Of a stretch of DNA of 54,253 nt, positions 1-54,253 are shown piece after piece. A program made the position numbers and the translations under genes. This DNA is from an uncultured Ardenticatenia bacterium (lineage in GTDB: Bacteria; Chloroflexota; Anaerolineae; 4572-78; NAK82). Where the stretch lies: contig CAKZLO010000077.1 of the NCBI GenBank assembly GCA_937127125.1, positions 1-54,253 of the forward strand, given 5' to 3'. Position 1 is the stretch's first letter; each line of letters begins with the position of its first letter. The notes beneath the pieces were generated by a model. It made no database searches. It saw only the letters and a list, made by a program, of their open reading frames with translations, and was not told the DNA's origin.

Positions 1-126
1 CCTACTCATACTGCGACGCCGCTGCCCACGGCGACACCGTCACCTACTCATACTGCGACGCCGGCGCCCACGGCGACACCGTCACCTACTCATACTGCGA
101 CGCCGGCGCCCACGGCGACATCGTCG
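1..126 (+). repeat. Tandem 42-bp repeats coding for a 14-residue Pro/Thr unit
   Basis: Three nearly identical 42-bp units lie head to tail from base 1 (1-42, 43-84, 85-126). Degenerate copies continue to about 250. Each unit encodes PTHTATP-(L/A)-PTATPS. Since 42 is a multiple of three, copy number can change without breaking the frame. The array continues beyond the left edge of the window. Confidence 0.9.
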
Positions 127-609
127 CCTGCTCATACTGCGACGCCGCTGGCCCTCACGGCGACGCCTTCGCCGACTTGGACTGCTACAGCGGCCCCCAC
201 GGCGACACCATCGCCTACTCATACTGCGACGCCGCTGCCCACGGCGACATTGTCGCCCACTCCTACACTGACGTCGATACTTACAGTAGTATCCTCACCT
301 ACTTACACAACCATTCCGGTGCCTACGGCAACGGTGGTGTCTGCAGCTGTGCCATCGCCGGCGGAGATGCCTTCAGCTACTCACACTGCTACGTCAGTCG
401 CGACGGCGACGCTGACACCTATACCTGCGTTGTCTCCCACACAGGCGCCTTCGCCCACCGCTACGGCAGTACCTGAACCAACGCTGACGCCTCCTGCAGC
501 TGCTGCAGTGGGTCCTCTCGTGGAATGGGGGTGGTTGCTGGCAGGTGGCCTGATTGCGCTAATAGTGATTGTGGTGTTGGTGATACTCCTCAGAAGAAGG
601 GGTCGCTAA
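1..609 (+). CDS. C-terminal part of a Pro/Thr-rich surface protein with a membrane anchor (5' truncated)
   Basis: The reading frame is open from the first base of the window and ends with TAA, giving 202 visible residues; the true start lies outside. The first part is a low-complexity repeat of the type PTHTATPLPTATPS, followed by a Thr/Pro/Ser linker. Near the end sits one hydrophobic segment (about 25 residues, beginning LLAGGLIALIV) followed by the basic tail RRRGR. This is the layout of a protein whose globular part is outside the cell, carried on an extended and possibly O-glycosylated stalk and held in the membrane by a C-terminal anchor. No LPxTG motif precedes the anchor. The function of the missing N-terminal domain cannot be judged. 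Such PTATP stalks are common in Chloroflexota surface proteins (established knowledge). Confidence 0.75.
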   Translation, partial: PTHTATPLPTATPSPTHTATPAPTATPSPTHTATPAPTATSSPAHTATPLALTATPSPTWTATAAPTATPSPTHTATPLPTATLSPTPTLTSILTVVSSPTYTTIPVPTATVVSAAVPSPAEMPSATHTATSVATATLTPIPALSPTQAPSPTATAVPEPTLTPPAAAAVGPLVEWGWLLAGGLIALIVIVVLVILLRRRGR

Positions 610-642
610 GCTACACTTTTGGTGATCTTAGCCTGTGAGTTA

Positions 643-681
643 GTGGGTTGCGGGGGCTCTCGTGGGGCACCTGCAACCCAC
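643..681 (+). terminator. Possible transcription terminator hairpin
   Basis: The arms GTGGGTTGC (643-651) and GCAACCCAC (673-681) form a perfect 9-bp stem about 35 bp after the stop of the surface-protein gene. The loop is long and only an A/T-rich stretch, not a clean T-run, follows. It lies between convergent genes and could serve both strands. Confidence 0.35.
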
Positions 682-797
682 ATTTATATGGGCTTCCCAT
701 AGGTCTACGGCGACAGATGAAAGCGAACAACAGGGTCTCACCTCCCGGTTCAACAGCCGTTTGTCCTGCTGGTCAGCTAGGAATCAGCGCAGACGGA

Positions 798-1325
798 TTA
801 GCCCACTGGAGGCCGGTCGAAGTAGATGCTCTTCCCCGTAGCCGAGAGGGGAATACCAACCGCCAGGTCGGCATCCAGTAGCCCGAGGGTCCGCGCTGCA
901 GTACCAACGGTGTACATCACACGATTGTCGGCGTTCAATACGCTGGCCATTTTGACCGCTGAACCGACCGCAATCCCAAGGTCCATAACTCGAAAAACGC
1001 ATTGCGGTCCGCTGAACTCGCCAGAGTAGCTGTTTACGTTCAGGTCATTGCAAGCGGGTACACCGCAGGCACTGCAGTTGAGATTGGCTTTCTGTGCGTC
1101 CTTGATGCCGATGAGCAGCACCACCTCCGAGGCGGTCACGTTCTTCGCATCACGTATGAAGAACTTGCGCCCGGTGCGCTCACCAATCTCGATCATTTTT
1201 TCCGCTAGGCGTTGCAGTATCTCCCCCTCCACAATGGAGGTGATAATAAAGTCCTGACCGCGCGATTTGGGAGCCGTACGTGCGGCGAGTGCCATTAAGT
1301 TAGCAACTGTCGTAAGTATGCTCAT
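798..1325 (-). CDS. DUF2148 ferredoxin-domain protein
   Basis: This 175-residue protein matches the pattern of the DUF2148 family, small proteins of mostly anaerobic bacteria and archaea thought to bind an iron-sulfur cluster. The cysteine cluster NCSACGVPACNDL is visible near residue 80, with a further Cys in GPQCVFR. The C-terminal half (VGSAVKMASVLNADNRVMYTVGTAARTLG) is the other conserved block of the family. The biochemical function is not established. The ATG is preceded by a good ribosome binding site (GGAGG, about 4-8 bases upstream). The gene lies 119 bp downstream of a small membrane-protein gene on the same strand and may belong to the recX-rny-pepF transcription unit, but a separate promoter cannot be excluded. 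Confidence 0.75.
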   Translation of the reverse strand: MSILTTVANLMALAARTAPKSRGQDFIITSIVEGEILQRLAEKMIEIGERTGRKFFIRDAKNVTASEVVLLIGIKDAQKANLNCSACGVPACNDLNVNSYSGEFSGPQCVFRVMDLGIAVGSAVKMASVLNADNRVMYTVGTAARTLGLLDADLAVGIPLSATGKSIYFDRPPVG

Positions 1326-1444
1326 ACGTCCTCCATAGTGCTAAGGTTGACTCTGTGCAACATTTTGGTGATAAAGAAGATATCTCGGCCACGTGCATCG
1401 GGTAAAACGAAAGACGAGACGCGTTTCAACATTGGCGGTACACG

Positions 1445-1816
1445 TCAGCGCAGACGGCGCAGAATAGCGATCTGAATGCCATAGACTAGGATGAACACCA
1501 CTCCACCCACAAGCCCCAAGATCAGACATCGTGCCGGAGTGAGGATAGTGAACAGGCTGACCTGTGGAGGATCGGTTGTCTCAGGCTGCTGATATGGGGA
1601 ACGAGGAGCTATCGTGGCTGGCAAAGTATCTATGAGCCCTGGCAATGTGGTCTTGGTAGCTTGAGCTGCATTTTGACCGTGTGCGGCAGGCATTCCAGTT
1701 GCTGTAGGAGTAACCTCAAATGAAGCCGGGTGAGCAGCACACAGCGATACAGATAGCAGCACGGCTCCAACTGCCACGCAGATCACAGCAACTCGCCAGG
1801 TTTTGTTGACACCCAT
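1445..1816 (-). CDS. Small membrane protein of unknown function
   Basis: A 123-residue protein that I do not recognise. It has an N-terminal hydrophobic segment resembling a signal peptide (residues about 8-28, ending near CAAHPAS). A Pro/Thr/Ala-rich middle follows, then a second hydrophobic segment (about 93-116) with the basic end RRLR. The gene starts only 6 bp after the pepF stop, so it is almost certainly cotranscribed and probably translationally coupled with pepF. A bitopic protein with an exported low-complexity loop is the simplest topology. Its link to peptide degradation rests on position alone. Confidence 0.55.
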   Translation of the reverse strand: MGVNKTWRVAVICVAVGAVLLSVSLCAAHPASFEVTPTATGMPAAHGQNAAQATKTTLPGLIDTLPATIAPRSPYQQPETTDPPQVSLFTILTPARCLILGLVGGVVFILVYGIQIAILRRLR

Positions 1817-1822
1817 GAGCTT

Positions 1823-3667
1823 TCACCGCAGGACGATCTCGTCACGGTCAGACCTTAGAGATTGCTGTTCTTGGCCTAAGTCATGCGGGATTGCTTCCAG
1901 CTGCTCGATCATCTCGCGCACTACGTCGAAGCCACTCTGCCAAAATTCCGCGCTGCTGACATTAATGCCGGCTGCTTCCAGGATGCGCAGAGGCGATTCT
2001 GATCCTCCTGCAGCCAAAATATTCAGATAACGTGGCTTGAAAGGTTCTCCTGTCGTCTTGTATTGGCGATAAAGGGAGAGAACCAGCAGCTGGCCAAAGG
2101 CATAGGCATACACATAGAAAGGTGTATGGTAAATGTGCGGAATGGAGATCCACTCCCAGCGAAATTCCTCACTGATGTCCACACTGTCGGCGAATTGGGC
2201 ACGTAAGCTTTCAAGATATGCTTTAGCTAAATCATCCACCGAGGCACCCTCAAGCACCATCTCATGTGCCTGACGCTCGAACAGTGCGAAGCCGGCTTGG
2301 CGCATAATTGTGGCGTAGGTGTCATCCACCTGATTGAATAGCAGCTCATAACGTGTCGCTGCATCCGTCTCCTGATTCATAAGGTGTTCCACTAATAGCA
2401 TCTCGCCGAATGTCGAGGCGGTCTCTGCCAAGGGCAGTGTGCTGTGGAAGGTGAGAACACTGTGGTGGCTGGCAATGATGCTATGCACGGCATGACCCAG
2501 CTCGTGTGCTAGTGTGCTCACATCGGAGGGACGCCCTTGATAGTTGATCAACACCCAAGGGGTCAGGCGTGGCGTCACGCTCCAACAGAAGGCCCCACTG
2601 CGCTTACCTTTACGCACCTGGCTATCCAGGTGATCTGCGTGAAACACTTGGCGTGCCATATCTGCCAGTTGGGTGTCAAAGTTACGAAACGCGTCCAATA
2701 CGATACCTGCGGCAGTGGCAAAATCGTACCTCTTGTCCGCACGCATCACCGGTGCGTACAGGTCGTAACGTCGTAAGCGTTCTATGCCTAACCAGCTTGC
2801 TTTTAGGCGGAAGTAACGTTGGTACAGCGGTGCGTTCTGACGGCATACTTCTAACAGTGTGTCTACTACGTGGTCGGGTAAGTCGTTGCTCAGGTTTCGT
2901 ACACTGATCGGACTGGAGAAGCCTCGCAGTTCAATCTGTTCGTTGCGCCAGTCACGCACTATAGCCTGATAGAGCTGACCCAGTATGAGGCTGTCCTGCC
3001 CAAAGACGCGATAGAGCTCCTGATAAGCACGTGCACGCAGCAGAGCGTCAGGATGACGAAAATAGGTGCTGATCTCGCCTCGTGTCAGTTGCTGTATGCT
3101 GCCGTCAATCTTGAGGCGAAATGTGTAACGGTTCGTGATGGCGTCGTACAAAGTGCACAATACGTTGACACCTGTGACGTTCTTCAGGTTGATGATTTTC
3201 TCTTCAGCCTCGGAGAGCGTGTAAGGCTTGAAGCGACGCATTGTCTCCAGCCAGTAACGAAATTCTCCCGCTGCTGTCATTAGCCGCGCTGCGTTTTCGT
3301 CATCCAGGCCCTTCCACCACAAGCTAAAGAAAAGAAGGCGGTTACTTATCTGTGCCATCAGCTGATCCATACGTGCCAGCAATGTTTGAGCACTCTGACT
3401 CTGCGTGTTTTCAGCGAAACTGAGCCCGGCGTAAGCGTGTAACCGCTGCGAAAGGTTAGTGATGATCTCTAGTTGATGGATGAGCTCCAATAGCTCTTCT
3501 GGTGAGATATCTGGCCGCAATCGCGCGCGCATCGCCTCAAACTTAGCGGTGCGCGTCTGCAACTCTTCGATTGCAGATTGCATTTCCGGACTGTCTGGTG
3601 CTGGGAACAGGTCAGCGAGGCTCCACCGTTTCTGGGAGTAAACTGGCATTGTTGTCGTTGATGGCAT
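1823..3667 (-). CDS. pepF: Oligoendopeptidase F family metallopeptidase (M3)
   Basis: A 614-residue cytoplasmic zinc peptidase of the M3B family, which cleaves short peptides. The zinc motif HELGH is in TLAHELGHAVHS at about residue 387, and the downstream Glu ligand region (ETASTFGEMLLVEHL) is present about 25 residues later. The N-terminal part (LADLFP, helical lid) and the C-terminal block with IPHIYHTPFYVYAYAFGQLL are typical, and the length fits the usual roughly 600 residues. The ATG has an AGGA ribosome binding site close by. The gene follows rny by 207 bp on the same strand and overlaps nothing. A small membrane-protein gene follows directly. Substrates cannot be inferred. Confidence 0.93.
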   Translation of the reverse strand: MPSTTTMPVYSQKRWSLADLFPAPDSPEMQSAIEELQTRTAKFEAMRARLRPDISPEELLELIHQLEIITNLSQRLHAYAGLSFAENTQSQSAQTLLARMDQLMAQISNRLLFFSLWWKGLDDENAARLMTAAGEFRYWLETMRRFKPYTLSEAEEKIINLKNVTGVNVLCTLYDAITNRYTFRLKIDGSIQQLTRGEISTYFRHPDALLRARAYQELYRVFGQDSLILGQLYQAIVRDWRNEQIELRGFSSPISVRNLSNDLPDHVVDTLLEVCRQNAPLYQRYFRLKASWLGIERLRRYDLYAPVMRADKRYDFATAAGIVLDAFRNFDTQLADMARQVFHADHLDSQVRKGKRSGAFCWSVTPRLTPWVLINYQGRPSDVSTLAHELGHAVHSIIASHHSVLTFHSTLPLAETASTFGEMLLVEHLMNQETDAATRYELLFNQVDDTYATIMRQAGFALFERQAHEMVLEGASVDDLAKAYLESLRAQFADSVDISEEFRWEWISIPHIYHTPFYVYAYAFGQLLVLSLYRQYKTTGEPFKPRYLNILAAGGSESPLRILEAAGINVSSAEFWQSGFDVVREMIEQLEAIPHDLGQEQQSLRSDRDEIVLR

Positions 3668-3874
3668 TACGTCCTATAGAATCCTTTCTTTGTTGTGGAT
3701 AAGATCGAAATTTCTGCCCCGCTGCCCTCAGGCTGGCAGGCGTAACGACACGGGCTCACCTCTCTTGAGAAAAAGGGTAATGGTTAGTCTGGTTCAGGCC
3801 CCATTGGCAGGAACGTGGCAGGCGAACAGTGAGCTGCTTTGTTACTGTAGCTCCAAGGATGGTGCATCCACAGC

Positions 3875-5413
3875 TCATTTGGCGTAGTCTACGGCGCGCG
3901 TCTCGCGGATTACAGTCACTTTGATCTGTCCCGGATACTCCAACGTTTCCTCCACTTTGCGCGCAATGTCCTTAGCGAGTGTGATGGCTGCGTAGTCGTC
4001 CACTTCCTCTGGCTTTACTAGAATGCGGATTTCGCGGCCAGCTTGGATGGCAAAGCTCTCCGCCACACCTTTGAAGGAATTCGCCACTTCTTCCAAAGCC
4101 GTAATACGTTTGACATAGCTTTCCAGACTTTCGCGACGTGCCCCTGGCCGCGATCCCGATATAGCATCCGCAACCGAGACGATGACCGCCTCTAACGAGT
4201 CAACCTCGGTCTCTTGGTGGTGTGCTGCTATAATGTCAACGACCTGCTGGCTTAACCCGTAGCGCTTGGCCAGCTCGGCGCCGATTGCGGCGTGGGGACC
4301 TTCCATCTGGTGATCCACAGCTTTGCCGATGTCATGTAATAAAGCACCAGTCTTAGCGAGGCGCACATCTGCCCCTAGCTCGGCAGCCAAGATGCCTGCG
4401 ATATGAGCGCATTCCAGTGCATGCTGGTACTGGTTTTGGCCATAGCTGGTGCGATACTTCAGCCGGCCGATTAGCTTGATCAGCTCAGGATGCAATCCAG
4501 GTATGCCTACTTCCACGACCGCACGTTCGCCAGCCTCGACAATATCTCTCTCAACTTCTTCCTCGGCCATTTCAACCACTTTTTCAATGCGTCCAGGATG
4601 GATGCGCCCATCGGTGATCAATTTGTTCATAGCCACACGCGCCACTTCTCGTCGCACCGGGTCAAATCCAGAAAGGATAATGGTCTCAGGCGAGTCATCC
4701 ACGATCACATCGATCCCAGTTGCATTCTCGAAGGCGCGGATGTTACGCCCCTGACGGCCTATAATGCGTCCTTTTATCTCGTCGTTGGGCAGTGGGACGG
4801 CGGATACCACTGTATCAGCAACCTGATCGCTGGCGATGCGCTGCATGGCCAGTGCGATGATCTTACGCGCGCGACGCTCACCTTCCGCACGCGCCTCTGC
4901 CTCCACTTCGCGGATGACACGTGCCATATCCTGACGTGCTTGTTCCTCTACTCTTTCCAGAAGGAGTTGTGTCGCCTGTTCCTGTGTCAGATTGGCAATG
5001 CGTTGCAACTCTGCCAACTGGGCTGTATACAACTGCTCGATCTCGTTGGCACGCCGGTCGAGTGCGCTCTGGCGTTTGTTGAGGGCACGCTCGCGATTTT
5101 CGATGTTCTCCAAACGTCGGTCAAGTGTCTCTTGTCGTTTTTGCAAGCGCTCTTCCTGACGTCGCAGCTCTGCGCGTTTCTGGCGTGCCTCCTCCTCGAG
5201 CTCATCGTGCAGGCGCATCACCTCTTTCTGCGCTTGCAGGAGCATGTCTTTCCTTTGTGCTTCTGCCTCCGCCAGAAGGCGTGCTGCCTCTGCTTCTGCT
5301 GACTTAAGACGTGACTCAACAAGATACTGTCGTATAAAGTATCCGATGAGGATACCCAGCACACCCAAGCTGATACCAAAGGCTATCATTGTCAAAAGGT
5401 TACTACCAAACAT
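3875..5413 (-). CDS. rny: Ribonuclease Y
   Basis: A 512-residue membrane-anchored endoribonuclease that starts mRNA decay in many bacteria lacking RNase E. All parts are visible: an N-terminal transmembrane helix (about 5-25), a long charged coiled coil (about 30-200, rich in Arg/Glu/Gln), a KH RNA-binding domain with GRIIGRQGRNIRAFE, and an HD domain with the metal-binding HDIGK in LLHDIGKAVDH. The end, VTVIRETRAVDYAK, matches the family's usual C terminus. The length is typical. The gene starts 28 bp after recX and is preceded by a GGGAG ribosome binding site. The recX-rny pairing is seen in other bacteria, though no functional tie is proven. Confidence 0.95.
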   Translation of the reverse strand: MFGSNLLTMIAFGISLGVLGILIGYFIRQYLVESRLKSAEAEAARLLAEAEAQRKDMLLQAQKEVMRLHDELEEEARQKRAELRRQEERLQKRQETLDRRLENIENRERALNKRQSALDRRANEIEQLYTAQLAELQRIANLTQEQATQLLLERVEEQARQDMARVIREVEAEARAEGERRARKIIALAMQRIASDQVADTVVSAVPLPNDEIKGRIIGRQGRNIRAFENATGIDVIVDDSPETIILSGFDPVRREVARVAMNKLITDGRIHPGRIEKVVEMAEEEVERDIVEAGERAVVEVGIPGLHPELIKLIGRLKYRTSYGQNQYQHALECAHIAGILAAELGADVRLAKTGALLHDIGKAVDHQMEGPHAAIGAELAKRYGLSQQVVDIIAAHHQETEVDSLEAVIVSVADAISGSRPGARRESLESYVKRITALEEVANSFKGVAESFAIQAGREIRILVKPEEVDDYAAITLAKDIARKVEETLEYPGQIKVTVIRETRAVDYAK

Positions 5414-5441
5414 AGTCCACTATCTCCCTGACCTCTCTGTG

Positions 5442-6080
5442 TTATTCCTCATTATTTGTATGTAAGGCCTGGCAGACGCGATGATAAACGACACGGATCG
5501 TCTCATAGTCAAAGCCACGCCGCGCCAGGAAATCGGTAAGCTTGCGTCGCAATTCTTCTTTGCCAAGCGCTCTCCAGCGTGACAATTGCGGTTCCACAGC
5601 TTGCCAAGCTGCTTCTTCATCATTTTGCTCGCTGACCACGTCGCGCACAAGCTCGTGTTCCAATCCCTTGCGACGCAGCTCTACGCTCAGTGCGCGCCGA
5701 CTGCGCGGACGAAAGCGCTGACGGTTTTCCACCCAAAAGCGGGCAAACGTTTCATCATCGAGGTAACCGGCTTGTTCCAGGCGCGCCATCGCGTTATTCA
5801 CTGCGTCTTCGCTAAAGTGTTTGCCTCGCAAATATTGTTCCATCTCAGCACGACTGCGCGGTCGGTAACGCAAGAAACGGATTGCCTGGTCGTAAGCCCG
5901 ATCCCTTTCATCCTGCGTCTGCAGCTCAGCAATCTCCACATCTGATAGCACTTGCCCGCGACGTAAGCGTGTTGCTGCAATCACCGCCGACAATCCGAAA
6001 GCGTAGGTTCCATCCAAGTATACGTTAACGCGCTCCTTGTTGCCTTTCTGAAACTTGAGCGCTGTAACGATACCTCCCAT
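5442..6080 (-). CDS. recX: Regulatory protein RecX
   Basis: A protein of 212 residues that modulates RecA filaments in homologous recombination and the SOS response. It shows the three-helix repeats of RecX: RAYDQAIRFLRYRPRSRAEMEQYLRGK, then GYLDDETFARFWVENRQRFRPRSRRALSVELRRKG, then a C-terminal DFLARRGFDYETIR. I place the start at the ATG encoding MGGIVTALKFQ because GAGGAG sits about 6 bases upstream and the preceding in-frame residues look non-coding (Cys-rich, unconserved). An N-terminal extension as in the Firmicutes form (KERVNVYLDGTYAFGL) is present. recA is not in the window. Confidence 0.9.
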   Translation of the reverse strand: MGGIVTALKFQKGNKERVNVYLDGTYAFGLSAVIAATRLRRGQVLSDVEIAELQTQDERDRAYDQAIRFLRYRPRSRAEMEQYLRGKHFSEDAVNNAMARLEQAGYLDDETFARFWVENRQRFRPRSRRALSVELRRKGLEHELVRDVVSEQNDEEAAWQAVEPQLSRWRALGKEELRRKLTDFLARRGFDYETIRVVYHRVCQALHTNNEE

Positions 6081-6119
6081 ACGCTGCTCCTCGATCTTGT
6101 CAATGCTGCTCACTACGCT

Positions 6120-6555
6120 GAAAATAGACAAGCTGTGACACCTTACGCCACAGCTTGTCCGCTCAGCAGAACAGAAAAGCAAGCATATGCACTTGTACTT
6201 CCTTGCCCGAAGGGGCAACTCCCTCGGGCCGAAACCACCTTGCTCGATCTATCTACCTGCTCATCTCCTTACGGGCAGGCTGCGAAATCACTTCGCTGTC
6301 CCTCGATTAATCTGGTGGGCCGGCCGAAAGGTGTCATTGCTCTTCTGACTGTGCATATCAGCAGCATAGCTGCACCTGGCAACCTAGCTGAGCTCACTTT
6401 AAAAGATATGAAACTGCCACGCCAGACTCTTTATGCCATCTACATAGCTGGCGCTGGGTTCCTTCAAACTGTGGCGACACGGCAACCCATCGTGCCACGT
6501 CATACTTGTAAAGTTCTCTGCTCCAAATCTGGAGCACAAGTATAACTTTTCTTTT
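6120..6555 (-). ncRNA. Candidate structured RNA or recX leader of unknown class
   Basis: About 430 bp upstream of recX carry no convincing protein but many hairpins when read on the minus strand. Examples are CGCCAG...CTGGCG, TTGCCCCTTCGGGCAA, GCGAAGTGATTTCGC and CCTGC...GCAGG. The stretch ends in a strong 11-bp stem followed by TATTTT, about 45 bases before the recX start. I compared it by eye with RNase P RNA, tmRNA, SRP RNA, 6S RNA and several riboswitch consensus cores and found no match. It may be an independent RNA or an attenuating leader for recX-rny. The boundaries are guesses from the promoter and terminator. Confidence 0.4.
6127..6159 (-). terminator. Terminator-like hairpin upstream of recX
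   Basis: GACAAGCTGTG and CACAGCTTGTC form a perfect 11-bp stem with an 11-base loop. On the minus strand the stem is followed by TATTTT. It would end a transcript coming from the structured region before recX, or act as an attenuator. Confidence 0.6.
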
Positions 6556-6561
6556 CATAAT

Positions 6562-6590
6562 AGTCTACTCTACTCTTACGTAGAATGCAA
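6562..6590 (-). promoter_or_regulatory. Possible minus-strand promoter for the structured RNA / recX unit
   Basis: Read on the minus strand, TTGCAT (6590-6585) and TAGACT (6567-6562) are separated by 17 bp; TATTAT lies just downstream as an alternative -10. The -10 match is weak. Transcription would start near 6555. Confidence 0.35.
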
Positions 6591-6614
6591 AGTCTCTGAC
6601 TTGAAAAATGCCTA

Positions 6615-6642
6615 TTGACTTCGGCGATTTATGCTGTATAAT
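6615..6642 (+). promoter_or_regulatory. Sigma70-type promoter upstream of the methyltransferase gene
   Basis: TTGACT (6615-6620), a 16-bp spacer and a perfect TATAAT (6637-6642). It is divergent to the recX-side promoter. It would leave a leader of about 200 bases before the methyltransferase start. A second, weaker pair (TTGACA 6800-6805, TACTTA 6823-6828, 17-bp spacer) lies closer to the gene. Confidence 0.6.
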
Positions 6643-6880
6643 TAAGATAAATAGAGGCAAAAATTGACGAGCTCCTAGTGCTATTTGTAGCCGCAGGATA
6701 TTGCTTTCCAAGCGATACGTTGTACGATTGATTTTGCATTATGCACTGAATCTCTGATCGGTTGTTGGTAGCGGCGCACAGCGTTTCGGCGGAGGTAGCT
6801 TGACAGCAAAATCTTGCCGATCTACTTAATCTGAGCTTCTTCTTTCCGGGGTGCGAACGAGATTGGTTGGAGCTTCTCAC

Positions 6881-7675
6881 TTGGGTGATCCGCTTACGCA
6901 CGAGGCTGTTCCCTTATATGATTTTGTGAGCGGTGCATATGATCGTTTTGTTGATTGGACGCAACGCCTTTCCTTTGAGATGCCCTTCATCCAGCGTCAG
7001 CTCGCCACGATGGGGGCGTATCGGGTGCTGGATGCTGCCTGCGGGACCGGCCGACATGCCATCGCTTTGTCGCAGGTGGGCTATGAGGTAACCGGTGCAG
7101 ATCTCAGCTCCAAGATGATCGAGCAAGCACGCCACAATGCCGCGGCAATGGCCACAAGTCGAGTATGTTTTGTGGTAGCTGGTTTTGGGGAGTTGCGTGC
7201 GACCACAGATGCCCCATACGATGCTGTGTTGTGCTTGGGCAATAGCTTGCCGCATGTCTTGACAGATGAGCAGTTGCACGTTACCCTGACCGACTTTGCC
7301 GCTGTGTTGCGGCCGCAGGGGCTCCTCATTGTCCAGAATCGCAACTTCGACGTTGTCATGCAGGCACGCGCGCGCTGGATGACACCCCAATCGTACCGTG
7401 AGGGAAATCAAGAGCAATTGTTCATTCGCTTCTATGACTTTAACGCGGATGGCACGTTGACCTTCAATATGCTGATACTGGAGCGTCAGGCCAATGGGAT
7501 GTGGTCCCAGCACGCTGAGGCTACATTGTTGCGTCCGTGGCGTAGCAATGAGCTGCTTCGCGCGTTAGAGGCGAGCGGTTTTGGCGATTGTATCACTTAT
7601 GGGGACATGGCAGGTAGCACGTTCGATGCTGCCAACAGTGGTGATCTAGTGGTTACAGCGTACAGGAAGGAATGA
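6881..7675 (+). CDS. Class I SAM-dependent methyltransferase
   Basis: A Rossmann-fold methyltransferase of about 264 residues. The SAM-binding motif I is VLDAACGTGRHAIAL, motif II is VTGADLSSKMIEQAR, and motif IV/post-I regions are YDAVLCLGNSLPHV and FAAVLRPQGLLIVQNRNFD. The N-terminal YDFVSGAYDRFVDW is typical of small-molecule methyltransferases. The substrate is unknown. The start is uncertain: a TTG at 6881 has GGAG 8 bases upstream, while an upstream in-frame GTG at 6851 has no ribosome binding site; I chose the former. The stop codon directly abuts the ATG of the DUF166 gene, so the two are coupled. Confidence 0.85.
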   Translation: MGDPLTHEAVPLYDFVSGAYDRFVDWTQRLSFEMPFIQRQLATMGAYRVLDAACGTGRHAIALSQVGYEVTGADLSSKMIEQARHNAAAMATSRVCFVVAGFGELRATTDAPYDAVLCLGNSLPHVLTDEQLHVTLTDFAAVLRPQGLLIVQNRNFDVVMQARARWMTPQSYREGNQEQLFIRFYDFNADGTLTFNMLILERQANGMWSQHAEATLLRPWRSNELLRALEASGFGDCITYGDMAGSTFDAANSGDLVVTAYRKE

Positions 7676-8437
7676 ATGCGTATACTGGCGATTGTCTCAG
7701 GCGAATATGGTCGTCGGCACGTTGCCAACATCCGTGCTCACGCTCCAGCGGATTGGAACATCGAAATGTGGCAAGCTCCAGCTGCACTACCACCTGTGCT
7801 TGACTATCCTGAGGATTATTTACCCGCTCAACTGCCATCTGCCGATCTTATTCTGGCTTTCGGTGAACATCCCGGGATCGCCGAGTTGATCCCTGAGATC
7901 GCTCGCATGACGGGGGTGCAGGCGGTCATTGCTCCGGTCGACAACGAAGCCTGGCTACCACGCGGGCTGGCGCGGCAGCTGCGTGAGTGGCTGGCTGATA
8001 TGGGGGTAGCTTGTGTCACTCCCAAGCCTCTGTGTGCTCTCACCGAACACGACTATGGGACGCAGCGGCGCGTACGCGTTGCCTACACACATCCAATAAT
8101 CGCTGAGTTTGCACAGCACTTTGGCCAGCCGCAGCTGCGCATCGAGGTTGATCCGGAAACGCGGGTTATCACCTCGGTAGAAGTACTGCGTGATACTGTG
8201 TGCGGTTGCGCCCGTTTTGTCGCCGAAAGATTGGTTGGTGTGTCAGCGGATGAGGCGGAATATCAAGCTGGGATGTTGCATCATCACTATCCTTGCTTGG
8301 CCTCAATGGGTAAGGATCCCGACTTCGGCGATACATTGATGCACATTTCAGGAAACTTGATGAAGGAAAACGTGGCTGAGCAGGTCAAGCCTTATCGGCG
8401 GGTCCAGTTCTTCGTTCCGATTTCTCGGAGTGAGTAA
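7676..8437 (+). CDS. DUF166 family protein
   Basis: A 253-residue protein resembling the DUF166 family, described mainly from archaea and sometimes labelled 'thymidylate synthase-like' without firm proof. Recognisable parts are the N-terminal MRILAIVSGEYGRRHVANI, the SADLILAFGEHPGIAELIPEIARM region, VIAPVDNEAWLP, and the Cys-bearing EVLRDTVCGCARFVAERLVG followed by HHYPCLASM. The conserved Cys and His residues suggest a metal or cluster site, but that is inference. The ATG immediately follows the methyltransferase stop and uses an AAGGA ribosome binding site inside that gene. The pair may act on the same substrate. Confidence 0.8.
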   Translation: MRILAIVSGEYGRRHVANIRAHAPADWNIEMWQAPAALPPVLDYPEDYLPAQLPSADLILAFGEHPGIAELIPEIARMTGVQAVIAPVDNEAWLPRGLARQLREWLADMGVACVTPKPLCALTEHDYGTQRRVRVAYTHPIIAEFAQHFGQPQLRIEVDPETRVITSVEVLRDTVCGCARFVAERLVGVSADEAEYQAGMLHHHYPCLASMGKDPDFGDTLMHISGNLMKENVAEQVKPYRRVQFFVPISRSE

Positions 8438-8492
8438 TCGTTCTACCCGACGTTGACTCGCAAGGGAAAAGATATACTTCTGTGTGAGAAGA

Positions 8493-8510
8493 TTGTTCAT
8501 AAAATCACAA
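8493..8510 (+). promoter_or_regulatory. Possible CRP/FNR-family site before nrfHA
   Basis: TTGTTCATAAAATCACAA contains TGTTC-N6-TCACA, the geometry of a CRP/FNR-family box (TGTGA-N6-TCACA) with two mismatches in the left arm. It lies 52 bp before the nrfH start. A TTGACT at 8453-8458 and TATACT at 8473-8478 are nearby but only 14 bp apart, so the promoter itself is unclear. This is a weak call. Confidence 0.3.
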
Positions 8511-8561
8511 TAAAGCACAGAGATTTCCTCATTCCGCAATGATGACCGGAGAAGTGGGCAA

Positions 8562-9023
8562 ATGACAAAGCTGGCGCTGGCGATTGCTTGCATTGCATTT
8601 TTGGCGGTCGTGGGGTTCGCATTGCATGTCGCCAATTTTACCGCCTATTTGGGTGACGATCCCACGGCCTGTAACAACTGCCACGTGATGGACACTGCCT
8701 ACGAAAGCTGGTACCACGGTGGGCATGCCAGGTGGGCCACGTGCAATGATTGTCATACCCCTCACGAGTTGATTCCCAAATACATGACGAAGACCGAGGC
8801 AGGGTTTCGACACGTCACCGCGTTTGTGTTCGGAGATATCCCTCCGGCCATCCGCACTCGCGATTCTTCCAAGGAGGTTATTCAGCAGAATTGTATACAC
8901 TGCCACCAGGCTACGGTGGAGGATGTGGTGAACGGATCAATGAAGTTTGATACATACTGTTTCGAGTGCCACCGCCACGTGGCACACGGCGTGCGTGGAA
9001 TCGCATTAGCACCATCTCAATAA
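8562..9023 (+). CDS. nrfH: Cytochrome c nitrite reductase membrane subunit NrfH (tetraheme)
   Basis: A 153-residue tetraheme quinol dehydrogenase of the NapC/NirT/NrfH family. It passes electrons from the quinol pool to NrfA. One N-terminal membrane helix (about 5-28) is followed by four CxxCH heme sites at residues 37-41, 61-65, 111-115 and 133-137. In NrfH heme 1 is bound by an unusual Met just after the motif; here CNNCHVM provides M43 in the right place. Length is typical for NrfH. A GGAG ribosome binding site precedes the ATG. nrfA follows after 14 bp, so the pair forms the NrfHA complex on the outer face of the membrane. Confidence 0.95.
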   Translation: MTKLALAIACIAFLAVVGFALHVANFTAYLGDDPTACNNCHVMDTAYESWYHGGHARWATCNDCHTPHELIPKYMTKTEAGFRHVTAFVFGDIPPAIRTRDSSKEVIQQNCIHCHQATVEDVVNGSMKFDTYCFECHRHVAHGVRGIALAPSQ

Positions 9024-9037
9024 CGAGGGAAGAGCCA

Positions 9038-10345
9038 ATGAGACGCATTTCTCTTTCTGCACTGATATTGACTGCTATCATTGTCGTGCTGGCAGGCGCA
9101 CTTGTTGCCATATTGCTCTTTGTAGCTAGCCAGCCTCCACCACGGCGTGGCATCCAACCTTTAGTCGAGATAGCTCCCTATGAGCCAGATTCAGCAAAAT
9201 GGGGACTAAACTTTCCCAACCAATATTCAACCTTCCTGCTAACCGAGCAGAATGCCATTTCCACGACTTACGGTGGCTCGGCGCTGATCTCAAAGCTTGA
9301 GCGAGACCCTAGATTGGTCACCCTGTTTGCGGGAATGGCTTTCGGCGTGGATTATAACGAAGAGCGTGGTCATCGATTGAGCCTCAAGGATGTCCGAGAG
9401 ACTCGACGCTTGAACGAAAAAACACCCGCTACGTGCTATTCATGCAAGAGTGCCAATCCCCCTGCCTTGTGGGCTGAGATGGGAATGAGGGAATTTGGTA
9501 AAGTAAAGTTTTCCGATATGAGTGCGCGCATCACGGAACCTGTTGGCTGTGCAAACTGCCACGAGGCTAACACAATGCGCCTAATTGTAACCAACCCGGC
9601 ACTGGAAGAGGCGCTGGCCGCCCAAGGCAAGGACTGGCGCAATTTCACACGTCAGGAGATGCGCACGGTTGTGTGCGCCAATTGTCATGTTGAGTACTAT
9701 TTTCAGGGTGATGATAAGTATCTGGTCTTTCCTTGGAGTCGTGGCACTCATATTGAAGGGATTGCACAGTACTATGCCGATACCGGCTTTGAGGATTGGA
9801 AATACCCTGAAGCTGGTACCTCTATGGTCAAGATACAGCATCCCGAATATGAGTTGTATACAGCGGATAGTACCCATTATCGAGCCGGCGTGTCCTGTGC
9901 AGACTGTCACATGCCCTATGCGCGCGATGGTGCTGCCAAGTTTTCCTCTCACAACATCAAGAGTCCTTTGCTGATGGCAGAGGTTGCTTGTGGCGCGTGT
10001 CACACTGACGTCGCATACGTGGTAGAGCGCACGAAACGCATTCAGGACCAAGTCCACGAAACAATGTCGGCGGCAGAAGATGCTCTCATCGCTGCGATCG
10101 AATCTCTCAAGGCAGCAGCGACAGATGAAAGTGCTGATCAAGTTCAGCTGAACGAAGCGCGCAGGCTCCATCGTGAGGCACAGCTGCGTTGGGATTTTGT
10201 TCTATCTGAGAACAGCATGGGTTTTCACAATCCCGAAGAAGCTCTGCGCATTCTGGCTGTTGCCATCGACATGGCCCGTCAAGCGCAACTCAAGGCAATT
10301 GCCGCTTCTGACGCTGCCTTGCTTGCTAAGGCACTACAACAGTAG
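9038..10345 (+). CDS. nrfA: Ammonia-forming cytochrome c nitrite reductase NrfA
   Basis: A 435-residue pentaheme enzyme reducing nitrite to ammonium with six electrons. The active-site heme has the diagnostic lysine motif CYSCK (133-137). Four CxxCH sites follow at 171-175, 213-217, 287-291 and 318-322. The Tyr after the third motif (CHVEYYF) and His in KIQHPEYE fit the catalytic Tyr and His of the family. An N-terminal hydrophobic segment (about 5-30) exports or anchors it. I placed the start at the ATG at 9038, with GAGGGAAGAG just upstream, rather than at an earlier in-frame start inside nrfH. No maturation genes for the CxxCK heme (a dedicated heme lyase) are in the window. Confidence 0.96.
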   Translation: MRRISLSALILTAIIVVLAGALVAILLFVASQPPPRRGIQPLVEIAPYEPDSAKWGLNFPNQYSTFLLTEQNAISTTYGGSALISKLERDPRLVTLFAGMAFGVDYNEERGHRLSLKDVRETRRLNEKTPATCYSCKSANPPALWAEMGMREFGKVKFSDMSARITEPVGCANCHEANTMRLIVTNPALEEALAAQGKDWRNFTRQEMRTVVCANCHVEYYFQGDDKYLVFPWSRGTHIEGIAQYYADTGFEDWKYPEAGTSMVKIQHPEYELYTADSTHYRAGVSCADCHMPYARDGAAKFSSHNIKSPLLMAEVACGACHTDVAYVVERTKRIQDQVHETMSAAEDALIAAIESLKAAATDESADQVQLNEARRLHREAQLRWDFVLSENSMGFHNPEEALRILAVAIDMARQAQLKAIAASDAALLAKALQQ

Positions 10346-10393
10346 CAAATCATGGCTATGAGGGTTTGTGTCGCGGGGTGGGGAAAACGGTTG

Positions 10394-11407
10394 CTAAGTT
10401 ATTAGCGGTTTGCCGTCCATATTCTCCGGAACACCTAGATACTGCAGTGCACGTTGGATGAGCTGTTGTGCTAAGGGCAGAGCAGGGCAACCGCCCAGCG
10501 AGATATGGCCCGCCGCCATAGAGCCATGTCCACCGGCAACACCTTGCGCACCCACCACTGTCCGAATCAGCTGTGCGGCATTGCCTGCGCGTTGCCAGCA
10601 ACGCACCGAGATAATCAGGGTATCACGATATTCGCCGATGCACATCACCCATCGGGTGTGCTGCAGTCGTGAAAGCAAGTCAGCTACTTCCGCGACCAGG
10701 TCGGGATAAGGCAGCAAGCCGATATAGCTGACTACTACCCCATCATATATGTGCGCTGCGTTGAGTGCTGCGTCGAGATGGCGGAAATACTCTGGTGGCA
10801 CCTGCGCATGCTCGATCGCGAATAACCCTTCAGCGTCCACCAAGGGTAACAGGGTGAGGTAGGCAGCCACATCTGCGCTGCTGGCAGAGCGCCCCAGATC
10901 TAATGTGTCGGCCTTGATGCCATAGAAGAGTGCAGTGGCCAGCTGAGGGTTCATTTCCACACGGGTCGCGTTGAGATATCCCACCAAGATGGTCGAGGTA
11001 GCGCCCACATTGGAACGCACGTCGGCAAACAGTGCATGTGACGTAAGTTCCTGTCTTGGATGGTGGTCGATAACGACGTGCGCAGTCACGCCTATGGGCA
11101 GCAGATTATTACCAGTGCCCGGCTGCGTATCCACCAAAGCAACACAGTCGGCATCTTCTGGCCAGGCAGCAACATAGCGCAGCGGATTACCCAGATATTG
11201 TGTCAGCGCACGGTTTTCTGCCCGGCCGATGATGCCATGATAGAGAATCTGTCCCTCAATCCCCAGTTGTAGGTACACCAACTGTTGCAGCGCAACTGCA
11301 GCTGCAATTGCATCCGGATCCGGGTCATTATGGGGCAAAATGACGAACCGCTTGGCACCTCTAACAGCTTCCAGCAAGCGTTGGACAGATTGAAGCTCGG
11401 CAGACAC
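10394..11407 (-). CDS. DHH/DHHA1 family phosphoesterase
   Basis: A 337-residue protein of the DHH superfamily, which hydrolyses phosphodiester bonds in nanoRNA, cyclic dinucleotides or single-stranded DNA. Metal-binding motifs visible are HNDPDPDAIAAA (motif I), ALVDTQPG (motif II), and VIDHHPRQ (the DHH signature). The C-terminal DHHA1 domain carries the GGHGSMAAG glycine motif. The length and architecture match NrnA-like oligoribonuclease/pAp phosphatases, but the sequence diverges enough that c-di-AMP or other activity is possible. The start is a GTG with no clear ribosome binding site, so it may be off by a few codons. It converges on nrfA with a gap of 48 bp. Confidence 0.85.
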   Translation of the reverse strand: MSAELQSVQRLLEAVRGAKRFVILPHNDPDPDAIAAAVALQQLVYLQLGIEGQILYHGIIGRAENRALTQYLGNPLRYVAAWPEDADCVALVDTQPGTGNNLLPIGVTAHVVIDHHPRQELTSHALFADVRSNVGATSTILVGYLNATRVEMNPQLATALFYGIKADTLDLGRSASSADVAAYLTLLPLVDAEGLFAIEHAQVPPEYFRHLDAALNAAHIYDGVVVSYIGLLPYPDLVAEVADLLSRLQHTRWVMCIGEYRDTLIISVRCWQRAGNAAQLIRTVVGAQGVAGGHGSMAAGHISLGGCPALPLAQQLIQRALQYLGVPENMDGKPLIT

Positions 11408-11482
11408 AGATTTTTCAGCCGATCTTGTTAGACACTCCTGTGAGGAGCATCAACGCACAATGTGCTACCATAGCGCTGCAGT

Positions 11483-12031
11483 TCAGGCAAAGGCGCGGTA
11501 ATGCTTCTTAGCTGCATTGCAGACCGGACACTTGTCTGGTGCTTCGCCTTCCACCGTGTGGCCGCAGAGTTCGCATATATACACGACGCCAAGGGTAACA
11601 TCATGGCCAGCATCCACCGCCTGCTTCGCCTGAGTGTAGAGAATAACATGTTGTTTTTCCGCCTCCACTGCCCAGCTCATTGAACGTTGGGCTGCTTTCT
11701 CAGACTGTGCTTCGGCGACAGCGACGTAAGCAGGGTACATCTCTTCTACCTCAAATCGCTCCCCATCAATTGCTCCTTGGAGATTCTGAGACGTGCTGCC
11801 AAGACCGAATCCACCCCCTGCCGTGACCGAGAATGGGCCGGCGACATCCCTTAGCACGTTGAAATGGTTTGTGGCGTGCACCTGCTCAGCAAAGGCGATA
11901 GCCCGGAACAGACGCGCTACATTGGGAAAACCGTCTTGATCCGCTTTGTCCGCCCATATCAGGTAGCGCATGTGCGCCATCGACTCACCGCCGTAAGCAC
12001 TCCGCAAGTTCTCCGCTGTCATGCTATGCAT
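11483..12031 (-). CDS. Rubrerythrin
   Basis: A 182-residue non-heme diiron protein that detoxifies hydrogen peroxide in anaerobes. The N-terminal four-helix domain carries iron-binding Glu/His motifs (SAYGGESMAHMRYLIWA, AEQVHATNHF, and later EAEKQHVILY). The C-terminal rubredoxin-like domain holds CELCG and CPVCNA for a single iron. Start choice: the ATG encoding MHSMTAENL is preceded by AAAGGAGA at a spacing of about 11 bases; earlier in-frame codons look like promoter DNA. The gene is divergent from tpx, and the intergenic region holds a palindrome suggesting common peroxide or metal control. Confidence 0.93.
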   Translation of the reverse strand: MHSMTAENLRSAYGGESMAHMRYLIWADKADQDGFPNVARLFRAIAFAEQVHATNHFNVLRDVAGPFSVTAGGGFGLGSTSQNLQGAIDGERFEVEEMYPAYVAVAEAQSEKAAQRSMSWAVEAEKQHVILYTQAKQAVDAGHDVTLGVVYICELCGHTVEGEAPDKCPVCNAAKKHYRAFA

Positions 12032-12141
12032 TGCTTCTTCATCTCCTTTCATCATTCTTATGGATTCGGAACGTGGGGATAAGATAAAGAATACCATCAT
12101 ATCCCAATATTGAAAAATTCCTAAGTCTGGCACGAAAACAC

Positions 12142-12170
12142 TTGTATGTGTTAATATTATATGATATAAT
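12142..12170 (+). promoter_or_regulatory. tpx promoter with overlapping Fur/PerR-like palindrome
   Basis: TTGTAT (12142-12147), a 17-bp spacer and perfect TATAAT (12165-12170). Overlapping the -10 is ATTATATGATATAAT (12156-12170), a perfect inverted repeat of 7-1-7 geometry, the same geometry as the PerR box. Binding here would block tpx and might also affect the divergent rubrerythrin gene. A clean rubrerythrin promoter was not found. Confidence 0.6.
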
Positions 12171-12232
12171 TTGTCCAGAATTGGTTACAGAAAATAACAC
12201 CAAACTCTTGGAAGCATATCAGGAGGAAAACG

Positions 12233-12757
12233 ATGACTACAGAGCGTGTTGGTGGGGTGACATTCAAGGGACAGCCATTGATAGTAATCGGCAAGGAGCT
12301 CAAACCTGGTGATCGGGCCCCTGACTTTCGCTTGCTGGATAACGACCTCAGAGAAGTAACATTGGCCGACAGTACCGGCAAAGTTCGTTTGATCAGCGTG
12401 GTGCCTTCATTGGACACGAGCATTTGCGATTTACAGACACGCCGTTTCAATCAGGAAGCCGCAAGCTTTGGTCCTGATGTTGTCGTGCTGACCGTCAGCG
12501 CCGACTTGCCCTTCGCTCAGAAGCGATGGTGCGGGGCAGCGGGTGTCGATCGCGTGCAGACACTCTCCGACCATCGCGATATGAACTTTGGCGATGCCTA
12601 CGGCACACACATTAAGGAATTGCGGTTGGAACAACGCGCTGTATTCGTCGTGGATCGTGAGGGCATTGTTCGCTACGCGGAATATGTACCTGAGGTAGCC
12701 CAGCATCCCAATTACGACGCTGCCCTAGCCGCTGTGCGAGAGGTGGTGGGGAATTGA
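12233..12757 (+). CDS. tpx: Thiol peroxidase Tpx
   Basis: A 174-residue atypical two-cysteine peroxiredoxin that reduces lipid and hydrogen peroxides with thioredoxin. The peroxidatic Cys is C65 in VPSLDTSICDLQTRRFN, an almost exact match to the Tpx signature. The resolving Cys is C100 in KRWCGAAG. The rest (GDRAPDFRLLDNDL, FVVDREGIVRYAEYVPEV) is also typical. An AGGAGG ribosome binding site lies 6-11 bases before the ATG. The gene has its own strong promoter and ends near a hairpin. With rubrerythrin on the other strand it forms a peroxide defence locus. Confidence 0.96.
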   Translation: MTTERVGGVTFKGQPLIVIGKELKPGDRAPDFRLLDNDLREVTLADSTGKVRLISVVPSLDTSICDLQTRRFNQEAASFGPDVVVLTVSADLPFAQKRWCGAAGVDRVQTLSDHRDMNFGDAYGTHIKELRLEQRAVFVVDREGIVRYAEYVPEVAQHPNYDAALAAVREVVGN

Positions 12758-12845
12758 TACTTGATTGTAGGAGGCCAGATCCCGTGACAAAGTTAGCTAG
12801 CCCGTGCGCTGTGCGCTGACCTTTTCATCCTGTTTATTTGCGGGT

Positions 12846-12883
12846 GGGAGGGATTGAGGTCTGACCTTTGTCCAATCCCTCCC
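12846..12883. terminator. Hairpin between convergent tpx and the EthD-like gene
   Basis: GGGAGGGATTG (12846-12856) pairs perfectly with CAATCCCTCCC (12873-12883) around a 16-base loop. There is no T-run on either side, so it is a hairpin rather than a textbook intrinsic terminator, but its place between convergent genes supports bidirectional termination. Confidence 0.5.
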
Positions 12884-12918
12884 GTCGCTGAATTCTCCTT
12901 CTGATCTGAGGTCTTCGG

Positions 12919-13230
12919 CTATTCGATGATTACCTTCTCCTCAGTGAGCAGGTGGATACGTGAGGAGCAGTGGGCGATGGCGTCCTCGGCAGCCGCCTTG
13001 CCTTGAGGCGTTGCAAAAGCAGCCTTGCGCGCTTCGTCGTCGTCAAACCAGAATTCCGAGACCGCATCGGCAGGTAGGTTCGGGTCGTCCTGCAAGACTA
13101 CGCTCATGCGATAATGACGGATGCCGGGTATTTGTTTGCCCAGTTTTGGGTGCTCTTCGAGAGCCCATTTGCGGAACTCTTCCAGGGTCATACCCTCTTT
13201 GCGCTTCAACAATGAGATGACTTTCAGCAT
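12919..13230 (-). CDS. EthD domain protein
   Basis: A 103-residue ferredoxin-like alpha/beta barrel protein of the EthD/dimeric barrel superfamily. The family pattern is visible in MLKVISLLKRKEGMTLEEFRKWALEEHPKL and in the IRHYRMSVV strand, followed by SEFWFDDDEARKAAF. EthD proteins accompany degradation pathways of organic compounds, but their biochemical role is usually unknown. It is the last gene of the seven-gene molybdenum hydroxylase operon, 15 bp after the split large subunit gene, with AAGGAG upstream of the ATG. Position suggests an accessory or downstream catabolic step. Confidence 0.85.
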   Translation of the reverse strand: MLKVISLLKRKEGMTLEEFRKWALEEHPKLGKQIPGIRHYRMSVVLQDDPNLPADAVSEFWFDDDEARKAAFATPQGKAAAEDAIAHCSSRIHLLTEEKVIIE

Positions 13231-13245
13231 ATGCTATCTGTCTCC

Positions 13246-14274
13246 TTAGCTCCTGTTCTCTGCTAGCTGTTTGACCTTGGGTGATTTCTCCAGCGCACGG
13301 AGAATCTTTTCTGGCGTGATGGGATATTCGGTCAGACGCACCCCAATAGCATTTGAGACAGCATTGACAATGGCCGGGATGGGTGCATTTGCCGTCATCT
13401 CGCCCACTCCCTTGACACCGTATGGACCGTTGACCGATGGATACTCCAGCACCACGCTCTCGATGTGAGGTAGTTCGTGCGGTCCGGGGATGATGTACTC
13501 ACTGAAGCTACCCGGTGCGTGGTCGGGTGAGGGATAATAGGGCGCTGTGGTCTCATACAGTGCGTGCGACATGCCCATAAAGGCACCGCCGACAATCTGC
13601 CCGTGCACCAGCGCCGGGTTCACCTGGCGGCCCACCTCATAGGCGCTCTTCAGGCTGATCACCGTTACCTCGCCGGTCTCGGTGTCGACTTCTACTTCAG
13701 CCACCACGCACGCATGGGCCTCGGTCGAATCCGGGTCCATCTTGCCCGTCTCCGGGTCCACCGGACTCTTAGGCTTGATGTACATGCCGCGACCGGAGAT
13801 GGTCCGGCCATATTTGAAGTGGGCTGCCAGTGCCAAGCTGGTGATGTCGATCTTGCGTTCTGGCGATCCCTTGACAAAGATGTTACCCTTGCCATCCGTG
13901 TCCAGATCGTCCGGGCTCACTTCCAGTTCCTCGGCTGCTACTTCCAACATGGCCTTGCGCGCTTCCTTGGCGGCCATGATTACCGCATTACCAACACGGT
14001 GGGTGGCCCGGCTGGCAAAGGTGCCCATGCAGTGCGGGCCGGTGTCGGTGTCGGCCGTGTCAATCAGGACGTTCTCGAACGGCACTCCCAGCGTCTCGGC
14101 ACCGATTTGGGCAATAACCGTCTTGAGTCCTTGGCCCAGATCAGTGCTGGAGAGTGAGATCACAAAGGTTCCTGTCGTGGTCGCATGGATGAGTGCCTGA
14201 CTAGGGTCACCCCCCAAGTTCATCCCGGTCGGGTAATTGACTGCTGCGATTCCAGTTCCTCGGAGCTTTGCCAT
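13246..14274 (-). CDS. Molybdenum hydroxylase, C-terminal half of the split large subunit (NdhM-like)
   Basis: A 342-residue protein equal to the second half of the xanthine dehydrogenase/CO dehydrogenase large subunit. Cofactor-binding segments are TDLGQGLKTVIAQIGAETLGVP and TFASRATHRVGNAV. The conserved catalytic Glu appears in GPYGVKGVGEMTANAPIPA. Its ATG follows the stop of the first half by one base (TAAGATG), so the halves are coupled in translation and lie in different frames. In Eubacterium barkeri nicotinate dehydrogenase the large subunit is likewise two chains of about 50 and 37 kDa (NdhL, NdhM); the sizes here fit. A sequencing frameshift in an ordinary fused gene is the alternative, but the good start and a GGGAG site upstream argue against it. 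Confidence 0.88.
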   Translation of the reverse strand: MAKLRGTGIAAVNYPTGMNLGGDPSQALIHATTTGTFVISLSSTDLGQGLKTVIAQIGAETLGVPFENVLIDTADTDTGPHCMGTFASRATHRVGNAVIMAAKEARKAMLEVAAEELEVSPDDLDTDGKGNIFVKGSPERKIDITSLALAAHFKYGRTISGRGMYIKPKSPVDPETGKMDPDSTEAHACVVAEVEVDTETGEVTVISLKSAYEVGRQVNPALVHGQIVGGAFMGMSHALYETTAPYYPSPDHAPGSFSEYIIPGPHELPHIESVVLEYPSVNGPYGVKGVGEMTANAPIPAIVNAVSNAIGVRLTEYPITPEKILRALEKSPKVKQLAENRS

Positions 14275-14275
14275 C

Positions 14276-15643
14276 TTATGCCTTCTCCCTATCCCACGAG
14301 TGCATCTTCAGCAGGTGTTCCGGCAGCTTGTGACCAACGAGCTCAGCGGCCGCCTTCATCACCTCGATCAATGTCGCATCTTCCACCACCTTTTGGTGTG
14401 GCCGCATATCGCCATTGCGGTAGGCATTAATGAAGCGAATCTCCCATGGATCCATGCCGATCGTCTCAGCAATCTTGTCCATCTGGCATTCGACCGCGAA
14501 CGAGGCGGGTGTCACGCCGAATCCGCGCATAGCACTAGCCGGCTGGCGATTGGTGTACACGCAATAGGCATCAATGTAGACATTGGGTATGGTATATGGC
14601 CCGGCAATGTTGGCTGCATGTTTGGTGACTGCATACGGCGTATGCCGGTTGTAAGCGCCCGAGTCGGCGTAGCTGATGACCTTGCGTGCAATGATGCGAC
14701 CATCTTTCATCACACCGTCTTTGAAGTACATACGCCATGCACTGCGGGTGGAAGAGACTCGCATCTCTTCTTCGCGTGTGTATTTGAACTTGACCGGGCG
14801 TCCCGTCTTCATCGCGGCTAGCGTCGCGATCGGCTCGGTGATGACATCCACCTTGCCGCCAAAGCCACCGCCAACAGTGCCTCCAACGAAGTGCAGTTTA
14901 CTGAAGGGCACCTGGAGGATAAGTGCTGTGTTGTCCATCGTGAAGAAGAGCGCCTGCGTATTAGTGTACACCGTGTACCGGCCATCTGGCTCGGGCTTGG
15001 CCACGCAGGCAGTGGTCTCAGTCGGCGCGTGTTCGATCGGGCTGGTGTTGTAGACTTCTTCGATGATGTAATCGGCCTGTGCGAAGCCCTTTTCTACGTC
15101 GCCGAAGCGTACCCGGCGACAGTGGTGCCCCTCATAGATGAAGTAGTTGGTCCCCCATGGTTTGAGGATAGGCGCATCGGGCTTGAGGGCCTCCTCAACG
15201 TCGAAAACCGCAGGCAGCTCTTCCAGGTCCAGTTTCACCCGTGAGACTGCCTCCATGGCCGCTTCTTCGGTCTCTGCCACGATGGCAGCAATGGGCTCGC
15301 CTTTGTAGAGAACCCTGTCCACAGCCAGTACCGGCTCCTCGTCCGGTCCCACCCCAATCAGGCACAGGATGGTGTAGATGTTCTTAGGTACATCCCGGTG
15401 GGTGAGCACGCGCACGAACCCTGGCACCTTCTCCGCTTCCGAAAAGTCTACATTGCGAATGATGCCGTGATGGATCGGGCTGCGCACCATTTTGAGGTGG
15501 AGCATGCCGGGGAATGAGATATCGTCCACGTAGACTGTCTTGCCGGTTACGTGGCCGATGCCATCGCGCCGCGGAACAGACTTCCCAACAACTTTGAATT
15601 CTCTTTTCATCTCACGAATCACTTCGCTTGCCACTTCGCTCAT
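14276..15643 (-). CDS. Molybdenum hydroxylase, N-terminal half of the split large subunit (NdhL-like)
   Basis: A 455-residue protein equal to the first half of the large molybdopterin subunit: VPRRDGIGHVTGKTVYVDDISFPGMLHLK is the N-terminal domain, and GGTVGGGFGGKVDVITE and NRQPASAMRGFGVTPASFAVE are cofactor-binding loops. The MRGFG loop matches the xanthine dehydrogenase/nicotinate dehydrogenase type, not the Cys-containing loop of true CO dehydrogenase (CoxL form I), so CO oxidation is unlikely. It ends in HSWDREKA where fused enzymes continue. Its partner gene begins one base after its stop. The substrate is probably an aromatic or N-heterocyclic compound or an aldehyde. Confidence 0.9.
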   Translation of the reverse strand: MSEVASEVIREMKREFKVVGKSVPRRDGIGHVTGKTVYVDDISFPGMLHLKMVRSPIHHGIIRNVDFSEAEKVPGFVRVLTHRDVPKNIYTILCLIGVGPDEEPVLAVDRVLYKGEPIAAIVAETEEAAMEAVSRVKLDLEELPAVFDVEEALKPDAPILKPWGTNYFIYEGHHCRRVRFGDVEKGFAQADYIIEEVYNTSPIEHAPTETTACVAKPEPDGRYTVYTNTQALFFTMDNTALILQVPFSKLHFVGGTVGGGFGGKVDVITEPIATLAAMKTGRPVKFKYTREEEMRVSSTRSAWRMYFKDGVMKDGRIIARKVISYADSGAYNRHTPYAVTKHAANIAGPYTIPNVYIDAYCVYTNRQPASAMRGFGVTPASFAVECQMDKIAETIGMDPWEIRFINAYRNGDMRPHQKVVEDATLIEVMKAAAELVGHKLPEHLLKMHSWDREKA

Positions 15644-15668
15644 CGCCTCACACTCCTAAGCTCTGTTT

Positions 15669-16145
15669 CTAAGCGGATTGCAGCCGGCGTGCCGCATCCT
15701 CGGCAGCACGCAGGATAGGCTCATATCCGGTGCAACGGCATACATTGCCGGCGATCGCATCCATGATCTCCTGCCGTGTGGGGTTGGGATTGCGATCAAG
15801 CAATGCTTTGATCACCATAATCACGCCCGGACTGCAGTAGCCACACTGGATGGCATAGTTGTCGAAGAAGGCTTGCTGGATGGGATGCAGTCCTTCTATC
15901 GGGGTGATCCCTTCCAACGTCACCACCTTCTGTCCGGCAATGTCTTCCACGGGCAGCAGGCAGGACAGCATCGGTTCGCCATTGACCAACACGGTGCACG
16001 TGCCGCACCCGCCCTGACGGCAGCCGGATTTGGTGGCGGTAAGATGCAGGTGTTCACGTAACACAGTCTGTAACGTGGTCAGCGGCTTGACCATCACCTC
16101 GACATCACGACCGTTTAGATTAAATGCAACGATTCGGGATGGCAT
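15669..16145 (-). CDS. Molybdenum hydroxylase [2Fe-2S] subunit (CoxS/NdhS-like)
   Basis: A 158-residue small subunit that carries two [2Fe-2S] clusters and links the molybdenum site to FAD. The plant-type cluster uses C42, C47 and C50 in GCRQGGCGTC plus C62. The second cluster uses C101 and C104 in CGYCSPG and C136 and C138 in CRCTG. All eight ligands are present. AGGAG lies about 10 bases before the ATG. It sits 6 bp after the FAD subunit gene and 25 bp before the large subunit gene. Confidence 0.95.
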   Translation of the reverse strand: MPSRIVAFNLNGRDVEVMVKPLTTLQTVLREHLHLTATKSGCRQGGCGTCTVLVNGEPMLSCLLPVEDIAGQKVVTLEGITPIEGLHPIQQAFFDNYAIQCGYCSPGVIMVIKALLDRNPNPTRQEIMDAIAGNVCRCTGYEPILRAAEDAARRLQSA

Positions 16146-16151
16146 AGTCTC

Positions 16152-16991
16152 TCACTCCTGTTCTACGAGGTGTTCCAGGACGCGTCGCACAAAGACTTCC
16201 GTCATACGCCGGCGGTACCAATCTGTGGCGATAGCGTCTGTGGAGGGATCGCATTCCGCTGCTGCCTCCTTCGCCGCCAGAGAAATGTTCTCTGCGTTGA
16301 GTGGCAAACCAACTAGCAGCTTCTCTGCGCGCTGCGCCCGTATCGGGTGCGGACCGACTGCATTTAGTGCCAGACGTGCATCCACTACCTTGTTGCCCTC
16401 AGTGACAATGTGAGTCGCTACGGTGACGATGGCAGGGGTATTGGCATGTTTGCGCGCATACTTGACATAGCCGGTTTTGCCGCGGGGCAGCGGCACACGC
16501 ACCTCGGTAACCAGCTCGTCGGGCGCCAATGCAGTGGTCATGAAACCAGTGAAAAACTCCTGCAGCAGGATGGTGCGTAGACCACGCTTCTTGCTTGCCA
16601 GCGTGACCGTCGCGTCCAAGGCGAGCAGAGCGACAGCGAGATCGCCTGCCGGCGGCGGAGCAAAAAGGTTACCCCCCACGGTGCCCATGTTGCGGATTTG
16701 CCAGCCGCCGATGTGGCGCACGGCCTCCTGCAACATGGGGATGTAATCCTGTTGGCCGAGCTGGGTCAGTGTCGCCGTGGCACCTATCACCAACGTGCCG
16801 TTGTCACGCCGGATGGTGTTCAAGCCAGCATGGCGTAGGCCCATCACCTTTTCCGGCATTGACACACCGTCATTGATGAGCGGCATAGCAATTGTGCCGC
16901 CGGCCATTACGAGCAGGGAGGGACCGTGCTCAACCAGCAAATCGAGCGCCTGGTCCAACGACTTGGGTAAGAAGTAATCCTGGACTGCCAA
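16152..16991 (-). CDS. Molybdenum hydroxylase FAD-binding subunit (CoxM/NdhF-like)
   Basis: A 279-residue flavoprotein subunit that passes electrons to an external acceptor. FAD-binding motifs are AGGTIAMPLIN and NMGTVGGNLFAPPPAGDLAVALLALDA. The C-terminal CO dehydrogenase flavoprotein domain (about 175-279) is present. The start is TTG: AGGAGG lies 7 bases upstream and no better codon exists nearby. Length agrees with medium subunits of this family and with NdhF of nicotinate dehydrogenase. Gene order FAD, FeS, L, M in the direction of transcription equals ndhFSLM. Confidence 0.93.
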   Translation of the reverse strand: MAVQDYFLPKSLDQALDLLVEHGPSLLVMAGGTIAMPLINDGVSMPEKVMGLRHAGLNTIRRDNGTLVIGATATLTQLGQQDYIPMLQEAVRHIGGWQIRNMGTVGGNLFAPPPAGDLAVALLALDATVTLASKKRGLRTILLQEFFTGFMTTALAPDELVTEVRVPLPRGKTGYVKYARKHANTPAIVTVATHIVTEGNKVVDARLALNAVGPHPIRAQRAEKLLVGLPLNAENISLAAKEAAAECDPSTDAIATDWYRRRMTEVFVRRVLEHLVEQE

Positions 16992-17006
16992 TTCAACACC
17001 TCCTGT

Positions 17007-17675
17007 TCAGTCAAGCAGGGCGAAGAAGCGCACTGGCGCTCCCTCGGCACCCTTGATTTTCAAGAAGGGAGCAAAGAACATAAAACGCTGCCCACCCGTG
17101 GGCAATTTGGAGAGGTTGGTCATCTGTTGCATGAGAATCGCGCCATTCTCGAGAATGATTTTGTGGATGATGAAATCCTCCGACGTAAAGTCGGGCAGGC
17201 GCGCGCAGTATTCGCTGAAACAATCGAAGCCGATGGCACGCGCGCCACGGTCGACCAACCACTGTGCTGCTTCAGGCGTGCAATAGGGTGACTCGACATA
17301 ATAAGTAGGGAAGTTACCCCATTGTTTCTCGCTCCAGTCGGTGCGTACCAGCACAATGTCCCCCTTGCGGATGGGAGGGGCATGCTTTTCCAGGTCGATG
17401 ACTGAGATCCCATGGTTCGCGCCCACGAAACTGAGGTCCACCACCAGCGCCTCGCCACACACGCGCTCCAGGGGCACATCCGCGGCTGTCTCGCCATTTT
17501 CCTGTACGTGAAGCAGGAAGTCCACGTGCGAGCCGGTGTGCAAAGTCATCTCGAGCTTGCTGGCCTGCCAGAAACCTGGTCCGCGGTGCACCGGTGTCAA
17601 TTTGAGGCGTGTGCTTACAGAGGGTGGGCTTAACGTGTCCTCACCAATAGGAACAGACAGGTCAATAATGCGCAT
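17007..17675 (-). CDS. Cyclase family protein (KynB-like hydrolase)
   Basis: A 222-residue metal-dependent hydrolase of the cyclase/kynurenine formamidase family (PF04199 type). The signature HTGSHVDFLLHV (compare HxGTHxDxPxH) at about residue 46 supplies zinc or manganese ligands. MRIIDLSVPIGEDTLS is the typical N terminus, and IGFDCFSEY is a second conserved block. Members hydrolyse amides or lactones in catabolic routes. AAGGAGG lies just before the ATG. It is second in the operon, 15 bp after the coxG-like gene, so ring cleavage or amide hydrolysis near the hydroxylase step is plausible but not shown. Confidence 0.88.
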   Translation of the reverse strand: MRIIDLSVPIGEDTLSPPSVSTRLKLTPVHRGPGFWQASKLEMTLHTGSHVDFLLHVQENGETAADVPLERVCGEALVVDLSFVGANHGISVIDLEKHAPPIRKGDIVLVRTDWSEKQWGNFPTYYVESPYCTPEAAQWLVDRGARAIGFDCFSEYCARLPDFTSEDFIIHKIILENGAILMQQMTNLSKLPTGGQRFMFFAPFLKIKGAEGAPVRFFALLD

Positions 17676-17690
17676 CAGTCCTCCTTGTGT

Positions 17691-18161
17691 TCAGCTGGGT
17701 GTATGGGAAGGTTGGGATAGGGCTTGCAGCTCCTGGTCAAAACGAGCTAAGCTCTGGTTTACCAAGCTACAAGCAATGCTTTCGATCAAACGCCCGCTCA
17801 ACGTCGCTAATGCCCCAGAGATCAACGCCTGGGCTTCATAGGAGAGCTCGGTGTGGTGATTCTCCAATTCTCGCAGCGTAAACGTAACGGTGCCCTTCAA
17901 GGAACCAGTCGGGCCGTCTATCTCGCCATCGAACAGACAATATTTCGGATGCCGCTGTTCCCTGATTTTGACCCGCGTGCGATAGGTGCCGCTCACGGCC
18001 GCGATGCCCACGCGAATGACGCCGTGGTATTCATCTGGGCTGACCTGCATGAGCTCCTGGCATCCGGGGATCAGCTTGGCGAGGGAAGTGGGCTCAAAAA
18101 TGTGAGACCAGATGAGATCAGAAGGTGCAGAGAAGACATGTTTTCCACGAATTGTGATCAC
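17691..18161 (-). CDS. CoxG-like SRPBCC family protein
   Basis: A 156-residue START/SRPBCC-fold protein of the CO dehydrogenase subunit G (CoxG) family. Visible family features are KHVFSAPSDLIWSHIFEPTSLAKLIPGCQELMQVSPDEY, then GTYRTRVKI and TGSLKGTVTFTLRE. CoxG proteins are linked to maturation or membrane attachment of molybdenum hydroxylases. The start is a GTG with AGGG about 9 bases upstream. It is the first gene of the hydroxylase operon, and a promoter with a palindrome precedes it. The C-terminal helix region common in long CoxG forms is short here. Confidence 0.85.
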   Translation of the reverse strand: MITIRGKHVFSAPSDLIWSHIFEPTSLAKLIPGCQELMQVSPDEYHGVIRVGIAAVSGTYRTRVKIREQRHPKYCLFDGEIDGPTGSLKGTVTFTLRELENHHTELSYEAQALISGALATLSGRLIESIACSLVNQSLARFDQELQALSQPSHTPS

Positions 18162-18205
18162 TCGCTCTACCCTGAGACTTGTCTGCGAAGTGGCTATCTA
18201 CCGTC

Positions 18206-18242
18206 TAAAATCGATTTTACCACTTCCGCCGGGCAACTGCAA
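18206..18242 (-). promoter_or_regulatory. Promoter of the molybdenum hydroxylase operon with overlapping palindrome
   Basis: On the minus strand TTGCAG (18242-18237), a 17-bp spacer and TAAAAT (18219-18214). The -10 begins a perfect 14-bp palindrome, TAAAATCGATTTTA (18206-18219), that covers the start region. Such a placement fits a repressor operator. No regulator gene is adjacent. Confidence 0.55.
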
Positions 18243-18387
18243 AAAGAGGGGGTGCTTCTCCTCGTTCATCCGCTATGACCGCGACCTTGGTGAGCAGCTT
18301 CATGAGCACCCGGAGGTGTTCGGGGCAGACTGAGGATTTGCTAGAAGCGTCGGGGCATTGCGAGGGCATGCCACCTTGTGAGACGTC

Positions 18388-21300
18388 TCAACGCGCACCG
18401 GTCTCCGGCAGGCGTATGGGTACTAGGAACATCTCATCTTGTTGCGCCATCGTGTACTGCAAGTCGCTGGTGAAGCGCGGCAACAGACGATAACCTTCGT
18501 TGTGCACCCCTGCCGCGCTGCGGTACTGGCTCACTACGCCCACAACGTGCACCATCTGGCCGAGCGAGAGCCCGCTTATCTGGATATTCGCATCTGGATC
18601 CAGGTACACACGCGCTGGACCGGTGCCGTCATCAAGCCAGAAGGCACGCTTTCCTTCCAGCTCGGTGACACGTCCGGATAGTTGGATCAACATCCCCTCA
18701 TAGGGCTCGACCATCTGTCCACTCATCACGGGTAATGGGGAAGGTGGTGTCCCTTCTCGGATGCGATGCACGTCGTTGCGTTCGTAGACGCGCAATTGAA
18801 GCTCTCCGTAATAGTTGCTCGTGTGAGCGACCACCTCAACCCTGTCACCCGGCGTGCACCACAAGCGATGATCTTTCGGTAGGTACAGCCGGATGCCGCT
18901 GTGGTCATCTTGCAGGTAGGCCACGCGCGGGCTGAAGATGCTAGGTGGCACAGTAATGTGCCCCCGCACTTTCACCCAGCTCCCAAGAGGCAGGTGACGC
19001 GCTCCACGAATGTCGGTGGTCACTGGTTCCAATGACGGAAGTGCTTGATTAGCTTGGCCAGGTGTAGGTTGACAGCGTCGTTGCCAGCTGCCAATGCCGT
19101 CTGGCAGCCGGCATAAGCTGAGATCGTACCCTGGCCCCTGCTCGTACGTGTAGCGCTCGACAAGTGTGCCATCCGCGCGTTGTAAGGTGATCATATCGAA
19201 GGGGTTGTTGAGCACCAGATTCGTTTGCGCGGCATGCAACACCACAAAGCTGTGTGCTGGGATGGTGGTCAGGAGCGGCAACACGTACGACTTGCCTGAA
19301 GCATCACTTAGCTGCCAGCCGCCCAGCCCAATTGGTGCCTCAGCAGGATTGTACAGCTCAATCCATTCATCTCGGCGATCAGGTGTGCCATCGCCGTTCC
19401 AGTCGATCCGGTGGGGTGCTGGTAACACCTCGTTGATAGCGACTGCCTCTGTTGGGGCTGTGCCGGCGACCCAGATGGGTGCACTGCTGGCCAAATCACC
19501 GTCCGCCTGGACAGCGCGCACCCAGTAGTAGTGGCCGGGCTGAGGTGTCACTGATAGTGACCAAGATGTATTGGAGGAGTGGAACTCGTGCACTGCCAAC
19601 GGCAGAGCACGGTCAAACAAAGTCACGGTTATCGGTTGGATTATTGTGCCAACATCCACTACATCTATCTCGAGTGTTAGTGTGTGGGGGGTGGCGAGTG
19701 TACTGCCCATCCAGTGATCGCCGCTATGTAATGCAAGCGCCAAATGTTCATCCTGCGTGACAAAGACGCGACGTGCGCGTAGTGCGGCCGATAACTCATC
19801 CGAGGTGAGCTGAGGGGCAATAACCCCAACACGTTGGGCACCGAAGCCCATGTCTTCGTGATTGGTTGATGCTGGGTCGGGCAGCGGCGCCAGCTGCCAG
19901 CCAGCGGCTAACATCTGCATCCATGCGGTTTCGAGCGGGTCCGGAACGCCTGGCGGATGTGTTTGGCTATATACCTGCCACAGGTGAAACAGAGGCGCCG
20001 ATGCCGGTTGATAGGGCAGCTCCCGCCACGGCGAGGTGGGGGATGTTCGGTGCAAGCTGGCCAGTGCTCCTGGTCGCGCGGCCAGCCAGGCGTGCAGGCC
20101 AGCCAGGGCATCCGCTGATGTCCCACTGGGCGTGATGTAATCGAAGGTGTTCCACACAGTTGCAAAGCTGTGCGGAAGCGCAAAGTATTGGAAACCACAC
20201 AGCGCAATAAATTGACCCTCTGCGCTCATCGTGCTGCTACGCTGCTGACAGTCTGACCACAAGCGAGGATTGAGCTTAGTGGCATCGTCGGTAACCGCTA
20301 AGAAGTGAATTCCAGCGGCGCGCGCAGCCGCAAACGCCAGAGCTGGCGGGGCATTCCCTTTGGAATAGCTGGAGGGAAAGTTGAGCACACCCCAGTAAGC
20401 GCGCATGCCGCCGGATAGCCTGGCTGCCGGTGGCGGGGCAGGAGGTGGTTGTGGCAAGCGAGTGACGCGCCCGGGCGAAGGGGCTGTACGTACAAAATCG
20501 GCCGGCATCACATTGCTATCGAGAGGCCACAAGCGCTGCAAGCTGTTGGGAGACGGTGCGCGCGTTGGATCGGGCGACAGCCCAACACTCGCATAGTCGC
20601 CATTGAGGTAGGCGACGCTGTCCACAATCTGGTCACTGGGGCCGAGCAATACAATCTCGTCCCCTGAATCGTCGAGCGCCCAGGCACTCCCTGCCCATCC
20701 AGCGTAAGGGATCAGATCAGGCACAGTGGCTGTATCTGTGTAGAGGGTGCCCCGGGTTACCATCTCGAAATCGGGAGAGAAACCGAAGCGGGCAGCGAAG
20801 TAGGCAGCATTTTTAGCGATCACCAGGCAGTCGTCCGGCGCAAGCGTTATGCCGGAGGGAAGGCGGAACATGCTCTCATCTCTTCCTCCTCGAGCTGCAT
20901 CTCCTATCTTGAGGTCGCGCAAAGTTACCGTGCTGGGCTGGGCATTGCACAGCTCAACGAACTCGTCGCCTTGGGTAACAGGAGCATTGCCAGCATAGAG
21001 GAATTCACTAATAAGCACTAATGGAGGAAGCAAGGTCGAGTTGGCTGCGCGCGGCGTGCCATTGATCGGATTGCCTTCCGCGTCATAGGCGATGTGGTGG
21101 AACCCGTCGTGGCTCGTCCAGGCGCTGTCCGTGTCGGGCATGTGCGGGGAGATGCGCTCCATGCTGCGCATAGTGGGAGATCCCTCCCCACTCGGCCACG
21201 GTCCCCCGTCAGCATTGGCCGTGTCGATCACCAGATTTCCGAGGAGCAGTTGTAGCGTCTCGCCGCCGTCGTCGAGGCCATCGCCGAAACTGGCTACTTG

Positions 21301-22671
21301 GTCTGCGGTTATGTTGGCCACTGCCTGCTCTTTTGTCTCCAGGAGGAAGAAGCCATGGGCGGCGATTGTCCCTTGTAGCACCACGTCTGGTTGTCCGTCG
21401 CTTGCTGCCAGTCGCCAGCCGGTCACGTTGATGGGGTGTTCGGTGGTGTTGATCAGTTCGATCCACTCGGCGTGAGCATCTGCCTGGGTGCCGCTCCAGG
21501 CCACCTCGTTGATCACCACTTCTCCGGGCGCAGCGGGGTAGAGGGTTGAGTTGGGTTGGCGTGGTGTGCCGTTGATTGGGTTGCCCGATACATCCTCGCC
21601 GTTGCGCACAAGGCTGTTGTTGGTGATCCAGTTGCTGTCCGAGTCAGGCGCCTGGGGTGCTATGCGTTCCATTGATCGGCGCGTGGCACGTTCACCTGCG
21701 GGCCACGGTCCCCCGTCAGCATTGGCTGTGTCGATCACTGCGCCATCTGCATCCAGCAGGCGCAGCACTTCACCATCCAGCGACAGGGTACCTATGTAGA
21801 TGTTGTCCGCTGGCACATCGCGGATGGTAAGATCATCATTGCACTCGAGCAGGAAATACCCCTGCGCCGCAATGACACCCACAAGGTCTATCACGGGGTG
21901 GCCATCCACTGTGATCAGCTGCCAACCGTTGAGCAGGATAGGCTGCGAGGTGGTGTTGTATAGCTCAATCCACTGCGCAGTCGCATCTGCGACAGTACCT
22001 GCCCAGGCGATCTCATTGATGATCACTGCGCCAGGAGCGCTCTGGACGACCAGTGGCAAATCCAGGTATGTTGTGATAGTGAGGGTGGTGGTAAGAGTAT
22101 CAGATATAGAGGGTGGTAGATCACCCTCTGGTGTAGCGGACACTTCAGGTGTGATGGTGCTCAGGTTCTCCTGAGTAGGTGGCGCATCCTCGGGGAAGGG
22201 GGTACCGTCCTCCACCAATGGCGCTGCATCGGTGGTATCGGCTGCTGGCGTCTCATAGATGACAGGTGTCTGGGTGACTACAGGTGTGTCGGAGGATGGC
22301 GTCGGGGGTATCTCAGGACTGGGTAGGGTGGGAGATTCTTGGGTTGGTGTCGCATCAGTGGGTAATAGTGTGATATCTTGTGGTGCTGCTGGTGTCTCGA
22401 CTGGATCGGGGCCTGAATCCTGACCGGGTGGAGTCGTGACGGGCGGCGGTGTATCCTCTGGGGATTGGGGCGGGGTCGGCGAGACGATCTCTCCCGCTGG
22501 TGTTGGCGTCTCACTCGCTGCGACGGGTGTAGCGGTTCCGGTTCCCTGTTCTTCTAATGGGTGTGCTTTCAGTGAACTCAGTAAACTGCTGGGGAACGCT
22601 ATTCCACCTGCCAGCACTAAGCAAACTGTCAAGCGGGCGATGGAACACGAGCGACAAGTTGGAAGATTCAT
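18388..22671 (-). CDS. Large secreted protein with four lamin-tail domains, a degenerate PHP domain and an OB-fold
   Basis: A 1427-residue secreted protein. A signal-like hydrophobic segment (about 11-36) is followed by a Pro/Thr-rich stalk (about 40-205). Lamin-tail domains begin near 213 (VIINEIAWAGT), 382 (VVINEVAWSGT), 550 (LVLISEFLYAGNAPV) and 1080 (VAINEVLPAPHRIDW). Between the third and fourth lies a PHP/CehA-like domain (about 750-1060), but its metal motif is lost: LNFPSSYSKG stands where LHxHTxxSDG is expected, and TDD replaces TDH. An OB-fold-like domain (about 1230-1400) follows. The C terminus is FLVPIRLPETGAR, with an LPETG string but no membrane anchor after it. Lamin-tail domains occur in secreted nucleases and surface proteins; no nuclease domain is seen here. 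Function unknown. Confidence 0.85.
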   Translation of the reverse strand: MNLPTCRSCSIARLTVCLVLAGGIAFPSSLLSSLKAHPLEEQGTGTATPVAASETPTPAGEIVSPTPPQSPEDTPPPVTTPPGQDSGPDPVETPAAPQDITLLPTDATPTQESPTLPSPEIPPTPSSDTPVVTQTPVIYETPAADTTDAAPLVEDGTPFPEDAPPTQENLSTITPEVSATPEGDLPPSISDTLTTTLTITTYLDLPLVVQSAPGAVIINEIAWAGTVADATAQWIELYNTTSQPILLNGWQLITVDGHPVIDLVGVIAAQGYFLLECNDDLTIRDVPADNIYIGTLSLDGEVLRLLDADGAVIDTANADGGPWPAGERATRRSMERIAPQAPDSDSNWITNNSLVRNGEDVSGNPINGTPRQPNSTLYPAAPGEVVINEVAWSGTQADAHAEWIELINTTEHPINVTGWRLAASDGQPDVVLQGTIAAHGFFLLETKEQAVANITADQVASFGDGLDDGGETLQLLLGNLVIDTANADGGPWPSGEGSPTMRSMERISPHMPDTDSAWTSHDGFHHIAYDAEGNPINGTPRAANSTLLPPLVLISEFLYAGNAPVTQGDEFVELCNAQPSTVTLRDLKIGDAARGGRDESMFRLPSGITLAPDDCLVIAKNAAYFAARFGFSPDFEMVTRGTLYTDTATVPDLIPYAGWAGSAWALDDSGDEIVLLGPSDQIVDSVAYLNGDYASVGLSPDPTRAPSPNSLQRLWPLDSNVMPADFVRTAPSPGRVTRLPQPPPAPPPAARLSGGMRAYWGVLNFPSSYSKGNAPPALAFAAARAAGIHFLAVTDDATKLNPRLWSDCQQRSSTMSAEGQFIALCGFQYFALPHSFATVWNTFDYITPSGTSADALAGLHAWLAARPGALASLHRTSPTSPWRELPYQPASAPLFHLWQVYSQTHPPGVPDPLETAWMQMLAAGWQLAPLPDPASTNHEDMGFGAQRVGVIAPQLTSDELSAALRARRVFVTQDEHLALALHSGDHWMGSTLATPHTLTLEIDVVDVGTIIQPITVTLFDRALPLAVHEFHSSNTSWSLSVTPQPGHYYWVRAVQADGDLASSAPIWVAGTAPTEAVAINEVLPAPHRIDWNGDGTPDRRDEWIELYNPAEAPIGLGGWQLSDASGKSYVLPLLTTIPAHSFVVLHAAQTNLVLNNPFDMITLQRADGTLVERYTYEQGPGYDLSLCRLPDGIGSWQRRCQPTPGQANQALPSLEPVTTDIRGARHLPLGSWVKVRGHITVPPSIFSPRVAYLQDDHSGIRLYLPKDHRLWCTPGDRVEVVAHTSNYYGELQLRVYERNDVHRIREGTPPSPLPVMSGQMVEPYEGMLIQLSGRVTELEGKRAFWLDDGTGPARVYLDPDANIQISGLSLGQMVHVVGVVSQYRSAAGVHNEGYRLLPRFTSDLQYTMAQQDEMFLVPIRLPETGAR
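21194..21738 (-). repeat. Intragenic duplication of lamin-tail coding sequence
   Basis: A 38-bp stretch at 21194-21231 recurs at 21701-21738 with one difference, exactly 507 bp (169 codons) apart. It codes for the same segment (VIDTANADGGPW) of lamin-tail domains 1 and 2. Surrounding protein sequence (RSMERI, GNPINGTPR) is also shared, which points to a fairly recent duplication. Confidence 0.85.
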
Positions 22672-22775
22672 TGCAAGGGTGACAGGCTGGCTATGAAGTC
22701 CAGAGATCGTTCGTCAAGGGCATCTTGTCATCGCTGGCCGATGCCCTGTCTCGGTATATGTGTTTGCTACTACAA

Positions 22776-22797
22776 CGGTGGCTCGTCAGAGCCACCG
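22776..22797 (-). terminator. Hairpin after the pentapeptide-repeat gene
   Basis: CGGTGGCTC and GAGCCACCG make a perfect 9-bp stem with a 4-base loop, 12 bp after the stop of the pentapeptide-repeat gene. Only a mixed GTTGT follows on the minus strand, so termination strength is uncertain. Confidence 0.5.
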
Positions 22798-22809
22798 GTT
22801 TACCAGCAC

Positions 22810-23514
22810 TTAAGCGTGTACGCTGCCATCTGGCATAACGGCTTCCTGGAGGTTGGCGTCCTGCAGACGCGCGCCGTTCAGATAGGCGTAGCGCAGGTTT
22901 GCGCGCCACAGGTTAGCCCCCTGGAGATTGGCGCCCTGCAGGCGCGCGCTGCGCAGATCGGTGTGTTCCAGCGTGGCGCGTTGCAAATTGGCATTTTGCA
23001 GGTCAGCGTGCTGCAAGTTGGCCCAGCTCAGGTTGGCGCCTTGCAGGTCAGCGCCCTGCAAATCTGCTCCCATCAGCTGGGCGCCTTCCAGATTTGCGCC
23101 ACGTAACCAGGCGTAGCGCAGCATCCCGCTCGTCAGCCAGCCGCGTGCTCGCAACTTGCGCACTGCCTCCTCGGTGACCTCGGGTCGCCGACTGCCCATC
23201 TGTTCGATCAGTGATTGCCTTTCCTGTTGCTCGAGCCGTTGCCGATAGAGACGGTCGATCACCAGCACGGCAACGAGGATGCCCAGCAGATTCACAACCA
23301 GGTGGCTGAGAAACACCCCGAGTAGGTAAAGTGGCGCAAACCATTCCCCCGCCAGTGTAGTTCCATAGCTGGACGCTACCAGCGCGCTGAGCGCTGCCAC
23401 TGCCAGTGCCAAGCTGACCAGCGCCAGGATAGGCCAGATGAGAGGAACACCTTTGGTGTGCGCCCAGAGAGTACGTCCTGCGTTGAGCAGCCATCGTGCC
23501 ATCCGCTGTAGCAT
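22810..23514 (-). CDS. Membrane-anchored pentapeptide repeat protein
   Basis: A 234-residue protein. Two hydrophobic segments (about 24-48 and 60-88) are followed by a charged helical linker (RLYRQRLEQQERQSLIEQM). The C-terminal half (about 130-230) is a run of A(D/N)Lxx pentapeptides (ANLEGAQLMGADLQGADLQGANLSWANL and on), which fold into a right-handed quadrilateral beta-helix. The helix should face the cytoplasm. The function of such proteins is usually unknown; some mimic DNA or act as scaffolds. It starts 5 bp after the stop of the large sensor gene and is surely cotranscribed with it, suggesting it is part of the same signalling unit. Confidence 0.88.
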   Translation of the reverse strand: MLQRMARWLLNAGRTLWAHTKGVPLIWPILALVSLALAVAALSALVASSYGTTLAGEWFAPLYLLGVFLSHLVVNLLGILVAVLVIDRLYRQRLEQQERQSLIEQMGSRRPEVTEEAVRKLRARGWLTSGMLRYAWLRGANLEGAQLMGADLQGADLQGANLSWANLQHADLQNANLQRATLEHTDLRSARLQGANLQGANLWRANLRYAYLNGARLQDANLQEAVMPDGSVHA

Positions 23515-23519
23515 GTTTA

Positions 23520-26423
23520 TTATGCCCTATCCCAGTGGCTATTCTCGCCCCGCTTGTATGATTGGAGATCTGGAAATGTGACAGTAAAGGTGGCGCCGTC
23601 CCCTGCCTGCACATCGAATGTTCCCCGAAGTTGTGTCACAAGTGTGCGAACTAGTTGTGCCTCAAAGGCTGGAGAAGTAAACCACCATGTATCGGCCCAT
23701 TCGCTCACTCCGTGGTGATATAGCTGTAGAGTGAATTTCCCAGCGGACGCGTCGTGTCGCAAAGAGATAGAAATGGAGGGTCTCTCAGACGGTTGGCGGG
23801 ATATTTTCCATTCTGGCGGAAAGGCATTCCTGAGCAAGTGGGAAAACAGCTCATTGACCAGCAAGGCCAGCGTGACAGCAGTGTCCATATCCAGCATGAC
23901 ACGATCAGAATGAACGTGCAGGGTTGTGCTCTCAACAACGCCCGGATGTGCCGCACACACTTGGTGTGCTAAGGCAGGGAGTGCTTCAGCGGCATCCACA
24001 AGGTCCAGTTCCCCCGAACGGCGGAGTGCTTCGTAGATGAGCCCTATGGAGCGGATTCGTGCAGCGGTCTCACTACAGACCTGTCTCGCCGTTGGATCGG
24101 ACAGGCCAGCCGTTTGCAACTCCAGCAAGCTACAGACAAGCTGTAGGTTACTGTTGACGCGAGACTGCACCTCCCGAATGAGCGCCTCTTTTTCGCGCAG
24201 TGAAACCTCCAGCTGGCGAAGCGCTCGTTGGCGTGCCAGTGCATTTAGTACACTCTCCCCGATCAGCTTGGCCAGACGCGCGTCCTCTGAGGTCCACGCT
24301 CGCTCGTAGCGCAAAGCATAGATGCCAAGGAGTGCTGTAACACGCCCTTCTTGCAGAACTGGTGCCCACAAAGCTGACTGGATGCCTGCTGTCTGCAGGA
24401 AGGTCCTTTCGACCGTGGCCTCCGTGGGCAATCTTGTCGCCTGCGTGACCACTATTGGCTCACCCTGGTGTGCTTTTTCCTTGCACCACGGAAGCTCCTC
24501 CAGTGAGGCTATAGCACAGATCGAAGACTGTGAAATATCTGCTGGCTGCCAGGTCTGATGCCCACTGATGGTGACACCATCTTCAGCGATCAGTAACATT
24601 GTCACCTGATCTGCTTCCATGAACTGACCGAGCGCTTCCAAAGCTCTCTGAATTTCCTGCTCGAGTTGCTCAAAGGGGGTGTCCAGGAGACCTGTTGAGA
24701 CAGTCGCAAGCAACTTTTCCGCCGCCAGGCGACGCTGCAGCGACTGCTGGGAGCGCTTCAACTCGCGAATGTCTGTAAACACAGAGAGAGTGCCAACAAA
24801 TTGGGCACCGCTATGGTGATCCAGGAGCCCGTCCTTTCCCATCACCCCTTTGCGGAACAGGGAGCGGGCACTCACCATCACGGGAATGCGCTCACCGTTG
24901 CAAGCCATCAAGACAGTCTCATAGCGGCTGATCTCAGTGCGTGGCCAGCGATGACGCTCTGCCGAGATGATGGCTGTCTCTTCAGGTGCGAGAATGTCTG
25001 TCCAGTGTCGTCCGACCAGGTCGTCAACCCTACACCCCAGCATGCGCGCCAGACGCGGATTGGCGAAGGTGATAATGCCTGTTTCATCTTCCACTGCAAT
25101 TCCCTCATCCATACTCTGGACGATTTCCTGGTTGAATAGGCGCAAATGGTTAGCCTCGCGGTAGAGGTGGGCATTCTGGATGGCGATGGACGCCGCGGTG
25201 GCCAGAAGTTCTACGTGCTTCAGGTCGGCTTCTGTGAAACGATGTGGGGTCTTATCCATAACCTCCAGCACACCGATCACTCGATCTTCCACGCGCAATG
25301 GGACGCTAATCATAGAGGCGATGCGCAAACCGGTCTGTTCATCCACCGCCCTAAAGTGACGCGGATCGCGGCGCACATCGGGCACGATCAAGCTGCGACC
25401 GTTGCTGGCAACCCACCCGGCAATGCCCTGCCCTGGCGCCAGCCGCCATCCCAGCACTACCGTCTTGCCTGGTTCAGTGGCGTAATGACAGACCAGCTCG
25501 CCCGTCTGTGCATCGATCAACCACACTGAACTGGCGACGACGTCCATCTGTTGACGCAATGTCTCCAGAATGTGCGTCAACACCTGTTCGAGCTCCAGGC
25601 TGGAGACAAAAGCCTGGTGTGCCTGGTTAAGGTGCTCCAGCCAAGCATTGCGTTCCCGTAACTCGTTCTCGATGTGCCAACGGCGGGTTACGTCACGTCC
25701 TGCTGCCTGGATTTCGGCCAGAGTTCCCTGTTCGTCATACACAGCCGTGTACTGCCACCAAATGCGTGGCGGATGTGGCTTGCCCGTCTCCACACGAGCA
25801 TCCCCAATGGAGAAAGGTTTCTTACGGCTGAGCGACCCGAGTTGTTCGCGTACCGCGGCTCGGTCCTCCGAGAAGATGAGCGACATAAAATTTGTGCCCA
25901 GCAGGCTCTCGGGTGCTCGGTCGAGCAGGCGGCTACAGGCTGCATTGGCGAACGTGATGGTACCGTCTGACTGAAAACGTAGCACCAGATCCGATGAGGT
26001 GTCCACGATGGCACGGTAGCGCTTCTCCCGAGCGGTCGATCTTCTCTCCAGGTTGTGGCGGAAAAAAGCCAGCTCGATGGCAGTGCGCAGCTCTTCGGCG
26101 GAAAACGGTTTGACCAGGTAACCATGGGGCTCGGCAGCCAGCGCGTGCCGCACTGTCTCCTCATCCGCATAAGCTGTCAGAAAGATCAGCGGGATGTCGA
26201 AGCGCTCGCGAATCTGGCGGGCCAGGTACACACCGCTCATAGGGCCTTCCAGCTGAATGTCTATCAGTACCATGTCGGGGTGAATGCTTTCCACCATGCG
26301 CATGGCTTCCTCCGTGGAGGTGGCCGGCGTGGGCGCTACATAACCGAAGCTCATCAACATCACGCGCACATTTTCTGCGACGATGAGCTCGTCTTCGACG
26401 ATAAAGATACATTTACCTGGCAC
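23520..26423 (-). CDS. Multidomain REC-PAS-GAF-PAS-GAF sensor with a degenerate histidine-kinase core
   Basis: A 967-residue cytoplasmic signalling protein. Order: receiver domain (5-118) with intact acidic residues D11/E12, phosphoacceptor D55, T83 and K105; PAS (about 132-250); GAF (about 270-420); PAS (about 430-560); GAF (about 575-740); and a HisKA_2/HWE-type core (742-967). The core keeps the overall pattern (LREKEALIREVQSRVNSNLQ, LLVNELFSHLLRNAFP) but lacks the phosphoacceptor pair: EVQSRV replaces EIHHRV. The second Asn of the N-box is His, and the Gly-rich ATP-lid motifs are eroded. It is therefore likely a pseudokinase that relays or reads signals by its receiver. The start is GTG, with AAAGGG about 11 bases upstream. 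Confidence 0.88.
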   Translation of the reverse strand: MPGKCIFIVEDELIVAENVRVMLMSFGYVAPTPATSTEEAMRMVESIHPDMVLIDIQLEGPMSGVYLARQIRERFDIPLIFLTAYADEETVRHALAAEPHGYLVKPFSAEELRTAIELAFFRHNLERRSTAREKRYRAIVDTSSDLVLRFQSDGTITFANAACSRLLDRAPESLLGTNFMSLIFSEDRAAVREQLGSLSRKKPFSIGDARVETGKPHPPRIWWQYTAVYDEQGTLAEIQAAGRDVTRRWHIENELRERNAWLEHLNQAHQAFVSSLELEQVLTHILETLRQQMDVVASSVWLIDAQTGELVCHYATEPGKTVVLGWRLAPGQGIAGWVASNGRSLIVPDVRRDPRHFRAVDEQTGLRIASMISVPLRVEDRVIGVLEVMDKTPHRFTEADLKHVELLATAASIAIQNAHLYREANHLRLFNQEIVQSMDEGIAVEDETGIITFANPRLARMLGCRVDDLVGRHWTDILAPEETAIISAERHRWPRTEISRYETVLMACNGERIPVMVSARSLFRKGVMGKDGLLDHHSGAQFVGTLSVFTDIRELKRSQQSLQRRLAAEKLLATVSTGLLDTPFEQLEQEIQRALEALGQFMEADQVTMLLIAEDGVTISGHQTWQPADISQSSICAIASLEELPWCKEKAHQGEPIVVTQATRLPTEATVERTFLQTAGIQSALWAPVLQEGRVTALLGIYALRYERAWTSEDARLAKLIGESVLNALARQRALRQLEVSLREKEALIREVQSRVNSNLQLVCSLLELQTAGLSDPTARQVCSETAARIRSIGLIYEALRRSGELDLVDAAEALPALAHQVCAAHPGVVESTTLHVHSDRVMLDMDTAVTLALLVNELFSHLLRNAFPPEWKISRQPSERPSISISLRHDASAGKFTLQLYHHGVSEWADTWWFTSPAFEAQLVRTLVTQLRGTFDVQAGDGATFTVTFPDLQSYKRGENSHWDRA

Positions 26424-26552
26424 TAGTGGCTGTACCCTTTCTGTTTGCCCGCCTCTCTTATACTTTTGCGTTGGGACGACAATCGCGTTGGGGGTATATT
26501 CCCATTTTTGCTCAAATTGCTGCTGGGGTCAAGTATGTAGGCATATTATTTT

Positions 26553-26581
26553 TTGACATAGGTTTGATTGCGAGTTAAACT
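26553..26581 (+). promoter_or_regulatory. Promoter of the EF-G-like gene
   Basis: TTGACA (26553-26558), a 17-bp spacer and TAAACT (26576-26581), about 100 bp before the start codon. The rest of the 261-bp divergent intergenic region holds no gene that I can see. Confidence 0.6.
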
Positions 26582-26684
26582 TACCGATTGCTCTTTAAGG
26601 TCTTAACGCACTTCCCGGGGGCAACTGGTACAACTGTAAAATATAGAGGCGTTTCCGCGCTTTTATCTTTTTGAGGAGGAATCA

Positions 26685-28760
26685 ATGGCAGTAGCTTATA
26701 CGACCGAACGATTGCGCAACGTGATTCTGCTGGGGCATGGCAGTTCGGGGAAGACCTCACTGTCGGAGGCAGTTCTCTTCAGCGCTGGCGCGATTAATCG
26801 GATGGGCAAGGTAGAAGAGGGAACTACTGTCTCTGACTCGGATGAGGAAGAGATCAGGAGACGCATCTCGCTGAATCTGACCCTGCTTCCTTGCGAATGG
26901 GAAAAGCACAAAATCAACCTGCTGGATACACCGGGTTATTTGGACTTCGTGGGAGAGGTGATCTGTGGGCTTCGCGTCGCAGACGCAGGCATTGTGGTGG
27001 TAGATGCAGTGGCTGGTGTCGAAGTGGGTACCGAGCTGGTGTGGCAACATGCTAATGAACGTGGGTTGCCCCGGCTGGTATTCGTAAACAAGATGGACCG
27101 CGAAAATGCCAGCTGGCAGCGCACGTTGGAAAGCCTTCGCACCAAGCTGGGTGGGACTTTTGTGCCTCTGCAGCTCCCTATTGGCGAGCAGGCCGGCTTC
27201 GAAGGTGTGGTTGACCTGGTTGAGCGCACTGCCTGGATCGGCGACAAGCCTCCGACGGAGGTGCCGCCAGCGCTTGCCAGTGCGGTTGAGGAGGCGCGCA
27301 CCGTACTCATCGAGGCCGCTGCTGAGAGTGATGATGCTTTGATCGAGAAGTATCTAGACACCGGGGAGCTGAGCGATGCTGAGATTGCGCAAGGGCTGCG
27401 TGCAGGCATCGCTCAGGGCAGGATAGTCCCTGTATTGTGTGGAGCTGCTCTGCGCAACATCGGCACCAAGGCGTTGTTGCACGTCTTGGTGCGCGATATG
27501 CCCCAGCCCGCTGCCCAAGTGAAGGCGATTAATGTAGCCACTGGTGAGGAGGAGACCCTTGCGTGCGATCCCAATGGCCCACTGGCAGCTTTCGTCTTCA
27601 AGACTACTGCTGACCCATATGTGGGTAAACTGACTATGCTGCGTGTTTACTCGGGTACTTTGAAATCCAACTCGCACGCGGTCAACAGTCGCACGGGCAC
27701 TCAGGAGCGCATCGGCCAGATTATAACGATGCGCGGGAAGGAACAGGTGCCGTTGGAGGAGCTGCCGGCGGGCGACATCGGCGTGGTCGCTAAATTGGGT
27801 GACACGGTCACCGGCGATGCGCTTTGTGATCCTGCGTATCAGGTGCGTTTCCCGCCCTTCCAGTTTCCTGAGCCGGTCTTTGCGGTGGCTCTTGCGCCCA
27901 AAACCAAGGCGGATTCAGCCAAAATGGTGCCCAGCCTCACCCGGCTGGTGGAAGAGGATCCGACACTGCGTTGGCGTAACGAGCCCGGCACACGTCAATT
28001 GCTTCTGGAGGGAATGGGCGATGCCCACGTGGAGGCTGGCATTCGCAAGCTGGAACAGAAATTTGGCTTGAGTGTCTTGACCTCCTTGCCTAAGGTGCCT
28101 TATCGTGAGACTGTCACGAAGGTGGGCAGCGCAGCCTACCGCCACAAGAAGCAAACCGGTGGTGCTGGTCAATTCGCCGAAGTGCATATGCGATTGGAGC
28201 CGGGCGCGCGCGATTCAGGATTTGAGTTCGGCTGGGAAGTGTTCGGCGGAGCTATTTCCTCGTCCTTCCAGCCTTCAATTCAGAAGGGCATCAAATCGGT
28301 CTTGGAAACAGGTCCGCTGGCTGGTTATCCGGTAGTGGATGTAAAAGCGATCGTGTACGACGGCAAGGAACATCCAGTGGACTCTAAGGACATCGCGTTT
28401 CAGATCGCTGGCCGTGAGGCATTCAAGGAAGCTTTCAAGCAATCCGGCCCGGTGTTGTTAGAGCCCATTATGGAGGTTACCATCATAGTTCCCGAGGAAT
28501 TCATGGGTGACGTAATGGGCGATCTGACGACACGGCGCGGTCGTGTGCAGGGCACGGATCAGGAGCGGGGCAACGCCATCGTGCGTGCCGAGGTGCCTCT
28601 GGCGGAGATCCAGCGTTACGCCACCGATCTGCGTTCCATGACACAGGGGCGTGGCATCTTCACAATGAGATTCGCCCGCTATGAACAGGTGCCCGCGCAC
28701 TTGCAGGCCGAGGTCATTGCCCAAGCTGAGAAGGAACGCAAGGAAAAAGAAGAGGAATAA
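26685..28760 (+). CDS. Elongation factor G-like translational GTPase
   Basis: A 691-residue GTPase with the EF-G domain order: G domain (about 10-275), domain II (about 295-385), III, IV and V. The G-motifs are GHGSSGKTSL (G1), LLDTPGYLDF (G3) and FVNKMDR (G4). The G1 loop differs from the AHIDAGKTT of the housekeeping factor, placing it with EF-G2/FusA-like paralogues. Domain IV has YRHKKQTGGAGQFAEV, typical of this paralogue group, and domain V has MGDVMGDLTTRRGRVQG. GAGGAGG lies before the ATG. It stands alone with its own promoter and terminator and is not next to rpsL, rpsG or tuf, so it is unlikely to be the main fusA. Confidence 0.92.
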   Translation: MAVAYTTERLRNVILLGHGSSGKTSLSEAVLFSAGAINRMGKVEEGTTVSDSDEEEIRRRISLNLTLLPCEWEKHKINLLDTPGYLDFVGEVICGLRVADAGIVVVDAVAGVEVGTELVWQHANERGLPRLVFVNKMDRENASWQRTLESLRTKLGGTFVPLQLPIGEQAGFEGVVDLVERTAWIGDKPPTEVPPALASAVEEARTVLIEAAAESDDALIEKYLDTGELSDAEIAQGLRAGIAQGRIVPVLCGAALRNIGTKALLHVLVRDMPQPAAQVKAINVATGEEETLACDPNGPLAAFVFKTTADPYVGKLTMLRVYSGTLKSNSHAVNSRTGTQERIGQIITMRGKEQVPLEELPAGDIGVVAKLGDTVTGDALCDPAYQVRFPPFQFPEPVFAVALAPKTKADSAKMVPSLTRLVEEDPTLRWRNEPGTRQLLLEGMGDAHVEAGIRKLEQKFGLSVLTSLPKVPYRETVTKVGSAAYRHKKQTGGAGQFAEVHMRLEPGARDSGFEFGWEVFGGAISSSFQPSIQKGIKSVLETGPLAGYPVVDVKAIVYDGKEHPVDSKDIAFQIAGREAFKEAFKQSGPVLLEPIMEVTIIVPEEFMGDVMGDLTTRRGRVQGTDQERGNAIVRAEVPLAEIQRYATDLRSMTQGRGIFTMRFARYEQVPAHLQAEVIAQAEKERKEKEEE

Positions 28761-28792
28761 GCTATCTCATAGATCTGACGCTCACAACAAGA

Positions 28793-28820
28793 GGGGCAAC
28801 CGGAAAAGGTTGCCCCTTTT
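28793..28820 (+). terminator. Intrinsic terminator of the EF-G-like gene
   Basis: GGGGCAACC and GGTTGCCCC form a perfect 9-bp stem around a GGAAAA loop, followed by TTTTGTTT. It is a classic Rho-independent terminator 32 bp after the stop codon. Confidence 0.92.
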
Positions 28821-28844
28821 GTTTGGCAGATAGGGAAACGTGTC

Positions 28845-30011
28845 TTACTCAGATTGAACCGTGATCATTACACTGGTCCCTTCGCCTTCCTCTGCCTTGT
28901 TAATCATCACGCTAGCTTGGTCTTTACCTTTGGTGAAATTCAGTATCACCATATCTTCCATTGTGGTCTTGCCGTTTTCGCTCAGCTTCCAGCCTTGCTT
29001 GGGCATTTCGGTCTCATAGAACTGGGCCACCTCGCTCACACTGAGGGCAGTCTTGTAGGAGACCATGCCGGGCATCGAGAACTCGATCTTGGCGTCCGCG
29101 GTCATGGGGATGTCCTCACGTGCACCTTTCTGAGCGAGCGCCTCAGCAGGTGGCTCGATCACGATGGGCTGATTGACATCGAAGACTTTGTACTCTATCT
29201 TAAGGGAACCCTTGTCGAACATCGGGTTCTCACCCTCCTCATTGGTTATATCTGCGGAGAATGAGAAGTTTACGATGTAATCCCCTTCAACTGCGATGCA
29301 CATTTCCCCGCTGGCGCTGTTCACCCCATCCATACCCTCAGTTCCTTGAGGGATATCCTTTTCGGTAAAGCTGTAATTGTAGCATTTTATTCCACCGCGG
29401 TCCTGGGTCGATGCACCACCTTTTTCCTTCAACCGAGCATCCAGACCCGGCAGTATGCCGGTAGGGGTCATCCCCATAAACTCATCGAGACTGATTGTGC
29501 CGGCAGCCATCTGCATCCATGAATCGCTTTCGCTTTGGTACATCCACGCTGTGTCGCCTACCTGAATATACGAAAACTTAGAAATCTCATCAGACTCCGT
29601 GTCCATCATGCCAGAGCTTTCCATATGCATTTCGTAGGCGGGCGGCTGACGCACGTAAGCAGACTTTATGTTGAAGAAACCTTCCACTTGCTTGTCGACT
29701 TTTGTGCCGTTTTCTTCTTCAAAAGCTCTCACGCCGCTCCAGGAGACTAAGACCTCACTCCGGAAGCTATCCAGCTTGTCCAGGCCACTGGAGAGGGCCG
29801 CTTCCGTTGGCTCTGGTTCTCCTAGTTCGTCCGCCTCTTCTCCCAATTCGCCTGCCTCCTCGGTGGGCTGGGGCGTGACTTGCAATTGTGCTTCGCCCGC
29901 AGGCAGCAAGCGAGCTGCCGACTGCGCCGGCTCCGGCGTGCGTGCGACCCAAGTCAGCGCGAGCATCGCGAGCACGGCAATTCCGATTATCACAAAACGC
30001 CCTGTTTTCAT
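28845..30011 (-). CDS. Membrane-anchored secreted protein, unknown function
   Basis: A 388-residue protein. The N-terminal hydrophobic segment (7-23) has no lipobox Cys, so it is a signal anchor or cleaved signal. A Glu/Pro-rich low-complexity linker follows (about 40-75). The middle (about 78-290, beginning LDKLDSFRSEVLVSW) resembles the LolA/LppX-like half-barrel proteins that bind lipids or hydrophobic molecules. The C-terminal part (about 300-388) has SVSEVAQFYETEMPKQGWKL, a motif of a small domain common in secreted bacterial proteins. Only two Cys residues, in the middle domain, could pair outside the cell. The gene has its own promoter. A lipid- or hydrophobe-carrying role is a guess. 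Confidence 0.65.
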   Translation of the reverse strand: MKTGRFVIIGIAVLAMLALTWVARTPEPAQSAARLLPAGEAQLQVTPQPTEEAGELGEEADELGEPEPTEAALSSGLDKLDSFRSEVLVSWSGVRAFEEENGTKVDKQVEGFFNIKSAYVRQPPAYEMHMESSGMMDTESDEISKFSYIQVGDTAWMYQSESDSWMQMAAGTISLDEFMGMTPTGILPGLDARLKEKGGASTQDRGGIKCYNYSFTEKDIPQGTEGMDGVNSASGEMCIAVEGDYIVNFSFSADITNEEGENPMFDKGSLKIEYKVFDVNQPIVIEPPAEALAQKGAREDIPMTADAKIEFSMPGMVSYKTALSVSEVAQFYETEMPKQGWKLSENGKTTMEDMVILNFTKGKDQASVMINKAEEGEGTSVMITVQSE

Positions 30012-30120
30012 TTTTTATTTCTTATCCTTTCTTGTCTGTCAGGAAACCAGTTGATTCGCCCCAGCTTACGGGCCCAACAGGCTGCCTCCTTGCAGCCACT
30101 AACACAACACCTAAAGAAAC

Positions 30121-30150
30121 ATTGTACACTAATTGGATGGTGTCGTTCAA
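30121..30150 (-). promoter_or_regulatory. Possible promoter of the secreted-protein gene
   Basis: On the minus strand TTGAAC (30150-30145), an 18-bp spacer and TACAAT (30126-30121), about 110 bp before the start codon at 30011. Confidence 0.45.
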
Positions 30151-30184
30151 ATATCTTACCACGCTGTGCTAGCCATCCGCCTGT

Positions 30185-30937
30185 TCACAAAATGGAAGGA
30201 GGACAGCGCAACTTGTCAATCATCGCGCACGCAGCCGCTACATGTCGGTATCCGTTGCGAAGGCTGAAGTTGAGATGACCTGCCAGCAGTGCGTCAAACG
30301 AATAGTTCGCCAGCCGTCGCAGTGAAGCCAGCGTATCGGGCACGCTGCAGTCGTAGGTGTCCTGCAGAATAATCTTGCCGCCAAAAAAGATGGCGTCTCC
30401 GCTTACCAGATAACGTCGTTCCTGATGTTCCTGATCGCTCACAAGATAACACTGGTGGTCATGGCTGTGACCGGGAGTGGCAATAGCCTCCACGGTGTAA
30501 CGACCGATTTGCACCACCTCGCCATCGTTGAGTACCCTGTCAACCGGACAAGCCCGGTATGAGTAAGTTGGCGGGTACATCCCGGCTGCTTTGGCTTGTG
30601 GCAGACAAACTGCCATCTCATCACCCGAACTGAGAATACGTGCTGTAGCTGCCGAGGCGTAGAGCGTGAGATCAGGAAGGCGCTCCCGCAGATGGGCAGC
30701 GCCCCCGGCATGGTCGGAGTGCGCGTGGGTCAGGAAGAGGTGAGTGATGCGATGGGGCTCAAGGCCATCTTGACGACATACCTCTAGGATGCGCTCGATG
30801 CCGAGTCCGGTCCCAATGTCGAAGACAGCGTAGGCGGACCCGGCGTCGAAGAGATAAACATTGCAGTCGTAGGGATCGCTCAAATCGAAGCCAAACGCTC
30901 CGCTGCCGATGCAATAGAGGTGGGGTTCAATGCGCAT
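30185..30937 (-). CDS. Metallo-beta-lactamase fold hydrolase
   Basis: A 250-residue MBL-fold protein. The dinuclear metal motif is intact: LTHAHSDHAGG, then ATPGHSHDHQCYLV, SGDAIFFGG and LAGHLNFSL. This is the glyoxalase II-like subgroup of general hydrolases. The substrate is unknown. Its ATG is 28 bp after the stop of the glycosidase-like gene, with a GGAG site upstream, so the two form an operon. Confidence 0.88.
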   Translation of the reverse strand: MRIEPHLYCIGSGAFGFDLSDPYDCNVYLFDAGSAYAVFDIGTGLGIERILEVCRQDGLEPHRITHLFLTHAHSDHAGGAAHLRERLPDLTLYASAATARILSSGDEMAVCLPQAKAAGMYPPTYSYRACPVDRVLNDGEVVQIGRYTVEAIATPGHSHDHQCYLVSDQEHQERRYLVSGDAIFFGGKIILQDTYDCSVPDTLASLRRLANYSFDALLAGHLNFSLRNGYRHVAAACAMIDKLRCPPSIL

Positions 30938-30965
30938 TTGTCTTCATCTCCACAAGGCAGGAATC

Positions 30966-32672
30966 TCATCCATCCCGCAGCATAGCCAGCTTCTGAAAGA
31001 GGCGGTTTTGCAACCATACCCAGCGACGATAAGCTTCTCCCGACTGAGCAGTGCCGATTTCCCGCGCTTCACCAATGGCTTGCTGCAACGCTGATTGCTC
31101 GGAGGGCACGCGCAACAGAGTCAGGTAGTGTTCAGCCTCAGTGACTCCACCCAACAGCGGTGCCAGATCCTCAGCGATGAAGCGTTCCCACGTCAGACCC
31201 GCAGAATAGCCAAAACGGGCGAAGGCCAGATAGTTGATTTCGTTTGCCACGCTGAAGGCGCTCACTTCGCCGAAGATGGTAACGCCTTGCATCCCTGTCT
31301 GCACCATCAGCTGCATCATCTCGGCGAAGCGATCCGCGACCAGCTCGTAACGCTCGTGATTCCATTGCGAGCCCATATGGGTGCGTAATATGTTGCGCGG
31401 GCGTGGGAGACGGGCTACATGCTCCCGCGTCAGATGGGCCTTCACTTTAGGCCAATAGGAACGGTTAATGCAGAACTGGTAGATGGCATCCTCGGGCAGT
31501 GCAGCCAGCGGAGCCAGCCGGTCAAGGTCCAAGATGTTGTCCCAATATGCTTCGCACACCAGCCAGAGGTCGTCGCGGGCGTGCCGTGCTGCCGCGAACA
31601 GACGCGGATAGAGCAAGGCCATGTCGCGGTGCGACCAGGTGGCATCTGCGCTGCGCCGCGCTTGACAATCGGGACAGGTGCACACACCATAATCTCCTGT
31701 CTCAAAGTTGATCCCCCCGATCTCGAAGGTCTGCGCCAACCATTGGATTGCCTCCTCGTGATAGCGCGCGTTTTCGGGCTTGGACGGGCAGGCGGCATCC
31801 GTGTAGTGCGTCTCAGGGAACCACAGTTCAGGGAGGTCGGGCAGGTGGAAAGCTGGTGGCCTGTCGAACGCAGCGCGCAGCTCAGGATGTCGGCGCAGCC
31901 AGTGGGTGAGGTTGTAAGGATGGTCTCCTTCCCAGTAGATGCCGCCATATGCATTGATGCCCACACCGGGAAGTATGCGCACGCCACGCTCTGTCGCGTA
32001 GCGGCAGAGCTCTTGAGCGGCCTCGATGCCACCATGGTTGTCGCGCAAGAAACCATAGATGGTGACACCGTTGATGCGGTGCAAGCTCATGAAATCCACC
32101 AGACGGCAATAGTCCTGTAAGAACCCCTCACGCGGCTTGGAATAGTAGTTGAGCGCGCCGATCTCTTGAATACCCACCTGTTCCAAATACCAGTTGGTGC
32201 TGTGATCCCACGTCCAGAACAGCCGGTAGGGCAGCGCTGGCACCTGTACTATGTCAAGCGTGGGAACCTGAAGCGATCCCTCGTGCTCCTGAAGATGGCG
32301 CATACCCAGCTCGTTAACGGCATAGATCAAACCCGGACGCCCACCCCCTGCGACGAGGAGTGTTGGCCATCCGCGCCACGTGCAGCTGTGCAGGGCAAAA
32401 GCATCTTCGGTCAGCGACTGCCATGGAATGCCGAGAGTGAGTTCGTGCGGCAGGGCAGTTCCCGGTTCACCAAGGACGATCAACCAATCAACTTGTTCGA
32501 CTGGCAAATCTGTCAGTGCGGAGGGTGGCACCAACTCCAGGGTGTGCCCGGCAAGGTAATGGCGCAACTGACGCACGGCATGTATCTGACGATCTGCGTC
32601 TGCTGCGACTACGATGTGCGCACGAGAGGAGAGAGAATAAAGGGAAGGAGCGGGAGAAGTCGATTTTGACAT
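30966..32672 (-). CDS. Glycoside hydrolase-like protein (GH20/GH67-like N-terminal domain plus barrel)
   Basis: A 568-residue protein without a signal peptide. Residues about 20-150 resemble the small alpha/beta domain that precedes the barrel in GH20 and alpha-glucuronidase-type enzymes (ADADRQIHAVRQLRHYLAGHTLELVP, ending VPTLDIVQVPALPYR). A TIM-barrel-like part follows, with VTIYGFLRDNHGG, GVRILPGVGINAYGG, GGINFETGDYGVCTCPDCQARR and LRTHMGSQWNHERYE. The CTCPDCQ motif is typical of uncharacterised glycosidase-like families that use this fold. Acidic residues suited for catalysis exist (FETGDYG, TIFGEVSA), but the exact family and substrate are unsure. It may act on imported oligosaccharides. 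Confidence 0.65.
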   Translation of the reverse strand: MSKSTSPAPSLYSLSSRAHIVVAADADRQIHAVRQLRHYLAGHTLELVPPSALTDLPVEQVDWLIVLGEPGTALPHELTLGIPWQSLTEDAFALHSCTWRGWPTLLVAGGGRPGLIYAVNELGMRHLQEHEGSLQVPTLDIVQVPALPYRLFWTWDHSTNWYLEQVGIQEIGALNYYSKPREGFLQDYCRLVDFMSLHRINGVTIYGFLRDNHGGIEAAQELCRYATERGVRILPGVGINAYGGIYWEGDHPYNLTHWLRRHPELRAAFDRPPAFHLPDLPELWFPETHYTDAACPSKPENARYHEEAIQWLAQTFEIGGINFETGDYGVCTCPDCQARRSADATWSHRDMALLYPRLFAAARHARDDLWLVCEAYWDNILDLDRLAPLAALPEDAIYQFCINRSYWPKVKAHLTREHVARLPRPRNILRTHMGSQWNHERYELVADRFAEMMQLMVQTGMQGVTIFGEVSAFSVANEINYLAFARFGYSAGLTWERFIAEDLAPLLGGVTEAEHYLTLLRVPSEQSALQQAIGEAREIGTAQSGEAYRRWVWLQNRLFQKLAMLRDG

Positions 32673-32715
32673 AACGCGTTACTGCTCTCACCTATATGGC
32701 ATTTATGGCAACATC

Positions 32716-32744
32716 ATAGTAGCAGCGTTCGCAGTGAGGGGCAA
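32716..32744 (-). promoter_or_regulatory. Promoter of the glycosidase-like/MBL operon
   Basis: On the minus strand TTGCCC (32744-32739), a 17-bp spacer and TACTAT (32721-32716), about 45 bp before the start codon at 32672. Confidence 0.5.
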
Positions 32745-32774
32745 GTATTACTCAGCGCGTTCCCCGGAGTCTCT

Positions 32775-32803
32775 TTGCTCACCCCTCTGAAGCGGGGTAT
32801 AAT
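32775..32803 (+). promoter_or_regulatory. Promoter of the D-rhamnose/glycosyltransferase operon
   Basis: TTGCTC (32775-32780), a 17-bp spacer and perfect TATAAT (32798-32803). It leaves a leader of about 180 bases before rmd, in which I see no convincing small gene. Confidence 0.55.
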
Positions 32804-32990
32804 GGCATTCCTGCTGCATCGACCTAGCTGTAGAGGTATTGCGTTTTTCAGGTGGATGAATCTTGATTGTGAAGGCAGAGGGCATATCTTGCCAGTGCCT
32901 GGTGGCGTGTCCTCCATGTGCATAGTATTTGTTGCCTCATTGCCACGCATCAGCGCAGCCGCACGACAGGGTTGACAAGGAGCTATGGCG

Positions 32991-34989
<1,999 letters not shown>

Positions 34990-35002
34990 GGGTGGGCCAC
35001 GG

Positions 35003-35794
35003 GTGGAGCTGATTGACACTCACTGTCATCTCGACTTTGCACCCTTTGATGGCGATCGCGATCAGGTGCTGAAGCGTGCCGTTGAGGCCGGCGTCACAGT
35101 GCTGGTCAATCCGGGTGCCGACCTGGAATCAAGCTGTCGTGCTGTGGAACTGGCCGGGCGATTTTCGCAGGTGTATGCAGCAGTCGGTGTCCATCCCCAT
35201 GACGCCACCACCTTGGACGAAACCGTGCTGCATAAGCTGGCCGAACTGGCACGCCACCCGAAGGTGGTTGCTATTGGCGAGATCGGTTTGGATTACTATC
35301 GCGACTTGTCGCCGCGCGCACAGCAACGCAATGCTTTCGAGAGGCAACTCACCCTGGCCGCTGAGCGGAAGTTGCCCGTGATCGTCCATCAGCGCGAGGC
35401 AGCTCAGGATGTGTTAGCAATACTGAAGCGTTGGCGCGCTCAACACTCTGATCAACCCGCAGGGGTGTTGCATGCCTTCTCCGGTGATCTGGTAATGGCG
35501 CGGCAGGCGCTCGAGCTGGGCTTCTACATCGGGATAGCGGGTCCGGTGACCTACGCCAACGCACGCAAGCTGCCGGAGATGTTGCCCCGCCTACCTGTGG
35601 AGCGCCTGGTGATTGAGACTGATGCCCCGTACCTGACGCCGCATCCGCACCGCGGACAGCGCAACGAGCCGGCTTATCTGCCCCTGATTGCACGGCGGCT
35701 GGCCGAGCTGCTGCGCATGCCACTCGAAACGCTGGCGACTCAGCTCACTGAGAACGCGCGGCAGATTTTTCGTTTGAACATCCCCTCCGGGTAG
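35003..35794 (+). CDS. tatD: TatD family metal-dependent hydrolase
   Basis: A 263-residue TIM-barrel hydrolase of the TatD/YcfH family, with 3'-5' DNase activity in studied members. All metal ligands are visible: DTHCHLD, the Glu in IGEIGLDYY, His in VIVHQREA, His in GVLHAFSGD and Asp in IETDAPYLTPH. The start is a GTG 13 bp after gmd. It is embedded in a glycan operon without an obvious functional link, probably a positional hitchhiker that needs the same expression. Confidence 0.93.
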   Translation: MELIDTHCHLDFAPFDGDRDQVLKRAVEAGVTVLVNPGADLESSCRAVELAGRFSQVYAAVGVHPHDATTLDETVLHKLAELARHPKVVAIGEIGLDYYRDLSPRAQQRNAFERQLTLAAERKLPVIVHQREAAQDVLAILKRWRAQHSDQPAGVLHAFSGDLVMARQALELGFYIGIAGPVTYANARKLPEMLPRLPVERLVIETDAPYLTPHPHRGQRNEPAYLPLIARRLAELLRMPLETLATQLTENARQIFRLNIPSG

Positions 35795-35822
35795 CTCCAC
35801 TGGAGCGCTTCTGAGGCGCCTG

Positions 35823-36782
35823 ATGCCTGCCACCTCTGCTGCTGGTCCCGATCTTTCCATCGTGATTGTCAACTGGAACGTGTGTGCGCTGTTGCGGCGC
35901 TGCCTGCACTCCATCTTGGCAACAATGGGGGTGTGGCCCGTAAGCGAGGTAATCGTGGTGGATTGCGCTTCCGCAGATGGCAGCGTCGCGATGGTGCAGC
36001 GTGAGTTTCCCAGCGTGCGACTGCTGAGCGCATCGGAGAATCTAGGGTATGCGCGCGGCGCCAATTGGGGGGTAGCTCAGGCCGCCGGTCGTTACCTGAT
36101 GATTATGAACCCAGATACAGAGATAGTGGATGATGCCCTTGCCACGCTGGTGCACTATATGGAGGCGCATCCGGGCGTCGGAGCGGTCGGTCCACAGTTG
36201 CGTTATGCTGACGGCAGCGCACAACCTTCACGGCGACGTTTCCCCACCCCGATGACCGCCTTCTGGGAGAGCACCTTGTTGCAGCAATGGTTCCCTCGCA
36301 ATCGCTTCGCCCAGCATTATTACATGGTCGATCAGCCGGCTGATCTTACCCAGCCGGTGGATTGGTTGGTGGGTGCTGCGCTGATGATCCGACGCGCTGC
36401 ATGGGAGCAGGTGGGCCCGCTGGACGAGGGATACTTTATGTATTTCGAGGAGCTGGATTGGTGTCGCCGCTGCCGGGCTGCCGGCTGGGAAGTCCATTAT
36501 GTGCCGCAGGCAGTGGTGATTCACCATGAAGGCAAGAGCAGTGGTCAGGTGCCGGCAGCGCGCACAGTGCGTTTTCAGCGCAGCAAAGTGCGTTACTTCC
36601 GCAAGTATCACGGCGCCGCGTGGGCGTTTCTTATTCGCGTTTTCCTGTTTATCACCTTCAGTCTGCAACTGGTCGCTGAGACGGCCAAATGGCTGATTGG
36701 ACATAAGCGGCCGCTGCGCCGTGAGCGCATGAGCGCGTATTGGCAGGTTTTGCGTTCGAGCCTGTTTGGGGACATCCGATGA
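35823..36782 (+). CDS. Family 2 glycosyltransferase (rhamnosyltransferase-like)
   Basis: A 319-residue GT2 enzyme with a GT-A fold. Nucleotide-sugar binding: LSIVIVNWNVCALLRRCLHS and VVDCASADGS. The metal-binding motif lies in YLMIMNPDTEI. VDWLVGAALMIRRAAWEQVGPLDEGYFMYFEELDWCRRC is the acceptor-side pattern of the WbbL/rhamnosyltransferase subgroup. A hydrophobic stretch near the C terminus (about 268-290) suggests membrane association. With rmd and gmd upstream, GDP-D-rhamnose is the likely donor (inference). Its stop overlaps the start of the next gene. Confidence 0.9.
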   Translation: MPATSAAGPDLSIVIVNWNVCALLRRCLHSILATMGVWPVSEVIVVDCASADGSVAMVQREFPSVRLLSASENLGYARGANWGVAQAAGRYLMIMNPDTEIVDDALATLVHYMEAHPGVGAVGPQLRYADGSAQPSRRRFPTPMTAFWESTLLQQWFPRNRFAQHYYMVDQPADLTQPVDWLVGAALMIRRAAWEQVGPLDEGYFMYFEELDWCRRCRAAGWEVHYVPQAVVIHHEGKSSGQVPAARTVRFQRSKVRYFRKYHGAAWAFLIRVFLFITFSLQLVAETAKWLIGHKRPLRRERMSAYWQVLRSSLFGDIR

Positions 36783-37942
36783 AAGTGTGCCTGCTGACGG
36801 GGGAATACCCTCCCATGCAGGGAGGCGTAGCGGATCACACGCAACACCTGGCGCGCCACCTCAGGGATATGGGGGCACAAGTCAGTGTGCTGACCTCCCA
36901 CCGGGCAATGCCACCCGATAACACACCCGATGTCGCAGTCCATTCCGTCATTCGCGGCTGGGGATGGCACTGCTGGCCTCAAATCGAGGATTGGCTGAGG
37001 GCGCATCAGCCACACGTACTGCACATTCAGTATCAGGCTGCAGCTTATGACTTAGCGGGCTGGATCAACTGGCTGCCTTGGTGGTTGCGCCGTCGCCGGG
37101 AGCGGCCGCGCGTGGTGGTCACTTTCCACGATTTGCGCGTGCCCTATCTCTTCCCCGGGGCAGGTCCGCTGCGACGCTGGTCGGTGTTGGCGCTGGCACG
37201 TTACGCCGATGGGGTGATCACCACCAATCTGGAGGACGAGCTGGCTTTGCGTCATCACTCTTGGGCAGGCCACGTGCGGCGGATACCGCTGGGCAGCAAT
37301 GTGGAAGTACAATTGCCTGCCAACTACGACCGTCGCGCCTGGCGCGTCAAACTGGGCATTGGCGAGACGGCCTCCTTGCTGGCCTACTTTGGCTTCCTCA
37401 ATCCTAGCAAAGGAGCCGAGGAGCTGGTCCTGGCGCTGGACGAGCTGATGCGCAACAACTATGATGCCCATCTGTTGATGATCGGTGCCCAAGTGGGCGA
37501 TGTGGACGCGACCAATCGCCTCTATCTGGAACGGGTGCAGCGGCGCATCCGCGAGTGCGGCCTGGAGGCACGAGTGCGCTGGACAGGACACATCCCGCCT
37601 GAGGAGGTCTCTGCTGCGCTGCTGGCGGCTGACGTTGTGGTCATGCCGTATCACGACGGCGTCTCCTTCAGACGGACGACTTTCATCGCTGCGCTGCGTC
37701 ACGGCTGTGCCGTGGTGACTACAGCCCCATCGCTCACACTGCCTGAACTGCGCGACGGGGAGAACGTGCTCCTTGTGCCGCGCAACGATGTGAGAGCACT
37801 GGCTCAGGCAATTGCACATCTGCTGAAGGATGAGGGGCTGATGGCACGTCTACGCGCCGGTGCATTGGCGTTGGGGCGCACGTTCGATTGGGAGCAAATC
37901 GCGCGTCAAACGTATGCGCTTTATCAGGAGGTGCTCGCGTGA
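36779..37942 (+). CDS. Family 4-type glycosyltransferase
   Basis: A 387-residue GT-B fold transferase. The N-terminal MKVCLLTGEYPPMQGGVADHTQHLARHLRDMG is the acceptor-domain start typical for GT4. The donor domain has LAYFGFLNPSKGAEELVLALDEL, LLMIGAQVGD, VRWTGHIPPEEVSAALLAADVVVMPY and the loop LPELRDGENVLLVP. The start ATG overlaps the preceding stop (ATGA), showing translational coupling; an earlier in-frame start would overlap GT2 needlessly. The sugar is unknown, D-rhamnose or mannose being plausible. Confidence 0.92.
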   Translation: MKVCLLTGEYPPMQGGVADHTQHLARHLRDMGAQVSVLTSHRAMPPDNTPDVAVHSVIRGWGWHCWPQIEDWLRAHQPHVLHIQYQAAAYDLAGWINWLPWWLRRRRERPRVVVTFHDLRVPYLFPGAGPLRRWSVLALARYADGVITTNLEDELALRHHSWAGHVRRIPLGSNVEVQLPANYDRRAWRVKLGIGETASLLAYFGFLNPSKGAEELVLALDELMRNNYDAHLLMIGAQVGDVDATNRLYLERVQRRIRECGLEARVRWTGHIPPEEVSAALLAADVVVMPYHDGVSFRRTTFIAALRHGCAVVTTAPSLTLPELRDGENVLLVPRNDVRALAQAIAHLLKDEGLMARLRAGALALGRTFDWEQIARQTYALYQEVLA

Positions 37943-40272
37943 GCGAGCTCGCCTTAGGGCCATCTGCTGCCTCCACCGATGTTGCGCCGGCTACCAGCGG
38001 CGCGCGTTGGATTCTTGTGGCAATCCTGGTGCTTTTTGGGGCCTTGGGTGTCGTTTACAGCGTCGTGACGCCGATTTTCGAGGCCTCGGACGAACGCTGG
38101 CACTATCCGGTGGTACGCCACATCGCGCGCACTGGCCAGCTGCCGGTGCAAGATCCTGGAAGGCGGACCGATTGGCACCAGGAGGGCAGCCAGCCACCTC
38201 TCTACTACCTGATGGCTGCGGCACTGACCGCCTGGGTGCCGACAGGCGATTTCTCCGCTGTGTACGTCCCCAATCCCCATGCTGTGGTGGGTGAACCATT
38301 GGTAGTAGGCAACAAGAACATGATGGTTCACACGGCACGCGAGGATTGGCCCTGGCGCGGTACGACGCTGGCAGTGCACCTGATTCGCCTCTTCTCACTT
38401 GGGCTGGGGGGTGTCACTGTCTGGCTGACCTATCGCATCGGTCGCTTGGCCTGCCCGGCAGACGCGCGCGTGGCACTGCTGGCTGCGGCGTTGACCGCCT
38501 TCAACCCTATGTTCCTCTTCATCAGCGCGTCGGTGAACAACGACAACTTGGCTGCGCCATTAGCTGCCGGTGCTGTGCTCGTCTTGTTGCGCGTTATGGA
38601 ACGTGGTCAGCGGGGGCGGGATGGATTGTGGTTGGGCATTCTCCTGGGGCTGGGTGCCCTGACCAAGCTGAGTGTGCTGACCCTGCTGCCGCTGGCTGTG
38701 TTGGGGCTGCTGTGGGATGCCTGGCGCGGCCAACGTCAAGGGCGTTCCCACGTATGGCGCGACACCGGGGTCAATCTGCTGCTCATTGCCATCTTGGTGA
38801 TGTTCATAGCTGGCTGGTGGTACTGGCGCAACTGGGTGCTCTACGGCGACCCAACAGGCCTTGAGCGCATGCTGGACATTGCTGGCCGTCGCCACGAACC
38901 GCTGACGCTCGCGCGGCTGTGGTATGAGTTCGAGGGGTTTCGCATCAGCTACTGGGCACTCTTCGGCGCGCTCAATATCCCGGTGGCGCGCTGGATTTAC
39001 ACTCTGCTGGATGTGCTGAGCATCATCGCGGGAGCAGGGTTGCTGTTCACTATGGCACGCCTGAGCTGGCAGGCCCGGCGCGGGCGTTCCCCCAATCCAG
39101 CGTTGATGTCCATGTCCCGGCTTCTGCTGCTAGTTGCTTGGGTGGTGCTGGTATTGATCGGGCTGCTGCGCTGGACCAGCCAGACTTATGCCACACAAGG
39201 GCGGCTGATGTTCGTTGCCATCGCTGGCATTGCCACCTTGTTGGCGCTCGGGTTGCTCGGGCTGACGCCGCATCGTGCGCGTACCCCGGTGGCTGCAGCG
39301 GTTGGCGGTGGATTGTGTCTGCTGGCAATGCTCAGTCCATGCCTCTACATCGCGCCTGCCTACGCGCGGCCGCCCTTGTTGCGTGCGAATCAGCTGCCGG
39401 ATGATGTGCAGCGCGTCAATTGGACAATCGACAGCACAATGCGCGTGCTGGGATACCGGGTGGGATCGACAGGTGCCACCCGAGCGTTCCCCACGCTGCG
39501 CCCTTACGAGCAGCTGCCCCTCACGGTCTATTGGGAGACGTTGGAGTCGCCGGCGACCAACTACAGTGTCTTTGTGCACCTGCTGGGGCGTGGACGGGGC
39601 GTAATCGGTCAGGTGAACACCTACCCCGGATTGGGGCTGTGGCCTACTACACAGTTGCGACCGGGGGACGTGGTAGCGGACACCTACCTTGTGCCAGTGG
39701 CAGCAGATGCCCTGGCGCCCACATTAGTGCGCGTGCACGTTGGCCTATATCGGTATGAAGAAGCAGGGCGGCCCGGGTTAGAAACGCGCAATGCAACGGG
39801 TGAACGGATTGAGCCATGGCTCACCACGGTTAAGCTGATCCCGTGGGAGTGGCCTCAACTTGTGCCGACACACCCGCTGGCGGTGCAGCTGGGCGATGCC
39901 ATCCTTCTCCATGGCTACGACTTGACACCCGGTGCGGAGAACACAGCCGGCCGGTACACGTTGACGCTCTATTGGGAAGCACTTGCACGGCCGGCGGCGG
40001 ATTACACAGTTTTCATCCAGGTGTGGGACGAAGGGCGCCAGGTAGCCGGATTCGACGGTCGTCCTTTGAACGGCGATTACCCCACTGACTGGTGGGAAGC
40101 AGGCGAACGTATCGTGGATCCCCATGTGCTTGAGCTGAGCGACCTGACGGCCGGGCGCTATCGCCTGCTGGTGGGGATGTATCGCCTGGACACCGGTGAG
40201 CGCCTGCCCGCCTACGGAGCGACCGGTCCCTTGCCGGATTATGCGGTCGAGGTGGAGCTGGTGCTCAGGTGA
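37939..40272 (+). CDS. GT-C fold membrane glycosyltransferase with two C-terminal beta-domains
   Basis: A 777-residue polytopic protein. The N-terminal half (about 20-500) has around ten or more membrane segments. The first extracytoplasmic loop carries the acidic FEASDERWHYPVVRHI, as in PMT/ArnT-like GT-C enzymes that use polyprenyl-phosphate sugars. LLYYLMAAALTAW-like and FNPMFLFISASVNNDN loops are also typical. After about residue 500 come two related soluble domains, each with the pattern YWE-L-x-P-x-YxVFxxL (about 540 and 690), probably binding carbohydrate outside. The GTG start overlaps the preceding stop (GTGA), with AGGAGG upstream. It is the last gene of the rmd operon. Confidence 0.82.
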   Translation: MSELALGPSAASTDVAPATSGARWILVAILVLFGALGVVYSVVTPIFEASDERWHYPVVRHIARTGQLPVQDPGRRTDWHQEGSQPPLYYLMAAALTAWVPTGDFSAVYVPNPHAVVGEPLVVGNKNMMVHTAREDWPWRGTTLAVHLIRLFSLGLGGVTVWLTYRIGRLACPADARVALLAAALTAFNPMFLFISASVNNDNLAAPLAAGAVLVLLRVMERGQRGRDGLWLGILLGLGALTKLSVLTLLPLAVLGLLWDAWRGQRQGRSHVWRDTGVNLLLIAILVMFIAGWWYWRNWVLYGDPTGLERMLDIAGRRHEPLTLARLWYEFEGFRISYWALFGALNIPVARWIYTLLDVLSIIAGAGLLFTMARLSWQARRGRSPNPALMSMSRLLLLVAWVVLVLIGLLRWTSQTYATQGRLMFVAIAGIATLLALGLLGLTPHRARTPVAAAVGGGLCLLAMLSPCLYIAPAYARPPLLRANQLPDDVQRVNWTIDSTMRVLGYRVGSTGATRAFPTLRPYEQLPLTVYWETLESPATNYSVFVHLLGRGRGVIGQVNTYPGLGLWPTTQLRPGDVVADTYLVPVAADALAPTLVRVHVGLYRYEEAGRPGLETRNATGERIEPWLTTVKLIPWEWPQLVPTHPLAVQLGDAILLHGYDLTPGAENTAGRYTLTLYWEALARPAADYTVFIQVWDEGRQVAGFDGRPLNGDYPTDWWEAGERIVDPHVLELSDLTAGRYRLLVGMYRLDTGERLPAYGATGPLPDYAVEVELVLR

Positions 40273-40294
40273 ACTGGGTGGACACAGTCCGGGT

Positions 40295-40677
40295 CAGAGC
40301 CATGCGCGTGAGCAAGCGGCAACACATACCGCTCCCTGACGGTCGCGGCTCGGATCAATTTAACCGAGCCGCGCGCGTAAGCAAGCGGCCAGAGTGCGCG
40401 CGTAAGCAAGCGGCCGGAGTGCGCGTGTGAGCAAGCGGCAACACATACCGCTCCCTGACGGTCGCGGCTCGGACTTGATCCGAGCCGCGCGCGTAAGCAA
40501 GCGGCCAGAGTGCGCGTGTGAGCAAGCGGCAACACATACCGCTCCCTGACGGTCGCGGCTCGGATTTGATCCGAGCCACGCGCGTGAGCAAGCGGTATAA
40601 TCCGCTCCCTCACGGTCGCGGCTCGGATTTGGTCGCGGCTCGGACTTGATCCGAGCCGCGCGCGTGAGCAAGCGGTC
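40295..40677. repeat. Array of dispersed GC-rich palindromic repeats
   Basis: About 380 bp of interleaved repeats. A unit with AAGCGGCAACACATACCG and CTCCCTGACGGTCGCGGCTCGG occurs at about 40311, 40431 and 40521, with variant and truncated copies at about 40589 and 40631. Each unit holds a hairpin (GCGG...CCGC), and the junctions form a second palindrome (CGGCTCGG...CCGAGCCG). All frames can stay partly open, giving spurious peptides like LAYARGSD and SEPRPSGSG. Similar REP-like repeats are known from several phyla. It follows the last gene of the glycan operon and may also act in termination. Confidence 0.85.
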
Positions 40678-40880
40678 GGGGGCTTGCAACTCAGGCCATA
40701 AGGGAGGGTGCAATTTTTAGGCACTTTTTGAAAGAAGCCTTACATGCAACACCATGTAGAAAAGTTCTCGCAAATGGCCCCAAAATCGCGCTCCAGATCG
40801 AGTGACCATCCCAGAGGGCTAACTGTTGGCTGAGAGCCAGGGGAGAAGAGAAAGTTAATCAGTTAATGTTGGAATGCGTA

Positions 40881-40909
40881 TTGACACACATTTATTTGTA
40901 TGTTATGGT
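40881..40909 (+). promoter_or_regulatory. Promoter of a candidate small RNA
   Basis: TTGACA (40881-40886), a 17-bp spacer and TATGGT (40904-40909). The start of transcription would be near 40916. Confidence 0.5.
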
Positions 40910-40915
40910 GAAATA

Positions 40916-41023
40916 TGTCATGTCCTGCATATGATAACTGCTGGTGAGTGTGCGCCAAACGGCGGGGGAACAATAGCACAACTGCCAGTCTGGGGCAATT
41001 ACCGGGCTGGCAGTTTCGTTTTG
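40916..41023 (+). ncRNA. Candidate small RNA of about 105 bases
   Basis: A promoter-like pair and a terminator-like hairpin enclose about 105 bases without a convincing reading frame or ribosome binding site. Inside is another short hairpin (GCGCCAAACGGCG). The class is unknown. It lies between the repeat array and the tRNA-Thr gene, which is on the other strand. Confidence 0.4.
40980..41021 (+). terminator. Terminator of the candidate small RNA
   Basis: AACTGCCAG (40980-40988) pairs with CTGGCAGTT (41007-41015), followed by TCGTTTTG. The loop is 18 bases, with a possible inner stem. Confidence 0.6.
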
Positions 41024-41119
41024 AAGAGCAACCGCTTCGGCGGATTTGCTCCTTGCTGAGTCGATATTCTGCACAATATGTCATGATAGGGGATAAGGCT
41101 ACCATTGCATATTGTGCAA

Positions 41120-41192
41120 AGCCACCCATCGGACTCGAACCGATAACCCGCCGCTTACGAAGCGGCTGCTCTGCCGATTGAGCTAGGGTGGC
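41120..41192 (-). tRNA. tRNA-Thr (anticodon CGT)
   Basis: A full 73-base cloverleaf can be drawn on the minus strand. The acceptor stem is GCCACCC/GGGTGGC, the D-arm GCTC/GAGC, the anticodon stem GCCGC/GCGGC with loop TTCGTAA (anticodon CGT, reading ACG), and the T-arm ATCGG-TTCGAGT-CCGAT. The discriminator base is U, and CCA is not encoded. A promoter lies 18 bp upstream. Confidence 0.96.
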
Positions 41193-41209
41193 ATAGCGTT
41201 CCAACTTCT

Positions 41210-41238
41210 ATTTTACACAGCTCACCAGAAGCTGGCAA
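41210..41238 (-). promoter_or_regulatory. Promoter of tRNA-Thr
   Basis: On the minus strand TTGCCA (41238-41233), a 17-bp spacer and TAAAAT (41215-41210), 18 bp before the tRNA 5' end. Confidence 0.65.
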
Positions 41239-41597
41239 ACCACAGCGTTCGGGAGGGGTAGCTTGGTGCCAGATCGCTTTGAATTGCCAGAAGGAAATGT
41301 GAGAACACCTCCGAATCCAAGTAGATTTGTTTTTTCCACTTGTAGTACTACTTTCCCATTCAGGCACTTTCTTGCATATGTTACAATTGTTCCTGAGACA
41401 TCGGGTGACGAGATGATACGACAGCCACCGTAATGCAGGCTCAAAAACCTGCGACAGTGAATTGTTGCGTGATCGACGGGTAATCGGTGTCCAATAGTCA
41501 GCCAATCGTCAAGATGGGATGCATGTCCTCTGTTATGCTAACGGCACGTGGATGATGGACAATCAGGTCGGAATGTCAGAGGCGGTTAGAAACAATA
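41239..41597. other. Intergenic stretch without recognisable gene
   Basis: About 360 bp between the tRNA-Thr promoter and the GH113-like gene. The open frames here are unconvincing and overlap the tRNA. I saw no strong hairpin or promoter pair; a promoter for the GH113-like gene presumably lies here but was not identified. Confidence 0.5.
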
Positions 41598-43250
41598 ATG
41601 GACTTGCAAAAGGCTTGGTCGGGCTGGGCTTTATGGTATTGTCGCCGCATCGCAGCACTTCTTCTTGCTAGTACGATCGGGGGTCTCTGTCTGGTTCTGG
41701 CGCCGGGCGCATATGCCAGTGAACCGGTAGCAGGACAGGCGAATCCAGCTTTCCAGAAAGGCATCTCGTACGCGACGTGGTGGTCCGGGGTCTATCGCAC
41801 GCCTGGCGCCGAGCTGTCGCTGCAATGGTTGCGCTCCACGGGTGCTGATTGGATCGCCCTCATCGTGACAGCTCATCAGGACGGCATCTCGGCAACCACC
41901 ATTGACCGCACGCATCCCTCGACCCCAACGGATGAAGACCTCATCCGGGCCATTGAGCTGGCGCACAACTTGGGGCTCAAGGTGATGCTCAAGCCACACC
42001 TTGACCTGTTCAACGAGGTCCCCGGGGGACCTTGGCGTGGCGACATCGGCAAAGCCTTCACTACCGAGGCGCAATGGTCTGCCTGGTTCAATGCGTACAA
42101 AGCGTTCATCAACCATTATGCTGCTTTAGCGCAGACCCATGGTGTCGAGCAATTCTGCATCGGGACCGAGTTGCTGGGTACCACTCATCGTGCCAACGAC
42201 TGGCGCGCCGTCGCCGCGGGTGTGCGTGCCATCTATAAGGGCCCAATCGTTTACGCCGCGCTCAAAGAGGGCGAGGAAACTTCCATCACCTGGTGGGATG
42301 CAGTAGATTACATCGGCGTGGATGGTTACTATCAGCTGAACCAGGACCTGGGCATCCGTCCCACGGTGGAACAAATAGAGGCCGCCTGGGTCGGCCCCAA
42401 GGCAATTCTGTCCGGGCTAGCGGCGAAATATCGCAAGCCCATCCTGCTGACCGAAATCGGCTATCGCAGCCGGCATGGCTGCACGGTGAAGCCATGGGAT
42501 TCGTGGGAGACCTCTCAACTTGACATGGAGGAGCAGGCCAACGCCTACGAGGCTGCCTTCCGCCAGCTGTACGGCCAGCCGTGGCTGGCGGGCATCTTCT
42601 GGTGGATGTGGTCGGCCGATCCCTTTGAAAGTGGGCCGTGCGATCGGGGGTACACGCCTGCGGACAAGCCGGCAGAAGACGTATTGCGACGCTGGTATGG
42701 CGGCCCGGCGCGACCTGCTGATCCGATTTTAGTGCCTGATTACTCTAACCAGCTGCCTATCTATGACGGCACGCTGGCAAGTGGCTGGCAGAATTGGTCA
42801 TGGGGCATCGGCGCGCTGGAAATGGCGTCTCCGCAGCCGTCTCCAGAGGGTGGTCCTTCCATAGCACTCACCGTGCAACCTTACGGTGCCCTCTCCTTGT
42901 GGCGCTCCGTTCCACAGGATGTGAGCCCTTACTACTGGCTAGAGTTCTACGTGCGCAGCGCCAATAGCACCTCGCCCCGTTTGTCGGTCTTCCTGACGGG
43001 AGAGGATGGAGTGGAACAACTGCGCGTGCCGGTAAATCACTGTCGCCACATCAGTGAAGGCAGCATCAGCAGCGAGTGGAAGCTGGCACGCCTGCGCCTG
43101 AGCGATCTGAATCGGGCTGGCAAACGAATCATACGGGTGAGCATCCAGGAGCAGGGTGGCCAGAATGTATCCATCTATCTCGCCTGGCTGCGCCTGGTGG
43201 CTGCCAAAAAGCCAGATCACTGGATTGCGCTGCCAGTCATTGCACGCTGA
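41598..43250 (+). CDS. Secreted GH113-like glycoside hydrolase with a C-terminal carbohydrate-binding-like domain
   Basis: A 550-residue exported protein. Residues about 17-41 form a signal peptide ending near APGAYAS. Residues about 50-375 are a TIM barrel of the GH113 type (beta-mannanase and related): GISYATWWSGVY, LGLKVMLKPHLDLF, the acid/base Glu in QFCIGTELLGTTH, the nucleophile Glu in ILLTEIGYRSRHG and WWMWSADPFE. A beta-sandwich-like domain follows (about 390-530). The tail reads WIALPVIAR, like a tail motif in another secreted protein nearby. The stop overlaps the 3' end of the convergent GT-C gene by 14 bp. Substrate: beta-mannan or a related beta-glycan (inference from family). Confidence 0.85.
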   Translation: MDLQKAWSGWALWYCRRIAALLLASTIGGLCLVLAPGAYASEPVAGQANPAFQKGISYATWWSGVYRTPGAELSLQWLRSTGADWIALIVTAHQDGISATTIDRTHPSTPTDEDLIRAIELAHNLGLKVMLKPHLDLFNEVPGGPWRGDIGKAFTTEAQWSAWFNAYKAFINHYAALAQTHGVEQFCIGTELLGTTHRANDWRAVAAGVRAIYKGPIVYAALKEGEETSITWWDAVDYIGVDGYYQLNQDLGIRPTVEQIEAAWVGPKAILSGLAAKYRKPILLTEIGYRSRHGCTVKPWDSWETSQLDMEEQANAYEAAFRQLYGQPWLAGIFWWMWSADPFESGPCDRGYTPADKPAEDVLRRWYGGPARPADPILVPDYSNQLPIYDGTLASGWQNWSWGIGALEMASPQPSPEGGPSIALTVQPYGALSLWRSVPQDVSPYYWLEFYVRSANSTSPRLSVFLTGEDGVEQLRVPVNHCRHISEGSISSEWKLARLRLSDLNRAGKRIIRVSIQEQGGQNVSIYLAWLRLVAAKKPDHWIALPVIAR

Positions 43251-44748
43251 CCGATGGGTGTTCCACCTTCTCGAACAGCTCGATCTGAGCCTGGCTGTTG
43301 GTCTGTGTCGGGAAAGTGGCAACCAGGCGATAACCATGTTGCATGACCGGTAGCAGCTGTCGGTCCAGTTCACTCGTCACGCTGTAGTCGAAGATAATGT
43401 AGTCGAAGCGCTGCTGCGCAATGGCGCTTTCATACAGTGCTCTGTCCGATCCGCTTCCTGTTTCATCCTGGTAGTACCAGGTGTCCCACACCTGCGCGGG
43501 GATGTGGCCGGGCTGGCCATGCGCAATCAGATAATAACGCCCCACAGCCCCCTGTTCCATCAGGAGGACGTCCCCATCGTCTACCCGGCTACGCAGGAAA
43601 GCCATGAGCTGGGTGGTATCCGGCCAGTAACCGCGCAGGCCAGGTAGCACCTTCTGTCCGGCAAGGCCGATGTAGCCGACAAGCGCAAGGCTGAGCACCA
43701 ACCCACCAGCTGCTGCTGCGCGTTGCGCTGCCTTCGTATCCCAGCCATGTGTCAGCGACACCAGCCCGCCGCCGGCCGGGATCGCCAGGCCGGCTGTGAT
43801 ATAACCGACCTGTGGCACCAAGCGCGCCGTATCCTGAGTATACCATTGGTGGACGATCAGGCTGAGTGTCACCGTCCATAACCAGCCGGCAAACAACCCT
43901 CGCTTGGGCCAGTCAAAGGCAAGCAAGGCAGCCAGGAAGGGGGCCCACAAATAGTCGCGCAGTTGCTTGAAGAAATCCCAGGAAATGAGAGGCTCGGGCA
44001 AGCGGAAGGGGAGCACATGCATTTGCCACAACTGAGAGAGCTCGGCACGATACATCCACGCATACACGGGCAACAGCAGGAAAGGCAACCATAGCCACAC
44101 CAACCATTCCCAGGCAAAGGGCTGCAGCCACCGGCGATGCTCCTCGCTGCTGTATCGTGCAGCGGATACCGGGACAACGATCATAAGGTATAGCACAGCG
44201 GCTGCTGCGGCAATCAACACTGTGTAATTGGTCAGCACTGCAGCCACCATAGTCAGGCTGCCCAGCGGCAGCAGCCAGGCACGTCTATGCAAAGTGGCCA
44301 GCGTCCACAGGTAAAGCGCCAGGCACATAAGGAAGAGGGCCATACTGTCGTATGATGCAAATGTGCTGAGATGAATGGCTGGGCCATAGACAGCCAGGAT
44401 GCCCCCAGCCGATATGCCTGCTGCCGTGCCGAAGGCGCTGCGAGCGATCAATGCTACCAGCAGCACGCTCAACACACCCCATAACGTGCTGAGCGCCCGC
44501 GCAGCGGCCAGGCCACCCCAAAGGTCTGCCAGCCCAAACGGAAGCATGCCCAGATAGGGCCAAGTAGGTTGATAGGCCATTGTGTGGACTGATTGCCCTT
44601 TGATCAGGAGCCAGCCATTAAACAGGGTGCTCGCTTCGTCCACGGACGCGCTTCGGTAGTCCCAATTCCAACGCAGTGCAGTGCTCAGGAGCAGGAGTAA
44701 GAGGATCCCGAGGATGTCAGCCAATCGCGATCGGCGTGATATTGTCAT
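43237..44748 (-). CDS. GT-C fold (PMT/GT39-like) membrane glycosyltransferase
   Basis: A polytopic membrane protein of 503 residues with about ten hydrophobic segments. The first outer loop holds SASVDEASTLFNGWLLIKGQSVH, whose DE pair is the acidic motif of GT-C enzymes using polyprenyl-phosphate sugars. The C-terminal soluble part (about 370-500) has VDDGDVLLMEQGAVGRYYLI. Start choice: the ATG of MTISRRSRL has GAGGG 7 bases upstream, while a GTG six codons earlier lacks one. It is the last gene of the minus-strand glycan operon, 21 bp after the Cys-rich protein gene. Confidence 0.82.
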   Translation of the reverse strand: MTISRRSRLADILGILLLLLLSTALRWNWDYRSASVDEASTLFNGWLLIKGQSVHTMAYQPTWPYLGMLPFGLADLWGGLAAARALSTLWGVLSVLLVALIARSAFGTAAGISAGGILAVYGPAIHLSTFASYDSMALFLMCLALYLWTLATLHRRAWLLPLGSLTMVAAVLTNYTVLIAAAAAVLYLMIVVPVSAARYSSEEHRRWLQPFAWEWLVWLWLPFLLLPVYAWMYRAELSQLWQMHVLPFRLPEPLISWDFFKQLRDYLWAPFLAALLAFDWPKRGLFAGWLWTVTLSLIVHQWYTQDTARLVPQVGYITAGLAIPAGGGLVSLTHGWDTKAAQRAAAAGGLVLSLALVGYIGLAGQKVLPGLRGYWPDTTQLMAFLRSRVDDGDVLLMEQGAVGRYYLIAHGQPGHIPAQVWDTWYYQDETGSGSDRALYESAIAQQRFDYIIFDYSVTSELDRQLLPVMQHGYRLVATFPTQTNSQAQIELFEKVEHPSVSVQ

Positions 44749-44769
44749 CACATACCCTCGCCGCACTGA

Positions 44770-45102
44770 TCAGCTTTCTCCATTCGATGTAGCAGTAACA
44801 TCTGGGATACTTTGCGCGCCTGGCCCATTAGGGCAATCCTGCGAGAGGGCCTCGCCGCACAGCTCGCATTCGCCGGGAGCCGGGTTGACGTCAATACGCA
44901 CGACCATACCGCATGCCAGGCAGTGTGCCTCAAAGATGGAATAACCTTCCCGCCAGCGCACAAAGGGACTCAGCTCACTGTGTCCGTGAGCCTGCACCGA
45001 CTGATATGCTTCTTCCATCAAGGCCTGCCGCTCTTGGCGGCAATAGTCCAGGTTGCGACAGGCTCCTAGATGGAAGGCAACGCATTCCTTACACAGTCCC
45101 AT
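44770..45102 (-). CDS. Small Cys-rich (zinc-ribbon-like) protein
   Basis: A 110-residue protein that I do not recognise. Two Cys groups stand out: CKEC and CRNLDYC near the N terminus, and CLACG with CELCG (about residues 61-82) which look like one treble-clef or zinc-ribbon knuckle pair. No signal peptide is seen, so it should be cytoplasmic. The start at MGLCKEC is supported by GGGAGGG about 6 bases upstream; an earlier in-frame ATG has no such site. It lies in the glycan operon and could regulate or assemble part of it, but nothing in the sequence proves this. Confidence 0.65.
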   Translation of the reverse strand: MGLCKECVAFHLGACRNLDYCRQERQALMEEAYQSVQAHGHSELSPFVRWREGYSIFEAHCLACGMVVRIDVNPAPGECELCGEALSQDCPNGPGAQSIPDVTATSNGES

Positions 45103-45174
45103 GAGACCCTCCCCGCCTTGCCACGACTCCACCACGTCACATTCAGGCTGCTGTCACCTGTCCAGAGCTCTCCC

Positions 45175-46164
45175 TTACTCGAAGTAGGGATCGCTAATTG
45201 CCTCTTTAAACGCCTTCAGCGCTGCCGGGCTGGAAGTCACCGACCAGTTGATGGCTGGCCACTCTCGGTCGGATTCGATCTCGACTAACAAGACGCCGAC
45301 CACGAGGGGATAACGAGTCTTGAACGAGGCAAAGCAATCACGCAGCCACTGCGCCTTGTCGCCTCCCTGTTCAGCCGAGGCCAGCTCGGTCAGTATGACT
45401 GGCTTGTTCCACTGTAGGGCTGCCTGGTACTCCGGAGCGAACATCTCGTCGAAAGTTCGCCACTTGGCCCACTGCTCATCCGGCACCGTGCCATGGTTCA
45501 GTTCGGTGGTGCCAACGTAGTCCACCACGTCGTCGCCGGGGTAGTAGAGGCTGGCCCACTTGTGCAGCCACATAGCGCTCCAAAGGTATCGGACGTTGGT
45601 GGCGCCCTCCTCGCGGAAGAGGGTGACAATGTGCCGGAAGGCTGCCTTGAAGTTCTCGGGATCGCCCTGCCATGGGTACCAGGAACGCACACCCGGCTCG
45701 GTGCTCTGCTCGTGGGCAAAGCGCAAGATGATCGGCACCCCGCTGTCGCGTGCGGCATGTGCCCAGCTGCGAATGTAATCATCGTGCGCACCGGCCGCGA
45801 TGGTGCTCAACGCATACTCAGGCTGTACCGTCATCCGATCGTCGAAAGCACGCCGCCACGGTTCCCAAGTGATCACCGGCGTGTAACCCTTCTTAGTAGC
45901 CAGATTGACATAATAAGAATAAAAATCTGCGTCCCCGTCACCCCATGCCTGGAACCACAATGCCATATGCAGCGGGTGGTTGACCAGCCGTCCCAACCGG
46001 TCCAGCGCAGCAAAGTTGTCATAGGGAATCTGTGCAGTGAACGCACCCAGCATAACGCGTCCAGAGGTCGGCCATCTGGTTCCTTGAGCCGCCACCGTTG
46101 CCACGCCCATCGTTCCCAAAACAACACACACCAACCACACGATCACACTATGTATTTGTCTCAT
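45175..46164 (-). CDS. Secreted GH26-like glycoside hydrolase
   Basis: A 329-residue exported protein with a signal peptide (about 1-27, ending VAAQG). The barrel shows the GH26 pattern: YTPVITWEPW, the acid/base Glu in ILRFAHEQS, the WYPWQGDPENF loop, DYVGTTELNHG and the nucleophile Glu in VILTELASAEQGGDKAQWL. GH26 includes beta-mannanases and some beta-1,3-xylanases and lichenases. The start at MRQIHSV is preferred because GGAG is 7 bases upstream; the ATG two codons earlier overlaps the site. It is fourth among the glycan genes downstream of pyruvate kinase. Confidence 0.82.
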   Translation of the reverse strand: MRQIHSVIVWLVCVVLGTMGVATVAAQGTRWPTSGRVMLGAFTAQIPYDNFAALDRLGRLVNHPLHMALWFQAWGDGDADFYSYYVNLATKKGYTPVITWEPWRRAFDDRMTVQPEYALSTIAAGAHDDYIRSWAHAARDSGVPIILRFAHEQSTEPGVRSWYPWQGDPENFKAAFRHIVTLFREEGATNVRYLWSAMWLHKWASLYYPGDDVVDYVGTTELNHGTVPDEQWAKWRTFDEMFAPEYQAALQWNKPVILTELASAEQGGDKAQWLRDCFASFKTRYPLVVGVLLVEIESDREWPAINWSVTSSPAALKAFKEAISDPYFE

Positions 46165-46230
46165 GCCCATACTCCATAATTTGCATTCGTTTCTGACCGG
46201 AATCGCATTGTTCTTTCTGACACCTCCTGC

Positions 46231-48897
46231 TCACCGCATGATGGCCGGCAGATGGACACCGTGGTACGCCGTGATCGGTTGCGTGGCGTTAGCTGCCGTG
46301 CCACCTGTGTCCTTCACCGTCAACGTCGCACGGTAGATGCCTGGCAGTGTGTACGTGTGCAACACAGTTATCGAGCCGGTGGCCGTAATGGCATCCCCGA
46401 AGTCCCAGTGGTAGCTCAGAGGTGTTCCCTCCGGATCGTATGAACTGATCGCCGAGAAGGTAACCGACAACGGTGCGATGCCTGCCACCGGCGCGGCATT
46501 GAGGACTGCCACCGGCGGCAAGCTCTTGGTTGCAGTGATTTGCACGCTGGCACTGCTCGACAACCCCATAGAGCCCACAGGCATTCCGACCATCTCAGTG
46601 ACCATCAACGTGGCCGTGTAGCTGCCGGGTTGGGTGTAGACGTGTGTCACCATAACCATGCCGGTCGCAGTGATAGTGTCGCCGAAGTGCCAGTCATACC
46701 TCAGCGATGCACCTTCCGGATCATAGGAGTTGACACCGGAGAAGGTAACCGACAGCGGTACTGTGCCACTCAGCGGTGTGGCGCTGATCAGAGCGACTGG
46801 CGGCATATTATGTTCCATATACAGCGGGATACACGTTGTGTCCACTAACTGGCCCAACCCGTCCTGACCAGGGATTCCATTATCGGTTGCAGTAAGACAC
46901 AGCCCGAGCCAGTACATCTCACCCCCGCCGTGTTGGGGGAAAACAAAGCTGCCGCTCCCGCCCGTCGCCCGGAACTGATCGGGGTGCACGTGGTCCTCGT
47001 GGTGCAGTAACCCCACCCATTGCAGCTGACTCCCTGTCAGCGTGCCATCTTCCGGGTCGCTGGCCTCACCGACGAAGTCAACCACCTCGCCTGCGTAATA
47101 GCTGGTGCCTGATACGGGCGCGGTGATGCTCGCCTGAGGCGGGCGGTTGCCTGCGACCACATGTATCTCGGCTCTGTCTGAGGCGCCCTGCGGGTCGGTA
47201 ACTTTCACACTGGCGGTGTAGACGCCAGACGTAATGTACGTGTGCGATATCTGCGCCAGCCAATCAGGATTCGTGATGATACCGTCGCCGAAATCCCACT
47301 CAAACGTGAGTTCTCCTTCCTCTGGGTCAGAAGAGGCAGCCGCGGAAAAGTCAACAGTCAGGGGTAACTCACCATACGGCGGCGTCGCACTCAGATGGGC
47401 GGTGGGAGGCAGGTTCTCAACTGAGTAGCCAATGCGTCGCACCTGGCCGGGTCCGGTGCCGTTGAGCACCACGTAGTACAGATAGCCATCGTGGGGATTC
47501 AGCGCCAGGTCCACCGGGCCGGCATAGGGGCCGACCATATCGGAAACCCTCTCACCCAGTGTGCCCACATCGGGTGGGTTGGTCTCCAGGTTCAGGAACT
47601 TGATCCAGTCCTGGTCGCCGGCATAGTCGAAGATGAATAGCTTGCCACGAAAATCCGAGGGATACGGAAGGTTCGTGCCGGTATAGACCGGTCCGGCCAT
47701 CGCTGAGGCGTCGTGTTGCGCGTCGTTATACCAGTGGGGATAAGCGTAGTAAGGTGGTTCCACCGGTCCAAGTGACCCGTTGTACACCGCCTGGCACTGC
47801 GCCGCCGTGGCCAGGTTCTCCTCGTAGCTCTGCTCCGGTCCATTGTAAAGGCCTTGGTGCTCGTTACCCTCCCAGCAAGGCCAGCCGAAGTTCTTCCCGC
47901 GCCCAGTGTTGATCTCCTCCCACGAGAACCAGCCCACGTCGCCGTGATAGGGCTCGTTAGTGGTGGGGTCGATTTTCATGCGGAAGGGATTGCGCAGACC
48001 GGTGGCGTATACTTTGCAGCGATTCTTGGACACATTGCCCGGGTTGTCGCACCACGAATTGTCGGAATAACCCTCCCCGGTGTCGGGATTGATGCGCAGG
48101 ATCTTGCCAGCCAGGCTGTCAACGTCATAGGCACGCAATGCGCGCGGGTCTACTACCGCAAAACGTGCCCCGTCGCCTGTGCTGACAAACAGGGAGCGAT
48201 CTGTACCGAAGGCCACCGAGCCGATAGTGTGTGAGGTGCTATCGGAAGGGATGCAGTCCTCTACCGGATTGCCCTGATCGTCCTGGCACGAGGTGTGGGG
48301 GCCGCCGCCATCGGGATCATCGGCTGCGCCGATGTTGGCATAGGTGCTGTTCTTGCCCAGAATAACCTCTTTTGTGCTCGGATCAGCCACATCGGGATTG
48401 TTGGGATTGGGCTGCACACGCACCAGGCGCGCCACGCGCTGGCCGTTGCCGTCTGGCCCATCGGCTGCGTTGGGAGTGCCCGGCAGCTCAGGTGGGTCGT
48501 AGGTGTAAAGCAGATATACCCATGGAGAGCCAGTGTCGAAGTGGGGGTCGACCGCCAGCCCAAGCAGTCCGCGGTCGGCCACATCGTTCACCTCACTCGA
48601 CAAGTCAATGAAAGGAGTTGACAACAGGTGGCCATTCTTGTAGACCAGCACCTTGCCACTCTTAAGAGCAATTAACATGCGTCCATCGGGCGTCCAAGCA
48701 ATGGCGGTCGGGTTGGTCAGTCCACCCACCACCTTCTGGCTATAGAAACCGGGCAGCCACCCGGTGGCTGCAGATGTCCTGTCGGCACGCAAGGCAGCCA
48801 TCACGACCGTCAACATAGCCGCCGCAAGCAACCCAGGGGATGCCAGGCGGTGCACACGGTTGGTGGTGCTTTGCTTCAGAATACTTACTATACCCAT
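46231..48897 (-). CDS. Secreted glucose/sorbosone dehydrogenase-like propeller protein with PKD domains
   Basis: An 888-residue exported protein. After a signal segment (about 19-45) comes a six-bladed propeller of the glucose/sorbosone dehydrogenase family (about 48-490). Hallmarks are DRGLLGLAVDPHF, GLRNPFRMKIDPTTNE and NTGRGKNFGWPCWEG. A PKD domain (about 495-584), an Ig-like domain (585-697, with HHEDHVHPDQF) and two more PKD domains (698-792 and 793-880) follow. The C terminus is HLPAIMR. Related enzymes oxidise sugars with PQQ. Start choice: ATG 48897, directly before a signal peptide; an earlier in-frame start would run into the upstream GT2 gene. Its role may be to bind or oxidise the exported glycan. 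Confidence 0.85.
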   Translation of the reverse strand: MGIVSILKQSTTNRVHRLASPGLLAAAMLTVVMAALRADRTSAATGWLPGFYSQKVVGGLTNPTAIAWTPDGRMLIALKSGKVLVYKNGHLLSTPFIDLSSEVNDVADRGLLGLAVDPHFDTGSPWVYLLYTYDPPELPGTPNAADGPDGNGQRVARLVRVQPNPNNPDVADPSTKEVILGKNSTYANIGAADDPDGGGPHTSCQDDQGNPVEDCIPSDSTSHTIGSVAFGTDRSLFVSTGDGARFAVVDPRALRAYDVDSLAGKILRINPDTGEGYSDNSWCDNPGNVSKNRCKVYATGLRNPFRMKIDPTTNEPYHGDVGWFSWEEINTGRGKNFGWPCWEGNEHQGLYNGPEQSYEENLATAAQCQAVYNGSLGPVEPPYYAYPHWYNDAQHDASAMAGPVYTGTNLPYPSDFRGKLFIFDYAGDQDWIKFLNLETNPPDVGTLGERVSDMVGPYAGPVDLALNPHDGYLYYVVLNGTGPGQVRRIGYSVENLPPTAHLSATPPYGELPLTVDFSAAASSDPEEGELTFEWDFGDGIITNPDWLAQISHTYITSGVYTASVKVTDPQGASDRAEIHVVAGNRPPQASITAPVSGTSYYAGEVVDFVGEASDPEDGTLTGSQLQWVGLLHHEDHVHPDQFRATGGSGSFVFPQHGGGEMYWLGLCLTATDNGIPGQDGLGQLVDTTCIPLYMEHNMPPVALISATPLSGTVPLSVTFSGVNSYDPEGASLRYDWHFGDTITATGMVMVTHVYTQPGSYTATLMVTEMVGMPVGSMGLSSSASVQITATKSLPPVAVLNAAPVAGIAPLSVTFSAISSYDPEGTPLSYHWDFGDAITATGSITVLHTYTLPGIYRATLTVKDTGGTAANATQPITAYHGVHLPAIMR

Positions 48898-48935
48898 CCT
48901 AGTTCTTCCATAAACTATCTGCCAACACCATTCAC

Positions 48936-50528
48936 TCAGAATATGCGCAAGAACATCCTGACCGCAGCCCAACGCCTCAGGTAACGTTGTACCTGCCCCT
49001 TCAGCGACGCGCCCAGATTCATCCCGTGCCACGCATTGCGCACTATCCTGCTCAGTGCCAGGATGAAGAAGGTGGCCCAAAACAAGCTGCCCAAGTCGGC
49101 GCTGCGCAGCACGGAATAGACTGCCAGATGGTAGCCGCTTGCCACAACCAGCGCCACAAGCAATCCGCTCTGCAGCAGGACCTCTCGCCAATAGAACCCG
49201 TGGGCGTGCTCCTTGCGGGTCACGCGGTAGCCAGGTTTGCGCTGAGGGCCATAGCGCAATGTGACCCAAAGCGCTTTCAGATAGGTGGGCGCCATGCCGA
49301 TCATTATCGCCCTGAAACGCCACAGCTCCTCATACGGCAACCCGTCTGCCAGCGCCACCAGTGTCAGCTCCATTGCGGCCACGTAGGGCCATAAATGCAG
49401 CGCATAGTCTATCGGACTGCTGTAAATAGGATACAGGCCGAATGCCAGCGAAAGAATGGGGATGACTGTGAACACCAATATGGGCAGGCTCAACAGATAG
49501 AAAAGCCCTATTTCCACGAATGAGAGATACTGCAGCCATGTCAGGCCATGCTTGTCACCCCAGAACATCAGGCGCAGTGTGTCAATCGCCCATGTACCGC
49601 GCTGTTTGAACACGTTGGGGAGATCCTCCGGCGCCGTCTGGCCGATAGCACCCACTATGGGCGGGTACACACCGCGCCAGCCTCGTCGCAGTGCCTCGAT
49701 GCCGGATTGCAAATCCTCCACGAGATTCCATGTCGGAAAGCCACCGATGTCTTGCAACGCGGCGCGTCGCCACACCACACCCGAGCCACAAGGAAAGACC
49801 GAGTTGGTGGCATTCTTGGAGAGCATTAGCCGCTGGTAAAAGAGCGGTTCCAGGTTGCCGAACGGATCGCCAGGGCTCACCCGTGCCTGCTTAATCGTCT
49901 GGACGTAGGCGATGCGTGGATCGGCCAGCAGCTGCCCGATAGCCTGACGCAGAAAGTTCTTGTCGCCTACCAAATCGTCAGCGTCGCGCGTCTCAAGGAA
50001 GGCGATCTGTGGAGCATATTGCTCGATTGCATCCAGCACTGAATTGAGGTTACCCGCTTTGCCATCGCCACGGCGTCTGGGGTCACCGCGGCGAGGTGGC
50101 TCATGGTAAGCCAGCAGCGCGCGTGGATGCTCGCCCTTGAGGCGTTCCACCACCTCGCGGATGCTCAAACGGTGCGAGTCGTCGCTGATCACGAGTCTGA
50201 TCTTCTCGAGGGGATAATTTTGCTCCAGCACGGAGCGAGCGGTCTCGTAAACCATCGCTGGCGGCTCACCGTAAGTCGGGATGATCACCAGGACTATGGG
50301 TTCTTGGCCGGGTGGCACTTCGCGCTCGATGGGCACTTGGCGTCGCCAGCTGGTTATCACAGCGATCAGCATGAGCAGTGCTGCCAGGGTCACTGAGAAG
50401 GCAAAGGGCAACGCGAGCCATGGCGCTGCCCAATTCAGGTTGGCATACACCCATGGCAAATACCAGGCAGTTGCCAGGGCCAGAATTACGCCGGCCACTC
50501 TAATTTTCCAGCTACTAACGTCGCGCAC
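48936..50528 (-). CDS. Cellulose synthase-like family 2 glycosyltransferase
   Basis: A 530-residue processive GT2 membrane enzyme. Two N-terminal membrane helices (about 10-60) precede the catalytic domain. Catalytic motifs of the BcsA/CesA/CslA group are in order: VISDDSHR (first Asp), ETRDADD (DxD), NLVEDLQSG (the TED-like base) and QRGTW (QxxRW-like). Further helices follow (about 320-400 and 450-510). There is no PilZ domain, so direct c-di-GMP control as in BcsA is not apparent. The start is GTG with AAGGA upstream, 4 bp after the preceding GT-C gene. It likely polymerises and exports a beta-glycan; mannan or glucomannan is suggested by the neighbouring GH26/GH113 enzymes only. Confidence 0.87.
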   Translation of the reverse strand: MRDVSSWKIRVAGVILALATAWYLPWVYANLNWAAPWLALPFAFSVTLAALLMLIAVITSWRRQVPIEREVPPGQEPIVLVIIPTYGEPPAMVYETARSVLEQNYPLEKIRLVISDDSHRLSIREVVERLKGEHPRALLAYHEPPRRGDPRRRGDGKAGNLNSVLDAIEQYAPQIAFLETRDADDLVGDKNFLRQAIGQLLADPRIAYVQTIKQARVSPGDPFGNLEPLFYQRLMLSKNATNSVFPCGSGVVWRRAALQDIGGFPTWNLVEDLQSGIEALRRGWRGVYPPIVGAIGQTAPEDLPNVFKQRGTWAIDTLRLMFWGDKHGLTWLQYLSFVEIGLFYLLSLPILVFTVIPILSLAFGLYPIYSSPIDYALHLWPYVAAMELTLVALADGLPYEELWRFRAIMIGMAPTYLKALWVTLRYGPQRKPGYRVTRKEHAHGFYWREVLLQSGLLVALVVASGYHLAVYSVLRSADLGSLFWATFFILALSRIVRNAWHGMNLGASLKGQVQRYLRRWAAVRMFLRIF

Positions 50529-50532
50529 CGCT

Positions 50533-51939
50533 CTATCCTTGTGAATTATTCTGCCAGATCACGATCTTGACCGGTGCGATCGTGTAATCGAAGCTAAAAT
50601 TCAGCATACTAACCGAGCTCAAAGTGGAAAAAACCGGTCGAAACGTGCCACACTTTGCCAGCTGTTCCAACACCTCCTGCGGCCAGCGTGGCGTGTAATC
50701 CGAGTCCACGAACCAATGGTAATCGCACAATTCCATGCCTGCTTCTTCACGACTGTAGATATCAATCACGTCTTGGGGTTGTTGAATGCGCTCATTGGTG
50801 TACAGGTACAGCGTGTACGGCCAAGAATCGTTGATGAGCAGCTTGTCGCCCGGTTGCACGCGCGCCGTCAGGTAGTCTGCAGCGTGGCGCACGTCCGGCC
50901 AGATGTGGTCCAGTTGCTGCCACTGGATGACGCCCACCATTGTGAGCGCCACGCAAATGGCAATCACGGCGGCCCGATGCCATCGCTGCCATAGTGTGCT
51001 CAGCGCCAGACCGACGAGTGGATACCCAAACAGGAAGCCAAACGCCACATGCTTGGACAAACTCACGACCAAAGATTGGCGCAGGTGATAGGCCGGCCAG
51101 ATCATCAATCCGAGGAGCAACACAAAGGCCAGCTGTCGCTTGCCCTTCGCCATTAGCCAGCCAGGAATGGCCAGCACCAATGGCAAGCAACCAAAGTAAA
51201 TCACGCTTGAGGTAACCACCAAAGAGGGCTGACGCAACATCTCCTGTGGCGCCAGGCGTGTGCCCAGCTGACTGAGTGGCGCGCGCAAGGGAATGTAGAG
51301 AATCAACACGACCGCCACGGCAGCAAACCCTAAAACTGCCAGATCCATCACAGCCCTGCCACGACGCAGAGCCAATGTCACCCCCATGAGCGGCAGGAGC
51401 ATGAGTCCAGTCGGATACTTGGAGAAGAGCGCGAACACATAGGCCAAGGCAGCCAGCAACACCCAAGCACGGTTGTCGTACCGATGCAGCATTGTAATAG
51501 CCCAAAAGCTCACCGCGATGCCGGCCAGCGCTGACGCGTCGTACACTGCCAGGCGCGCCAACGCGAGGATTGGACCGCTAAGGGCTAGGGTCAGGGCTGT
51601 CCAGAAGGTTGTCGGCTGGCCGAACAGGTTACGTGTGGCAAGTATAGTGGCGACAAGTGCGATAGTGACAAATATTGTGGCAACAGCGCGCGCGCCGAGA
51701 AGCCCTCCTGCGTGGTAGCCCAGCGCGGCAAAGGTGGGCCACAGCATACTCCCGGCAAACCAGGACAAGTAGTTATCGTAGGCAGCATAGCCCTGCAACC
51801 CGCGCAGGCCGGCAGTGATGTAGATGGCCTCGTCAAAGAAGGGGCCATTGTAGTTGAGAGTAGCCAGACAAAGGAGGAACCACAGCGCTACTACCAACCA
51901 GGTAGCTATCTCGTAACGGCGGACGCTCGTTGCATCCAC
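50533..51939 (-). CDS. GT-C fold (GT39/GT87-like) membrane glycosyltransferase
   Basis: A 468-residue polytopic membrane protein with about ten hydrophobic segments. The acidic DE pair in NGPFFDEAIYITAGLRGL on the first outer loop is typical for GT-C enzymes. A C-terminal soluble segment (about 350-460) follows, as in the other GT-C protein of this operon. The start is GTG with AGGAG about 9 bases upstream. It starts only 29 bp after the pyruvate kinase stop, without a terminator between, so it is probably read through from the pyk promoter. Confidence 0.82.
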   Translation of the reverse strand: MDATSVRRYEIATWLVVALWFLLCLATLNYNGPFFDEAIYITAGLRGLQGYAAYDNYLSWFAGSMLWPTFAALGYHAGGLLGARAVATIFVTIALVATILATRNLFGQPTTFWTALTLALSGPILALARLAVYDASALAGIAVSFWAITMLHRYDNRAWVLLAALAYVFALFSKYPTGLMLLPLMGVTLALRRGRAVMDLAVLGFAAVAVVLILYIPLRAPLSQLGTRLAPQEMLRQPSLVVTSSVIYFGCLPLVLAIPGWLMAKGKRQLAFVLLLGLMIWPAYHLRQSLVVSLSKHVAFGFLFGYPLVGLALSTLWQRWHRAAVIAICVALTMVGVIQWQQLDHIWPDVRHAADYLTARVQPGDKLLINDSWPYTLYLYTNERIQQPQDVIDIYSREEAGMELCDYHWFVDSDYTPRWPQEVLEQLAKCGTFRPVFSTLSSVSMLNFSFDYTIAPVKIVIWQNNSQG

Positions 51940-51968
51940 ACTCGTCTTCTCCTATCTCCCACTATACC

Positions 51969-53417
51969 TCAGGCCACCCGTTCCAATTTAAGCAGGTTTG
52001 TCGTGCCCGGCACTCCCAACGGTGTGCCGGCCAGCACCACAATGACGTCACCAGTGTGCGCCAGCCCATTGCGTTGTACCTCTGCCAGTGCCTGCACACT
52101 TACTCCGGTCAGCTCCTGCAGTGGCGCGCACACCACAGGATTGACACCCCAGCTCAACGACAGTCGCCGCCGTGTGGCAGGACACGGTGTGAGCGCCAAC
52201 ACGGGGGCTGGCGGCCTGTGGCGACACACGCGGCGCGCTGTGCTGCCCGATTGCGTGTAAGTGACAATAGCAGCTGCCTTCAGGTCGCACGCTGCCACAT
52301 ACCCCAACCGCGCGATGGCAGCGTCAACGTCACAGGGTGGGTGCAGCTCGGGTGGGCGAACTACCTCTCCGTTTATCCAAGCTTCTTCGGCGCGTGCAGC
52401 AATGGTGGCCATCGTGGCGACGCATTCGACTGGATATCTGCCTATTGCTGTCTCGCCCGACAGCATCAGCGCATCGGTGCCGTCAAACACTGCGTTGGCA
52501 ACATCAGTGGCCTCCGCACGTGTGGGGTGATCTTGCTCGATCATTGACTCCAACATTTGTGTGGCAGTGATGACCGGCACGGCAGCAGCACGACACTGCG
52601 CGATGATGTGTTTCTGCGCTACCGGCACTTCCTGGAAGCTCATCTCCAACGCCAAATCGCCACGCGCTACCATCACCCCGTAGGCCTCGTGGACGATGGC
52701 ATTCAGGTCGTCCAGTGCGCCTTTCTTCTCGATCTTGGCGATCACCGGGATGTCGCTCTTGTGGTCCTGCAACAGAGTCTTAAGCGCATGCACATCCTCG
52801 ACACACTGAACGAAAGAGAGCGCCAGAAAGTCGATTTCGTGTTCAATCGCAAATGTGACGTCTTCTTTGTCCTTGTCGGTCAATGCCGGTAAGCTCACCC
52901 GAATGCCTGGCAGGTTAATCCCACGACGGCTCGAGATGGTGCCTCCCTCCATCACCACACAGTGAATATCCCGCTCCGGTGTGACGTGCTGCACTTGCAA
53001 CACCACGTCGCCGTCGTCAATCAGCATAAGATCACCCGGATGCACGTCGTCCGCCAGGCCGGGAAAGCTCACCGAGATACGTTGCGCGTTGCCCACCACC
53101 GTTTCAGGCGTGAGCACGATTGTCTGACCGCTCGCCAGGTTGATTTGGCCGTCCGCAACTTCGCCCACGCGGATGCGCGGCCCGCGTAGATCGCCCATGA
53201 TGGCCACGGGAACGTCAAGCTCATCGCTCAGCTGACGGAGCGTGCGAATGACGGCAGCGTGGCTTTCTGGGCTGCCGTGAGAAAAATTAAGGCGGGCCAC
53301 ATCCATACCCGCCAGAATCATGCGGCGCAACACATCTGGCGTGTGACTAGCAGGCCCAATGGTAGCAACGATTTTGGTACGCTTGTGTGGACGTTTCACA
53401 CACCGATGAATCATCAT
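51969..53417 (-). CDS. pyk: Pyruvate kinase
   Basis: A 482-residue glycolytic enzyme that makes pyruvate and ATP from phosphoenolpyruvate. Motifs: TKIVATIGPAS, ARLNFSHGSPE, IMGDLRGPRIRVGE, the active-site Lys block VIAKIEKKGALDDL, VMVARGDLALEM and ITATQMLESMI followed by PTRAEATDVANAVFDGTDA. The A, B and C domains are all there and the length is normal. No extra C-terminal PEP-utilising domain is attached. It is the first gene of a minus-strand unit continuing into glycan synthesis genes, with its own promoter upstream. The start has two adjacent ATGs and a weak ribosome binding site. Confidence 0.96.
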   Translation of the reverse strand: MMIHRCVKRPHKRTKIVATIGPASHTPDVLRRMILAGMDVARLNFSHGSPESHAAVIRTLRQLSDELDVPVAIMGDLRGPRIRVGEVADGQINLASGQTIVLTPETVVGNAQRISVSFPGLADDVHPGDLMLIDDGDVVLQVQHVTPERDIHCVVMEGGTISSRRGINLPGIRVSLPALTDKDKEDVTFAIEHEIDFLALSFVQCVEDVHALKTLLQDHKSDIPVIAKIEKKGALDDLNAIVHEAYGVMVARGDLALEMSFQEVPVAQKHIIAQCRAAAVPVITATQMLESMIEQDHPTRAEATDVANAVFDGTDALMLSGETAIGRYPVECVATMATIAARAEEAWINGEVVRPPELHPPCDVDAAIARLGYVAACDLKAAAIVTYTQSGSTARRVCRHRPPAPVLALTPCPATRRRLSLSWGVNPVVCAPLQELTGVSVQALAEVQRNGLAHTGDVIVVLAGTPLGVPGTTNLLKLERVA

Positions 53418-53475
53418 CTTGGTTCACTTTTCTTTTTAGAATTTTTCAGTGCTTTTATCCGATAACTAGAGGGAG

Positions 53476-53504
53476 ATATTAGTAATAGGGTGGTGCTCTG
53501 TCAA
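53476..53504 (-). promoter_or_regulatory. Promoter of pyk
   Basis: On the minus strand TTGACA (53504-53499), a 17-bp spacer and TAATAT (53481-53476), about 60 bp before the pyk start. The -35 overlaps the 5' edge of the decayed transposase gene on the other strand. Confidence 0.65.
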
Positions 53505-54065
53505 ATTGTGATTGTTCATCGGTTGGGTCTCGGTTACAGGGCGGTGGCGCTGGGGGAGACGAGTGTATATCTGGCGGTGCAGGCGGCAGCGCAGCGTGTG
53601 CCTGGGCCGAGGCGAGCGTGTGTGTTTGAGGGTGTGTGAACCTGTGCGCTGGGGGACGATGTGACCGGTGTGCGGTGTCGGGGGCAGTGGCTTCCGTTGG
53701 GGTTGATGGTGGAGGCGCTGCGGCCTGCCGTGGCGCATGATGCGGATGGCTCGCTGGCTGCCATTGGGGTGGACGCTGCGCAAGCCGTTGCCGACTTGGA
53801 TCAATTGGCCGAGCTCATCCGTAGGCGTCGCCCTGAGCAAAGTGTTGCATTGGCACGCTTCCATCAACGCTACCTGGCGGCTGCGCTATCGCGTGCTGGA
53901 ACGAAAGCCAGCCTGGCGTAGCGCTTGCGCCTGTTGTTTCTGGATCGCTGGAGCCTGTGGCCACGCCTCACCTGTTACTGCACCTGGCGGGGTAGGCATG
54001 GTGAGGCTTGGACGGTCCCCGTAACGCTGCCGAGCGGGCCATTGGTTGCGGCAGGGCTGACCTGA
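53490..54065 (+). pseudogene. Decayed transposase gene (internal deletion, two in-frame stops)
   Basis: One frame reads as a transposase across two stop codons: TGA at 53637-53639 and TAG at 53919-53921. The 5' part (VHRLGLGYRAVALGETSVYLAVQ) looks like a helix-turn-helix. After the first stop, TGVRCRGQWLPLGLMVEAL is a catalytic-core block. From memory of this DDE transposase family, a stretch of 70 or more residues should follow; instead the frame jumps to DGSLAAIGVDAAQAVADLDQLAELIRRRRPE, then RYLAAALSRAGTKASLA-stop-RLRLLFLDRWSLWPRLTCY, where a Tyr codon seems to have become TAG. It ends at TGA 54063-54065 before the usual C-terminal block. It is non-functional. No clean terminal repeats were found. 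Confidence 0.72.
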
Positions 54066-54089
54066 CACCGCTGGTTGTCTGAACTATGC

Positions 54090-54113
54090 CCCATGCCTTG
54101 CTCGAGGCATGGG
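54090..54113. terminator. Hairpin downstream of the transposase remnant
   Basis: CCCATGCCT and AGGCATGGG form a perfect 9-bp stem around a 6-base loop. No T-run follows. It could be an end of the former mobile element or a terminator. Confidence 0.3.
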
Positions 54114-54211
54114 CTCATTCAGGCTCACTAAATGATAAACCATCACGGTTTCGCAACATTCACGTGCCCCATCCCCCCACCCATCCAGCGCCCGTCGGCC
54201 GCCTCAGCCGC

Positions 54212-54240
54212 TTCCATTACAATATCGAATGTGATATAAT
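54212..54240 (+). promoter_or_regulatory. Promoter facing out of the window
   Basis: TTCCAT (54212-54217), a 17-bp spacer and perfect TATAAT (54235-54240). It would serve a plus-strand gene beyond the right edge. The -35 is weak. Confidence 0.45.
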
Positions 54241-54253
54241 AGGAAGTAGAACA

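Follow-up and report, generated by a model that had tools for sequence, protein, structure and literature searches.

What is the function of the long, hairpin-rich region that precedes recX in the genome of an uncultured Ardenticatenia bacterium? In the window (the whole stretch of 54,253 nucleotides that was analysed), positions 6120–6590 had been described in the initial annotation as non-coding DNA with many stable stems, a terminator-like end and a possible promoter, and its hairpin-rich, non-coding character is borne out. The minus strand, which is the strand of recX, folds over these 471 nt with −179 kcal/mol (z −5.7; 0 of 100 shuffled sequences are as stable), and the plus strand gives z −4.9; the minus strand is the meaningful one. 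Homologous DNA occupies the same position in the sister species (G002), with 78% mean column identity. Insertions and deletions between the two sequences break every reading frame, so that no single frame is kept and a coding sequence is ruled out; no conserved protein encoded by the 6120–6555 region was found. A multi-copy element is also ruled out, as the region is single copy in the genome.

The putative recX leader spans roughly 430 bases of the minus strand (6555–6120), as judged by its folding and its position upstream of recX. A candidate promoter, TTTGCA (6591–6586)-N18-TAGACT (6567–6562), lies inside a block that is conserved with the sister species; the promoter scan of the window also gives an alternative pair, TAGACT-N17-TATACT, at 6567–6539. 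Upstream, the neighbouring gene (plus strand, at 6851) encodes a methyltransferase and is divergent, so that a dedicated promoter is needed for the leader in this genus. From the candidate promoter and the terminator hairpin, a transcript of roughly 430–450 nt is predicted, in agreement with the length of about 430 bases proposed before. Sequence and fold place a 5′ hairpin, GCTCCAGATTTGGAGC, at 6520–6535; it is followed by the putative antiterminator element (6465–6476), a structured interior recognised by its folding z-scores (6160–6464) and an intrinsic terminator. The terminator-like end consists of a hairpin at 6127–6159, with a 14-bp stem of −22.6 kcal/mol, and the U-tract UAUUUUC at 6120–6126, which is regarded as weak because a simple terminator scan missed the hairpin. 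Hairpin and U-tract together end 40 nt upstream of the start codon of recX (6080), and a ribosome-binding site, GAGGAG, is found at 6087–6092. The recX gene itself (5442–6080, minus strand) matches Pfam RecX_HTH1, HTH2 and HTH3 above cut-off, and rny (RNase Y; 3875–5413, minus strand; Pfam and NCBIfam TIGR03319) lies downstream of it. Further along the window, on the plus strand at 8562–10345, two ORFs were read by eye as multihaem cytochromes, NrfH- and NrfA-like.

The main structural feature of the leader is a long-range helix, P1. Close to its 5′ end, the spacer contains a short element whose sequence is the complement of the terminator 5′ arm, like a copy of the terminator's own 3′ arm. 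In the window, the P1 5′ strand CGCCACAGUUUG (6476–6465) forms 12 contiguous base pairs with the terminator 5′ arm (6157–6146), which is the P1 3′ strand, and this pairing excludes the terminator. Across related loci the element changes where the arm changes, as in the co-varying pairs GAUCAUAGCU/AGCUAUGAUC, AGCCGCAGU/ACUGCGGCU, GUCACAGCUUUU/AAAAGCUGUGAC and GCUGUAGCCGU/ACGGCUACGGC. The best partner lies within the first fifth of the spacer in 38/63 loci, and the partner score is higher at the start of the spacer than in its middle in 23/30; the distance from the 5′ element to the arm has a median of 305 nt (range 146–664). The possibility that the P1 5′ strand is half of a duplicated terminator was rejected, as no local complement stands clearly above random.

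The covariation was assessed by partner permutation, in which the best ungapped complement in each locus is scored with the locus's own arm and with the arms of other loci, the best-match search being equal on both sides; gapped duplex energies compared with shuffles were too noisy and were replaced by this score. For 59 recA-linked loci, the own-pair score is 1244, compared with 1022 ± 23 for swapped partners, and the best of 5000 permutations reaches 1116. After de-duplication on the spacers, about 53 recA-linked representatives give z 7.7–8.2 and about 34 recA-unlinked representatives give z 4.9–5.9, each with 0/10,000 permutations. Twelve new recA-linked loci, few of them usable, provide a weak replication (216 versus 198.5 ± 9.0), and the pooled de-duplicated sets were used instead. 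De-duplicating the recA-linked set also on the recA coding sequence leaves only 10–12 loci, with z 3.1–4.1 (13/10,000). No covariation of this kind is seen among 54 ordinary terminators taken from the window and related loci (z 0.6; 810 of 3000 permutations reach the score). The stringent P1 score of at least 22 is attained in 57 of roughly 140 loci tested (~40%); loci below it may have imperfect helices, may have lost P1 or may never have had it.

Structure prediction agrees with these pairings. RNAalifold was applied, blind to P1, to family alignments truncated where the terminator 5′ arm ends; for eight of the nine families it recovers pairing between this arm and the 5′ element. Where P1 is strong, its mean pairing probability in sequences cut at the arm is 0.88 with the native interior versus 0.68 with a shuffled one (20/24 loci). 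The 7-bp P1 core of the window has a pairing probability of 1.00 in its native context versus 0.64 with a shuffled interior; in the sister species the P1 core is 7 bp only and is not favoured in silico (0.24 native versus 0.33 shuffled). The mean folding z of the interiors is −2.9 over 61 loci, and what they have in common is a folding that brings the ends together, not a sequence. With a median of −17.4 kcal/mol, P1 is slightly less stable than the terminator (median −20.7 kcal/mol). In the window, the P1 state is the minimum-free-energy structure at 12–16 nt beyond the arm, and the terminator is better by 7–8 kcal/mol from 20 nt on; this predicted order, P1 and then terminator, would fit the needs of a co-transcriptional choice, with energy margins that lie near or within the error of the folding models.

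Additional helices were seen around P1 in some families. In the spacers of L007, L008 and L009, a further long-range helix lies immediately within P1 (GAGCUUG/CAAGCUC), and the block CUCGGAGAMCUUUC is conserved; in L008 and L009 this helix continues as GGUUCGUCGAU/AUCGACGAAC. In the L187–L202 group, a sequence-conserved inner helix, GUUGNNGAACG/CGUUCUCAAC, stands beside P1 and is common to neighbouring families. A local hairpin often ends 0–4 nt before the P1 5′ strand in L009, L011, L012, L028 and L031, and could stack on P1.

We consider it likely that the element is a cis-acting transcription attenuator, that is, a leader RNA of recX that works as a terminator/antiterminator switch and has no conserved core for binding a ligand. 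An intrinsic terminator (hairpin 6159–6127 and its U-tract) stands close upstream of the gene, and it is opposed by a mutually exclusive antiterminator helix that covaries with it, whereas the control terminators are negative. This reading draws on properties computed directly from the loci: the architecture, the locus-specific covariation, its absence from ordinary terminators and the linkage to recX. The functions first suggested, either a structured RNA of a new kind or attenuation of the recX-rny unit, are supported in that neither of the refuting outcomes named with them came about: Rfam gives no hit, and relatives retain the structure.

The leader does not correspond to a known RNA family. 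By eye it had matched no core of RNase P RNA, tmRNA, SRP RNA, 6S RNA or common riboswitches, and the Rfam search returns no family at the gathering threshold; below it, sX6 alone appears as a weak hit, with 15.3 bits against a cut-off of 40. The element in 40 related loci has no Rfam match at gathering or permissive thresholds. RNase P RNA (RF00010) and 6S RNA (RF00013) do not match at the leader, and the genome has its copies elsewhere (G000:C76:884-1310, 96.4 bits, and G000:C44:8079-8260, respectively); for tmRNA, ARAGORN finds only a tRNA-Thr within the window. For a metabolite riboswitch, a conserved aptamer core would be expected, and neither a cross-family k-mer above the shuffled null nor an Rfam match was found. 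No class-wide aptamer motif emerged from k-mers or from all-against-all BLAST, and profiles reach neighbouring families only. The interior thus lacks a class-wide motif, and its homology is confined to families and near neighbours; a riboswitch built on a conserved aptamer is therefore ruled out. The leader resembles the large structured RNAs and riboswitches of Rfam in being hundreds of nucleotides long, multi-branched and closed by pairing of its ends, but differs from them in that its closing helix shares the terminator arm.

The distribution of the element was examined in 186 non-redundant recX loci taken from the G-numbered genomes and GTDB contigs; the named loci are nearly all from Anaerolineae or unclassified Chloroflexota MAGs, with a few labelled Bacteroidetes or Candidatus Methanoperedens. 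recA lies directly upstream in the same direction in 93 of the 186, and no recA occurs in the available stretch in 92. The recA–recX spacer of the linked loci has a median of about 400 nt (most 200–850 nt, maximum 851 nt). An intrinsic terminator is present before most recX genes of the class Anaerolineae, and its 5′ arm carries the core GCYGTGG in 78/141 arms (45/75 recA-linked and 33/66 unlinked loci). A few Anaerolineae loci (L041, L048 and L117) have recA and recX adjacent, without a leader. In the genome of the window (G000), recA is found on another contig without spacer RNA (L139, G000:C11), where a downstream acetyltransferase-like ORF overlaps it by one base. The upstream ORFs of the other unlinked loci are diverse and include, as judged from their translations, uridine-kinase-like, divergent malic enzyme, release factor 3 and TilS sequences. 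recX is the constant neighbour of the element.

It is conceivable that the element is a free-standing structured non-coding RNA with its ends paired by P1, the gene of which lies before recX by chance, recX being expressed by leaky read-through. Some loci do have a dedicated promoter 350–570 nt before recX together with a terminator, as an RNA gene would, and the interiors fold better than shuffled sequences. However, P1 uses the terminator's own arm, so that the finished transcript should hold the terminator and not P1. A class-wide conserved core is absent, the linkage to recX persists as the upstream neighbours change, and in the recA-linked loci such an RNA would need to be processed from the recA transcript. 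We therefore regard this explanation as unlikely.

The region might also be an extended recA 3′ region, in which an ordinary terminator would fix the RecA:RecX ratio by partial read-through without any switching. In other bacteria, recA and recX often share a transcript (PMC3062782), and the remaining Chloroflexota classes mostly have short recA–terminator–recX or terminator-less arrangements, with spacers of 20–120 nt and only two longer ones (329 and 435 nt). However, a fixed ratio leaves unexplained the covarying antiterminator helix, its absence from the control terminators and its persistence where recA is not upstream, and we think it quite improbable. Chance folding of non-functional intergenic DNA, to which the quick divergence of the interior and the failure of most families to align with each other might point, is contradicted by the folding z-scores, the covariation tests and the conservation within families, and is extremely improbable.

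RecA is the enzyme at the centre of both recombination and the SOS response, and RecX holds it back; the attenuator probably tunes the amount of RecX, a regulator of DNA repair. In the proposed mechanism, the leader would be made as RNA from a start near 6560 in the genus of the window, and elsewhere from the recA promoter or another dedicated promoter. The P1 5′ strand would be transcribed early, and the interior would then fold and bring it near the 3′ end of the leader. On emerging, the terminator 5′ arm could immediately engage the 5′ strand already in place, forming P1 and causing antitermination and read-through into recX; alternatively, it would wait for its own 3′ arm, and the intrinsic terminator would form. 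If both states occur in the cell, the balance between them, shifted by a signal such as a protein, a ligand or the speed of transcription, would set RecX output relative to RecA. More tentatively, and with less than even probability in our estimation, this could be a switch used throughout Anaerolineae that responds to a signal connected with DNA damage or with transcription. By way of a long-range antiterminator, and with no conserved aptamer, it would control RecX and thereby the activity of RecA filaments.

Terminator/antiterminator leaders, such as those surveyed in PMC2965389, likewise place an intrinsic terminator ahead of the gene and oppose it with an antiterminator helix that cannot form at the same time. 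The recX leader differs from those described there in the distance of the P1 partner and in lacking a conserved sensor motif. A term search of that survey gives no mention of recX, recA or Chloroflexi, and a term search of another broad survey gives none of recX. In Mycobacterium tuberculosis (PMC3062782), recX is expressed either behind recA or through a promoter of its own, as appears to be the case here; in mycobacteria, however, the recA and recX coding regions overlap and there is no long structured leader. A literature search for recX with RNA-level control or with Chloroflexi found no matching description in PMC, from which subscription papers are mostly absent, and the novelty of a recX attenuator is provisional. 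With a leader of this kind before recX across Anaerolineae, and a reduced one or none at most of the other Chloroflexota loci that were compared, the RecA/RecX system would gain a layer of control at the level of RNA. The leader would also be an attenuator kept in its architecture, an end-to-end helix against a terminator, while its sequence diverges, a case that sequence-profile searches such as Rfam miss.

In the recA-unlinked loci, the element often lies behind a conserved promoter-like sequence. The pattern TTGTGCA-N-CATAAT, or one near to it, occurs in 18/86 unlinked versus 1/93 linked loci; a Fisher test on 17 versus 1 gives p = 2e-5, a guide value only, as the unlinked loci are partly related. 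In 11/16 loci with this pattern, the inferred start places the beginning of P1 at +23 to +29. In L187, L189, L195, L199, L060, L063, L200 and L202, the promoter-like sequence TTGTGCA...TTGTGCATAAT lies at about −400 to −340 from recX. It amounts to two direct copies of TTGTGCA spaced about 17 nt apart, and possibly also serves as an operator.
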